The translations under genes and the position numbers were made by a program. Of a stretch of DNA of 64,000 bases, positions 1 to 64,000 are shown piece after piece. Location of the stretch: the NCBI RefSeq assembly GCF_048771995.1, contig NC_133028.1, forward strand, positions 2,996,501 to 3,060,500. Direction: 5' to 3'. The stretch is from Taeniopygia guttata. Its lineage: Eukaryota > Chordata > Aves > Passeriformes > Estrildidae. The notes under the pieces were generated by a model. It had not been told where the DNA came from, searched no databases, and worked only from the letters and a program-made list of their open reading frames with translations. Numbering within the stretch: position 1 is the stretch's first letter; every line of letters begins with the position of its first letter.

Positions 1-240
1 GTGAATGCAAAATCCCATCTTTGGGAAATTTTTGTCGGTTGTGGTCTTGGCATCTTTGCCTTTTACTTCAGCCCCAGCTTCAAAGTGTTCCAGAGTTGAA
101 ACTACTGCAGCTGTGGGGGTTGTGTAGTGTTGGGGAGGACAGGAATGACCCTTTTTTCCTCTTCAGTGAGGGATATAGGATCAGGAAGAGGTCCCAGGAT
201 GGTTTGTGTGGGAGATGAGGAGATTTGGTGACTTCCAAAT
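1..240. other. unique sequence, nothing recognised
   Basis: Ordinary mixed-composition DNA. I see no repeat, exon or regulatory element that I can support. Confidence 0.5.
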
Positions 241-410
241 CATAGAATACCCTGAGCTGGACAGAACCCACAGGGATCATTGAGTCCAGCTCCTGGCCCC
301 GCTTGGACAACCCAAAAAATCCCAGCCTGTGCCTGGGAGCATTCCAAATTGTTCTTGAGCTCTGGCAGCCTTGGGGCTGTGCCCATTCCCTGGGGAAGCC
401 TCTCTGGAAG
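241..410 (-). mobile_element. CR1 LINE 3' end fragment
   Basis: The plus strand opens with CATAGAAT followed by a diverged version of the CR1 3'-UTR (GAGCTGGACAGAACCC, then a 'gagtccagctcctggccc' block and a 'ctctggcagccttggggctg' block). This is the reverse complement of a CR1 tail, so the element lies on the minus strand. It is truncated at its 5' side, as nearly all CR1 copies are. Confidence 0.85.
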
Positions 411-537
411 GTCATGGCTTGGGTGGCTTCTGGGGTTCAGCATAGGACAGCAAAAACTCAGTGCAGGGAGGGGAGGGAGAGTGGCAGGATGGGGACACAG
501 AAGAGAGATAACCACAGAAGGGAGCTCTAAAGCTAAG

Positions 538-728
538 TTATATATATATATTTATTTATATTTTATACATTGATATATTTATATATATCTATGCATTTAT
601 ATATTTATATATGTATATATGTATATATGTATATATTTATATATCTATATATTTATATATTTATATATTTAATATTTTATTTTATTTTATTTTATTTTAT
701 TTTATTTTATTTTATTTTATTTTATTTT
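538..728. repeat. TA-rich microsatellite followed by (TTTTA)n
   Basis: TATATATTTA-type dinucleotide-rich sequence runs from 538 to about 672. It is followed by roughly eleven near-perfect TTTTA pentamers to 728. Low-complexity DNA. Confidence 0.95.
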
Positions 729-734
729 TTTATT

Positions 735-1013
735 TGCTTACTTGTATTTAAAACAGGACCTGAAATGGGGCCCTAAGCCAAATCTCAGAACCCTGGTGAG
801 GACATGAGCATCATAGGGCCTCTGATGAGGCTGGCACAGGATATTTGCTGTGAATCCTGAGAGTCTTTTCCCTGCCTTCCTCTCCCAGCCATGGTCCCTT
901 CTCCCAGCAGGATTTCCTGGACACAGCTGTCCCAGCTACAACTGACCTCCCCTCTCTTCACCCACTGATGGAACGGGATACAGGAGCTGGGGGAAGAAGG
1001 GATGGGGATTGAC
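735..1013. other. unique sequence, nothing recognised
   Basis: No repeat or exon signal seen. Confidence 0.45.
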
Positions 1014-1145
1014 CACAGAATTCCAGAATGGTTTGAGTTGGAAGGGATTTTATGGATAACCAGGTCTCCACACCCCTACCATGGGCAGGGTCACCTTCCA
1101 CTAGACCAGGTTGCTCCAAGCCCCATCCAACCTGGTCTTGCAGGG
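1014..1145 (-). mobile_element. CR1 LINE 3' end fragment
   Basis: Contains GAATGGTTTGAGTTGGAAGG, then 'accatgggcagggtcacc' and 'actagaccaggttgctcc', the standard CR1 3'-UTR read in reverse complement. Only the terminal ~130 bp remain. Confidence 0.9.
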
Positions 1146-2507
1146 AAATGTTGCCAAATATCCTTTTGGATCCTTATCCTACTTCTGTATCACTCCCCTG
1201 TCCAAGAGTACAAAGGTTTGAAATCTTACTCAATTCTTGAAGTTTGGTGCAAACTTGAAATGCAGCTTAAAAATGTGGTGGAAATCCATTTGTTTGCACA
1301 ATAAACTGCATTTTTGTTGCACTGCATCTTGCTCAACATGATCCTGGTCCATGAAAAGAGAGCTTAGAGGCCGAAGTAATAACATAAATTATTAAATTGA
1401 TTAAGAAATTATCATAGCAAGTAATTCAGAACTATATGCCAGTTACTCAGATGATGTGAGCTGTTACTTGGGATCCCTGGTGCTTTTTTCTTACCACTCT
1501 GACTGGTGTGAGTGTCCACAGAAATACTGCAGGAACAGATCTTCATGCAACAAAAATGCCTGGTCCCTTCAGCTGCACAGAGGAGCCTGAAAAGATGGTT
1601 CAAAAGCAAGAAAACAGACCAAAAAAAAAAAAAATCCCAGAAGAGATAGTTCAACATGCCAAAAATTCCTGAGTCAGTGTTCCAGAGGCCTGAACGTGCT
1701 GGCCTGTCCGTGCTGCTGGTCCCAAATGAGATGTAAATATTCTTGGCCAAAGCAGGGTTTCAGGTTGCTCACAGCTTTTGCTGCCTCTGCAATTCTGACA
1801 TTCTGTGGTTTCGATGGAAATCTGCTTCCCTCCAGCTGCCTGCCTTTGGATTACATCTCCAGCTGCATTTCCCAGTGCCCTGAGCAGGACCAGAGCTCTG
1901 CAGGGATGTTCTCACGTGTGTTCAGTGGCTGAGCTGGCTGGAAACCCCAGGTCAGCCCGTGGCATTTGGGATGTGCATTTTGGTGAGGCTTTTTGTGGTC
2001 TTACTGGGGGTTTATGGGTCATGATCCTGCTTTTCACAGAGTAAAGAGGGCTGCTTTGTTAATGTGGGGCAAGCTCTCCAGGCAGAGCTTTGTGCTTTGT
2101 CCCAAAACATCCCTCTTATTTCAGGAGGAGACCTGTTTTCTGCTGAGGATGACATTTTCCGTGGTCTAAGGGCACGTGTGATTTCCCTGTGGTTCTGTTC
2201 ACGGCTCAGAGAGAGCATCACCTCTGGGAATCCTGGTGCCCCAGGAACTGCTGATGGCCTGGAGAACACCAAAGGCTCCTGCAGATACCAGAAAACTCTA
2301 AACTGGATTAGTTTGCATCTCTATCCCTCCTCCCAGTGAGAGGACAATTGATGGCACTGTGATGCCCACAGAGAAAGGGCTGAGAGGATCTTCTCTGACT
2401 GAGGTTGTGCTTGTAGGATTTTATCTGGAGCTTATTAAGGGGATCATGCCCTTTGTCTGGGTAGAAAGTGGGCTCTTCTGCTTTTTTTCTTTTCCCATTT
2501 TGATCAT
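1146..2507. other. unique sequence, nothing recognised
   Basis: About 1.36 kb without a repeat I can name. It includes a short AT-rich patch near 1375-1430 and a 14-base A run at about 1621. Open frames here are short and resemble no family known to me. Confidence 0.5.
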
Positions 2508-2582
2508 TCCATCCATCCATCCATCCATCCATCCATCCATCCATCCATCCATCCATCCATCCATCCATCCCTCCCTCCCTCC
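2508..2582. repeat. (ATCC)n microsatellite with a CCCT tail
   Basis: About fifteen uninterrupted ATCC units, then three CCCT units. Simple tandem repeat. Confidence 0.98.
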
Positions 2583-3314
2583 TTTCTGGTGCCCCAGGGC
2601 AGCTCTATTTCAGTGGCTGGTGGGGTGCTGCCTGTCTAAAGGGAGAGCTGGGATCTATCATTAACACACTCCTACTTTTTCTAAGTCTTTGCCTTTAATT
2701 ACTGATAACTCTGCCAGACTCCCCTCTTTTTCCCCCAGGCTGGCTGGCTGCCTGCCTCCAGGCTGAAGTGTTTTTGGAAAATTTCAGCTAAAATAGTTCA
2801 GCATTTTGCAAGAATTAGATTAGGAAGAAAAAAAATAAAAACCCAACTGTTTTGCTCCAGTTGGGTGGGAAGCTTCCAGCTGTTTTTCTGCAGCCATTTC
2901 ATCTCTGGTGTGCATCCAAAGGGGGTCCTGAAAGCCTGGGGCAGGGAAAATCCTTGAATTCACTGAACCAGCTGAGCCTGCCAGGGATGGGCCTGTCCTT
3001 GAGCAGATCCCGTCCTTGTCTGGCAGCCACTCGCCTCTGCTGGCCATGAGCCTGCTGTGACTGCTCCTGGTAGAGCAAAGCTGCTCCTTCCTGCACTGCT
3101 CCATCAGGGAAAAGGGAGAAAGGGCTGTTGGAGCCTGCCCTTGGAGCTCTTTACATCTTCCTGAAATCCCTGAGCAGTCCCAGAGAAGTTTGTATCACGT
3201 GCATTCCTTGGACCCAGCTCTTCCTCCCTCCCTAAAGATGGATTCAGCTGAGGCCAAATTGTCCTGGGGAGGTGCCATGGGGCACCTTGTGGAGCTGGGA
3301 GATTTAGCAGAGGA
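2583..3314. other. unique sequence, nothing recognised
   Basis: No supported feature. A short A-rich stretch lies at 2828-2840. Confidence 0.45.
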
Positions 3315-3575
3315 CCTTAAAGGTGCTGAACCCAAGATGAACCCTAAATGCTCACAAAATGCATGAGCGCTCATGGGGACTCTCACTTTTATAAGTTTTG
3401 GTCCATTTGCATCTTGGATTTAATTGTCCAATTATACAGCTGTAGATTATGAAGTCCCATCCTTCTTGTTTTTCTCTCCTCAGCCCACGTTGTTTGTGCT
3501 CTTGGGGCTGAGATTTGGATCATTTGTCCTTGGTGCCCAGCTGGAGAAGGAATTGTTTTGTCTCCCTCTGGAACA
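3315..3575 (-). mobile_element. LTR fragment, same family as the copy at 5.2 kb
   Basis: The reverse complement matches the element at about 5.2-5.6 kb through a block with 'gggagacaaaacaattcc', 'aaggacaaatgatccaaat' and a TATA-type site (ACTTATAAAAGTG). On this strand the TATA lies near 3391-3398. No coding part is attached, so this is a solo or partial LTR fossil. Ends are approximate and I saw no convincing flanking duplication. Confidence 0.65.
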
Positions 3576-3837
3576 GCAGGTGGGATATCCCAGTCCAACC
3601 CAGCTCTGGTGTCCTAATCCACGTCCTGCAGGGGTGGCATGGGACTGTAACGCTGTGCCAGGATCAGTGCAGAGTCTGTGACCCACACTGGAGCCTCGGG
3701 ATCTTCATTTTGTCTCCTTTTTTACATCTTGCTCCTCCTGCAAAGGGGATGTTGATGGATGAGAAGCTGGACATGCCCCAGCCCCGTGCACTCAGCCCAA
3801 AGCCCTCCGTGTCCTCATCCCCAGCGTGGGCAGCAGG

Positions 3838-4358
3838 GGAGGGGGATTCTGCAGGTGAGACCCCACCTGCAGAGCTGCTCCAGCCCTGGGGCCAACAGCA
3901 GGAGGACGTGGAGCTGCTGGAGAGAGTCCAAAGGAGGCCATGGAGCTGCTCCAAGGGCTGGAGCCAGGCTGGGAGAGCTGGGGGTGCTCACCTGGAGAAG
4001 GGAAGGCTCCAGGGAGAGCTCAGAGCCTTTTCCAGGGCCTAAAGGGGCTCCAGGAGAGCTGGAGAGGGACTGGGGACAAGGGATGGAGGGACAGGACACA
4101 GGGAATGGCTCCTACTGCCAGAGGGCAGGGATGGATGGGATATTAAGAAGAAATTCTTCCCTCTGTGTGGGGTGAGGCCATGGCACAGGGTACCCAGAGA
4201 AGCTGTGGCTGTCCCTGGATCCCTGGAGTGTCCAAGGCCAGGTTGGACAGGGCTTGGAGCCACCTGGGCTGGTGGAAGATATCCCTGAACATGGCAGGGG
4301 ATTGGAACAAGAAGGACTTTAAAGGTCCTTCCAACCCAAACCATTCTGTGATTGTCTG
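3838..4358 (+). mobile_element. CR1 LINE, 3' 520 bp including ORF2 C-terminus
   Basis: The plus strand reads through the end of CR1 ORF2 (translation contains ELLERVQRRPW), then the 3'-UTR, and ends in CCAACCCAAACCATTCTGTG. The ORF2 remnant is a 5'-truncated end of the reverse-transcriptase protein and is not intact. This is one of the longer CR1 copies in the window. Confidence 0.95.
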
Positions 4359-5214
4359 ACTCCACCACAGTCCTATCCTTGCAGGGTGCACAGGGGCTCC
4401 GGGGGACAAGAGAAAGGCTGGGACACTTTGTCCACCCCTCCTGTCCTGGGACATCTCTGTGGCACTTCTGGGTTGTCCCCAGGTGTCTGTCCCTGCAGCC
4501 TCCATCACGAGGGGCTCGTGCTCTGCAGGGCGTGCAGGCAGCTGTGCAAACAACCTCATCTGGCCCTCAGCTTACACCAGAAATCAAAGGGAGTTTTGAG
4601 GCTGAGTCAAACAAAGTAAATAAACAGAAGAACCCCCTTCACTGAAAACACAGACTGGGGAAAAAAAAAAAAAAAAAAAAAGGAAATCATCTGACCCAAA
4701 CCAAAAGAGTTATTTTGCTTTTGTTTCTAGGCCTAACCCTGTTTTGATTTAGTACTGCTGGTGTGAATAAGCTGTGGCAGATGTTGTAGTTTTTTCATCT
4801 GTTGTGTATTTTTTCTTCTTTTATTTTCATCTGTCTAGAGAGATTTGCCAAATTCATGAGTTCTTCTGGCCACTTAAATCCACTTTTTTTTTTCAGTGGA
4901 AAAGGCAGAATGAGCCAGACCCCGTGAGATGAAGGTGCAGTGGCTCACGCAGGACCCTGGTGCAGGCACAGTCTGTAGCCCTGTCTCAGCTTTGGCCTCC
5001 AGATGCTGCTCTGGAAGGATTTGCACGTCCCTTTGTCCCTCTGTCCTGTCAGCCAGCCCCTTGCAGATGTGACCTGAGATTCTCCATGAATCCCAGCAGA
5101 TATCCCTGATGGGTCATCCCCACCCTGGCACTGCCAGGCTTTGCCATTCCTGTTCTGGATTCAGCTGATGCCTCAGGTTTTGGCTTTTCTATTTTTCAGA
5201 TTCTGTGCTGATTT
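4359..5214. other. unique sequence with one poly-A tract
   Basis: Contains an A run of about 22 bases at 4660-4681 and T-rich sequence near 4790-4830. Nothing else is recognised. Confidence 0.5.
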
Positions 5215-5640
5215 AGTGTGTGGGTCTGAGCTTCATATGAAGGGAAGGTGAGCTTTCCTCACAGAGTAGGGAGACAAAACAATTCCTTCTCCAGCTGGGC
5301 ACCAAGGACAAATGATCCAAATCTCAGCCCCAAGAGCACAAACAATGTGGGCTGGAGAGAGAAAAACAAGAAGGATGGGACTGCCTGGGCTAAAGCTGGA
5401 ACTGGACAATGAACTCCAAGATGCAAATGGACCAGAACTTATAAAAGTGAAAGACCCCATGACTGATCTTCATTTTGTGGCCATTTTGTGACCATTTTGG
5501 TTCATCTTGGGTTCAGCCCTGGCTGGGCTCTGGTGCTGCCCAAGGTGGATCCATTGAGGCCTTTAAATAAATCCCTGCTTTATTCTTCAGCTCTGTCTGG
5601 TCTCTGTTCTAGGTCAGCCTATTGTGGTATTCCATGAGGT
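5215..5640 (+). mobile_element. solo LTR (avian ERV type, plus orientation)
   Basis: Shares about 250 bp with the inverted copy near 3.3 kb. On the plus strand a TATA-type site (ACTTATAAAAGTG, about 5437-5449) precedes AATAAA (about 5566), the order expected of a U3-R promoter and poly-A site. No gag, pol or env sequence adjoins, so I read it as a fossil solo LTR. Both ends are uncertain by tens of bases. Confidence 0.65.
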
Positions 5641-5774
5641 GGCACAGGTCATATGGCCTGAGGAGTGACCTCCTCCTCCTCCTCTTCAGAAGGTCTTGAT
5701 GAAAGAGAACTCAAGAGAAGGGGGGAAGGGTGGGGCAGGGTGTTTTTCAGGCTCATTGATGTAGTGTCAGATAA

Positions 5775-6355
5775 TAAATATAATATATAATATATGATAT
5801 ATGATATATGATATATGATATATGATATATGATATATGATATATGATATATGATATATAATATTAATATATGGTATATAATATGTAATATATAACGTGTA
5901 ATATATAATAATTAAAATATATAATATATAATATATTATATATAATATGTAATATATATAATATACAATTATATATTATATATTATATATTATATATTAT
6001 ATATTATATATTATATATTATATATTATATATTATATATTATATGTTATATGTTGTATGTTGTATGTTATATGTTATATGTTATATATTAGATATACATT
6101 ATATAATATATACTATATACTGTATACTATATAATATATAATATAGAATATACAATATATATCACATATAATATTCAATATATATAATATATTATATATT
6201 ATACAACATATATAATATACATTTGCATAATATATAACATATAATATACATCACCTAATAGATAATATACAATATATGTATATAATTTTAATATATAATT
6301 ATTTAATTTATAATATTTTAATTTATTTTATACATAATAATATATTATTTTATAA
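5775..6355. repeat. TA-rich satellite-like low-complexity block
   Basis: Almost 600 bp of ATATATG, ATATTAT and related short units: the ATATATGAT-type phase at 5785-5860 and the TATATTATA phase at 5960-6040. Strongly self-complementary. It sits about 75 bp from the long GGAA tract. Confidence 0.97.
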
Positions 6356-6429
6356 TAAATACCACTTGGCCTTACTAATGCATAGTCAAGTCTTGGACAA
6401 GCCATGGTCATTTCAGTTTGGCAGTGGAC

Positions 6430-6634
6430 GGAAGGAAGGAAGGAAGGAAGGAAGGAAGGAAGGAAGGAAGGAAGGAAGGAAGGAAGGAAGGAAGGAAGGA
6501 AGGAAGGAAGGAAGGAAGGAAGGAAGGAAGGAAGGAAGGAAGGAAGGAAGGAAGGAAGGAAGGAAGGAAGGAAGGAAGGAAGGAAGGAAGGAAGGAAGGA
6601 AGGAAGGAAGGAAGGAAGGAAGGAAGGAAGGAAG
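6430..6634. repeat. (GGAA)n microsatellite, about 51 perfect units
   Basis: 205 bases of uninterrupted GGAA on the plus strand with no imperfect unit. It is an all-purine mirror-repeat tract. GGAA arrays are known binding platforms for ETS-family factors. Reading frames through it give only simple peptides and are not genes. Confidence 0.99.
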
Positions 6635-6839
6635 AGGATTTGGTAACAACATAACAACAGAGAGCTCCTGAAGCCTTGGCCATGGCATTTGGCCTGACAT
6701 TAATTAGGACTGGGCCTTCCTTTGGCAAAGGGAACAAATCCTCCTCCTTCCTCCAGCCCTGCTCTCCCTGGGCTGTCCCGTGGTGCTTCAGGCTCAGGAG
6801 GAGAAGTGAAATGATGGGAAATATGGAAAAGAGTAGAAT

Positions 6840-7195
6840 TATAAAATCAGAGAATCAGAGAATGGTTTGGGTTGGAAGAGACCTCAAAGATCTCTTGTTC
6901 CACCTTCCTGCCATGGGCAGGGCCACCTTCCACCATCCCAGGTCACTCCAAGCCCTTTCTGACCTGGCCTTGGGCACTTCCAGGGATCCAGGGGCAGCCA
7001 CAGCTTCTCTGGGCAACCTGTGCCATGGCCTCACCACCTCACAGGGAACATCTTCATCCTAATATCCAATTTAAATATCTCCTTTTTTAGTCTAAAACCC
7101 TTCCCCTTGTCGTATCCTTACCTGTCACTCACTGTAAAAAGTCACTCTCCCCCTTTTCCATAAGCCCTCTTCAGGTAGTAGAAAGTGCTAGAAGA
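6840..7195 (-). mobile_element. CR1 LINE 3' end fragment
   Basis: Opens with a degenerate tail (AATCAGAGAATCAGAGAATG), then GGTTTGGGTTGGAAGAGACC and about 300 bp of CR1 3'-UTR in reverse complement, reaching the 'aatatccaatttaaatatctcc' region. Confidence 0.93.
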
Positions 7196-8845
7196 TCTCT
7201 CTGGAGATTTCCCTTCTCCAACCCTGCTGTAGGACAGCACAGATGAGCACAGGGGCTGTGGCAGATGTGAGGCAATTTAGTGAAAAAGCAGAAACCAAAA
7301 TGAAACCACATCTGGAGAAGACCCTGCAGCACACCCAGCTGCCTTGAAGCCAGGAATGCAAAGTGTGGGGCAAGGAGGAGGGTGGAAAAAGGCACCAGGA
7401 TTTTAAAAATAAAACTCTGACAGAGAAAGAAACTGAGGCGAGGTGCCCTGACTTGCTGGGTGGCTTTTTGCTGGGTATTGCAAGTCCTGCTGGGTCAGGG
7501 TGTTCCTGGGGGATGCTCCCTTCCAGGGAGGGCTGGGGTTTTCTGCAGGGTTGGCAGGAACCTCCAGGGATTCCAAGAAACCCTTGGATGAGGTGAGCAG
7601 TTTCCCAGCTCAGGGAGGAACTGCACGAGGGAGACATTACACTATTTGCTTTCCAGGCTCTTTTTTTTCTGGGAAAACCAACAAATTTTGGGGCAGTGGG
7701 AGCAGGTAGCAGAAGAAAATGACCCAGATGCATGGATGAGATTTTCCTGTAATGAAACCACATCAGAGTGTGCCCTCGCAGCCCAAGTGTTTCTGGGCTC
7801 CTGTTCCTTGTTTCTGGGTAAACAGGATGTTGACATAATTAGCTTTCCTGTCATCAAGCCTACAGTAGCTGTACAGTGGAAAAAACCCTCTTGGCAGTGT
7901 TGAGCCATTTTGCTATGGAAAGATCCAGTGTCTGATTTCAGCTCCCTCCTTCCTTCTCCTTCTACCTGTCCTGCAGGTAGGACATCCCAGAGGTCTCCTG
8001 CTTCATCTCTTTAGCACTTTGCCTTCCTCCCCATCACTATTTGAGCCTGAGAGGTGGGAGAAAACACACTTGGAGTTTGGCACAAGGGAAAAAGTTGGCT
8101 TGGAAGATGATTTCTGAGAGGGTGGGTTTGGGCTGTGCTCGGAGAGCAGCTCTGCCATGTGAGGAGCTGCCTCCAGCCTCTGCTGCAGACAAGGTGGGTG
8201 CTTGTGGGGCAGAGCAAACCTACACTCCCATTGCCATGGATTTATATGGGGATGGTGGGAGCAAAGGGTCCTGCAAATCCCCCTGATGTGGAAAAGAACC
8301 TGTGTGTCCTAAAGAAAAGGCTGAGCTTTGAATCTTTCCCCCAGGCAGATGGGGTATAAAGCAGCCCAAACTTTTGGTGTGGTGACAACTGTGAATGCAG
8401 CAATAATCGTTGAAATATGAAATAAGCCAGCAAAACCAAACAAAAAAATAAAACATCCTCCCACCGAAAATGTTGCATTTCAGGAGGATGCAAAATGGGG
8501 TGTGTGCAGCCATATGAGCTGGAAAAGGCAAGGAGCCCTCCTGAGATATATATCTATAAATTGTGTGATTTTGGGGTGGAAAGGAATACAAGTCTGCCCA
8601 AATATTCCTGAATGCCTGAAGCCTGAGGGCAGTGGGCAGAGCCCTGTGAGATGTACAGAGAATGGGTATGTATTTGCCCATATCTTCCAAATTATGTCCT
8701 GAGCTTGTAGCTCCACTTGGGCAGAAAAGGGACAAAACCAAGTGGAATGAAAGCTCCTGTGTGGCCCCAAAAACTCCCTTTGGGCCAGGAAGGAGCATCC
8801 CAACCCTTGACATGAGACTGAATGGAGACTGGTTGGGTTTAAACC
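7196..8845. other. unique sequence, nothing recognised
   Basis: 1.65 kb with no recognised repeat or exon. A minus-strand open frame near 8220-8813 has no family resemblance I know and no splice or start context that would make it credible. Confidence 0.5.
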
Positions 8846-9465
8846 TGTTGGAATTTGTGATATTGATGATACTGAGATTGTAAAAAGTTTCTGTCTTTTT
8901 GCTTCGTTGCTAAAGAAGAAGTCATAATTTGTTTGTGCTGGTTTTTAAGGTTGTTTATTCTTGTTTATTTATAACACATTCTGCTGCCCTGCCACAGGTT
9001 TGTCTTGCAGGGCAGCGTGTGGGGCTCTGCCCTCAGTGGGATGTTACAAACATTAAATACCAGAAACTACCTTTGCTATATTTATAATAATGTGCTAATA
9101 TTTATCATCTATGTTGAACAGTGTGTCCCCAGCCTGAACCAACAGAAAAATGCCAACACCACAGTGAAACATGGAGGGCATGAAGAAGGAGAAAAAGGAC
9201 AAGGCACACCCAATTTCCTCCATCTTGTCCCCTTTGAACCCCTAATCTAGAATCCTAAAATTTTACTTTTGCACCCGTGCCACACTTAATTATTACTCAT
9301 ATCAAACACTCAGAGCTGGTAATTCATCCTGTAAGATTGAAAACTCTTTTCCATGGACAGAGATCACAGACAGTGTCTCTGGGGGCTCTGTCCAGGGGGG
9401 TTCCTGACCCCTTCCAGGGTCCCAGACCTTCCAGGGCAGCCAGAGGGAAGCTCTGGATTCCCACA
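8846..9465 (-). mobile_element. Solo LTR, family K copy 1 (ERVK-like), partly edited
   Basis: Begins TG and ends CA and is flanked by a perfect 6-bp target-site duplication, TAAACC (8840-8845 and 9466-9471). Six-base duplications fit class II (ERVK/alpha-beta type) retroviruses. The sense strand is taken as minus because TATTTAA precedes AATAAA in that direction in family members. It carries a single 77-bp core unit. The part from 8846 to about 9125 is much more diverged than the rest, mostly C-to-T on plus (G-to-A on the element's sense strand). No internal viral genes adjoin; it is a fossil. Confidence 0.9.
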
Positions 9466-10272
9466 TAAACCCTGCAGGGTTTAATGTTCATGGCAATCAT
9501 GGCATGGTGGGAAAGGAGTCTGTGTGAGCCAGGATCTCACCTGGATGTGGTTTTGAGGAGGCTGGGACCTTGGGTGAGCTCTGGGTACTTCAGTTTCTGT
9601 GCAGAGGTTGGGTTTCAGAGGATTCACTGCCCTCAGGCCTCACCCTGTTGGGACAAGCAGGATGGCATCTTCCCTAGTAGGGGTGTTGTGGCACTGGGAT
9701 TAATTTGTTCCTTCCTGGGCAGCAGCAATTCTTGAGGGGAACCATCGGGCTAAATTGGAGCATTCCCACCCTATCTGTGCTGAGGGTCCCGCTCCAGCCC
9801 CTGCTGTGCCACCTTCACTGCTGATGGGAAGTTCTATGGAGTCTGTGCCCTCCACTGGGGCACTCCAGTACCCGAAGTCTGGCTCATCCTGGCTGTGGGG
9901 CCGAGGCTGAGGGACTGGAGGGGCTGTCCTGGCCTCACTTCACCCCAGCACGATGGAAACAGCGTGGGTTGTGCTGCTGCTCTGCAGGATCCTGCCCAGG
10001 GCTCAGCTCTGCCTGCTCTGGAAACACGAGGAGCCGGCTGACCCTGACAGCTCAGTGCTCTCTGTCTTTATTTTCCTCCCAGAGACATCCCTCAGGGTTT
10101 TCCCAGGCTAGAATAAAACCAGAGAGCCCTTGGATTACAAAACAGCACCACAGCCACATCTTTTCCCTGTGCTGTTTTCCTGCTCCCTGCCCTACCAAGT
10201 GCTCCCAGCAGTGTCAGACCAGCTGGAGCCACTGGCACTAAAAAGCTACACAAGGTCCCTGAGATATTTGTT
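9466..10272. other. unique sequence, nothing recognised
   Basis: No supported feature beyond the target-site duplication base pairs at its left edge. Confidence 0.45.
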
Positions 10273-10418
10273 TCATACAATTCCAGAGTGGTTTGGGTTG
10301 GAAGGCAATTAAAAGACCACCCAATTCCAACCCCCTGCCATGGGCAGGGACACCTTCCACTAGACCAGATTGCTCCAAACTCCATCCAACCTGGCCTTGG
10401 ACACTTCCAGGATTGGAG
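10273..10418 (-). mobile_element. CR1 LINE 3' end fragment
   Basis: CAATTCCAGAGTGGTTTGGG followed by 'tgccatgggcagggacacc' and 'actagaccagattgctcc'. Reverse complement of a CR1 3' end. Confidence 0.92.
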
Positions 10419-10483
10419 AGTCCACCTTACAGCTCAAAAGAGGGCTTGGGTTAGGGGATGGTGTCTTAGTTTGAAAAGACAGG

Positions 10484-10856
10484 TGTGGCAGCAGCTCTCT
10501 GGCCACAGAGAGCAGGCACAGACCTTCCCAGGCATTTTCCCGGGGAAGGCTGTGAGAAGATCAGAGAAAGAATGAGAAACAATTCTTATCTCCATTTGTA
10601 CCTGCTGTTGTGCACATGTGGAATTTGTCATGGAGATTTGTTTGCCAAAGGGTGATTTCTTAATTGGACACAGGATGGCGTTTGGATTGATTGACCAACC
10701 AGGTCAAAGCTGTATCAGACTGGCTGTAAGGGTTACTGAGTTTCTTAATAAGTGTAGAATAATAGAGGATAAGATAATATAATAAAGCAATTGATCAGCC
10801 TTCTGCAATCATGGAGTCAATGCTAATTATTGCCCAGCTGGGGGCCTGTGGCGACA
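10484..10856 (+). mobile_element. Nested solo LTR (TGTGGC type)
   Basis: Starts TGTGGCAG and ends GCGACA, with AATAAA at 10781. It lies inside the larger LTR. The left flank GACAGG and the right flank GGCAGA correspond to a 6-bp duplication with two differences. The host LTR reads straight through once this insert is set aside, so this LTR is the younger of the two. It is related to the one at 18.6 kb (shared CAGCCTTCTG block after AATAAA). Fossil solo LTR. Confidence 0.78.
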
Positions 10857-11203
10857 GGCAGATGTCTGCTAAGGAAGGCAGGAGCCTCCCCTGAAATGGA
10901 AAGTGTAAACACCCTCCCTCTGAGTTATTACAAATTTAAAATTAAGGAGTTCTTAGGCAAAGATATGGGAATAGGAATAACAGTTATTTACTAGGAAAAT
11001 TAAAATAAGAATGCAGTAATACAAAACAACACTGCCAGAGTCAGAACAGGCCCTGGCAGCCTGTGGGTCAGGGAGGAGGCAGCAGTCCCATCCCAGGGTG
11101 GCTCAGCCCTCCTGCAGTGCCAGCTGTGCTTCTGCTGGAGCAGGATCCTGCACAAGGGGGGAGTTTTCCTCTGGAGCTCCAGGGCTGGGGGAGATGGGCC
11201 TGG

Positions 11204-11395
11204 GCTCCTCTGGGAATGCAGTGGGAAGAAAGCTGCTCCTCTGGGGATGCAGTGGGGAAGAAAGCTGCTCCTCTGGGAATGCAGTGGGGAAGAAAGCTGC
11301 TCCTCTGGGAATGCAGTGGGGAAGAAAGCTGCTCCTCTGGGAATGCAGTGGGAAGAAAGCTGCTCCCCTGGGAATGCAGTGGGCAAAGGCTGCTG
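11204..11395. repeat. 31-32 bp minisatellite, about six copies
   Basis: Unit begins CTGGGAATGCAGTGGGGAAG and continues AAAGCTGCTCCT. Six near-identical copies in tandem within the large ERVL-type LTR, where I would expect a single copy. Open frames across it are repeat frames. Confidence 0.95.
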
Positions 11396-11666
11396 TGCTG
11401 TTCCCAGGTCAGATTGTATCCAGGTAGGAATGCTCAGCTCCTCCCCCTGGGCAGAGCATCTCCCCATGGGATGATGGAATTTTCTCAGCCATGCAGGGAC
11501 ACTCACTGGCCATGAACAGAAGATAATTAATAATTAATGGCCCATGAACAGCAGAGATCTCCTGGAGGGAGGATTGGTTGTGAGAGAGATGAAGAAAACT
11601 GCCCAACGAACAGCAGAGAACTGCCCCTCTAACAGCAAATAGAATACACACCCCCAGCCTAGGACA

Positions 11667-13224
11667 GACTGGGAGCTGGAACTTGCCAGAGCAATTTTTG
11701 CTCTGCCCCTTCCCAGTGCTGATGTGCCTAAAATGTGAAGTTACAACTCATTTCAATGCCATGAGCACTCCTGGGACAGCTCACACTGTCACGACATTGG
11801 ATTTGTGAACCAGCAGGAGAGTTTTGCTCACTGTAAAGTCCCCATTGCTCTCTCACACAAATCAAGACCTGAAGGACTGAGCAGCCCCGTGGCAGCAATG
11901 TCACAGCCCATGATCCTCCCTGCAGACACATGGGTGCTTGCATGGGAACTGACCTTTCCTAAAGCTGAATTTAGAATCCCTTTTTAGTGTAAATGCATAA
12001 AAAGAAGGCAGCCTTCCTTCCTTGGGTGGGACTCTTTCCCTTCCAGGCACATGCCTTTGTGTGTCCGTGGGTATTAATGTTCACAAGAGATAATATCCCC
12101 AAAGCCACAGGCTGGCGTCAGAGCTGCATGATTTCCCTGCTGGCCTGCAGTAAAAACAGGCACTTTGGAAGGTAAAACCAGGATTTCTAACTTCCTTAAC
12201 TTCCAGTCACATTCCCCAGCGATGAGATGATTTCCAGGGAGATGACACAGCTGTGTGGGCTGCTCTTCTGGGCTGAGGTGGCACCACTTGCTTGAGGGTC
12301 CTGAACCCATCACTGAGCACTGTGCAAGCCTTGGGGTTGGAAGGGGGTGATGCAGAAGGGAACCACCCCTACAATATCTGAGATCAGCAGGAGAGGTGAA
12401 GGAGTGTTTGTAATATGTGAAAACAAAGTATTTTTTAAGCATTTCTGAGGGCTCCTCATGGGTTTTTTGGAGCTTGTGTCACATTTATGGCCCACTCTCC
12501 TTCGCTGAGGTGTTCTGCTCATGTGGCTGGATGAAAAGATGTGATCCCAGCTGTAATCCCAGCTGTAATCCACCAGGAAAGAGCTCCACAACCTGCCCAC
12601 CTGCAGGTATCTTTGCCTTCAGAGACATCCTCAGTGTCAGGGCTCTGAGAGCATGAATGAGCCTTAATGGCCAGGACCAGCTTCACCTGCAGCCTCCACA
12701 CCAACCATGGGCCCTGGAGCTCTATTTAAGCTCAGCTTGGGGCAGACAGAGTTGCTTGTGAAGAGTGTGGGTCTTGGGTTTATCTATGAGCTGGGCTTTT
12801 TTTTTTGTTTGTTTGTTTTTGGTTTTTTTTTCTTTCTCTCAATTTTTTTTTCTTTTCTTTCTTTATTTTCCACTCCTTCCTGTCTTGAGGCTTTGTTTTC
12901 AGGTCTCTTGGATGTCTTCTAGCCTTGACTGAAGTACAAGAGCCTGCACAACCCCCTGTTTTTTTTCTTTGCTGGCCACCACCAGCTCTGTGCCAGCATC
13001 TCCAAGCATCTCTCTGCAGGAACCAGGTGTGGGATTTGGCCTGTGGGCTGAGGTGCCTGTGGACAGGGGTACCAGCATGCTGGCTTTGGGTCCTGGTGGG
13101 TCTTTCCTAGAGGTGAAAATCTCCTGGGAAAACACCAACTAGAAGCACTTCCTGAGCTGCTTCAGGTAAAAGCTAAGGTAGGTGAGGATACAGTGGGAGA
13201 TGGATCTGTTGCCTTCAGGATTTG
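11667..13224. other. unique sequence with a pyrimidine-rich tract
   Basis: No gene or named repeat seen. A T/C-rich run lies at about 12797-12875. Confidence 0.5.
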
Positions 13225-13278
13225 GAGCTAGATGACCTTTAAGGTCCCTTCCAACCCAACCAATTCTATGGTTCTGTG
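13225..13278 (+). mobile_element. CR1 LINE, terminal 55 bp
   Basis: 'gatgacctttaaggtccc' then TTCCAACCCAACCAATTCTATG is the extreme CR1 3' end in plus orientation. The rest is missing. Confidence 0.85.
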
Positions 13279-13794
13279 CTGTTCCTGGGGCTGAGCCTCT
13301 GCCCTGGCTGTGCCACAATCTTGCATCAAGATCCTGATAAGGTGTCTCCTTTTACAGCATCCCAAGTGTTGTAACATCCAGCTGCTGGCTCTGCGAGTGA
13401 CAGCTGTGTGGGCCCATGTCCCAAAAATGAGTGAGGAGCCAAGGGAGGCTGGCCAAAAAACTGTCTCTGTGCTCCTCAGGGTGGGATCACAAGCACTGTA
13501 AGTTGGCCAAGTGCCACCCAGAGCTGAAGCAGGGCCATGCTCCTGTCACCAGCTGGCCCTGGCACAGCTGGCAGGCGCTCCTGGGCTTTCCCAGGGTGGT
13601 GGTTTTGGTTCAGGGTTTGTAATGGGAGCCAGCACAGCTAAATTTTGCCTGCTCTGGGGTCGAGTTTCTGAGAGGGATACGTGGCTCAGCCTGGAGCTGC
13701 TGGATGTGAGCACTGAGGAGTCAGAGTTTGCAGTGGGGCAGTCAGAAAATCCCAGGGATGGAGGGCAATGGGTTTGGTGTCTCTTAGGATATCT
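13279..13794. other. unique sequence, nothing recognised
   Basis: No supported feature. Confidence 0.4.
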
Positions 13795-14162
13795 GACAGC
13801 CTTGTTTGAATGCTCCTTGAGTTTTTCAGGCTTGGGGCTGTGGCCACTTCCCTGTGAAGCCTGTTCCAGTGCTCCAGCTGCCTTCTGGGTGAAGACCCAT
13901 TTTCTGGTATCCAACTGAATTTCCCTGACACAGCTTCACACTGTTCCCTCAGCTCCTGTCCCTGGTCACAGAGAGGAGAGATCAGTGCCTGCCCTGCTGA
14001 TTCTCCTTCTGAGGAAGCTGCAAACCGCAATGAGATTACATCTCAATCTCCTTTTTTTTCAGGCTGGATAAGCCAAACACCCTCAGCCATTCCTCTCATG
14101 GCCCTTCCAGACCCTTCAGGGTCTTCATGGCTCTCCTTTGGATGCTCTCTAATACCTGGATA
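13795..14162 (-). mobile_element. CR1 LINE fragment without its tail
   Basis: The reverse complement carries CR1 sequence from the ORF2 C-terminus (minus translation contains VLESIQRRAMKTLKGLEG) into the 3'-UTR. The 3' tail with its repeat is absent. It ends where the duplicated block of 14163-15213 begins. Confidence 0.85.
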
Positions 14163-15213
14163 ACTTTGTATATTTCTAGATTCATGTCCTGCCTTTCAAG
14201 CCTGTATAAACCCTTCCCCTCTCTCTGCCTTCTGACACCACTGAGGGTGCTCTCCTTCACACACACCTCCCGTCCTGTGGGAATCCAGGGCTTCCCTCTG
14301 GCTGCCCTGGGACCCTGGCAGGGGTCAGGAACCCCCCTGGACAGAGCCCCCAGAGACACTGGCTGTGATCTCTGTCCATGGAAAAGAGTTTTCAATCTTA
14401 CAGGATGAATTACCAGCTCTGAGTGTTTGATATAAGTAATAATTAAGTGTGGCACGGGTGCAAAAGTAAAATTTTAGGATTCTAGATTAGGAGTCCAAAG
14501 GGGACAAGATGGAGGAAATTGGGTGTGTCTTGTCCTTTTTCTCCTTCTTCATGCCCTCCATGTTTCACTGTGGTGTTGGCATTTTTCTGTTGGTTCAGGG
14601 TGGGGACACACTGTTCAACGTAGGTGACAGATATTGGCACGTTATTGTAAATCCAGCACAGGTAGTTTGTGGTATTTAATGTTTGTACCATCCCACTGAG
14701 GGCAGAGCCCCACACGCTGCCCTGCAGGACAGAGCTGCGGCAGGGCAGCAGAACATGTTAGAGATAAACAGAATAAACAACCTTGAAACCAGCACAGACG
14801 AATTATGGCTTCTGCTTTGGCAACGGGGCAGAAAGACAGAGATTTTATACAATCTTGGAATCATCAATACCACGGATTCCGACACCCTCCCATTTCAGGT
14901 GACTTAATGTCACAGCAGGAGAGGTGGCTGCAGAACGTGCATCCAACATGCAGTGGCCTAAAGAGGGAAAGCAGCTGTCCTTATCTTTAATGTGCCAGCC
15001 CTCACATGTGACACTGTCCTTCAAACCCCTTGGAAACCTACAGACCCTGATTTCCTATGACATAATTCAGATTTAGTCCTAGAGCTGATTTGTCCCAGCA
15101 AAATTGCGTATGTGAGCTTGTGTGCCTGAGCACCCAGGGTGAGGAGGGGAATTTCACCAAATCAAACATCTTCCTCAATTTTAAAGTCAGCATCTTTGTT
15201 TTACCTCAATGTA
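14163..15213 (+). repeat. Duplicated block, copy A (partner at 18.3-19.2 kb)
   Basis: Both copies share 'aactttgtatatttct', 'attcatgtcctgcctttc', 'caggtgactta', 'gtgtcacagcaggagaggt' and 'ctgatttgtcccagcaaaat' in the same order and strand, about 430 bp in all, very similar by eye. Copy A is interrupted by the K-family LTR at 14276-14884 and has no insertion at 15085, where copy B has one. It could be a local duplication or two copies of an unclassified interspersed repeat. Confidence 0.85.
14276..14884 (+). mobile_element. Solo LTR, family K copy 2
   Basis: TGTGGGAATCC ... GGATTCCGACA with inverted ends. Flanks CCGTCC (14270-14275) and CCCTCC (14885-14890) are a 6-bp duplication with one difference. 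The unoccupied site in copy B of the surrounding block has CCCTCC once. TATTTAA at 14673-14679 and AATAAA at 14772-14777 suggest U3-R-U5 order on the plus strand. One core unit. Fossil, no coding region attached. Confidence 0.93.
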
Positions 15214-15280
15214 GATTTTTTTCCCCTCTGTGTGAGTACTCTGACAAAGCTGATACAAACCTACAGGAGGAAATGTATTC

Positions 15281-15405
15281 CATAGAATCCCAGATGGTTT
15301 GGGTTGGAAGGGACCTTAAAGGTGATTTTGTTCCACAACTCTGCCATGGCAGAGACACCTTCCACTAAACCACATTGCTCCAAGCCCTGTCCAACCTGGC
15401 CTTGA
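15281..15405 (-). mobile_element. CR1 LINE 3' end fragment
   Basis: CCATAGAATCCCAGATGGTT then GGGTTGGAAGGGACC and the usual downstream 3'-UTR words in reverse complement. Confidence 0.92.
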
Positions 15406-15624
15406 TTTATTGCAGAAATCAACTATAAATAATTAAATTTAATACCTCAAAAATCTTCAGAAATACATTCAGCAATGAGTTCCACAGATGAACAACAAGT
15501 TGTAAGTAAAACTTTTTCTTTATTTTCTAAACTGAAGGGATTTTTCCCAGTTGCCTATGGGGACAAATTTGGAGGCACATCTGATGTGTCTGTCTTTCTC
15601 TTTTTACTGTCCTGGAGAAGCTGG

Positions 15625-16134
15625 CTGCTCCCTGGCCAACAGGAGCAGGGAAGGGATTCTTCCCCTGTATTCAGCACTGGTGAGGCCACACCTCGAGTGC
15701 TGTGTCCAGTTCTGGCCCCTAAGTTTGGGAAGGAATTTGAGATCCTGGAGTGTGTCCAGGGAAAAGCAACAAGGCTGGTGAGGGGCTGGGAACACAAAAA
15801 TCCTGTGAGGAACCACTGAGGGAGCTGGGGGTGTTCAGCCTGGAGAAAAGGAGACTCAGGGGTGACCTTGTCACTGTCTACAGCTCCTGAAAGGTGGCTG
15901 TGCTCAGGTGGGGTTGGTCTGGGAAATGCAGGTTGGATATCCGAAAAAAGTTTTTGACAGAAAGGGTGATAAAGTTCTGGAATTCTTTTCCCAGGGAGGT
16001 GGTGGAGTCCCCATCCCTGGATGTGTTCAACAAAGCCTGGATGTGGCACTGGGTGCCAGGGTTTAGTTGAGCTGTTGGGGAAGGGTTGGGCTTGATGATC
16101 TTGGAGGTCTCTTCCAACCTGGTCATTCTGTGTG
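15625..16134 (+). mobile_element. CR1 LINE, ORF2 C-terminus plus 3' end
   Basis: The plus translation contains LYSALVRPHLECCVQFW, a hallmark of the CR1 ORF2 reverse-transcriptase C-terminal region. The 3'-UTR follows and ends 'ttccaacctggtcattctg'. Truncated at the 5' side. It belongs to a different CR1 subfamily from the GGTTTGGGTTGGAAGG copies. Confidence 0.93.
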
Positions 16135-16169
16135 TGAAACCACATTTTGGAACCTCTTGGTTTGCTGGG

Positions 16170-16434
16170 AGCCAATTTTCCCAAATATCTGACCTAAACC
16201 TCCCCTGGCCCAGCCTGAGGCCGTTCCCTCTCCTCCTGTCCCTGTTCCCTGGGATAAGATCCCAAATCCATCTCCCCCCGGCTGTCCCCTCCTGTCAGGA
16301 GCTGTGCAGAGCCAAAAGGTCCCCCCTGAGCCTCCTTTTTTCCAGCCTGAGCCCCTTCCCAGCTCCCTCAGCTGCTCCAGACCCTTCCCCAGCTCTGTTC
16401 CCTTCCCTGGACACACTCCAGCCCCTCAATGTGA
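16170..16434 (-). mobile_element. CR1 LINE fragment, tail missing
   Basis: Words such as 'aatatctgacctaaacctcc' and 'cagctgctccagacccttc' match CR1 in reverse complement. It lies only about 35 bp from the plus-strand CR1 at 15625-16134, so two CR1 copies face each other. Confidence 0.8.
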
Positions 16435-16919
16435 TTTCCATGTTCTCAGCTGGTGATCATCTTTCTGTGCCCTGGAGCATGAGGGCTGTGAGATGCTGCA
16501 GCTGCCTCAGAGCTGGAGTGACAGCAGATGTTTCTTGTGGAGACATCAAAATATTTAATTCTTTGTTGGAAACGATCATCTGTGGTGTCATTGTGAAGGT
16601 GGAGATCAAAGGAACACAATAAATGTGTCAAAACAAAACCAAAGATGAAGGGAAGCGGCTTGCAGAGGATAATTAGCAAACAAAGCACAGAGATTTCTAA
16701 TCTCTGGAAATTCCCTGTACTGTAAAACATCACCAGGTGGAAGCCAGGGGCTATGGAATTGCTCATGGCAGATCTGCTCCCTTCCCTTGGGAGAGAAATG
16801 GGTTCACTGCTTCTGCAGGCCAGGAAAAACTGTTGGGGTTTGGAGTGTGCCTTCTGGGGTTTTTACTTTAGGAGTCCTAAAATCCTATTGATTTTTCTTT
16901 TTCATTATTGATTCCCTTT
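16435..16919. other. unique sequence, nothing recognised
   Basis: No supported feature. Confidence 0.4.
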
Positions 16920-17519
16920 TGTTGGAATCTGTGGTTCCAAGATTGTAGAAAGTCTCTGTCTTTCTGCCCCACTGCCAAAGCAGAAGCCATAATTGGTCTG
17001 TGCTGGTTTCAAGGTTGTTTATTCTGTTTATCTCTAACATGTTCTGCTGCCCTGCCGCAGCTCTGTCCTGCAGGGCAGCGTGTGGGGCTCTGCCCTCAGT
17101 GGGATGGTACAAACATTAAATACCACAAACTACCTGTGCTGGATTTACAATAACGTGCCAATATCTGTCACCTACGTTGAACAGTGTGTCCCCAGCCTAA
17201 ACCAACAGAAAAATGCCAACACCACAGTGAAACATGGAGGGCATGAAGAAGGAGAAAAAGGACAAGGCACACCCAATTTCCTCCATCTTGTCCCCTTTGG
17301 ACCCCTCATCTAGAAACCTAAAATTTTACTTTTGCGCCCGTGCCACACTTAATTATTCCTTATATCAACCAGTCAGAGCTGGTAATTCATCCTGTAAGAT
17401 TGAAAACTCTTTTCCATGGACAGAGATCACAGACAGTGTCTCTGGGGGCTCTGTCCAGGGGGGTTCCTGACCCCTGCCAGGGTCCCAGGGCAGCCAGAGG
17501 GAAGCCCGGGATTCCCACA
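16920..17519 (-). mobile_element. Solo LTR, family K copy 3
   Basis: Homologous along its length to the other K copies, with TG/CA ends. Flanks CCCTTT (16914-16919) and CTCTTT (17520-17525) form a 6-bp duplication with one difference. It carries one core unit and is slightly shorter near the sense-strand 3' end. Fossil solo LTR. Confidence 0.9.
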
Positions 17520-18324
17520 CTCTTTGTGTGAACTTTGCAGAGTCTTATCCCACACTTGATCAACCATATCCTGCTGCTGCTCATGTGCCTGTTTTATCCC
17601 CACATGATTTCCTCTGGATGAGGGGTGCTGGCAGCACCTTTACACATGTTTTGTACTGGGTGTGGAGCAAGACTGTCCCCAGCAGTGCCCACACCTGCAT
17701 GTGGGGCTTTAATTCTACAATATCCTTCTGCCCTGAGCAGAAATCACTTTTCTCTGGGATTCAGGTTGGGATTTAACTGCTGCCCTCCTCCATAGGCACC
17801 TTTCCTGGACTGGAAGGGGGTAGAAAGACAGGGAATACTAAACCAGCATATTGTCTTTCCTTTTAGAGGTAAGTTGAGCCATTTGTCAGTTTTAGGGGAT
17901 ATTTTTCATATCTGGGGAATTCTTCTTAGCCATGATGGAGAGGGACTCTAAAATGAATACAGGCCACAGTAGATTTTGGGTCTTGATCTGTCCCTTTGTG
18001 TCCTGAGCAAAGGATCCCAGGAAGAAAATCTCAGTGTCCTCAATCTGTGCCTGTTCCCTCCCTGTTTTTCCTATTTCAATGTTTTGTTCCCTTTTCCAAG
18101 GGACGTGGCTGTTTTTTCAGGCACACGTGGTAGCAGGGGACTGAACTGGGCTGTTTGTTTCACGTAGCACAAACCAATTAAACAAAAACCACCCTGTGGG
18201 ACAAACAGCCCCTATCTGCCTCCACAGGTTTGTTAGGGAGGGGAGCAGAGGAAATCTGGATCATGCCATAGCAAAATCTAAAGGGAGCATGGATGGAAAT
18301 GGTTTCCATGTTGAGGTCTCTCGA
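17520..18324. other. unique sequence, nothing recognised
   Basis: No repeat or exon recognised between the K LTR and the second duplicated block. Confidence 0.45.
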
Positions 18325-19158
18325 ACTTTGTATATTTCTTGATTCATGTCCTGCCTTTCAAGCCTGTATAAACCCTTCCAGATCTCCCCTCTCTCATGGG
18401 TGCTGTCCTTCACACACACCTCCCCTCCTATTTCAGGTGACTTAGTGTCACAGCAGGAGAGGTGGCTGCAGAATGTTCATCCAACGTGCAGTGGCCTAAG
18501 GAGGGAAAGCAGCTGTCCTTATCTTTAATGTGCCATCCCTCACATGTGACACTGTCCTTCAGACCCCTTGGAAACCTACAGACCCTGATTTCCTATGACA
18601 TAATTCAGATTTAGTCCTAGAGTGTGGCAAGCACATTTCTCTCCCTCTCAGGATTTTTCATAGAGGTGCACAGAGAGAAATGAAAGAGAAAACAATTTCT
18701 ATTTCTGCTCCTTGTTTTTCTCATGAGGAATGTGTTTGGAGAATTGTTTACCTGGGGTGATTGCTTGATTGGATTCTGGTGAGGATTGTTTGAGCCTGAT
18801 GGCCAATCCAACCCAATCCAACCCACCTGGGGCTGGACTCAGAGAGGGTCAGGAGTTGTGTTTGTGTTAGAGTCAGAGAAAGTAGTATGTAGTTTTAGTA
18901 TCTTCCTTTTATATAGCATATTAATGTATTTTAGCATAGTTATAATAAAGAAATCATTCAGCCTTCTGAATTGAATCAGACATGGTCATTTCTTCCCATT
19001 GGGTTTGCCTGCATTTACAATACTAGAGCTGATTTGTCCCAGCAAAATCAAATGTGTGAGCTTGTGTGCCTAAACACCCAGGATGAGGAGGGGAATTTCA
19101 CCAAATCAAAGCATCTCCCACAATTTTAAATCTTTGTTTTACCTCCATGTAGATTTTG
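18325..19158 (+). repeat. Duplicated block, copy B
   Basis: Partner of 14163-15213. It keeps the empty site for the K LTR (CCCTCC once, about 18420) and is itself interrupted at 18623-19022 by an unrelated LTR that copy A lacks. Confidence 0.85.
18623..19022 (+). mobile_element. Solo LTR (TGTGGC type) in copy B
   Basis: Starts TGTGGCAAG and ends near TTTACAATA. It is flanked by CTAGAG (18617-18622 and 19023-19028), and copy A has CTAGAG once at the matching place. TATA-like TTTTATATAG (about 18907) and AATAAA (18944) lie on plus. The right end could be 19019 (ACA). Related to the nested LTR at 10484. Fossil. Confidence 0.85.
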
Positions 19159-19403
19159 AGATTAGATTTTGTAGCTTTAGAGCTCTGGCATGAGCCAAGA
19201 GATCTGCACATGGCATCTGAGATCTGTCCTGCACTAGGGGTTCATTCCTACCCCAACCAGTCTGAAAACTCCATTTAAAAATGGGATGTTGGCCATCTGG
19301 GGGCTTTTCAAAGCAAGCTCCTCCTGCCTCTCTCCATTCTTGATGTGGGTACCTCTACAGGTCTGAGGGGGTGACGGAACCCGGGCCTGCTTCAGGGGCT
19401 CCA

Positions 19404-20131
19404 TGTGGTAGAAAATTCTTTCCTCCAAGCCGAGCTTCCAAAGAAAATTCAGCAGTTTCTGTTGTTTGGTCTCAAGGTAGTTTATTCCAAGTTATCTAAA
19501 AGATTTTCTTCTCAGGCTGCTGTGGTTTGCTCAGCAGCTCAGGCAGAGGCACACACACACCCTGACATCCTCTCTGACTCCCGACTGCTTCTCCTCTCCT
19601 CACCCAGGGCTGCTGCTGTCTTTTATATGGTACATTACGTGTTACATGGGTACAGTTTTTCCCCAATGCCTATTATCTATATTAAATGGTGATTTTCTAT
19701 CTTTTATATGGTACATTACGTGTTACATGTTTACAGTTTTTCCCCAATGCCTATTACCTATATTAAATGGTGCCTTTCTACTCTAAACCAACCTGTGAGT
19801 GCCAACATCACCAAGAACATGGAGGTAAGGAAGAAGAAAGAGGAATGAAAGGACAGGCCTAAATCCCTCCATCTTAAAACCTCTGACCCCCATGTACAAA
19901 ACCAAAACCCCCCTGTACAGCACTCAAAAATTCTTCCCTCTACTTTGTGACTACTTCTACTATAATATCTAAACTTTAGTGACTTCTTGTTCTTCCTGCA
20001 AGGTTGGTAAATCATTCCATGGCTCAAACCCAAAATCACAGCTGTTTGCAGCTGCCTGCCAGGGTCTCAAATGCTTCTGACCTGGGCCCAGAACATCCAA
20101 GAATGTCTGAGGGACATTTTGAGTTCCAACA
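19404..20131 (-). mobile_element. Solo LTR, family R copy 1
   Basis: Reads on minus from TGTTGGAACTC to ACCACA. On that strand ATATAAAAG TATA sites precede AATAAA (plus-strand TTTATT at 19481). An 81-bp unit holding the TATA site is present twice (19620-19700 and 19701-19780). It shares words with family K and with the LTR at 36 kb and aligns end to end with the edited copy at 22.2 kb. No clear target duplication. Fossil, no coding region. Confidence 0.85.
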
Positions 20132-21051
20132 AGGGGGGAGGATTCCCAGGAGATGATCCAAACCTGGCTGTTTTCAGGGTCGCACCTCCCGGATCCCACT
20201 CTGGGCAGGTGGCAGGCTGTGAGGGTGGGCTCTGGGGCCCTTGCACCTGGCTCTTTGATCTCCTGCTCTCCAGGGAAGGGCTGCCAGGTGCTTTCCTGTG
20301 CTTTGTTTGGGCTTTGTTGCTGCCTGTCCCAAGGCTGAGCCCTTTGGGATGGTTCTCCAAAGCTCTTTTCCCCCTGTGGTTCTCCCTGCACTGCTGGGAG
20401 TCCCCTCACCCAGCCTGCAGGTCCCATTTAAGCATGGTGATGCCACCACAGACTCAGGAGGGTCCACAAATTGGGGTAGAAATTGGAATTTTTTTTTTCC
20501 TGTAGGAGAACAGGAGGTAGGGATGAAGAGCTGAGGTTCTCTCTGCAGCTCTGCTGGCTGAGCTGCAGGTGGATCTCGGCCGTGGAGTTGATTTTGCACA
20601 AGCAATTTTTGTGTATGCTTGGGAGGAGGCATCAGGGCCTGAGCAGGAGGGTTTGGTGGCCCAGGTCTCTGTTACAGCAGGTCTCTCTTACTCCATTAGG
20701 TAGTGATTTAGGAGCAGGGATGCTCATAAATGTCCTGAAAGCAAATGTGGGTTAATGCTCCAGGGAATGTGAGAGCTGGCTGGAGGCAAGACCCATTTCT
20801 CGACAGCGACTGGAAGTGATAGTGCTCACCACAACGCTCTCATCATGACAATAAAGGTCAGACTTTGAGCAATAAAACCAAGAATATTTGTAGCTGAAGA
20901 CTGTCCTTAAATTGCCTCTTGAGGCTCTCTCTGGCTGCAGGTGTCAGGGAAGCAGAGGGTGTTTTGTGTAAGCTTGGCACACTCAGTTTCACCCAGAGGA
21001 AAGGCTGTGAGAGGCTTGGAGCAGAATCAAGGCTTGTTTTCTCCAAGTCAC
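20132..21051. other. unique sequence, nothing recognised
   Basis: No repeat recognised. One short T run at about 20489. Confidence 0.45.
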
Positions 21052-21272
21052 CTCTTGTGTAGGAATCCTTCCCTGGGAGGGTGCTGAGCCCTGGCACAGG
21101 TTCCCAGAGAAGCTGTGGCTGCCCCTGGATCCCTGGAAGTGCCCAAGGCCAGGTTGGATGGGGCTTGGAGTAGCCTGGGCTACTGGAAGGTGTCCCTGCC
21201 ATGGGGGGTGGGAATGGGATGAGTTTTAAGGTCCCTTCCAACCCAAACCATTCTGATTCTATGATTCTGAGC
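21052..21272 (+). mobile_element. CR1 LINE 3' end fragment
   Basis: 'cccagagaagctgtggctg' through CCAACCCAAACCATTCTG and ATTCTATGATTCTG. The plus-strand 3' end carries the terminal octamer-type repeat. Confidence 0.95.
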
Positions 21273-22231
21273 TCTTCCACCAACCCTGTCCCTTGTTGCT
21301 GACTATACACTCTTCTGCTGATGGATATTAAGAGCCCAGCTTTGAAAAGCAAAGCTTCCTCCTGGAAGCACAGCCTGGTGACCAAGGGCAGCCAACACAA
21401 ACACCTGGCAAGCTTCCCTGGCCAAGTTTCACACCTAGAATAAATCAAAATATCTTCCTTCCTGCTCAGGCAGCTCCCAAGGAGTTGTTTGCTCCTGCCA
21501 CACACACTCTGTTCTTTCCAGGAGAAAACTTGCTTCCTCAGGAAAGTTCACACCATGAAACTTTTTATTTTAGACCGGCCCCCTTGACTGAGGTTCTGAC
21601 AGAGAGCTGGGGACAAGGGAGGGTTGGTCCCTCTCCTGTGCTGACTTAGCCTGGGAGATCTGTGCATTAATTAGGGCTTATCAGTGAAAAAAATATGGGA
21701 AAACCTCACAGACAGGTCAGGGTGAGGAGAAACATCCTCCCACCTCTTTCACTGATGGAGTTTCTTTGGGTTTAGGGAGCCTGGTGTTTGGTCATTGCCC
21801 AAAAATTTGGAGTTGGGTGGGAATGACCAGGTCCCCTCAGCCTGCCTCCCTTCTGGTGTCCTCTGTCCAAGCTTGCTGATTGAAGAGGATAGAGCTGCCC
21901 TGATGTGCCAAGGAGATGGTCCTTGATTTGTTTGGTTTTTTTTCCTTTTAAAGAACCATTATTTGGGGGAGAGGGTGAGAACTATGGCCAGGAATTTAGA
22001 TTTTTGGAACAACTCCATCAGGAAATAATCCTCTGTGCTCCGGTGGAGGAAAATCACACCATCTGCAGGACAACAGGTGCCTCACCAATGCCTCCACCAT
22101 CCCACCCAGGTCATTCCAGCTGCTGAAAGGTGAGTGCCAAGGGCTGGTTGGGATGTCCTGGCTGTTCCCTGGCTGCTGGCTCAGGAGGACACTCTGTAGG
22201 TGCTCAGGCAGGTGTCTCAGATACCCATGAA
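21273..22231. other. unique sequence, nothing recognised
   Basis: No supported feature. Confidence 0.45.
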
Positions 22232-22862
22232 TTTGGGAACTCAAAATGTCCCTCAGACATTTTTACAAGTTCCAAATCCCAATCAAAAACATTTAAAACC
22301 CTGGCAGGCAGCTAAAAACAGCTATAATTTTAAGTTTAAACCATAAAATAATTTACCAACTTTACAAAAAAAACACTAAAAAGTCACAAAAGTTTAAATA
22401 TTATAATAATAATAATTACAAAGTAGGGGGAAGAATTTTTTAGTGCTATACAAGAAAGTTTTAGTTTTATACATAAAAGTCAAAAGTTTTAAAATAAAAA
22501 AATTTTAGCTAATCCTATCCTTCCTCTTTCTTCTTCCTTACTTCCATATTTTTAATAATATTAACATTCACAAATTAATTTAAAATAAAAACCCCACAAT
22601 TTAATATAAATAATAAATATTAAAAAAACTATAAACATATAACACATAATATACCATATAAAAATAACAACAACCAAAACAAACAAACAAAAAATGTCAA
22701 GAATATATATACCTTTACCTAAACTACTAAACAAACCGCAACAACCCAAAAACCCAATCTTTTAAATACCTTACAATAAACAACCATAAAACCAAGCAAC
22801 AAAAAATGACTAAACCTTTTTTTTTAAAAACATAAATTAAAAAAAAAGGTTTTTCCACCACA
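22232..22862 (+). mobile_element. Solo LTR, family R copy 2, G-to-A hypermutated
   Basis: Aligns end to end with the reverse complement of 19404-20131. The first ~30 bp (ACTCAAAATGTCCCTCAGAC) and the pyrimidine stretch near 22510-22545 are nearly unchanged, while most G positions of the partner are A here. The 187 bases 22509-22695 contain no G but 36 C. The TATA (ATATAAAAA, about 22656) and AATAAA (22775) survive. One core unit only. The bias is on the element's sense strand, as expected from cytidine deamination of minus-strand cDNA. Fossil, non-coding. No clear flanking duplication; ends are set from the partner. Confidence 0.88.
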
Positions 22863-25800
22863 CAAAGCCACCCCACAACCTAAAGTAGTGAAGATGGAAA
22901 AGGTCTGCCAGGACTTTTTAGCTGGAAAAAAAAGGGGAAACACAATCAATCCATCAATCCATTGTGACACAGGGTGGGAAGAATCAACTCGTTCATCCAG
23001 AAGTGATTTCTCAAAGGAATTTCTGGCTGAAGTTTCAGGAGGATTCTTCCTACACCAGCACTGTGTCTGTGCATTTTGTGTTGCTGGGGAGGATTCTGAG
23101 TGCTGGTGGAACAGCACAGGAATTCCCTGGCTCAGCTTTCCATCATGAAAAATGGTGATTTCCCAAAAGTGCCCCTATAAACATTTCCAGGCAGCAACCT
23201 CTTGGTCAGCCCAGTCAGACTTCAAAGGAGGAGGAAGACACAGCTGATGCAATGACATTTTTTTTGACCAACTCTGCACTTGGACAAGAAGCACCCTATT
23301 GTGTTCCTTTGGAAAAGAGGTGACTGTGCTGCTCCAGGAGCAGCATCCTGCTGCATTTACAGCATTTTCACATCCTCAGGTGAAAGGTGACACAAGGCTG
23401 CCCTGTGATGTGATAGAGGAGGATTTTTATCCTGGTTCTTTTTTACCTTTTTACCTTCTTCTTTTAGTCTTTCTCCTGAATGACCTTGTGACTCAAGATC
23501 TTAAATTTGGAATTACCTTAAGAGCTACTTTTGTCTTCCATCTGCTCTATGGGGAGAGAGACAGCAATTCCATAGGAAGTCTCCTTTAGGATCAATTTCC
23601 TGTCAACAGCAACAGCAGAAAGCACTGAGAAGGAATTTTTTGTTTTGTTTTTTTTTTTTTTTTAATCTGGCAATTTTTTCTCCATTTTAGAACAATGTAT
23701 TCTTTGCCTTAGCTATTAGCCCAAGTGATTAACTTATTGTCAGTGATTTATGACTCCTCTTAAGATATTCCCAGGGTTATTGGATTGACATCATCAAGTT
23801 GCTCCCACTTAAGAGCAGGCAGAGCCAGCACAGGAGCAACGCTGAGGAGCTGCTGCTGTTCCAGGCAGGCTTTGCTGGGATTCCAATGCTGTGAAATTCA
23901 GAGGCTGAATTTTCTCACCCATGGTCCAAGCTCTGGTGCTGGAGGATGAACTTGTGCTCCAGCAGTTTTAGATGCCTCCAGGAGCTGACAGCCCTCAGGC
24001 TGTGAGAGAAAAGTGAAGCATCCTAAAATTGGCTCCTCCTCACACTCCTGATAGTTGCTGTGAAAAGCAGGACTTACTTTTCATTTATCATTCCAAATCT
24101 CTGTTCCTCTGAGTCTTCTGCCTTGTTCAGGATCATGAATCTCTCCTGTAGGCACATTTCCCCCCTGCAGCTCTGGACACATCCCTCTCCCATCTCTGCA
24201 GCTCTTCCCCTGAGCTGGCATCTCTGATCTGAGCAGCTCCTGTGCTTCCAGATCAACCATTTCTCCTTTCCTGAGGGGCAAATCCTACTTCCTCCCTCTT
24301 CCTTAGTGGCCACAGTCTGCAGGCAGCAGCAGATGCTGGAAAAAGATGCTGAGGGGTATCCAGATTCTTGGAAAGATGGATTCAAGGTCATGTTGAGTAC
24401 AGCTCTGCCCTACAAACCCAGAGCTTTGCTGTCCTGCTCAGCTCTGGCAGCACAGCCCAGCCCTAAAACAGGATGCCAGTTATTTTCTTTTTAGGGTGGA
24501 CACCCTTGTGGAAACAAACCTTCTGAGATAAACCCTGCTGCCATTCACCCCTGGGGCACTGCTTCACACAGCCTGAGGTCACCAGGTCCAACCTGGCCGT
24601 GGGTGGGAGATGATCCCAACATGGGCACGTCCTGCAGCTGTTGGGTGATGGTTTCTCCATGTGCCTGCTGGGTGGACACCTCCCTTGCACCCCCACTCCA
24701 TCCTCAGGGCAGCCAGGAAGCTGCTGGCATTGCTGCCAGTCCCTGAAGAAGAATTAAGAGGGGACTGGGTGACAGCCTGCATGTCCCCCTGCCTTCCCTC
24801 GGGGCTGTCCCTGCCACAGCTGGACCCTCCTGGCATCACCTCACTCCCTGTTAAACACATCTGGAACCAGCTGTGCCTCCATGCAGCTCCATCCTCGTGG
24901 CAGAGCCTGTGGGACACATTTTTAATTTGCCACTGCTCCATTCCAGCTACCTTGTGCCTCGGTTTCTCCAAGTGGGATTTGGAGGTGGAGGTTATCACCC
25001 CTCTGATCCTCAGCCTCCTGCTGTGTCACACACCCTGACAAGCACCTGGGGACAAGTGGCTGGAGGATTGTCACCACTAGGACAATGGTAGCTCCTCCTG
25101 GGATGCACAATAAGCCAGCAGCTCATTTTTCTCACCTTCCCACTGCCAATCCCCGTGGCTGCCAGCTCAGAAGGTGTCTGGCATCCCCCAGTCTCCAAGG
25201 GCCCGGAATGCAAATGCCAGGTTGATAAAATGTCTTGGTTCAGGAGATGCCGTGGAGATTTACACTCTGGGTAAATCCAAATCTGGGTCTGAAGGCAGAG
25301 GGTGCACTGGTTAATGCAATACCTCCAAAATAAACCAGGACAAGGCTCTTTGGATGCCTCCTACCCAGGATTTCTGCTCATCTGATCTGGGAATGATCCC
25401 AGTGAGGGATGTGAACACAGAGCCAGTGAGGGAGATGCCAGATCTTCCTGCACTCAGTGATGCAGCGAAGGCTTGTGTTAGGTAAGGCTGACTCATTCTT
25501 CTCTAAAAATACCCCCAAAGGATGGAAAATAAACCAAAAAACTCCGAGTTGGTCTGGAATCTGTTCACCTGGCTAGTGGAAGTGCCCTGGGATCTGCTGG
25601 CCTCCAGCCGTGGTGGGTCTCCTCCAGGACCTGGGACATCTGCAGATGTTTCAGGTGCCACCGGGGAGCCAGCTGCTCACTCCATCCATCACAGAGCGAC
25701 TGTGCTCTGTCCAAAATCCACCCCACTGCCTCCCCATGGCTGAAAACGCAGTTTGGGTCAGGCTGGAAGCAGCAGCAGCAGCAGCAGAGGGAGCTGCTCG

Positions 25801-25903
25801 GCCAGTGGATGCTGGAAAAGTGATGCTCGAAAGGTGCTCTTGGTTCACTGAGAGCTCCTCAGGAGCTGACCTGCAAATACCTCACCCTGCCACCGTGGTG
25901 ACC
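22863..25903. other. unique sequence, about 3 kb
   Basis: Contains a T-rich run at about 23640-23664 and a short CAG-rich patch near 25770. No exon, CR1 or LTR recognised. Open frames here are short and unconvincing. Confidence 0.5.
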
Positions 25904-26268
25904 GGGAAAATAACCTTCTGTCCTGGCAAAATGGGAAAATAAAATTCTGTCCTGGCAAAATGGGAAAATAACTTTCTGTCCTGGCAAAATGGGAAAATAA
26001 CCTTCTGTCCTGGCAAAATGGGAAAATAAACTTCTGTCCTGGCAAAACTGGAAAATAAACTTATGTCCTGGCAAGATGGGGAAATAAACTTCTGTCCTGG
26101 CAAAATGGGAAATAAACTTCTGTCCTGGAAAAACAGGAAAATATCCTTCTGTCCTGGCAAAATGGGAAAATAAAATTCTGTCCTGGCAAAATGGGAAAAT
26201 AACCTTCTGTCCTGGCAAAATGAGAAAATAACCTTCTGTCCTGGCAAAATGGGAAAATAACCTTCTGC
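25904..26268. repeat. 29-bp minisatellite, about 12.6 copies
   Basis: Unit GGGAAAATAACCTTCTGTCC followed by TGGCAAAAT. Copies differ by a few bases. Because 29 is not a multiple of three, a reading frame cycles through all three phases. On minus none of them hits a stop, which makes a 225-residue open frame. I treat that frame as a by-product of the array. Confidence 0.97.
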
Positions 26269-28414
26269 ATCTTAGGGATCCATCCAGACTGGCTGTGTTC
26301 CCCAGAAAGTGTGGTTTTGTCTCTGCTGCAAGAGAGGGATGCCAAAACTTCTCTACAGAGAGCTTTTTTCCTCCTTCATTAAAAAAGCATAAAGATTCCT
26401 CCTTTGCAAACAAAATATTTTCAGATTGTCCACTCAGGAAGCAGATTTTGGCAGAAATTTTCATGTCGCTGAAGCTTGCTTTGATTTTATTCCTATCGTG
26501 GTTTTGGATTATTATTATTTTTTTTTTAATAATCACTTATTTTAAATTATGGACTGGAAGGCTGGCTCCACAATTTAGAAAAATGTTTGTTCACTCAAGG
26601 AAAAAAAAAAAAATGGAAATCTCTGACGCTCTGTATTTCCAACGCACCTTTCTCAATTTCTGTGCTTTCGGGGAGAACTTCTGGACTGCTTAAACTTGAC
26701 TCCCTTTTGGGCTTTAAATATTGAGAGCAGATCAATATCTCATGAACGTCCTCGGTGAAGCTGAGTGAGGTTTGCTGGGAGCTGTATCAGCCTCTTCCCC
26801 CTCTCCTCTCCTCATTCCCACTACAAGCTCATTAAGTCGTGCCACAGGCAGAGATCCATCAAAAGCTGTAAGTGCTGTGGCTGTTTCCTGAAGTGTCTCA
26901 TTCAGGGCATGATGAGGTTTGAGTGCTTCTCCTAATTCAGGCACAATCCAGAGTTACTGGTGTGCTCTTAACTAATAAACCTTCAGCTGCAGCCCAGAAT
27001 AGCAAACTCTGTAATCACGGAAAATTGCTTTTTGATGGGTAAAAATGCACCAGCCTGGGGTGGAGATCTGCTTCCCTCCCCCCTTCCCCACCTTTCTTAA
27101 GGCACTGAGTAGGAAGATGGAGAGGGGAAAGGGAGGCAGAAGCATCCATCCTCCCCCTCACTGTCTTTTGGTGTTTGACATTTTAGGATGGGTGGGAAGG
27201 GACCTGTCCAGGTCACCATGAAAGCTTCACCAGTCTGGGCTTCATCCACGAGGTTGCTGAGCCTTCCCTGGTGGTGCCAAGTTCATTTTTCCCTGGAAAA
27301 AGGTGAATGCTCATAATCCTGAGGAAAAGAAACCTGCACCACCAGGGAAGGGATGGTCTGGGAGCCTGGTGGGGCTCATCCATGGTGTCTGAAGCATTTG
27401 TGCTTCACCAGGGAGCTGCAGAGAGACCTGGGAGAGCTTGAGCTCATCCCAGCCAGAAACATCCCTCAGGATAACACCAGACTTTGCCAGGAGCACGGCA
27501 GGGTCACTCCTTCTTGTGTAGAGCAGGATGCACTCCCTGGAAAGGGACGGGGCCATCCTGATGTCACCCAAGGGTGACTGAGGAGGGAGGGCCAGGATGT
27601 TCCCTTGCTGGAGCCTGGCCTGGCTGAGGTCGGGTTTCCAGGAAGGATAATGTCCCTGGAGACATCTGCTGCACTGTGGTGCAGTGACATCCTCCGAGGG
27701 AGGATAAACACAGCACATGCAACACAGGCACGTGGCACTGAGGGAGGATGCCCAGCAGCCACAACTCATGTATTTCCAGCTCCAAAGTTGAACTCAAACT
27801 TCAAATTCAGTGGGAAAACCACCCCCCCCCCCCAAAAAAAAAAAAAAATTCCATTTCCATCTGTGAGGTTTGGTCTTAATTAGGGTTTCTGTGTTCCTGC
27901 TGAATTATTCATGAATAATTATTTTTCTTCATACAGACTGGTTTTGGTTATCCTGCTTCACCTCAGGCTGGCTCATCTAATTAATTGACACCTATGAGAA
28001 TATGAGGCACAAAAATCCCTCCAAGCCCTTTCAAGAACTTCATATCTAAATTCAAAGACTATTCAAGGACTAAGGCTCTGGCTACTAAATATTAATAGTC
28101 ATAAAGTAATATTTATCCTTATCCTCTTCCACTCCATCCCTTCCCTTCCTTTATGCTTCTCCTTCAGTAAATCAAGATGAGACCATCAATTAGCATCGCC
28201 AAAAACCTTCCTGGGGTGCCCTTCTTTGTAGCTTAGCTGGAATAAGTCATTATCTGTGTTTCTAAGCACCTGATGAGCTTTACTGCAGAAATGAAGGTGC
28301 TTTCCCACCTGGTTTCTGGCTGAAAGGAGGAAAGGATTGTCTGGAGTACATGTGCCAAGGATAGGAGCAGAAGGGCTCAGCCAAACTCACACACTCTCCA
28401 CCGGGACCATGGCT
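26269..28414. other. unique sequence with AT-rich islands
   Basis: Includes T/A-rich sequence at 26510-26545, a C-run/A-run junction at 27822-27847, and an AT-rich segment at 27870-28110 with several TAATTA-type sites and a perfect 18-bp palindrome. The AT-rich part has the look of conserved non-coding DNA, but I cannot test conservation. Confidence 0.45.
27903..27920. repeat. perfect 18-bp palindrome
   Basis: AATTATTCATGAATAATT is identical to its reverse complement. It lies in AT-rich unique sequence with nearby TAATTA sites. Its meaning is unknown. Confidence 0.9.
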
Positions 28415-29380
28415 GGAATCATGGGATTGTGGAATTTCCTGAGCTGGAAGGGACCCACAAGGATCACTGAGTCCAACTCCTGGCCCTGCACAGGTGAATT
28501 CCAGCAATCCCCACCCTGTTCCTGAGAGGGTTATCCAAATTCTTTTTAATTGTCAGGTTTGAGGCTGTGTCCATTCCCTGGGGAGATTATTCAGTGCCCA
28601 CCTGTGGGAACCCAGGGCTTCCCTCTGGCTGCCCTGGCTGCCCTGGGACCCTGGCAGGGGTCAGGAACCCCCCTGGACAGAGCCCCCAGAGACACTGGCT
28701 GTGATCTCTGTCCATGGAAAAGAGTTTTCAATCTTACAGGATCAATTACCAGCTCTGAGTGTTTGATATCAGTAATAATTAAGTGTGGCATGGGTGCAAA
28801 AGTAAAATTTTAGGATTCTAGATTAGGGGTCCAAAGGGGACAAGATGGAGGAAATTGGGTGTGTCTTGTCCTGTTTCTCCTTCTTCATGCCCTCCATGTT
28901 TCACTGTGGTGTTGGCATTTTTCTGTTGGTTCAGGCTGGGGACACACTGTCCAACGTAGGTGACAGATATTGGCACGTTATTGTAAATCCAGCACAGGTA
29001 GTTTCTGGTATTTAATGTTTGTACCATCCCACTGAGGGCAGAGCCCCACACGCTGCCCTGCAGGACAGAGCTGCGGCAGGGCAGCAGAACATGTTAGAGA
29101 TAAACAGAATAAACAACCTTGAAACCTGCACAGACAAATTATGATTTCTTCTTTGGCAGTGGGGCAGAAAGACAGAGACTTTCTACAACCTTGGAAACAT
29201 CAATACCACAGATTCCGACACCCACCCACCCTCTGGGTGGGGAACCTTTTCCTAATGTCCCCCTAACCCTTCCCTGACACATCTCCAGCTGTTCCTTGGG
29301 CCCTGTCCCTGGTCACCAGAGAGCTCCAAGCCAGGAGGTCACCACTGAACCTCAAGGCTGCAGAAGGCTGTGCGTGGTTG
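28415..29380 (-). mobile_element. CR1 LINE split by a K-family LTR
   Basis: CR1 in reverse complement at 28415-28602 resumes at about 29227 ('aaccttttcctaatgtcc' onwards) after the LTR at 28603-29220. The CR1 words follow in family order across the gap, so the LTR inserted into an existing CR1. Confidence 0.88.
28603..29220 (+). mobile_element. Solo LTR, family K copy 4
   Basis: TGTGGGAACCC ... GATTCCGACA. Perfect 6-bp duplication CCCACC at 28597-28602 and 29221-29226. One core unit. Inserted in a CR1. Very similar to copies 2, 5 and 7 by eye. Fossil solo LTR. Confidence 0.95.
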
Positions 29381-30568
29381 AGGGCTGTCCCCATTTTTTG
29401 TGTGCCTTGTGCCATTGAGTGGTGGCCATGGATGCCCTCAGAAGACACTGGGGGATGTCTGGCAGAGTCAGCACCAGGCCACTGCATCCATGGCTTCCCC
29501 TGATGCTGGTCCACCAAGGAGATGAGTTTGGATGGCATGACAGTGTTTCCAGGCCATGTACTGTGTCTTCCTTCCAAGGCAGAGCCATCAGGCCTGGAGA
29601 GCTGTGATCTGTGGGAAACAGCAGTAGGTCCAAGGATGAGTTGCTGAGGTGTCAGATTAAGGTCAGGGCTAGCTGGGAAGGAGTGTTTCTTTCCCTCCAT
29701 GGCAGCTGAGATGCTTGGGGGAACTGAAGAGGACACAGAAGCTGCGGGATGACGCGATGCTCTGAGGGCAGAGGTCCTGGACAAGGGGAAAATCTCCAGT
29801 GGCTACAACTCCACCCACCCTCAGTCTCTGCCTCTCTTCCTCTTGCTGTGTTTGGGCTGGAAAAAACCCTTTGAGTGCAACAGGACCTTCTCAGCACCCT
29901 GCCAAGACCAGATCTGGGCCAGAACAGCAGCTGCATCATGGGGCCATTCCCACAGCCATGATATCCTGCACGGGAAGGTCCTGGAAGGGGTTCCTTGGGC
30001 TCCAAGCTGAATGGCAGACCTGGCCAGGACCAACAGGAGCCCTCTCTGCAAAAGCTCTAGCTGCTTCAGCCCTCTGAGCAGCTAAAGAGTAAACAATGAA
30101 ATGAAGTAGGCACAAAGAAGCACAGAGACCACTATTCAAGGCTCTTTGATGCCTCTGGCCTCGGATTTGCAACAAAATCTTTTCTCAGCTGGCTTTGAAC
30201 AGGGAACCCACACAAGCTCCTTTTGCTATTCAGCCCAAACACAGGGCTGCTACTCATTCGAGCCCTCTGGATGTTCTCTCAGCTCCTGGGTTTCCTTGGG
30301 CTGTGCCAAGAGCACAACACTGAGGCCACTGGCTGTAGGTGAGCAGGAAACATCAGCAGCACAGCAAAGCATTTTCCAGAGCAGGGTACTCAGGGCTCAT
30401 CCCAACACTCTCATCCCGTTTCTTGCTGTGGAAAATGGGGAGAAGTGGTTGGGAGGACATCCTGGAGGCTGCTTGGTTTTCTCCTGTCATTGCTATTAGG
30501 GCTTTGGCTCAGTTCGCCAGATGAAGCCAAGCTGTTCATCCTGGTTCTGTTCCAGCAGGAGCAGCATT
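29381..30568. other. unique sequence, nothing recognised
   Basis: No supported feature in about 1.2 kb. Confidence 0.45.
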
Positions 30569-31263
30569 TGTGGGAATCCAGAGCTTCCCTCTGGCTGCCC
30601 TGGAAGGCCTGGGACCCTGGCAGGGGTCAGGAACCCCCCTGGACAGAGCCACCAGAGACACTGTCTGTGATCTCTGTCCATGGAAAAGAGTTTTCAATCT
30701 TACAGGATGAATTACCAGCTCTGAGTGTTTGATATAAGCAATAATTAAGTGTGGCACAGGTGCAAAAGTAAAATTTTAGGATTCTAGATTAGGGGTCCAA
30801 AGGGGACAAGATGGAGGAAATTAGGTGTGTTTTGTCCTTTTTCTCCATCTTCATGCCCTCCATGTTTCACTGTGGTGTTGGCATTTTTCTGTTGGTTCAG
30901 GCTGGGGACACGCTGTTCAATGTAGGTGACAGATATTGGCACGTTATTGTAAATCCAGCACAGGTAGTTTGTGGTATTTAATGTTTGTAACATCCCACTG
31001 AGGGGTGTTACATTGGCACGTTATTGTAAATCCAGCACAGGTAGTTTGTGGTATTTAATGTTTGTACCATCCCACTGAGGGCAGAGCCCCACACGCTGCC
31101 CTGCAGGACAGAGCTGCGGCAGGGCAGCAGAACATGTTAGAGATAAACAGAATAAACAACCTTGAAACCAGCACAGATGAATTATGGCTTCTTCTTTGGC
31201 AGTGGGGCAGAAAGACGGAGACTTTCTACAATCTCAGAATCATCAATATCACGGATTCTGACA
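30569..31263 (+). mobile_element. Solo LTR, family K copy 5, two core units
   Basis: Full K LTR with TG/CA ends. The 77-bp unit containing TATTTAA occurs twice (30935-31003 and 31004-31080). Flanks AGCATT and TCACTG do not match, so no target duplication is visible. Fossil. Confidence 0.92.
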
Positions 31264-33629
31264 TCACTGAAACCTTTCACCTGAACCATCAAACATGGGC
31301 TGGGGGCTTGGCCAAGCAGCTCCAGAGCCCAGCTCTTTGGAAACCACCCACTGCTGTATGTGCTGGCTTCATCTGACACGGAGCACGGCTTCCTGGGAGG
31401 AAGGCATGGCACTGGGATCCTCTCCTTGGCTGTGCCTCAGTTTCCTTTCAGCCTCAATTGCTGCCTCACTGGGCTGCTGCACATTTCATGAACTGATCTA
31501 GTGGTGGAAACCCTGACATCAGGCTCAGCCTCATGCTGAGTGCTAGTGCTGATGTGTTCCAAAACCAGGTGAGGTTTTCAGCTCCCCTGCATGCCCTGGG
31601 GAGGCTGTGCTGCCTGGGTTCCCCCCAGGGAAGAAGCTATGGAGTGGTGCCCCCTGGATCACCTGGGGCCATGGCAGAAAAAAAGAAATGGGATTTTATG
31701 CATTGCCTGTGTTTTCTGTTCTGCTCAGAAGGAGAAGATTTTGGCCCATCTCCATGTTCCACCTTCAGGAACTCCTGGATGCAGCTCCAGAAACCTTTCC
31801 TGGATGCTTTGATTTTTAGCCCCAGGAGGACACAGCTTGTCCTCATGGCTGGGTCAAGGAAAAAGTGCCAGGTTGTCATCCTGTGCTGCTCCTTTTTCTT
31901 GTCCCTGGAGTCTCTGTGCTTTCCCTTTTGTTACAAAACAGGGGTTGCAACACTCCTTTTGCCTTCCTGAAAACCTGTGATCTTCTCAGAGCTGTGTTGA
32001 CATGTAGGGATGGAATCATCCACCATGGGTTTTCTCCCAGCACTGAGGATTTTGCTCTGTTTCCTACTACAAAACAAGCAAGCTCCAGGTATCTTCACTT
32101 CTCCCCTGTCCTGGCTCATCCCAGGGAAATTCCCTCAGGAAGCCCCTCCTGTCCTGTAAATGCATTTTGTTTTGATCCCTTCTTCTGCCAGGCATCACCA
32201 CCTTACAGCACTGGTGCCAGTGCTGCTTACATGTGATTTTAAATCCCATTTTAGCTAACAACACAGGGATTTGAATTTCCAGCTTGTGAGCATGGATCAT
32301 GCTAGGAGTGCTGCTCAGGCCAAGAAATTCCTTGCATTTTTTTGGGGCAGTTTTCTCCTCTGTGCCTCCTCGCTGGAATGGGCTCTGGCACAGCTTTTGT
32401 TTCCTGCAGCTGCTGGAGAACAGAGCAATCGTGGTTCCTCTCCTTCGTGGGCGAAGCTCATTGTTTTGGAAGGAGGGCTGGCATTTTCAGAAACCTGCTG
32501 AATCGGCATCCTGGATCCAAAGCTCCATGGATGGAAGTGGATGCTGATATTTTGGTAGCTGAGCCAAGCCTCTAGATTCCAGAAAATGAGGTTTTTACCT
32601 GAGAGCCCCATTCCTGCTGATTCCAAAGCACTTTGCCCACTCCAAGCCCTGAAAGAGAGGAAGTGTTTCATGGGGCTGCTGACACATCTCAAGAGGTTTT
32701 TCCTACCTGTCACAGTGCAGGTGACCCATCCCTTCTGCCATTGCCTTGTAGGTGATCTTCAGCTCATTCACAAGATGCATCCCCTTGGAAACCTCTGTCA
32801 TCCCAGGAGATGCCAACACCTGTCCTGGCAGAGGTCTTTGGACAGTGATGGAGGGGAAAGATGAGCAGCACCGTGTGCCCTTGTGATGTTTGCATACACA
32901 GAGGGCAGCAAGAAGTGAAAATTCACTTAAAATGTTGGGTGAGGCTTGTTTCATTCTGGTTCCCTTTGGCAGCTGGAGTGAGCTTGTCAGGGATAATAAG
33001 GATAATAAACGTTGCTAAGCAATAAGTGATTCCAGATCAGCTTCATCAGCTCAGCCCTGTGGGGAGGAAAAGGGATCTGAGCAGGGAAGAGCAGCAGAAA
33101 ACACCTGGCAGGGGGATGGAAGACACAAACAGCCCGTGTCAGCTTGGGGACAACCCTGGCCCTGTTGGGAGAGGGAGGGCAGGGCCCAGATGGGCTGTGG
33201 TTGTGCTGGTCCCAGTTACAGCACCATGGAGAAGTGCAGGGTGACCAGTCCTTGCTGACCAGAGCTGAGTGAGCCCCTGCCACAAGCAGTGCCTCATTGG
33301 GACTGAGCTCTGGTGTTACCATCCACAACCCTTCATGGACGAGGGGACAGAGCCTGCAGAAAGCAGAGGCCCAACAACGTCAGCACAGAGCTAGAGGATA
33401 TCCAGAGGGCTTTTCCTGAAGAAGAACAACACAGGAATTGACCTCTCCCTCTCCTGCTTCTCTGCTCCTCTCGGACAAGCCAGCCAGCTCTTCCCACTCA
33501 ATGCTCATTGCCCTGATTTTTAAGAGTGTTAAGTTTTTGTTTGTAATTCTTTTGAAAGTTTTAAAGTTCTCATAAAACTCCTACAGCCTTCTGATCTGTT
33601 TGCATATTTCTACTAAAGTTCTCACGCAC
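31264..33629. other. unique sequence; right end may be LTR-related
   Basis: Mostly unrecognised. At about 33560-33630 the words 'ataaaactcctacagcc' and 'ttctgatctg' resemble the poly-A region of the TGTGGC-type LTRs at 10.5 and 18.6 kb, so a degraded copy may end here. Not certain. Confidence 0.4.
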
Positions 33630-33840
33630 TGTTCATGTAAATAATGATTGTCTTACATTCTTCTTTGTGGGAAGAGAGAAATAATAGACTGTTAGTTTGA
33701 CCAGTGTGGTTGGAGAGGTGGTAATTCCATCCTCCAATCCACGGTCACGTCTAGAATTCTATAAATACCAGATGTTCAAATAAAACTCTCTCTTTTTCCT
33801 CTTTTAAACTTACCAAGTGTCTGTGTACTCACTAACAACA
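33630..33840 (+). mobile_element. probable short LTR
   Basis: A 211-bp stretch from TGTTCATG to CTAACAACA contains TCTATAAATACC (TATA, about 33759) and AATAAAA (about 33779) in promoter-to-poly-A order and ends in CA. No matching target duplication and no coding sequence next to it. Fossil if it is an LTR. Confidence 0.5.
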
Positions 33841-34318
33841 GATGCTCCCACCTTGTGGGGCAGGGTTAGGGTTAGTGGGGGGGGGTCACACACACGTCCT
33901 TGAGAGCTCTGTGATAGCCCAAACGCCTCCCTGCCCTCTCCTGCACTGCCAGAACCCTCCAAGCTCCCAGTTTCCATCCCAGAGGTCTTGCTGGAGGCTT
34001 GTTCAGCTGTGACAGAGATGTGTCTGTGCTCACTGGCTCCTTCCTGTGCAGGTTATGGGGGCAGGAGGGAGGGTGGGTCAGGCTCTCCATCCCCATCCCC
34101 ATCCCAGGCACTTCCCCTGCTGCTGAGTCCCTTTCTCCAGGCCTTTCCTGCTCGGATTGGCTGTGGGAGGACACAAGAGCAGTTTGGAAACTCATGGCTA
34201 GTCTGAAGAATGTGGATGAGGACTCTGCCTGATAATACTGAATAATTAGAGGTGATCACATGAAGCTGACAGGACAAACACTTTAAATTCCAGGAAATCC
34301 CAGAGATGATTCCCCCAC
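33841..34318. other. unique sequence, nothing recognised
   Basis: Includes two TTAGGG-like units and a G run near 33865-33887. Nothing else. Confidence 0.4.
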
Positions 34319-35014
34319 TGTCGGAATCTGTGGGTATTGATGATTCTGAGATTGTAGAAAGTCTCTGTCTTTCTGCCCCGTTGCCAAAGCAGAAGCCATA
34401 ATTGGTCTGTGCTGGTTTCAAGTTTGTTTATTCTGTTTATCTCTAACATGTTCTGCTGCCCTGCCGCAGCTCTGTCCTGCAGGGCAGCGTGTGGGGCTCT
34501 GCCCTCAGTGGGATGTTACAAACATTAAATACCAGAAACTACCTGTGCTGGATTTACAATAACGTGCCAGTGTAACACCCCTCAGTGGGATGTTACAAAC
34601 ATTAAATACCACAAACTACCTGTGCTGGATTTACAATAACGTGCCAATATCTGTCACCTACGTTGGACAGTGTGTCCCCAGCCTAAACCAACAGAAAAAT
34701 GCCAACACCACAGTGAAACATGGAGGGCATGAAGAAGGAGAAAAAGGACAAGACACACCCAATTTCCTCCATTTTGTCCCCTTTGGACCCCTAATCTAGA
34801 AACCTCAAATTTTACTTCTGCACCCATGCCACACTTAACTATTCCTTATATCAAACACTCAGAGCTGGTAATTCATCCTGTAAGATTGAAAACTCTTTTC
34901 CATGGACAGAGATCACAGACAGTGTCTCTGGGGGCTCTGTCCAGGGGGGTTCCTGACCCCTGCCAGGGTCCCAGACCCTCCAGGGCAGCCAGAGGGAAGC
35001 CCTGGATTCCCACA
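34319..35014 (-). mobile_element. Solo LTR, family K copy 6, two core units
   Basis: Full K LTR in minus orientation. The 77-bp unit occurs at 34503-34579 and again at 34580-34648 (shortened at its outer edge, as in the other copies). Flanks CCCCAC and ACCTCA do not match. Fossil. Confidence 0.92.
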
Positions 35015-35530
35015 ACCTCATGGCTGCTGACTTCCTTTTTGCCTTCCAGTTTGATTCCTGCTCTGCTTTGCCCGCTCACACAGGAGCAGCGTGTGTTTGT
35101 TTGCCATGTTTTCCACAGGGTATTTTGCCTGAAAACATCTGCACTCCTTTCCCTGGTGGATTTGGTACAGCTTTAGTTTTGGTCCCAGCCCAGCACCCCA
35201 GTGGGCAACCTTCACATTGTCCTGGGGCCACACACATCGTGGGGGGAAGCTGTAAGTGGACACCAAAGTTAAGGGGAAATCAAGCCCTGATTCCATGGGG
35301 TGCCCAAGTTGCCCTCATAGATCCTGGGGAAAGGAATGTTGTTTTCAGTGGTGCAATGTTTTATCATCCTGAGGGAGTGCAGGATATGAAAGCTCATCCC
35401 TGAGGAGCTGCATTGTGCCTTCCAGCCCAGCAAACTCTCCCCTGGGTGCTCATGCCCACCTAATTTAACAGGTGGCTGTATAGGTGTGGATGGGTTGATC
35501 TATATGGAGTTCTCTGGGAGAACAGGCAAA
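35015..35530. other. unique sequence, nothing recognised
   Basis: No supported feature. Confidence 0.4.
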
Positions 35531-35628
35531 AATCATGGAATGGTTTGGGCTGGAAAGGACCTTAAAGACCATCACCTTCCCTTGGCTCAAGTTGCTCCAA
35601 GCCCTGTCCAACTTGGCCAAATTTCCAG
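35531..35628 (-). mobile_element. CR1 LINE 3' end fragment
   Basis: AATCATGGAATGGTTTGGGC then 'ggaaaggaccttaaagacc' and 'ttgctccaagccctgtcc' in CR1 reverse-complement order. Confidence 0.9.
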
Positions 35629-35996
35629 GGAGGGGGCACTCAACAGGTTGATGTCACAAATCCACAGACGGATTCCACAGACATGTCTGAGGATCAGAAT
35701 ATTCCATTTAAAAAAAGCCCCCAAAACAGGAAATAAAGTGCACCCACACAAACCTTGTGGGTTTTTCCCCTAATAAAAGCATTTGATCTCTGCCTGGTCT
35801 CTTTGTGATGCTGGTGCCATGTGCTGACAAGGGTAAATGTTCTGCTGGACCACAAATCAGGACAAACTTGTGGGATCACTGTGGGAACCTCAATTTTTGT
35901 ATTTTTTTTTTCTTACATTTTTATGGCTTATCTGGCCCCATGTTGGTCTTCTCCCTGGGGGCTCCCCTGATGGGGGAAGCCCTCCTGGAGCAGTTC
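35629..35996. other. unique sequence, nothing recognised
   Basis: No supported feature. Confidence 0.4.
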
Positions 35997-36560
35997 TGTG
36001 ACAGGAAGGAGAGACAGACCGGACTTTTTTGGTCTTCAGCTTCTGTTTATCGTTATCAAAACTTCAGCACACTGTCGGCACCAGACTCTCTGCATGCAGG
36101 AAAAACAGCACAAAAATAGCCCCAGATGTACAATTTCAAGGTCTTTTAAGGCTTAACTAAAACTAAACTACCCAATTAAGGAATGGCACCTAGATTATTT
36201 TCCCTTTTAACCCAGTAACTGATCCCTCCAGACCTGCAATGCGGACTTTTCTGTCCAATTGCAAGATACCACCCAAACCCATGAAGAAGAAGGAAGAAGA
36301 AGGTGAAAAAGAACAACTTGCCTCCACTCTAAAACCTCCATCTTGCTTTATATCCATTAGTATAGTCTAAAAACCTGAACTCTAAATTTTCCACCCTGTG
36401 ATGTTACACACTTCTAACCAGCTACACACCCATAATCCCAGTGCTATCAATCAATTTTGGAAACCTTCTCCACGGCCTCAGGTCAAATGCAGTGCTCTTT
36501 TGTGGGTCTGTGCCTTTCAGCACAGAAAGTTTAAAATTTTCAGCATCCAAGATTCCAACA
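35997..36560 (-). mobile_element. Solo LTR, ERVK-like, third related family
   Basis: Reads on minus from TGTTGGAATC to TGTCACA. On that strand GGATATAAAGC is a TATA-type site, followed later by GATAAA. It shares the 'cctccatctt' and purine-rich blocks with families K and R. The flanks CAGTTC and CATTTT are at best a weak target duplication. Fossil solo LTR. Confidence 0.75.
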
Positions 36561-38489
36561 CATTTTGAACGCACAGTCAGTGAACTCTTGCACTGAGCTG
36601 CTGCAAATGGTTGGCAGGAGGGAGCAAGACTTTCCACAAAGGTTTCTTTGTGCTCCTGAGTCAACCTTTAGCACAGAGGAATAAGCCATGGGTGTCCATG
36701 TAGGTGATGTCTCTGGGAAGGGGTGGTGGCCCCTAGATGGTGGCCATGCCATGGACAGCACTGCCCTTGGGGACAGTGACTTCTTGGGGCAGCTCCATGC
36801 ATCGGGAACCTCATCAGGAACCTCATCAGGATGAGCTGGCTGCTGGCTTTGGGTGTGCACCTGCCCAGGTACCACATTTCTGATCTGAGTGAGGCTTTGT
36901 ACACCCTGATGGCTGATGGACAGGACAGGGCTTTTCTTATCACATGAAGAGGTGTTTGGATATCTGGGAAGGAAGACGAGGAGAGGTGTGAGAATTGGGT
37001 GGTTCTCTAAGCAGGGCCATGAGTCTCTGAACTTCTCAAGTCAGGGGCACCACAGTGACATTTCCACCAGCTCAGAGCTGAAATGCCAGTTTTCTAAGCT
37101 CCAATTTTCACCTGCTTGCATCACAACCTGACTTCACACCCAGGCCAATGCAAACTCTGTCTTCTGGGTTATTGCTTGAAAGCCACGATGCTGTCAGGGA
37201 ATGTAACGAGCCTCCACCCCTCAGTTATTGCAGGTCTCTAGGTGGGACTTGTACTGCTGCTTGTGAACACGTTGCATAACCTGAAGAGCATTGTCCTGTG
37301 GCTGGAGGTGGCCATAGGCTAAGGCCATTGCTGAAAAAGGACAAAATAACTTCTCTCCTCAGTGCCTGGCTCTCTGCAGGTCCCCCAGGACATCTCTCCA
37401 GCCCTGGCCACTTTCCAGCCTCCACTTCCCCTCCTCTGCTCCCCTGCTGTGGGATATCCCGTGATGGAGCTGATTTCCTCATTCATCCTCCCCCTGTTCT
37501 GGCTCTCAACAGGAGCTCTCTGTTCCAAGGAGACTTTGGCAAACGAGCACATTTCTTCCTTTCCCTCCAACAGCCCTTTCGTGCCTCAGAACTGTCCCCA
37601 CCATCCTCCTCACTCTATCACCTGATGCTCCCTCTTACTTTGGCTCTCTTTTTGCTAACCCTTCCACTGGTTTCTTGCTCTGCTCCTCGCAGAATCTGAA
37701 ACAACCTTCAGATTCTAATCTTTCCCATCTGAAACAACTCTCCCTCAGCTCTGATTTCCTCCCTGGTTGCCACTTCTGTGCACACACCTTGCCAAGACCC
37801 AGCTCATGTCTCCACTAAAGCCTTGGCTCGTGTCTGACGAGACCTCACGGATTTTGGGTTGTGCCCAGCAGAGTTAATTTGTTCCTCCTGTGCTTTCTTG
37901 AAGCCTGAGGACACCACCAAGGCTGCTGACACAGTGAATTTGTCCCCTCCTGCTTACAGAGGTCTTATCCCAGCTCCTGAAATCCTGCTGTGTCCAAACC
38001 CTGGTGGTGTTTGCTGTGCTGTGTCCATCCCAGCCCTCTGCACACCCACAGCCCATGGCATCTGGAGCCTTCCTCACTACATGGATTCTCTTTGCCTTTC
38101 CCTACGGAATGGCTGATCCCAATTTCTGTTCAGCCCATGTTGTCTGCAGCCTTCTTGCAGCCCAGGTGGGGAGAATTTATTTTAACCATCCTTATTCTTC
38201 TTAAGTATCTTCTTAAAGCACTACAACACTGGGATGGCAACAAAATGGAAGGTTTGGGAAGACTCAGCATTGTCTCTTTTACTTCTTTATAATTGGTTTT
38301 ATTCATACTGGTGTCTGCTGATGGTCTCTGACCATATGTAGTTGAGTCACGGACTTCTGGGGTTTTGAATGAACAGGAATTTGATTGAGCCTGGAATGAC
38401 AAAGTGAATTTAATCCAGACATCTCTTTCGGTGGAGCTATGATATCAACAGCAAAAAGTTTTGTTTCCTGGGGTGTCCCAGGCAGTAAA
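36561..38489. other. unique sequence, nothing recognised
   Basis: About 1.9 kb without a recognised repeat or exon. Confidence 0.5.
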
Positions 38490-38570
38490 ATCATAGAATA
38501 GAGAATCATAGAATATTCCATGTTGGAGGGGACCCACAAGGATCAACAAAGTCCAACTCCTGACAGGCCA
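38490..38570 (-). mobile_element. CR1 LINE terminal fragment
   Basis: ATCATAGAATAGAGAATCAT then GTTGGAGGGGACCCACAAGG, the CR1 terminal repeat and start of the 3'-UTR in reverse complement. Confidence 0.88.
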
Positions 38571-38984
38571 GGGTGTGGGATGCTGCCCAAAATAACTCAA
38601 AGATGCTGGGAGACAGGTGAATATTTGCATAGCAGGCAGTCTGTTATTGCCAGCCAGAACCAGCTGGTCCCACACGGGTTCTGCTGGTGATTTTATAGCT
38701 CAGTTTGAGCCTCTTAAAAGCTTTTCTGCATTCATGGAAAGGGCTGGTTGTGTTTGTGCACCCCTGCAGCGCTGAAACACTCTCTAGATACTCTGATTTT
38801 AACAGAGAAGCAGGGAGAGGGGTGAAATGATGTCACACCAGCTCTGCAAGTTTCTGATTTCTGTGACTGGGGTAGAAAATACTCGACAAACTCTCTTACA
38901 CTTCCCATGTTGTGGATTGAGATCAAGGTGCCTCCTGCCTTGGCTTTTAAAGGTTCCTGGTGTGTCCATGTTTGTAAAATTAAC
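38571..38984. other. unique sequence, nothing recognised
   Basis: No supported feature. Confidence 0.4.
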
Positions 38985-39300
38985 TTGTCCCTCTGAGGCT
39001 GGCTCCTGTCCCTCTGGGGATGATTCCTGTCCCTCTGAGGCTGGCTCCTGTCCCTCTGGGGCTGGTTCCTGTCCCTCTGGGGCTGGCTCCTGTCACTCTG
39101 GGGATGATTCCTGTCCTTCCAAGGCTGGCTCTGGTCCTTTTGGGGTTGGTTTCTGTCCTTCCAAGGCTGGCTCCTGTCCCTCCAGGACTGGTTTGTGTCC
39201 CTCCAGGGCTGGTTTCTGTCTCTCCAGGGCTGGCTCCTGTCCCTCTGGGGCTGATTCCTGTCCCTCCAGGGCTGGTTCCTGTCCCTTCAGGGCTGGTTTG
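38985..39300. repeat. 21-bp minisatellite, about 15 copies
   Basis: Unit close to TGTCCCTCTGGGGCTGGCTCC. Since 21 is a multiple of three, frames stay open in phase on both strands and give heptapeptide repeats (SCPSGAG-like on plus). There is no start or splice context or flanking homology to suggest a real protein. Confidence 0.96.
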
Positions 39301-39544
39301 ACTTTGCAAACATCAGCAGACACGAGTGATTGCCCAGTGAAACGAGTGGGGTCTGCCCTGCCCGGCTCTGTGCCCTGGAGATTTCTCTTCCTCAGCAGAG
39401 TGGGGGCTGGAGAGACTTTGGAAAATGCAGCTTTCCAAGGCCATTTGCTAATGCTGTGTGCTGACACCAAAGTCCTGAGGGGAGCAGGAAGAAATGTGTC
39501 ACCAGAGCTGGTAGAGCTGCTTTGACCTGTTGGGCTTCCATGTT

Positions 39545-39905
39545 CCAGACTGGGATGTTCAGCCTGGAGAAGAGAAAGCTCCAGGGAGACCTTCCAGCAC
39601 CTTCCAGTGCCTAAAAGGGTGATTATGTAAAAGAGGGAGAAGAACTTTTAATACAGTAGATCCCAATAGGAAAGGGAGAGAGGTTTTAAACTGATTTAGA
39701 TCAGATATTAGGAAAATAATGTTTCCTATATGCATGGTGAGGCCTTGCATAGGCTGCCCAGAGAAGCTGTGGCTGCCCCATCCCTGGAAGTGTCGAAAGG
39801 CTTGGAGCAACCTGGGATAGTGGAAGGTGTTTCTGCTCATTTCAGGGCGTGGAACATTTTTTAAGGTGTCTCCAACATTAACCATTCCATGATTCTATAA
39901 TTCCA
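39545..39905 (+). mobile_element. CR1 LINE 3' end
   Basis: 'gttcagcctggagaagaga' through 'cccagagaagctgtggctg' to 'accattccatgattctata'. Plus strand, 5'-truncated, moderately diverged. Confidence 0.93.
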
Positions 39906-40039
39906 TGCTCCCATGTTGGGCAACCCCTTTGTTTTGAGCCTGCATAGAATAGACAGACCCTCATGGAAAGAGACTTCAAGTTCTCATGCTCCCTTTGAGG
40001 GAACATCTGAAAAATTGTTCCCAGGCCTCAAAAGGTAGG

Positions 40040-40375
40040 AGAACACAAAGGGAACCTGGAAAAGACTCAGGAAACCCAGATGCTCAAAGCTCATCAGGCT
40101 GGGAGGGAGATGTATCAGCAAGGTTGTGACAGAGGACTGTAAATCACCGGGTGGTGTGGGAAGGGTGGACAGGAAGAAAATGTTCCCTGTCTCTATCTCT
40201 GCAAGAATTACGGGACATCAGATGAAACCAGAAATTGTAAATCCAAAACAAACAAGAGGAGGTGGCTCTTCCCCCAGTGTGTAATTAAGCTGTGGAACTC
40301 CTTGCAACAGGATGTTGTGGATGTCGAAAATCGATGGGGGTTCATGAAGCAATGAGATAAATTGATGGAAGGAAA
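40040..40375 (+). mobile_element. old CR1-like fragment
   Basis: Words such as GTGTAATTAAGCTGTGGAAC, 'caacaggatgttgtggatg' and 'gggttcatgaagcaatgag' match the 3' region of an older CR1 subfamily. Clearly more diverged than the other CR1 copies, with no tail repeat. Confidence 0.65.
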
Positions 40376-41255
40376 AAAATCATTGTGGGTAATTAAATAT
40401 GAAATCAATCTCTATGGCACAGGAACCAACAAATTAGAAGCTGACTGGATATTTTGGGGAATTATCTTAATTATTTGCTGCACTGTGACATTCTTCTCTG
40501 GATATACATTTCTGGCCATGGTCAGAGAGAAGTTGCTGGGGTAAATGGAACTTGCTGGCTGTTCTGCAGGTCCCACATTTTTGTTCCTACCTGGTGGTAG
40601 ATTAGGGCCCCTCATTTATTTTTTAGGTCCCAGGACTTGTGAGGATGCTGCAGGAGTTCTGGTGGCTTGCTGTGGGAGTTTTTCCTGTCTTCCCACGGAT
40701 ACAATGCTAAGATAAATTACAACACAGAGTTTTTTCACAGGTAGGGGTTTCAGTCACATCCACAGGGATCATAAAATGGCCTGGAAACTGTTTGTGTCCT
40801 TAACATTCCATGCTCCCCATGCTCTCCAAACATCCTGATACCAAGTCAAGGTGCTTGTTCAAGCTGCATCTGCAGATCAGCTGTGGATCCTTTACAGTAG
40901 GACCCTGGATTCAGTGGGAGCCATCCCAGTGTAACTGCACCTCTACTGCAGTTTGGTCACCTGCAACAAGGATGACTTTGAGGAGCATTTCATCATTTTC
41001 CTGATCCTAATTCATAGGAGTAATCTTGAGTAATCTCTAAGCAAGGCTTAGACTAAACTTTGCTAATTCTACATATTTCTCCATTTGCCATTTTAAGCAA
41101 ACATTTGTTTTCTAGCCAAGGCACATCAGAGAAGCTTCTGCTGCCTTTTCCCCAGCCTTGTGTGGAGCAGCAGCATTGATCAGATCATGCAGCACCTTTG
41201 GGACCTGAAAGCACTTCCCTGCCCTTGTGTCTGCTTAACCTGAGTGCCTCATGCC
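40376..41255. other. unique sequence, nothing recognised
   Basis: No supported feature. Confidence 0.4.
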
Positions 41256-41345
41256 TTGCTTTCAGCTGGGATAGAGTTAATTTCCTCCTTAATAACTGGT
41301 GCAGTGCTGTGTTTTGGGTTTGAATAACATTCCTCAGTATTATTA
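41256..41345 (+). mobile_element. ERVL-type LTR fragment
   Basis: TTTCAGCTGGGATAGAGTTA then 'gcagtgctgtgttttggg' match, from memory, the 5' part of a widespread avian ERVL-type LTR. Only about 90 bp can be recognised. Old, degraded fossil. Confidence 0.65.
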
Positions 41346-44049
41346 AAACACAAATATGCTCCCCCATCCCAATGCCCATCCCCATTTTTATCCCTGCCAT
41401 CTTCTCTCTGTTTATTGACCATACAGAGATGCAATTATGGGAGTCAATCCACATGAAAAATGTCTAAACACCAACACCATCCATGTGGTGATTTTATGGG
41501 TGGGGAAAGAGGAAGCAGCAATATTTTGGCAGGTTTTTCTGCAAAGACTCCGTGCTGGGAAGCCTCAGACTCCAGGCATGTTGGCATTTGCACAATGCCA
41601 TCATCAGGGCTGCTGGTTTTGTGACCTCTGGCTCCACGTGCCTTGAAACAGGACCTGTGCATTGGTCAAGAAGAACAGGGGCTTGAGGCAGGTTATAATT
41701 TTCTTTTAAAGCTGGCCTCTCAGGGTGAATACAGAGGAATCAGCAGGGATGGAAATCACCACCCCAATTTCAGGAGGTGACCAAAGCACGCTGGGCCCTG
41801 CCCTGTGCTGGGTGCTGTCTGTGGTCCTTGCTAGTACAGCTTGACTTGGTGACATTTAGAGACACAGCACATTCCCAGGGGATGACCTTTTGAGCAAAGA
41901 AAGAGGGTCCTGTGCTTGGGAAGCTCCAGGCTGCTGAGTTTGCCCATGCACAGCCTGGTGCTCCCAGTTCCCACGGATCACAAGGCAAGGGGGAAGTCAC
42001 GATGCCAGCACTGGCTTTTTTGACAGCTCCGGTTCTCAGCCTTGCTGCAGCTGCAAATTCACATCAGCTTCCCCATCTGGCTTCTCTCCACAGGGCCAAG
42101 GAGGGCACTTGCAGCAGACCTGGAACAAGCCAAAATGTGCATCTTGCTGACAAATCCCTGCCCTGCTCAGAGCCAAATGTGAGAGGTGACTTTGTCCCCA
42201 AGCTGGAACACACATTCAGTAATCCGGTGACAGCCTTGCAGATTTGCAGCTGGAGAGTCTGAAGGCTGGAGGTGAAGGCACAAAACACAGGCTGAAATTT
42301 GGAGGGCAGGAATAGTTTTTTTCAGTACTTGGTGTCCATCATTGCACTGGGAATTTGAATCTCTCTGCTGCCTCTGGGCATCATCAGTCAAGCCACAGAT
42401 GTGCAGAGCTGAAGGTGGCATTTCTTACATCCCAACTATTCCACTGGGACACCCCAGCTTCAGATCCTTCTGTCCCTTAGGCTGACAAAAAATCATTTTG
42501 ATTCAGCAGTCTACTTCATGTTTACCTTCCCAAGGGCTAAAAGGAAGCATTTCTGCCCAAAACTCTCTGTGCTGCTCAGATCAGAAAGTTCTAACCCATT
42601 AACCTTTGTGGCAGGGCTGATGTGGGAGCTGCAAATCCAGCAATTGGCCTGTTCAGAGCTAAAGGACCTCATTTGGATTTGGAGGTGTGAGGTTCATAGG
42701 CCAATTTCATAACAGATGGAAATTTTGAGTAGCTGCACACTGCAGCAAATTATGTGTTTACTTATAATCTATTACTGCTTGTCGATTTTAAAGCTGAGAT
42801 ATCAGAATCCTTTGTAGAAGGAGAGGTGACCCAGTGGGCAAAGCTGTGAGTTTCTGTGTGTTCCAGACCCATTTCACCTGGCAGCAGAAAACACTCTGGA
42901 GGTTTTTGTGCTTTATCAGGATGTTGCCAACATGAACTGAGGGCTCAGGAGTCCAGGATTCTTCACCCTGATCAGATCTTGACTTTTCTTCTCTTCAATT
43001 TGTACAATATGTTCAGCCAAGTGTCACTAAGGAAGCACCTGAGACTGATTTAATGAATTTTCTTATAGCAAGTTAAAACCATCCCTCAAGTCCACCCCAG
43101 TTTAGGTGTGCTGCTCAGTCCATGCCCAGGCAGGACACCTTAGGCTGAATGCCTGAAAAAAATCCTCTTCCTCTCTGAGCCCACATTTTAGGTTTGGATC
43201 AAACCAAGTCACCAGACTAACAAGAGAGGTTTGTGTAGGGGAGGAGGAACTCTGAATTGCTCTGAAATTGTGCTCCAAAGGCTGTCATGGTTTGTAGTTC
43301 TGACTTTTTCTACACTGTGCTCCAAATCTGCTCTGCTTTGGTGCCGAGGTGAGACCAGACCCTTTGGATGGCGCAGATGTCGGTGTGTGTGCACAGGGTT
43401 ACAAAAACGTTGATTCCTCACAAATTTGGCTCAACTGAGGTGGAGCTGAAGGATGGTCATGCCTCTCAAGGTGGTGATTTCCTCTTTTTTTCTTTCAAAA
43501 GTCCAGAGAAGGATTTGTTTTCACACCGTAGCCAGAAGCCAGACCGCAGCACCCCAAGTGCTGCCAGGCCCTGCCAAGGCAGATGGTACTATTTGACCTT
43601 CTGCAGTCACTTCCATTTTCATCAGCAGCTTTGTAAATGTTTCTGGGCAAAGGAACATAGTCTTCTTCTATGATACCTGCCAGGAAAATCCTCCTGGAGA
43701 CAGCCCCACATTATGTGCCTGCTCCCCTGTGCGTGCTGGGCTCTGCCTTAGGAAAGGGATGAGTCTGTCAGGTTGTGCATCCTGGTTCTTCCTGGGGAGC
43801 CTCCTCAGCTACTGATTTCACCAGACAAAGTCACTCCAAACACGGGCCCCCGACCTCCCCAGCCTTTTCCTTTATGCTTATCACACTCTGATGTAAACTG
43901 AATAACTCCTGCTTTATAAGGCAGTAGAAAGGCTTCAGCTACAGATGAATATATATAAAAGCTTGAGTAAAAAAGGTGCTTTGTGGTAAGTACTATTTAA
44001 TATTTACATGCAAGGACTTTCCATCAGGATTAATTTCCATTACTTTTAT
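41346..44049. other. unique sequence, about 2.7 kb
   Basis: No repeat or exon recognised. AT-rich parts near 42740-42810 and 43910-44030 could be conserved non-coding elements, but nothing in the sequence alone proves it. Confidence 0.45.
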
Positions 44050-44190
44050 CCCAAAAAGGTTTGGGCTGGAAGGACCTTAAAGACAATCCAATTTCACCCC
44101 TTGCCACGGGCAGGGACACCTGCTAGACCAGGTTGCTCCAAGCCTCATCCAACCTGGCTTTGAACACTTCCAGGGATGGGGGGGCCATAC
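44050..44190 (-). mobile_element. CR1 LINE 3' end fragment
   Basis: AAAGGTTTGGGCTGGAAGGA, 'gccacgggcagggacacc' and 'ctagaccaggttgctcc' in reverse-complement CR1 order. Confidence 0.9.
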
Positions 44191-44689
44191 TTCTGGCCAT
44201 ATGAAAGTCAGGAATGGAATTTAATGTTGCCCAGGCTCAGAGGATGGGCTGAGATTTACTCCTGTGCTTGAGACACTGAAGAATCAACCCCCTGCTCCTG
44301 CTGTGGTCTGTGTTGAGAAGGTCTCTGCAGTGTCTCAAGTGTGTGTCCCACCTCTGGCTGGCTGCTTGCTTTGGTCTGAGTTTGTCCCTAAGGAGATGGA
44401 GGGGGAGGAAGAGGACTTTTCTCTTTCAACCCACTCACCCCTGGGACTGCTGCCTCTGCTGCTGAACCCAAACAGCAGCCAAAGGTCACAGCCTCAGTCC
44501 TAAAATGTCCCAGAAGAGGAAGTGCTGTACATGCTGAAACTGTCTCCTCGACAAAACAGCAAGACCAAAGCTGCAGCTGGAGTTTAAACAGCCTGACCTT
44601 GAGTAACACAGGCTTGCCAGCCTGAAGAGAAAGGTAAATGTGTGATCTGGGGTGGCAAGGCAATGGTGGAAGGGAAAGATTTGGCTTCC
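44191..44689. other. unique sequence, nothing recognised
   Basis: No supported feature. Confidence 0.4.
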
Positions 44690-44915
44690 AGAAGGGTAAA
44701 TCTCTCTGGATCCTAGTGAAAACTTCTTCACTGCAAGAGTGGCCAGTCATTGAAACAGGCTTCCTAGGAAAGTGGTGGCATTCCTGGGAGTGTTCAAAAA
44801 CATGTGGGTGAGGCTGCTAGGACATGGGTTTGTGCTGGCCCTGGCAGTGCTGGGTTAAGAGCTGGACTCGATCCTAAAGGATTTTTCCAACTTAAATGAT
44901 CTCGTGATTCTGTGG
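44690..44915 (+). mobile_element. CR1 LINE 3' end, divergent
   Basis: Runs from 'agggtaaatctctctgg' to 'ccaacttaaatgatctcg' and TGATTCTGTG. Recognisable CR1 3'-UTR of another subfamily. Confidence 0.8.
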
Positions 44916-47900
44916 TGATGCTCCACGTGGTGACAGCACAAGGAAAGGAGTGGAGGTGCCCTGCAGAGCACATCTGTGCCTCACATGGGCATTGCCAGGA
45001 CCTCTGGGACAGCCAGGCTGGGTAGGGGCTGAGCCCCCAGCAGTGGATGTAGCTACTGGATCTGTCCTGGGGTCGGGAACCGATCCTTGGATTGAGACCA
45101 GCAACCCACTGGGCGTGGTGACAGCTGTGAGCTGCAGCTTGTAATGGGCACTGACACAATCCCTGATCATGGGGACGTGTCCTGGCACATGTTTTTCATC
45201 TCTGGGCTCATGCTGGGGCTGAGGGGCTGCACACAGCCTGTGGCTTCATTCCACTCCTTCCTCGTTAGGGCATCTTGGCTTAAAGGATTCGAGTTGAAGC
45301 CTGGCCCTTGCCAACCTCCTGGGCTCTCCAGCACCACCCCAGCAATCCTGCACCATCTGCCATGCCCATATGCCCAAGGTTTTGTCCAAGGGCACTCTGC
45401 ACACACCCTGGACACCAATCTTGGGGGGGTTGAGGACAGCCCTCATGAGGTCTTTGAGCTGAAGGAATAACAATAATTTCATTTTGTACCCAAAAAGAGC
45501 AGGTGACCCAGAAAAGACATGCAGCAGTCCCAGTTCAGAGTGGACATGGTTAATCTACTCCAGGCAAGAATAGACAAGAGCCCACAGCGTTTAACCAGGA
45601 ACTGCTTCCTGGGGAGGGTGACTGGCAGTGTGACCATAGTCCTGGTTAATGAGATCATTTGTAGCTGGTTCAAAAGGTGAAGGACCTGCTTGACCTTTTG
45701 TAGTGGAAAAAGTCCATGGCCTTGTTTTACACAGTGAAATGGGATGGTTGAAGCCCTGGAGAAAGTAGCTACAGGCAGGAAATGTGACTGGACATATGGA
45801 CAGGTGGCTGTAAGGACCTTGTTTGCAAAGAGAAGCTGGACCACGGTAATGGACTGGCCTGGCCTGATTGATTTTAGGGTTTTTTTGTGTGCTGTCTTGT
45901 GATGGGAGCAGCAGGAATAGGGGCAGGGCAGGGATTTTTAAAAGAAGGAGCAATGACTTCAACCAGTGCAAACGGATTTAGGTCTGTTTGGGTCATTGGG
46001 TTACCTGACTGATGGGGCAGGGAAGCTCCCTACAGCACAGTCCAACAATTTAGGGATAATGTGAGTTGGGATGAGTTTGTAGGTGCTCCAGGGCTATGAA
46101 CTGCCAAGATGATCTCAATATTTGACCAGGAGCTGCAGGAGAGACTTTTGGAGAAGTCTTGAGCTCATCAGGTCATCAGCCTGGGATCCTGACTGCAAAT
46201 CAACAAGCCTGGCTCTCTGGGAATATGGAGGAATTGGTTTGTGAGGAGCTCCTCACACCATCCCATGAACTGGCAGTCAGCTTCCTGACAGAAATTTGTC
46301 CTGTCCAGTGGTAACATGTCCCTGGCTTTGCTGTATCAGAAATTCAACCAATGCAATGTGTTTTCTGTTAAATGCCCAGCGTTCCACAAATCTGCACATT
46401 CTGATAGGGAGAAAAAAAAAAAAATTGCCTGGAAAATTCCAAAGCATCCTGACAGGCTCTGCGTGGTATTAAGAAACATGACAGCATTATGCTGTCCATC
46501 CCATCCCCTGGGTGTAACCTCATCCCAGACCTGAATAACCTGTCACTCTTGGATAAAGCCTCTGGCTCTCTGCCCTGGCTACCCTGTCCCCACTGAGCTT
46601 GTTTCCATGGATTTCTGCCATGAATATGGCTTTATCTTGGTCTCCTAAAGATACATAACTTTTGTGAGCACACTTTGCACAAATATGGAAGAGGCCTGGC
46701 TTCATGTGTGACCTTTGTTCTTTACCTTCCCTTGAAGCATTTGACCAACTTCCACCAGATTTCATGGCAAGAGCCACAGATATAAGCTGGTGTTTGACTT
46801 GCACCAGAGTGGGATCACAAGGCACAAATCCACATGGAATCATTAGGCATTGTCATCTTCGACATGTTGAACTATTGTTCATGTTGAACTATTGTTCTCT
46901 CTCCACTTCTCTTTTTGTCCCTGCAGGGTGAGATTGAAGGGGCCAAGGAAGGTGCATATGGCTGGAAAAAGGAATTTGCAGTGTTATCTCCGTTTTGCCT
47001 TCTATGTGGGGTTTGCAGTAGCTCTCCCCAACCCAAAGTCAGGCTGGGTCCCTTTGCTTTTCCCTCTGGATTTTTCCCTGCAGAGCAGAGCCCATGAAGC
47101 TGCTCTCCAGATCCTTCTTTGGCCTCCAAAAGCCTCTGAGATTCAGCTGCTTTACAAAAGGAGGATAAGCTAATTTTTCATGTTAATGTAGCATTTTTTA
47201 CTTGGCTGTCCAGAAGCCTACAATGTGGAAACAACAAACATTCCTGCTGTAAAATTCATGTGATCCTCAAGGGATTGCAGGGAGGTTCCAGGAGTTTGGA
47301 AGTCATAAGTCAGCCCTTCAGCTGAAGGCTAGAAAATTCAATGGATTTTGGTGTGCATGAGACTCGATAAAATCTGGGTTTCTCCATTATTGAGCAACTG
47401 CAAGGGTGGGGTTTAGGGAGGGTGATGAAGATTTGGACACTCCTGATGACAAGGTGTGAGCTGGTGATGTCCCTTGTCCTAGAAACATCTCAGGTGGACA
47501 AAATGCATCAACACAGAAATGAGATGTTTTCTGGCATCTGATAAAACCTGTGAGCTCTGGCATCCAGACCCTGCTCTGATTGTAAAATGGCCACAGCCAC
47601 CACCAAAAGCAAGAGTCATGCATTGTCCACACGTACACAGGATGCCTGGAATAACCTCCAGGAATCAGGTCCTGCAGGGATGTGAGGATCATTCATTTGA
47701 GGATGGAGTCCACTCTGCTGGGAGTGTTTGAGCTGAACAACACCTCTTGTCCCACCTGCATCCTGCAGGAATGAGAGACTCTGTAATGGAGCAGCAAGCT
47801 CCATGCTGCCAGCCAGGGGGATCCTTGGAAAAAATCCAGGTACTGCCAAGCCGCCCTCTGACCCTGCTCTTCTGGAGACCCAACATCTCCTTGCACTCCT

Positions 47901-48564
47901 GGTTTGGAATAGGAGTTTCCTCCCTAGCCACCCAAATATGCAGCTGTGGTGCCAAAGAGGTTCTTACATCTCACAATGGATCACGAGGATCAAATCAATA
48001 TTGAACCAGGAAAAGCAGGGAGGGGAAGGAGAAGTGTAGGGAAGAGCCACAAAAGGAATTTGAGGTCGACAATGGGAATCCATGGAGAACAATATGATTA
48101 AAGGCTTGATCTGGCTGCTACGTGCCACCTCTGGGAGTGGCCACCAGCTGGCATTGACCACCAAACACTCAGTTTCTTGCTGACTTGGTCTTTCTTGGTC
48201 TCCCTGACCAAGCAGGGAGACCCCAATGATGGAGGGAAGACCACAGGCTGCTCTTGCACTCCTGACCTACAGCAAAAGCAAAATAGAGTCCGCTATGTAA
48301 TGAGAAGAGCTTCAATTAAAAAAAAATCTGTTTGAGAGACTCTGGTTTCTGTCTGGGGGTTCATGGTGAGGATCCCATTGGAAGGCAGAGAAATACCACG
48401 GAGCAGCTCTCTTGGAGAGAGAGATGGAGCTCTTGGAGAGAACACCATGGTGCTCTCTTCTCCTGGCAGATTTGAATTTCCAAGTGCAAAGTGTGGTGGG
48501 CACAGGAGAGTCAGCACATGGTGATGGATATCATGATTATTGATATATGGCATTATTATGGATT
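44916..48564. other. unique sequence, about 3.6 kb
   Basis: The longest stretch in which I recognise nothing. Short frames only. An A run lies at about 46412-46424. Confidence 0.5.
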
Positions 48565-48728
48565 ATTGTGTCTGCCCCATCCCTGGAAGTGCCCAAGGTC
48601 AGGTTGGACAGAGCTTGGAGCCACCTGGGATAATGGAAGGTGTCCCTGCCCATGGCAGGGGGTTGGAACTAGGTGTCCTTAAGGTGCCTTCCAACTTAAG
48701 CCATTCTGTGATTCTAAGATTCTGTGAT
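48565..48728 (+). mobile_element. CR1 LINE 3' end fragment
   Basis: 'gccccatccctggaagtgcc' to 'ccattctgtgattctaag'. Plus-strand CR1 tail. Confidence 0.94.
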
Positions 48729-49710
48729 CTCCTTGATGGGTTACCTCAGTGGCAGGTCTGCAGAAAGGTCTGGGGATCCAAAGGGATGAATCTTTAAGCT
48801 TCAGGACCCCACTGCACCCCCCTCTCCTGTGGGAAAATCACCCTTGTTGCCCTTAATGTGTTCATTATTGAGGTGTCAAAATTCTCTTTTGCACCTGAGG
48901 AAGAGCCAGGCACAGCACTTACAAAGCTGCATAATTCAAGACTATCTCCAGGTTCTCCCCTGGACTGCAGCCCAGAGGTGCTTTATCTGAATTTATCAAT
49001 GCTCTCTGATGTGTGGGATTTAGTAAAAAATAAGGGCATATATCAAATTCCCTGAGTGCAACAAGGAGAGGGGTCAACACCTTCCTGCTTCCCAACCTCA
49101 CAGCTCAGTGCTGTGGAACAAGGATGTGTGTTGGAATGAGAGGGGTGGGCCAAAGGCCACCAGGCTCACCCTGATTTCAAATCCCTCTGTTCCCTTATAA
49201 GCCCAGGGAATCTCCAAAGGAATTCTCTGCCTTCCAAACACACAGGAGCAACACATTGAAAGGCCTCTGAGTCTCTCCTGATTGAAAACTATTAGCCAGA
49301 TAAACTGAATATTCTTATTTTAATTTAATTTTAATAGCCAAAACATACTATGCAGGCAACAGATCTGATATTTCTTGGCTAGCAGGGATGATTAGATCTC
49401 TATAACTATATGCTATGAAGCACTCTTGCTACAATAAATAAAGGTCAAAGGCAAGACACTTCCTGCTACTTTTGCTGACACGTGGCTGCCATTTAGTGAT
49501 TCATAATCTCTACACACGGCTTGGCACACGCAAGGGATTTTTTTTTTTTTTTACAGGAGCTGTTTTCCACTTGTGCAAACACAACAAAGGATTTAAAGGG
49601 ACCTGCTTTGAGCCACCTCCACCACCAGCAAGGTTCAGCGAAAGGTAACAAAGACGAGCAGGACCATGGGCTGAAGGTTGAGCTATGCACAAGTGGGAGC
49701 TGATTCTCTG
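48729..49710. other. unique sequence; AT-rich part may be conserved
   Basis: 49280-49460 is AT-rich, low in CpG and free of simple repeats, the type of composition seen in conserved non-coding elements. This is only an impression. Confidence 0.4.
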
Positions 49711-50138
49711 CTGGCTTTTAGGGATCTTCGAGCTGGAAAAACTTTAAAGCTATGCCTGGTTTGTTTTTTTGGTGGTTTTTTTTTTTTTTTAATAGTTTTT
49801 TCTTTCTGTATATCCCAGTGCCTAGTGGAACTGCATAAATACTGATGTGTCTGAGTGGCAGATAACAAATGCTGGGAGACAAAAAAACCTGATGGTGTTT
49901 AGGCAGGATTGTGATGGGCTCTGGTCTTCTGGTCCCCAGGCTGGGATTTAGTTGTGACGTGGACTCCGATGAGATAAATTTTATTATCTGAACAGGAAAA
50001 GGAAAAAATAGTACAGGAATTAAGTGTTTTGCCATGTTGGGTCTGACCTGTGGTTAGTACAATGTGTTGGTAGCAGGTGTACAGGGGCAAGTGCAAAAAG
50101 ACGTGAAATGCCCTTCATATTTAGGAAAAAATTGGGCA
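49711..50138 (+). repeat. Dispersed block copy 1 (partner at 60.9 kb)
   Basis: Aligns in the same orientation with 60918-61356: the 'gcttttaggg' start, a T-run at the same relative place, 'gatggtgttt', GTGGACTCCGATGAGA (16 bases identical, about 49959) and 'caggaattaagt'. Roughly three quarters of positions look identical. It belongs to no repeat family I can name. Confidence 0.8.
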
Positions 50139-50612
50139 TAAGCTGCTTGCTTCATCCATCAGGCATTCTTAGTTCTGACGAGTTAAGTTGTGTAAGGCTG
50201 TGGTTATTTTATTTGAGACAACTGTTCTTCTGCTTCTTTGGAAAATATCAGACAAACCTGAAACATCAGGACATGAAGAGCTGCTGGGTATTTGGGTGTT
50301 TGTCCTGAATTCAGTGAAAAGGAATGACTTTTTAATGCACCCTCACAATTTCTCAGACTGCACTAAAAATCTGCCTCATCTCCCTTTTTGATTGTTTCAA
50401 TGAGCTCATAAGATGCTTCCAGCTGAAGGTGGACTGGGAGATGTACATCTGTGAGCAAGTTAATTCCATGAAGGATTGTCTGTTACCTTTGGTGGTCGGT
50501 CCACTTCATTTCCTTTTGGTAACTTTATTTTTCTACTGTGTATTCATGAAAAGTTTGGGGAAATGGTTTGAATTCTGTTGTTTGAGTGAATTCACCATGC
50601 AGTAATGGAACT
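50139..50612. other. unique sequence, nothing recognised
   Basis: No supported feature. Confidence 0.4.
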
Positions 50613-50866
50613 GTAGGATCATGGAATGGTTTGGGTTGGAAAGGACCATGAAGATCATGTTGTTCCAATCCCCTGCCATGGGAAGGGACACCTTCCTCTA
50701 TTCCAGGTTGCTCCAAGCCCTGTCCAGCCTGGCCTTGGGCACTTTCAGGGATGGGGCAGCCACAGCTGCTCTGGGTAAACTGTGCCAAGGTCTCACCATC
50801 CTCACAGGGAACAATTCCTTCCCAATATCCATCTAAATCTTCCTTCTTTCACTCACTTTGGGGTTT
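50613..50866 (-). mobile_element. CR1 LINE 3' end fragment
   Basis: GGATCATGGAATGGTTTGGG, 'tgccatgggaagggacacc' and 'ggggcagccacagctgctc' in reverse-complement CR1 order. Confidence 0.94.
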
Positions 50867-51744
50867 GCATAACAACCCAGCTCAGAGCTACTTAGTTGTT
50901 CAGCAGTCCTTGCATGGGAGCCAACAGCTGGGGGGCACTGGGCAGAAAAAGCTGGATGAGGAAGGGGAATCTGAGTGGGAGCCGTGCAGTCCATGGTGCT
51001 GCTGACTGAATCACGCTGCTGATGTCATTTTTTAGGGCTGTTTCCTGCTGAGGAACACACTCAGCACCACACAGGTCTCCAGCCTCTGCTGGCACGCTCT
51101 GGAGCCGTGACTCACCGGCGCTGTTTGCTGAGCTGAGTCACTTGCGTGGACAGAGACCTCACAGAAAATATTCCTCGGTGAACAAACTACTCCAGTTTTT
51201 TTCCAGTTTAAAAAAAAAAAATCAAAAATCAAAAATCCAGGTTTCTTTCTGGCATTCTTTGCCTGATGATGAAAGGAGAATTTTTATTTTTCTCAGTGGA
51301 ATATCTCTGCTCTGAGGTGGAGTCTGGGTGCAGAGTGACCTGTGTTTCCAGCTGGCAGAACAAAGGCAGGGATCGTGTTTGAAGGCTGTTTGTTCAGCAT
51401 CCCAGTAACAAGACTTTGGGCACCTGGAAACTTTGGCAAGCAAAACCTGTATTCCATTACTTTTTTTTTTTTTTTCCCTTCTGAATTCTAAGGAAATAGA
51501 GGGGGAAAAAAAGTTTAGGGTTTCTTTTTCTTTTCAACCAAAAAGGAGGGGGAAAAAGTTGTTCCAGGGCCAAATTATCACCTGCTCACTTTAATATTGG
51601 CTCAGATAAGTAAAAGGAGAAATGAAGGAGACACAAAGGAGGTCTGGAAAAATCCTGTGTTCAAGGGTAGTCAGGTAGCCGCCAGCTTGTGTCTTGGCTC
51701 TACGGGAACTAGTGGCCAGCAAATGAAATTAGTGGGATACCTCC
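50867..51744. other. unique sequence, nothing recognised
   Basis: Contains a T run near 51462-51476 and an A-rich repeat patch at 51210-51235. Confidence 0.4.
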
Positions 51745-51960
51745 ATGAAGGTGGGTCCTCATGCAATGGGTAGCTGAACTGGAAACATCTTTCTGAAGGA
51801 TATTGTGGATACAAAAAGGTTCAGGAGGTAAATAGAGAACTTAGAGATGATGGAATTTATTGAGAGATATTTTCTGGGATTCACTAAGCAGATAAATCCC
51901 ATCAGGCTCAGGACATCCCTTGAGGTGAATATAAAGAAGGCAAGGAGAGCTTTGGGGAGA
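51745..51960 (+). mobile_element. old CR1-like fragment
   Basis: 'gaaggatattgtggataca' with a following 'aaaaggttcaggagg' and 'cagataaatcccatcagg' resembles the 3' region of old CR1 subfamilies, like the piece at 40.2 kb. Weakly preserved. Confidence 0.5.
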
Positions 51961-53199
51961 TGTGTTTTGCGTGTTTGACTCTGTGATAATTTGCTTGTGG
52001 GGAACAAAGTTCTGAGAGTTCCTTGCATTTCAAATTCCAACAGACCCAACCTTGAGCAACTGCTCGTGGCCACTGGTTTTATTTTTTTTTTTCCCATTAC
52101 TTTAAACTGAATTAGCAGGAAGGAAAATAAACTTGGCCACTAAAGCCATGTGAGCAGAGCTGGGAACAGCATCCCTGGGCACAAGGGGCAGGAAAGTGTC
52201 TTTTAAAGGTTTGAGGTGCCCCAAATGAGAGCACTTTATGAGGATGTTCAGCTTTGTCTTACATTTTCTTTTCCAAGTCCCTTCCTACCTTCATCTGCAG
52301 CAGCCAAAGCAGCTTCCCAGGCAGGATGGAGCCTGAGCACTGTGGCTCTTTTTATTCTCCTAATGTGTCCCAGCAACACTGGGCAGCCAGCCTGGCATTT
52401 TGACTGAGATTTTTAAAGGCTTGTTATTACTGATTTCTCTTTTTTCAATTTCTCTCCCAGCAACACTGGGTTATTTTACCTTTTTTTTTTCTTCTTTTTT
52501 TTTTTTTTTTTCTTTTGTTAAACTCGTGTTTTGCCCTTCCTTTAGGGACTGGGACAAGGGACGTAGCTCCTCAAAAATTATTTGGGTGCCAGATCCCTGC
52601 TAGCACCCCATCACCAACCAGCTGTAGTGTGCTGCTACCTCTCTCCTTCCCCACCTCAGAACCAGGCAAACACATTTTGCTCTTTTTAGATTATATCCTG
52701 GAGATCTGAATGTCACAGCAGTCTGTGCAGTTTAACACAGGAAACATTTGTGCCTGCTATTTAAGAGAAATAAGTTGCTCATGTTTCCCTGGGAACCAGT
52801 CTGTCAATTGAGCTCACTTGACTCCCCTGTTATTAAAATAAAAGGTGAAAGAGTCAATGGATATATTGCAAGTTGTGGAAGGGCAAAAATGCTATCTGGG
52901 TGCATTTTGTATCCAAAATACGCATCCCTATGTAAAGAAGAATTGTTTTTTCAGCTTTTTCAGATGGATTGCTGTTCTTTTGGATTACTTTTGCTGGCAA
53001 TGTTGTGCCTTCACACACAGAACTTGGAGCTGGCTGTAAAAGAGCCCCCTGTAGCTCAGCAGTTGTTGTATTATGTCTGTGTGCAGGTTATACACAACAC
53101 TTGCTCCCCAGGCCCCCTGGCACTGCTTTTGTGGCTGTACCAAGTTATTACCCTGTTGCAGCATTTTTGAGAGAAAGAGGACATGAGTTATGAGATTTG
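51961..53199. other. unique sequence, nothing recognised
   Basis: Includes a long T-rich tract at 52480-52515. No exon or named repeat seen. Confidence 0.45.
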
Positions 53200-53560
53200 A
53201 GCTACTCCAGTCTAGGCCTCAGATTTGGGCCTTGTGAGGCCTTCAGGCCTCTGATGCAGTTAGAAATTAAGAGTTTGTGGCACAGTTAGAAATTCAGAGC
53301 TTGTGGTGCAGATAGAAATAGTCTTAAGGTGTGATGGGGACCACTGGGTTGTTTGGGTGTGAATTAGTATAGGTTTTATAGTGTAAGGTGTAGGCCGTTT
53401 TAAGGAAAAGGTAAACAATGTTAGCCTACCAATCAGAGTGTCTTTGTTTCTGTAAACTATGTAGAAGCTTATATAAACTACCATCTTATCTCAAATAAAG
53501 GGAGAACGTTTGATTAACCACATTGGTTCAGATCTGCGTTTGTCTTGTCCAGCTTTCCGT
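53200..53560 (+). mobile_element. probable solo LTR
   Basis: CTTATATAAAC (TATA-like, about 53469) is followed by AATAAAGGGAG (about 53495) with U3-like sequence before them. The order and spacing suit an LTR. Ends are not defined and no target duplication was found. Fossil if correct. Confidence 0.5.
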
Positions 53561-54489
53561 TTTTCTGAGATTCCCTGGCTTTTTTACCCCTCTTAGGCCG
53601 GTCTTTCAGAGCTTTCCCCTCCACCCCAGGAGTGTTCCTCCCCTCATTTTTGGTGGGTTTATAGGAGGGTTTATCTTTAAGACCTGCCACTGGCAGAGGA
53701 GGCAGGTTATCCGTGGGGCAAGGCTATTTTTGGGAGCGCAGTGCCAGGATGGCTCCCAGCCCTTGGCAGCGAACACGTGCGGAGCACAAAGGCAGCCTCT
53801 GTGCTCAGGGCTGCAGAACTGGGCACCCTCAGGAGCTGGGAGCCAGGCACGGGCAGGGAACGGGGCACAGCAGGAAAACAGAGCTGCTCTGGGCAGGGAG
53901 AAGGGCTGAGGCTGCTGTGGGCATCACAGCACCAAGGCAGAGAAAGGGAGGCAGGGGCTGCAGGGACTGGGATGGAAACAGGGGAGGTTCTTGGGATCAT
54001 TCTCTGGCTTTTGCAGGTATCAAGGTTTTTGAAGGGAAATATCCAAACCACATACTGCCTACAAGAGACCTGAAATACCTGGCCAGTGCTAGAGATCCAA
54101 AATGGGACTAGTTTGCATTTTCCCACCCTGCTTTCCTCTACCTGCTGTGAGATAAAGGCAGGAGCTGTGCTGCCGTCAGCAGCAAAGCCTCCTCCCAGAT
54201 TTCCACATCCAACCCTGTTCCTTTGCACCTGCCAGATTTTCATTTCCTGGATTCTTTTTGTGTTCAGAATAGTTTAAGTGATTGTGGTTTCATGCAAACT
54301 GTGCTGAATTGGTGACAAAGGGGTGTGAGTGCTCATAGCTGCTTTCACAAGAAGGCATGTTGGGTGAGATAAGACTGGATCTCCCGGAAATAACTTGTAA
54401 AGGATGTGCTAGAGGTGCACAAAATAGTGATAAGTTGCTGAGAATCCAGCTGGTCACTGTGTCACACAATATAAGGACATGAGAGCACT
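53561..54489. other. unique sequence, nothing recognised
   Basis: The segment 53700-53960 is GC-richer than its surroundings but not CpG-dense. Overlapping open frames there look like chance. Confidence 0.4.
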
Positions 54490-54897
54490 GAGGGCTGGAG
54501 CACCTCTCCTTCGGGGAAAGGCTGGGAGAGCTGGGGGTGTTCACCTGGAGAAGTCTCCAGAGAGAGCTCAGAGCCCCTTCCAGGGCCTAAAGGGGTTCCA
54601 GAAGAGCTGGAGAGGGACTGGGGACAAGGGCATGGAGTGACAGAACACAGGGAATGGCTCCCACTGCCAGAGGGCAGGGATGGATGGGATATTAAGAAGA
54701 AATTCTTCCCTGTGAGGGTGGGGAGGCCCTGGCACAGGTTGTCCAGAGAAGCTGTGGCTGCCTCATCCCTGGAAATATCCAAGGCCAGGTGGGAAGGGGC
54801 TTGGAGTCACCTGGGCTAGTGGAAGGTAGGGAATTGAAACAAGATGATCTTTCAGGTCCCTTCCAATCCAAACCACTCCATGAATCTCTGATTCCAT
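54490..54897 (+). mobile_element. CR1 LINE 3' end
   Basis: 'ggctgggagagctgggggtg' to 'ccaaaccactccatgaatc'. Same CR1 subfamily as 3838-4358, plus strand, lacking the more 5' ORF2 portion. Confidence 0.95.
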
Positions 54898-57800
54898 GAG
54901 GAATGGAAATAGCCAGCTCCATGCAAATTAAATGATGTGCCACTGATGTTATTCCTTGATTCATTGTCAATATTTACCTGAAGAAAGCAGACCAGCTCGT
55001 GGAAACAAAATCCAAATAAAGTTATTAAATACAGAGGAACCATGCCCACCCCATAAAGCCCCTGACAGAAAATAACTGGGAGCTGAGAGTCCTGTTCTCC
55101 CACTTGTGGAGACTCAGGTTGTTCCCTGGCCAGCACACAGGTGTGTGGAGAAGATAGTGCCAGCTTTTTAATCTGCTTCCTGCCTGTGCTCCAGGGAAAG
55201 CATTCCCAATTTTCCTTATCCAAATGAAACCAAAAGGGCACTTTAGGTACAAGAACTCACAGAAATGGAATCATGAAGGATTTTTAATTTAGCAGAGAGA
55301 AATTTGTGGTAAGAATAAGTAATTAGGATTGAAGCTTGACAGATATAAGCCAGGAAGAGCAGCACATTTCAAGTTTTCCGGGTGTGTGTGCTTGCTACCC
55401 CAGTTTATTGAGGATTGCAAAGGATCTTCCACACATGGATTTTTTTCCCATTGTTGAGACTGAATACTTTTCTCAGCAGCTATATCCTTCCAGAAATCCA
55501 TGTAGAAAAGTGTCAAAGCCTGTAGCTCTCAGGATATTAGAAGAAATTACTGCTTGACCAGTCTCATTCCAGAAATCTCCTTCCTAGAAGGGAATAAGGA
55601 TGAACAAACATGGGAGGGGAATTTCCCCTCACCTGGACTAGTTTTATTTCTAACCACAAAGGTGAGCTGGGTGGCTGTTCTGTGTCCAGATTGCTCATCA
55701 TCAAGGAGAAATATTTATGAGAGAGCTCCCTGTCGCTTGGACAGCCTGTCAAATAGCAAAGGTCATTGTTAGTCATTCCCATGAACTGCTGCAGCTACAC
55801 TGGGATGACTGGAAGGTCACAAAGGCTTTTTTAGCAAAGGGCAGACTCTCTGAAGTGACTTTTGAAACTGCCTGTAGCCTGGATTTGCTTTCAAAGGGAG
55901 GCTGCTGAGCTTTCAGGTTCCCTTTGTAGTCTTGGTAAAACCTTTAATTGACTTATTGTCAGAGGATTGTGGGGAAAAAGGGGAAAACACCCACAAGAGG
56001 CGATACTGTTTGATCTCTGTCCTTCCTTGTTGTGCTTGTGAGCCACAGCCTTGCTTCAGATAAAATTTCTGGTGGGATTTTGTATTTATGTTAGAATATT
56101 TCTGTCTCCTGCACCGGACGTGGGTTTGGTTTTTCTCCTGGGAATGTATGTTTTTGTTTGAGTGCTCAAGTGTTCCTCAAGTGGGTGAATGAATCATGGA
56201 AATTCTGTGTTATGGACGGATGGAAAGATAATAAAGCATTATATGTGGGCTTTCATGGTAAGTTTGCTTTGCAGGTAAAAGGGATTAGTCTTTCTCTAGT
56301 AAACAAACAGTGCAGAGGATGGAAAAGCCAGCTGGGCTTGTTTGGAGTTGCTGCAGTTATTTAACACAGGTAATTTTTCAGACTGTACGTGGTGTCCTGC
56401 TTGGGGAAACACAAGTAACTTTGTCACTGTGTGTCGCCCTGCCCAGAGCAGGAGCCAAAATCAGTACCCAGGTACCCTTAGGATAATAATTCCTGTAGTA
56501 GAAAACTGGAAACCCCTCTTCTGACTTACAGATTTTCTGTTCAACTTATATTTTAACTTCATGAAGGTCCTACCAGATGTCGGAGTGCGAGTGGATTCCC
56601 CAAAAACTTGAGTCAAACTCATCAGGCCTTTTCACTGCAGACATGCTTCTAATGCCAAAGCCAAATCTTGGCAAGAGTGGGCAACCTCTGAACACAGAAC
56701 ACCCTGTGGCTCATATCGGGGGTCTTTGTGTTAAGATTCCTGACTTCAAGTAGATAACAGCACTTTTCCCAAAAATTTGAAATCTGAGGATGAAAAATGC
56801 TGTGCAACAACAGTAAAAGGCAAAACATTTTTATGTCAAACTTCATGAGTGTGGTGTTTTGGAGCACAGAGGGGTGTTCTTGTTCTTATCTGCCACTCCT
56901 GCTCTCTTTTCCAGCCAGCTGGATCCTTATTTTTCTAAAAAAAGCTTCATTGCAGACTTAATGCTCATCTCACCTGACAGTTCTAGGAATGGGGCATCAT
57001 GTGGGTCAATAGAAATCTAGATAGCAATCACTTAATGGCTTTAAGTCATTATTTTGCTTGGCAGAAAATAGAAAAAAAAGCAGCATCAGTCAATCCAATA
57101 GATCTTCTTGGCCAGACTTCAAACCTGAAATACAAACTCCAAACCCAGAAATACAACTTCACAGAGTGCCCAGGTACCCTCACACTCTCCATGTGCCCAC
57201 CATGAGTTCTCCTAATTTGTTTTCTGGAATTCCTTCCCCCTCTGAAGGTGTGTGTTGAAGGACATGAGACCTGAGATATTTCTGTCCATTCTATGGTGCA
57301 AAAAACCTTTCCAAAAGAGACCTTCCAGGAAATCCTTCACTTTTCTTTCTTCACATTGATTTTGTCTCTGTATTGCAGCTCTGAGCAATCTTTTCAGGTA
57401 TGTTGCAGAAGGTCTTTGTCCTCCCTGTTTTTTTTAGGTTAGGCTCTCCATACTTTTACCATTTGCTTTATACTTCAGTCATAAACCTGTCCTTCAAGAG
57501 TGCTTCCCAGGAAAGATGCTTTATTCACTGTGGGGTCTGCTTATAGAAAACAAATATCAAAGGCATAAAAAAATGCTGATTTTAGGATTTCATCAAATTT
57601 CCTTGGGATTACTGTCTGCAAAATGCACCATCCCCAGTCATATCTGTCAATTACTCTTCCTTAATGCATCAAACACTGTATTAAACATGGGCTTGCAAGG
57701 TATTTTAGCTTTATTTTCCCATAGGTAATGGCATTTTTGTCTACCCTTAAAACGCCTCACAAGCATTCCTAGGGTTTAGGGCTGGCTCTGTTGCCAAATC

Positions 57801-58104
57801 TAAACTGGAGAAAGAGGGTAGAGCCCAGGGGACTCCTAATACCCAGAGCTTTCTAGATTTAGTTCAAATCCTTCACATAGCAGCCAGGCAAGCTCAGAGC
57901 TGGTGCAGCCCTGCAGCACAGTTGTTTATTTGCTGTGGAGGAAATAGAAGTGCCATTCAGTAGGAATTGGCTCCCCAGCTTCCCCAGCTGCTGGATGACA
58001 AGCATCCCTCATGGTTCAGCTTTCCTGTGGGTACAGGGGGCACCAGTCTGTCCTTGTGGCTCCTCTTTGCCTAGGAACAAACATGGCCTGGATTTGAGGC
58101 AGCC
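54898..58104. other. unique sequence, about 3.2 kb
   Basis: No repeat, exon or RNA gene recognised. Confidence 0.5.
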
Positions 58105-58876
58105 TGTGGGAATCCAGGGCTTCCCTCTGGCTGCCCTGGCAGGTCTGAGACCCTGGCAGGGGTCAGGAACCCCCCTGGACAGAGCCCCCAGAGACACTGG
58201 CTGTGATCTCTGTCCATGGAAAAGAGTTTTCAATCTTACAGGATGAATTACCAGCTCTGAATGTTTGATATAAGTAATAATTAAGTGTGGCACAGGTGCA
58301 AAAGTAAAATTTTAGGATTCTAGATTAGGGGTTCAAAGGGGACAAGATGGAGGAAGTTGGGTGTGTCTTGTCCTTTTTCTCCTTCTTCATGCCCTCCATG
58401 TTTCACTGTGGTGTTGGCATTTTTCTGTTGGTTCAGGCTGGGGACACTCTGTTCAACGTAGGTGACAGATATTGGCACGTTATTGTAAATCCAGCACAGG
58501 TAGTTTGTGGTATTTAATGTTTGTACCATCCCACTGAGGGGTGTTACATTGGCACGTTATTGTAAATCCAGCACAGGGAGTTTCTGGTATTTAATGTTTG
58601 TAACATCCCACTGAGGGGTGTTACATTGGCACGTTATTGTAAATCCAGCACAGGTAGTTTCTGGTATTTAATGTTTGTACCATCCCACTGAGGGCAGAGC
58701 CCCACACGCTGCCCTGCAGGACAGAGCTGCGGCAGGGCAGCAGAACATGTTAGAGATAAACAGAATAAACAACCTTGAAACCAGCACAGACGAATTATGG
58801 CTTCTTCTCTGGCAATGGGGCAGAAAGACAGAGACTTTCTACAATCTCGGGATCATCAATGCCACAGATTCCGACA
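58105..58876 (+). mobile_element. Solo LTR, family K copy 7, three core units
   Basis: TGTGGGAATCC ... GATTCCGACA with a perfect 6-bp duplication GCAGCC (58099-58104 and 58877-58882). The core unit with TATTTAA is present three times (58471-58539, 58540-58616, 58617-58693); the last two are exactly 77 bp. At 772 bp it is the longest K LTR here. Fossil solo LTR, no coding region. Confidence 0.96.
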
Positions 58877-59309
58877 GCAGCCCTGAGGGGCAGGTGTTGC
58901 TCTGTGAGATGCTGAGGACTCCAGGCAGGAAATCCTGGCTTCCCTTCCATCCTCTGCAGATAAGGATCTCCAAGCTGGACCATCAAACTGTCCCTATTTC
59001 CTTATCACCTCTGACTTTGTCCGGTCTGGTGGGAAAGGCTGCTCTTTCCAGCCTCGTTGCCAATTCCTCTCTTTCCCAGATATAGCTGGTTAGAACAGGG
59101 ATATGGCTCATTTCCCTGGAGTCCTTTAATTTGCAAAGCTCTGCTTCCATCTGTAGGCTTGGTGGAGACCCAAGTGCTGAGGCTGTGAGGCAGGTGTGGG
59201 AGGGCAGAGCCCAGCACCAGGCACAGGCTGGCTCCTGGGGTGTGCTGGAAGGGGACAGCCACCCTGATGGCTGGCAGGCTCACAAACCACATCCCAAACA
59301 GCGTGTGGC
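58877..59309. other. unique sequence, nothing recognised
   Basis: No supported feature. Confidence 0.4.
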
Positions 59310-59805
59310 CATAGAATCAGAGAACATTCTGAGTTGGAAGGGACCCACAAGGACTAACCAGTCCAATTTCTGGCTCCTCTGGCACATGACAACGCCAACA
59401 ATCCTATCCTCTCCCTAGGAGCGTTGTCCAAACACTCCTGGAGCTCTGGCAGCTTTGGGGCTGCACCCAGTCCCTAGGGAGCCTGGTCAGTGCCCAGCAC
59501 CCTCTGGGGGAAGAACTTTTTCCTAATATCCAACTAAACTCCACCTGAAACAGCTTCATGCCATTTTCTTGGGTCCTGTCAGTGGCCAGCAGAGAGCAGA
59601 GATCTGATCTGCTTCTCTACTTCCCTTTCTAAGGAAGCTGCAGACCATGGTGAGGCCTCTCTTCAGTCTCCAGCTGAACAAACTAAAGGACCTCAGCCAC
59701 CCCTTGTAAGGCTTTCCCTCTCGAGCCTTCCCAAATTTTATGCTGCTCCTTTGGATGCTCTCTAAAAGCTTTATATCCTTTTTATATTGCCCCATGTCCT
59801 ATACT
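59310..59805 (-). mobile_element. CR1 LINE, 3' end plus ORF2 C-terminus
   Basis: Opens with CCATAGAATCAGAGAAC and GAGTTGGAAGGGACCCACAA. The minus-strand translation further in contains KKDIKLLESIQRSS, the CR1 ORF2 C-terminal region. About 500 bp, 5'-truncated. Confidence 0.95.
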
Positions 59806-60582
59806 GATTGTCAAACATTACAGCAGCTTCAGCATCTGGGTGCTTCAAGGGGCTTTGAAGGGTTTTAAGTCCTGTGGCGATGGCAGCACTGAAAGGCAGT
59901 CAGGGAGGCTCAAAGTCTGGAGAAAAACAACCTGCAAGCACTGCATATATGAAATTGAAAAGTTTACACAGTTGTGTGATACCTGCTGGAAGCTGGGAAC
60001 CCCAAATCTATGTTATTCTTGCTGTTTGCCCCAGATGTTTTGGTTGGCTCAGCAACCTCAGCCCAGCCATGCAGGTGCAAACCTCTGGCAGGCGGCTGAG
60101 CGTGTTTTATAAAACCTTAAAATGCTTGAAGGCAGCGTGCAGACATGACTGATTTCCATCCAAGGCGCAGTCTTTCCTCCAGACTTTCCCTCCAGGCATC
60201 GAAAAGCAATTTCAGCCAGCATTTAATGGGAAGGCTGTGGGACGTCTGAGTGCTCCAGCTCCATGGTGGACCCACATCCCGTGAGTTACACATTGCTCAA
60301 TCCTGGTCACAAACTTTTTTTGGAAAGAAGCTGTAATTTAATAAAACCTGTGTTTACAGGGCTGCTGCTTGGAGAGCAGACTTTTACCCTGCAGCTGCAT
60401 GAAAGGCATCAAATTCAGAAGGAACATCTTCCCTTTACTTTAGGGCTCTGAGTGCCAACTCCCAAACTCTTGACACTGTAACTGGATTTTTTTGTCTTTC
60501 CCCTCCATTTGGAGAAAGTTTCCATGGCATAGGCTCTGTGCCCAGAGCCAATTAGGAGTATTCTTATTATATACAGAATAGC
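59806..60582. other. unique sequence, nothing recognised
   Basis: No supported feature. Confidence 0.4.
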
Positions 60583-60720
60583 AGGATGGTTTGGGTTGGA
60601 AAAACATTAAAGATCATCTTGTTCCAACCCCCTGTCATGGGCAGGGACACCTTGCACTAGACCAGGTAGCTCAGAGCTTTGTCCAAACTGATCTTGAGCA
60701 TTTCCATGAATGGGGTATCC
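60583..60720 (-). mobile_element. CR1 LINE 3' end fragment
   Basis: AGGATGGTTTGGGTTGGAAA, 'tgtcatgggcagggacacc' and 'actagaccaggtagctc' in reverse-complement CR1 order. Confidence 0.92.
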
Positions 60721-60909
60721 AATATACATTTCGTGTATATATATAGATATGAAACATATATATAGAGATACACATAAAATATTTATTTTTATAAATACAT
60801 ATATAAATGTGTATTATAATATATATGTAGTACATATATATATTATGTATACATATATTTACATAGCATATACATTATATATTGTAGTGTATATATATAT
60901 ATATATAGG
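60721..60909. repeat. TA-rich microsatellite
   Basis: TATATA and TACATA units with interruptions. It sits between a CR1 end and the dispersed block copy 2. Confidence 0.95.
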
Positions 60910-60917
60910 AGAAGGTC

Positions 60918-61356
60918 CTTTGCTAGCTTTTAGGGGTCTTCAAACAAAAAAAAAGTTTAAAGCTACGGCTATTTTTTATTTTCTATAACTTTTTTTTTTT
61001 TTTTTTTCAGTATATGACACTACCCCGTGCAACTGCGTGAACACTGATATCAGTGAGCGGCAGAAACCAGATGGTGAGAGATAAGAAAGCAGGATGGTGT
61101 TTGGGCAGGACTTTGGAGGGCTGTATTTTTCTGGACCACAGGCTGGGCTTTAATTGTGAGGTGGACTCCGATGAGATTAATTTCATTGTCTGGACAGGAA
61201 TAGGAAAAAATCTCGTGCAGGAATTAAGTTATTTTCCACAGCGGGTCCGCTCTGTAGTTTGGTGAACGCCCCTCAGGAGGGGTATCAAAGCAGCCTTGAA
61301 GTACAGCGGCAACCGCAAAAGGTGAAAAAGACCCGTTTCGCTTGGGAATAAAATCA
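60918..61356 (+). repeat. Dispersed block copy 2, directly upstream of CpG island
   Basis: Partner of 49711-50138 in the same orientation. GTGGACTCCGATGAGA is at 61161-61176, with a T-run at 60986-61009. It ends within about 75 bp of the start of the CpG-rich sequence. Whether it contributes to the promoter is not known. Confidence 0.8.
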
Positions 61357-61424
61357 GGTTTAACACGCTCCCTTCAGCAAACAGGCGCTGCTATCCTTAC
61401 AGTTCCACGTCCAAGTTGCTCAGG

Positions 61425-61920
61425 ATCACGAGCGGGGCGGAGCAGGAGGCGGAGGAGGCGGAGAAGGGGAAGGAGGAGGAGGCGGAGGCGGGGGGTGCTC
61501 GAGGCGGAGCCGGGGCGGGCCGCAGGGGAGGCGGCTGGAAAACAGGCCGGCGCTGGTTCTCGGCCCGCAGTGCCCGCAGCCGCCGCTCAGCCGCGCCGGG
61601 AGCCGCTCAGCCGCGGGAGGCAGCGAGGCGAGAGCCGGCAGGGCGCCCCGACCCCGACAGTCCCCTCCGGCACCGCACAGAGAGGTACGCGGCGGGCGGC
61701 GGCCCCGCTCCCCTCCGAGCGTCCCCTCGCAGGGTCCCCTCGGCCCCCTCAGCCGGCACCTGCGGCGGGAGGGCCGGTGCCGCCTCGGCGGGGCTGCCCG
61801 GCTCTGTCCCCGGCACAGAGCGGCCGGGCAGCGGCGGGGAGAGGGCGGGGGGCTTTGTCTGGGGGCACGGAGCCGGGACCCGTCCCACACGCCCACCTCG
61901 CCGAGCCGCTCTAGGGGCCG
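61425..61920 (+). promoter_or_regulatory. CpG island promoter of an unidentified gene
   Basis: GC-rich and CpG-dense, unlike anything else in the window. It starts with a purine-rich GGAGGAGGCGG tract (61436-61495) holding GC boxes of Sp1/KLF type (GGGGCGG at about 61434 and GGGGCGGGCC at about 61511). No TATA box is evident. CpG islands of this size mark housekeeping-type transcription starts in birds. Direction is taken as plus from a donor site at 61685, though a bidirectional promoter is possible. The long arginine-, proline- and alanine-rich frames are composition artefacts. Confidence 0.85.
61540..61684 (+). other. probable non-coding exon 1 with 5' splice donor
   Basis: The plus strand reads CACAGAGAG|GTACGC with the GT at 61685-61686, a fair match to the donor consensus. 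I see no ATG between 61430 and 61684, as expected for a wholly 5'-UTR first exon. The left limit is a guess for the transcription start. The gene is not identifiable, and its coding exons would lie to the right of the window. Confidence 0.5.
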
Positions 61921-62520
61921 TTCCCTGTGCCCCGTCCCGCACACCTGCCCGAGGGGCCGTTCCCTGTGCCCCGTCCCGAACGCCACTCCCAGGGTTCAGC
62001 CCTGTGCCCTATCCCAAACACCATCCTCAGGGTTCAGCCCTGTGCCCTATCCCAAACACCACTCTCAGGGTTCAGCCCTGTGCCCCATCCCAAACACCAC
62101 CCACAGGGTTCAGCCCTGTGCCCTATCCCAAACACCACTCTCAGGGCTCAGCCCGATGCCCCATCCCCAACACTACCTCAGGGTTCATCCCTGTGCCCTA
62201 TCCCAAACACCACTCTCAGGGTTCAGCCCTGTGCCCCATCCCAAACACCACTCTCAGGGTTCAGCCCTGTGCCCCATCCCAAACACCACTCTCAGGGTTC
62301 AGCCCTGTGCCCCATCCCAAACGCCACTCTCAGGGTTCAGCCCTGTGCCCCATCCCAAACGCCACTCTCAGGGTTCAGCCCTGTGCCCCATCCCAAACAC
62401 CACCCTTTGGATTCAGCCCTGTGCCCTATCCCAAACATCACCCTCAGGGTTCAGCCCTGTGTCCCATCCCACTGATGATCCTGGAGGAACCAGCCCTGTG
62501 CCCCGTCCCACACACCGCCC
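61915..62520. repeat. 38-bp minisatellite next to the CpG island
   Basis: Unit starts GGGTTCAGCCCTGTGCCCCA and continues TCCCAAACACCACTCTCA. I count about 13 good copies between 61992 and 62485, with degenerate units on both edges, including GGGGCCGTTCCCTGTGCCCC versions that grade into the CpG island. 38 is not a multiple of three and none of the three plus frames meets a stop, so frames of up to 405 residues exist. I read them as by-products. Confidence 0.95.
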
Positions 62521-64000
62521 TGAGGGGCCGTTCCCCGTGTCCCATCCCACAATTTCACCTCCCCAAACTACTCCAGGGGCCGTTCGCTTTGCCCCGTCCC
62601 AAGCGCCCCAAAACCACCCCAGGAATTTGCTGACCCTCCTTCCTCCACCCCTTGACACCCCAGCCCAGGTGCAGAGCAGGTGTCATCCCCACCGCTTTCC
62701 ATGGGGACCGTGGGAGAAAGGATCACTCTCTCAGCTAAGGGCAGAACACGCATGGTTGTGTTGGGATTTTGGGGTGCTTTGGGTATTTTTTTCTCCCCTC
62801 CCGTGTGTTGGTGAATCTCCCGCATGTGACACGAGTCCCTGCGTGCCTCCGCATTCCCCGCCTGGCATTCCCGGTGATGACACCGAGAGGAGAGGTTAAG
62901 TGTGGAAGTCACCGTGCTGGGGATGTGAGTGACGAGCGGCGAAGGCTCGCCCCCAGCTTGTTTGTGTTTTTGTGTTTTCGTGTTTACACAAAGCTGTTAC
63001 AATACCGGGGGCTTGGCGGCTCACAGCGGCATTTTAAGTCGAATCCATCGACTTGTGTGGAATTGCTCCTTCTTCGAGATCGGTGTGGTAGATGAGGGAT
63101 AAATTCCGAATGCAGGGTAGTGAAATGCACAGAGCCAATTGTCAGTTATGGAAACTCAAAACAAAGCTTTTATTTACATTCTCAACCCCGTACACAGAGT
63201 TGCTCTGCTGCATCGTTGCTCTGCTCATCCCAAAAAGTGCTTTCTGTGGATTATAGGCACGCTGTCTCGGACCTGGTGCCGGGACCAGCTGTAATTGCCT
63301 GATATATTAGATGTAAACAGTGGCTTTACATAAAAGTGAAACCATATGTATCGCCTAACACATGTCCACTCTGTGATCCTGCACAAACAAAGTCGAGCCC
63401 AGAGCCCTGTCCTTAGCTCACCCTGTTGATCCACGTTTCCCATAGCCTGCACGATGCAGTCCTGTTCCCAGAGTTACCAGACAGGTTTAGTGGAGACCAA
63501 GAAATCAGCCCAGGAGCATTTCTCTGTGTTGTGCAAGAATGCTGTTATGTTCTCAGTCCTTTACAGATGTTGTTTTATTGACTTAGTGATAACATTTCGC
63601 TCTCCTAGGTCCTTTTCCCTTTCCAGATTGTTAGGCCAGCACTTACTAATCGTTTATGGCACTGCTGTGGAACAGATGTACTGTGTTTTTTAGGGAGTAG
63701 TAAGCTCTGTGGTTTCAGCTGGCTTTGCCTCTAAAAAAAAAAACCAGCACTTCCCTCGTGCCACTGTTGTGGAGTGGGTAGCCGGACTAGGAAGCCTGTT
63801 TGGATGACTACTGAGCTGGCAAAAAATCCAACAGGCTTGGGTCTGACTCAGTGCCTGGATCCTCAGCCATTGTGTGGCTGATCAAATGTTTACCTGGACT
63901 TCTTTGGGTTTGGAGCAGCATCCAGCTGGTATTTTGGCTAAGCTGCTTGTGGAAGGAAGTGTAGAGGTCTGCGGCTTTAAATGCTAAAAATGCTGGCTGA
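62521..64000. other. probable intron 1 sequence
   Basis: Moderately CpG-containing to about 63100, then ordinary. No exon, CR1 or LTR recognised. A-run near 63733. Its reading as intron depends on the donor call at 61685. Confidence 0.4.

Follow-up and report, generated by a model that had tools for sequence, protein, structure and literature searches.

G-to-A editing of avian LTR elements was reported by Knisbacher and Levanon (2016), and PMC6523648 describes it as especially strong in the zebra finch among 111 vertebrates. The highest densities in Table 3 of PMC12548423 are those of Mtv21 (120.8 G-to-A changes per kb), Mtv61-3' (81.2), HIV-1 VAU (72.8) and the zebra finch element TguERVl1 (71.5), and the two finch elements tabulated there, measured along 5.5 and 6.2 kb, reach 71.5 and 57.2 per kb. 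In the same source Mtv21 is a 7.9-kb mouse provirus whose editing is attributed to mouse APOBEC3, with G reduced to 10.8%, edited LTRs and flanking DNA that the editing left unaffected. In the edited endogenous MLV proviruses of PMC2041998, G-to-A exceeds C-to-T, and a gradient, whose measurement was confined to the stretch between the primer sites, was read as minus-strand exposure time; strand bias and gradient together were interpreted there as editing just before integration. PMC3310730 reports less editing immediately downstream of polypurine tracts, with gradients that are not always evident.

Editing of songbird LTRs is therefore a known kind of event, as the first-pass annotation of this DNA had pointed out, and both PMC6523648 and PMC12548423 describe zebra finch cases. 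The segment at 22232-22862 (+ strand) of the 64-kb stretch of DNA analysed here, which we call the window, shares G-to-A change in an LTR element with the edited zebra finch retrotransposons, and its density is unusually high. With 184 G-to-A changes per kb over 631 bases, one partner copy being the reference, it exceeds all 10 rows of Table 3 of PMC12548423, the two finch elements included, although the lengths are unlike (631 bases against 3.5-9.3 kb). Like Mtv21, it has suffered a strong loss of G in an LTR; unlike Mtv21, it is a single LTR, and its G content is 5.9%. Like the MLV proviruses, it has more G-to-A than C-to-T and a gradient, which in this case lies inside the LTR. Among the matches listed, no title dealt with a within-LTR editing gradient in birds, and we do not claim that it is absent from print.

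We put at about 90% the probability that the segment is an LTR, probably solo, which was hypermutated by AID/APOBEC-family deamination of minus-strand cDNA before integration. A host single-strand DNA cytidine deaminase of this family would have turned C to U in the minus-strand cDNA, presumably in the last round of reverse transcription preceding integration, and each U would have templated an A in the sense strand. The start of U3 would be the best shielded part, as it adjoins the polypurine tract from which plus-strand synthesis originates, and U5, the least shielded, should remain single-stranded longest. The provirus would later have collapsed to a single LTR. A narrower version, in which the enzyme was an APOBEC1-like, non-APOBEC3 deaminase, more than 90% of G was lost past the U3 start and an internal U3-to-U5 gradient records the order of plus-strand synthesis, is possible but rather doubtful as a whole.

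The base counts of the segment are 303 A, 179 T, 112 C and 37 G. A recount of the stretch at 22509-22695 (+ strand) agrees exactly with the first-pass annotation, giving 187 consecutive bases with 36 C and not one G, the longest G-free run of the window. The partner LTR of the same family, found by self-alignment at 19404-20131 (- strand), has a normal G content (185 G in 728 bases on the sense of the segment), and its own longest G-free run is 35 bases; when its sequence was shuffled 5000 times, a G-free run never exceeded 50. Opposite the 187 bases the partner has 66 G, of which 34 are A in the segment, 4 are C and 28 are without counterpart. The partner carries an 81-bp tandem duplication at 19616-19777. 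The segment had been annotated as aligning end to end with the reverse complement of the partner; the match as an LTR stands, with the correction that the segment is without one 81-bp tandem unit and other blocks.

The strings TATAAA at 22657 (LTR base 426) and AATAAA at 22775 (base 544), each one of several in the segment, can be compared with those of the partner in the same orientation, where TATAAA lies at LTR bases 424 and 505 and the sole AATAAA at 646, near the 3' end. Their placement suggests that the + strand of the segment is the retroviral sense strand, and thus that G was lost from the sense strand. A target duplication was sought in the flanks of the segment and of the partner, and none was found; for this reason the segment is called only probably solo and its ends are approximate.

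All the counts for the segment come from a single pair, since the partner is the sole other copy of the family in the window. From partner to segment, a global alignment tolerant of G-to-A yielded 116 G-to-A, 12 C-to-T, 4 A-to-G and 3 T-to-C changes. The result hardly depends on the scoring, as a global alignment in which all transitions are scored alike gave 118, 13, 5 and 3, respectively, and a local one 113, 12, 4 and 5. Expressed as rates, of the 148 partner G that are either A or G in the segment 116 (78%) became A, and 12 of 105 C became T; for the 118 and 13 changes of the symmetric global alignment the difference has p = 2e-22. The remaining partner G either have no counterpart in the segment (28) or became C (7) or T (2), and outside the partner's G columns the two LTRs disagree at 39 of 465 positions.

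These counts bear on the possibility that the pattern arose by CpG decay or general AT drift. The excess of C-to-T over A-to-G and T-to-C is what ordinary drift gives, but G-to-A is about ten times more frequent than C-to-T, only 2 of the 148 scored G stand in CpG and 114 of the 116 edits lie outside it, so that we consider this explanation practically negligible. The first-pass annotation had likewise held that CpG decay cannot produce such a pattern, and the equal number of C-to-T changes that it associated with AT drift is not what we found. Its statement that most partner G are now A and C is largely kept is borne out, and its reading of the segment as the outcome of APOBEC-type deamination of minus-strand cDNA is supported by the substitution and 3'-neighbour tables of this one pair, which show a sense-strand excess of G-to-A and a moderate bias towards G followed by a purine. 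Two of its figures had to be trimmed. About 30 of 32 G had been counted as edited in a 125-bp piece, and the best piece that we found with more than 93% edited has 27 of 29; near saturation applies past LTR base 273 (66 of 71), not to the LTR overall.

The window also contains seven LTRs of a related family, forming a dense cluster in 64 kb. They are A1 at 30569-31266 (+), with its true end near 31263; A2 at 34318-35014 (-); A3 at 58105-58879 (+), with its true end at 58876; A4 at 8846-9465 (-); A5 at 28603-29220 (+); A6 at 14276-14884 (+); and A7 at 16932-17519 (-), whose coordinates fall short at the U5 end. Exact 6-bp duplications accompany A3 (GCAGCC) and A5 (CCCACC). A3 contains a duplication of its own at 58471-58694, offset by 77 bases, which resembles the 81-bp one of the partner LTR. 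The stretch beside A6 (14885-15219) recurs in pieces at 18423-18622 and 19023-19157, near the partner LTR, perhaps as a local duplication that an insertion has broken up.

The consensus of these seven LTRs in a multiple alignment, A4 included, served as the outgroup to polarise the changes. A profile search that used the partner matched three of the copies over bases 2-724, nearly its full length; among the matches listed, the other four cover roughly its first 415 bases, and three of these four have weak 3' matches apart from that. Of the 109 columns that pair a partner G with an A of the segment, the related consensus has G in 56, A in 20, a pyrimidine in 17 and a gap in 16. Where both LTRs have G it reads G at 14 columns and A at 6, and where both have A it reads G at 25 and A at 73; the 56/20 split fits the former and not the latter (p = 2e-10). 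A mixture fit put the share of ancestral G at the edited columns at 100%, with a support of 83-100%. Taken together, the alignments make it most likely that the segment lost G and that the edited sites were ancestrally G.

Had the partner changed instead, ADAR-type A-to-G RNA editing would have put about 116 G into its lineage. Two sequences alone leave the direction of change open, and the 20 outgroup columns with A would suit such an origin. The 56 columns with G and the fitted ancestral share speak against it, as does the G content, which is 6% in the segment against 25% for the partner and 22-27% for the related LTRs; we regard such an origin as highly improbable.

Each of the related LTRs was also scored against the consensus of the other six. 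A4 is a second edited LTR, more lightly edited than the segment: of 154 consensus G, 20 have become A, and of 131 C, 7 have become T, a modest excess (p = 0.019); 17 of its 20 edits lie outside CpG. The other six, A1, A2, A3, A5, A6 and A7, are without G-to-A excess, with 0-3 G-to-A and 1-5 C-to-T changes each, and the C-to-T count of A4 also exceeds theirs. At the edited sites of A4, the partner LTR of the segment's family reads G at 10 and A at 5, like the unedited G sites of A4 (75 and 26) and unlike its A sites, where the partner reads G at 28 and A at 87. The sequence GGTTTA flanks A4 on the same strand at its U3 end (9466-9471) and at its U5 end (8840-8845) as an apparent target-site duplication, which was read by eye, an automated listing of the flanks having given a longer match further out. 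In a strand-asymmetry screen of the 88 self-alignments of at least 150 bases, which covers only repeats with a second copy in the window, the pair of segment and partner ranks first and pairs with A4 occupy the next six places. There are thus two edited LTRs of related families about 13 kb apart, with very different saturation, and in both of them editing is lower near U3.

Along the segment, the edited share per 91 partner bases from U3 to U5 is 11/22, 19/22, 20/33, 15/16, 10/10, 5/5, 22/24 and 14/16, so that the rise is not smooth. The first 273 LTR bases have 50 of 77 G edited and the rest 66 of 71 (Fisher p = 4e-5, with a cut-off picked after seeing the bins). A rank test of position against editing, which needs no cut-off, gave p = 6e-5, and position remains significant alongside the neighbour context (p = 7e-5). 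When only the columns with G in both outgroup and partner are taken, 28 of 41 are edited in the first part and 28 of 29 after it (p = 0.005). C-to-T changes in the segment are without a clear rise (4/38 and 8/67). The start of U3 is the least edited, since in the first 40 LTR bases of the partner, 22232-22269 (+) of the segment, 5 of 6 partner G are retained and 1 of 6 is edited. This is what would be expected if U3 is the first part, and U5 the last, to be covered by plus-strand synthesis from the polypurine tract.

In A4, the edited G from U3 to U5 are 1/38, 0/31, 4/32, 4/33 and 11/20, with p = 5e-5 for the first 250 bases against the rest, again with a cut-off picked after the bins. Its C-to-T bins are 0/36, 1/13, 1/25, 3/30 and 2/27, and its differences other than G-to-A are also uneven (1/119, 2/119, 2/121, 9/123 and 3/114). 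A second single-stranded phase of the minus strand of the 3' LTR, late in reverse transcription, is described in PMC12548423, where the mouse Mtv G-to-A changes private to the 3' LTR fall mainly in U3, which makes up most of that LTR, and not in U5. That late phase therefore does not favour a profile that is high in U5.

Two islands of retained G had been annotated near 22305-22312 and 22425-22430, and both are recovered, at 22303-22312 (+), with 5 of 5 partner G kept, and at 22423-22433 (+), with 6 of 6. Retained G cluster beyond chance even within the first 273 bases (p = 0.0018), and exposure time alone is thus insufficient as an explanation. A switch of template to an unedited molecule, or patchy loading of the enzyme, could account for the islands. 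Two kinds of shielding were tried as candidates and rejected. For hairpins on the minus strand, the unpaired probability of the retained G shows no significant difference from that of the edited ones in three fold windows (p 0.10-0.31), the retained sites being overall slightly more unpaired, and in the first 273 bases alone p is 0.74-0.97. For purine tracts, the purine fraction around both kinds of site is alike in the first 273 bases (p = 0.71).

A deamination of the displaced strand after integration, while the LTR was transcribed in antisense or underwent recombination, would yield the same strand asymmetry as editing of the cDNA. The ends of the segment, without target duplication and with 1 G in the 20 bases past the U5 end, would accommodate it, but the G content of the flank is normal from about 20 bases out. 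A4 is edited up to its last LTR bases, and the adjoining GGTTTA retains its GG on both sides. With the lower editing near U3 of both LTRs and the disfavoured AID hotspots of the pooled context test given below, we judge an origin after integration very unlikely.

The segment might also belong to a subfamily derived from one edited master element, in which case its edits were inherited and not made in the round that produced it. Only one other family copy, the partner, was available for comparison with the segment, and there are published grounds for considering such an inheritance, since PMC6523648 speculates that editing adds to LTR subfamily diversity in estrildid finches and PMC12548423 reads Mtv23 as a copy of the hypermutated Mtv17. 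In the related family, by contrast, the lighter editing is found in one copy, A4, of seven, and an LTR that keeps 5 of 71 G past base 273 would seem unlikely to have been an active promoter, though its TATAAA and AATAAA strings remain. We consider inheritance rather unlikely, and even if it were true, the original event would still be a deamination.

Editing before integration, the reading that we prefer, can be examined further through the bases that follow the edited G. In the first 273 bases of the segment, 22 of 28 G are edited in GG, 16 of 21 in GA, 5 of 10 in GC and 7 of 18 in GT; past base 273 the purine preference is gone (34 of 36 with a following purine, GR, and 32 of 35 with a pyrimidine, GY). 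Past consensus base 250 of A4 the edited counts are 9/19 in GA, 5/24 in GG, 4/21 in GT and 1/18 in GC. Pooling four strata, GR is edited more than GY (odds ratio 3.5, p = 5e-4) and GA more than the rest (odds ratio 2.6, p = 0.015), both p values being uncorrected. The hotspot of AID is WRC, i.e., GYW on the scored strand. In the four strata pooled, GYW is edited less (odds ratio 0.37, p = 0.012, uncorrected), and over A4 as a whole GYW (4/38) and other G (16/113) are edited about equally often.

The context thus argues against AID, pointing to an APOBEC1/3-like enzyme that prefers TC/CC on the minus strand. The likeliest candidate would be APOBEC1-like rather than AID. PMC3880073 lists APOBEC1 homologues in zebra finch and anole and calls APOBEC3 exclusive to placental mammals; it also describes edited L1 in the lizard and no such editing in lizard LTR elements, which counts against an LTR-editing reading.

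Short motifs of the segment's LTR had no match in the viral and prokaryote collections, and the LTR motif of the related family had none in the viral collection, absences that say little for families of this kind. Rfam gave no match at gathering thresholds, and Pfam, at E 0.01, gave none in the 10 frames scanned of the 62 stop-to-stop frames of at least 130 aa. The window also holds a tandem array with a 29-base period at 25842-26325 and, at 61923-62549, a C-rich array whose tandem units recur about every 38 bases, inside a stop-to-stop frame of 511 codons for which Pfam gave no match.

CR1-like 3' ends make a bird the likely host. Were it a songbird, the description of APOBEC3 as restricted to placental mammals (PMC3880073) would raise the question of which enzyme edits its retroviruses. 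A4 and the U3 part of the segment show the preference for G before a purine and the rest of the segment shows a ceiling, and the two edited LTRs together offer a concrete test of AID versus an APOBEC1-like enzyme. The finding suggests that LTRs, as well as internal regions, could be screened for editing, and, if the gradient inside the LTR does record the order of plus-strand synthesis, LTRs alone could reveal how active a deaminase was in an extinct episode and which context it preferred.
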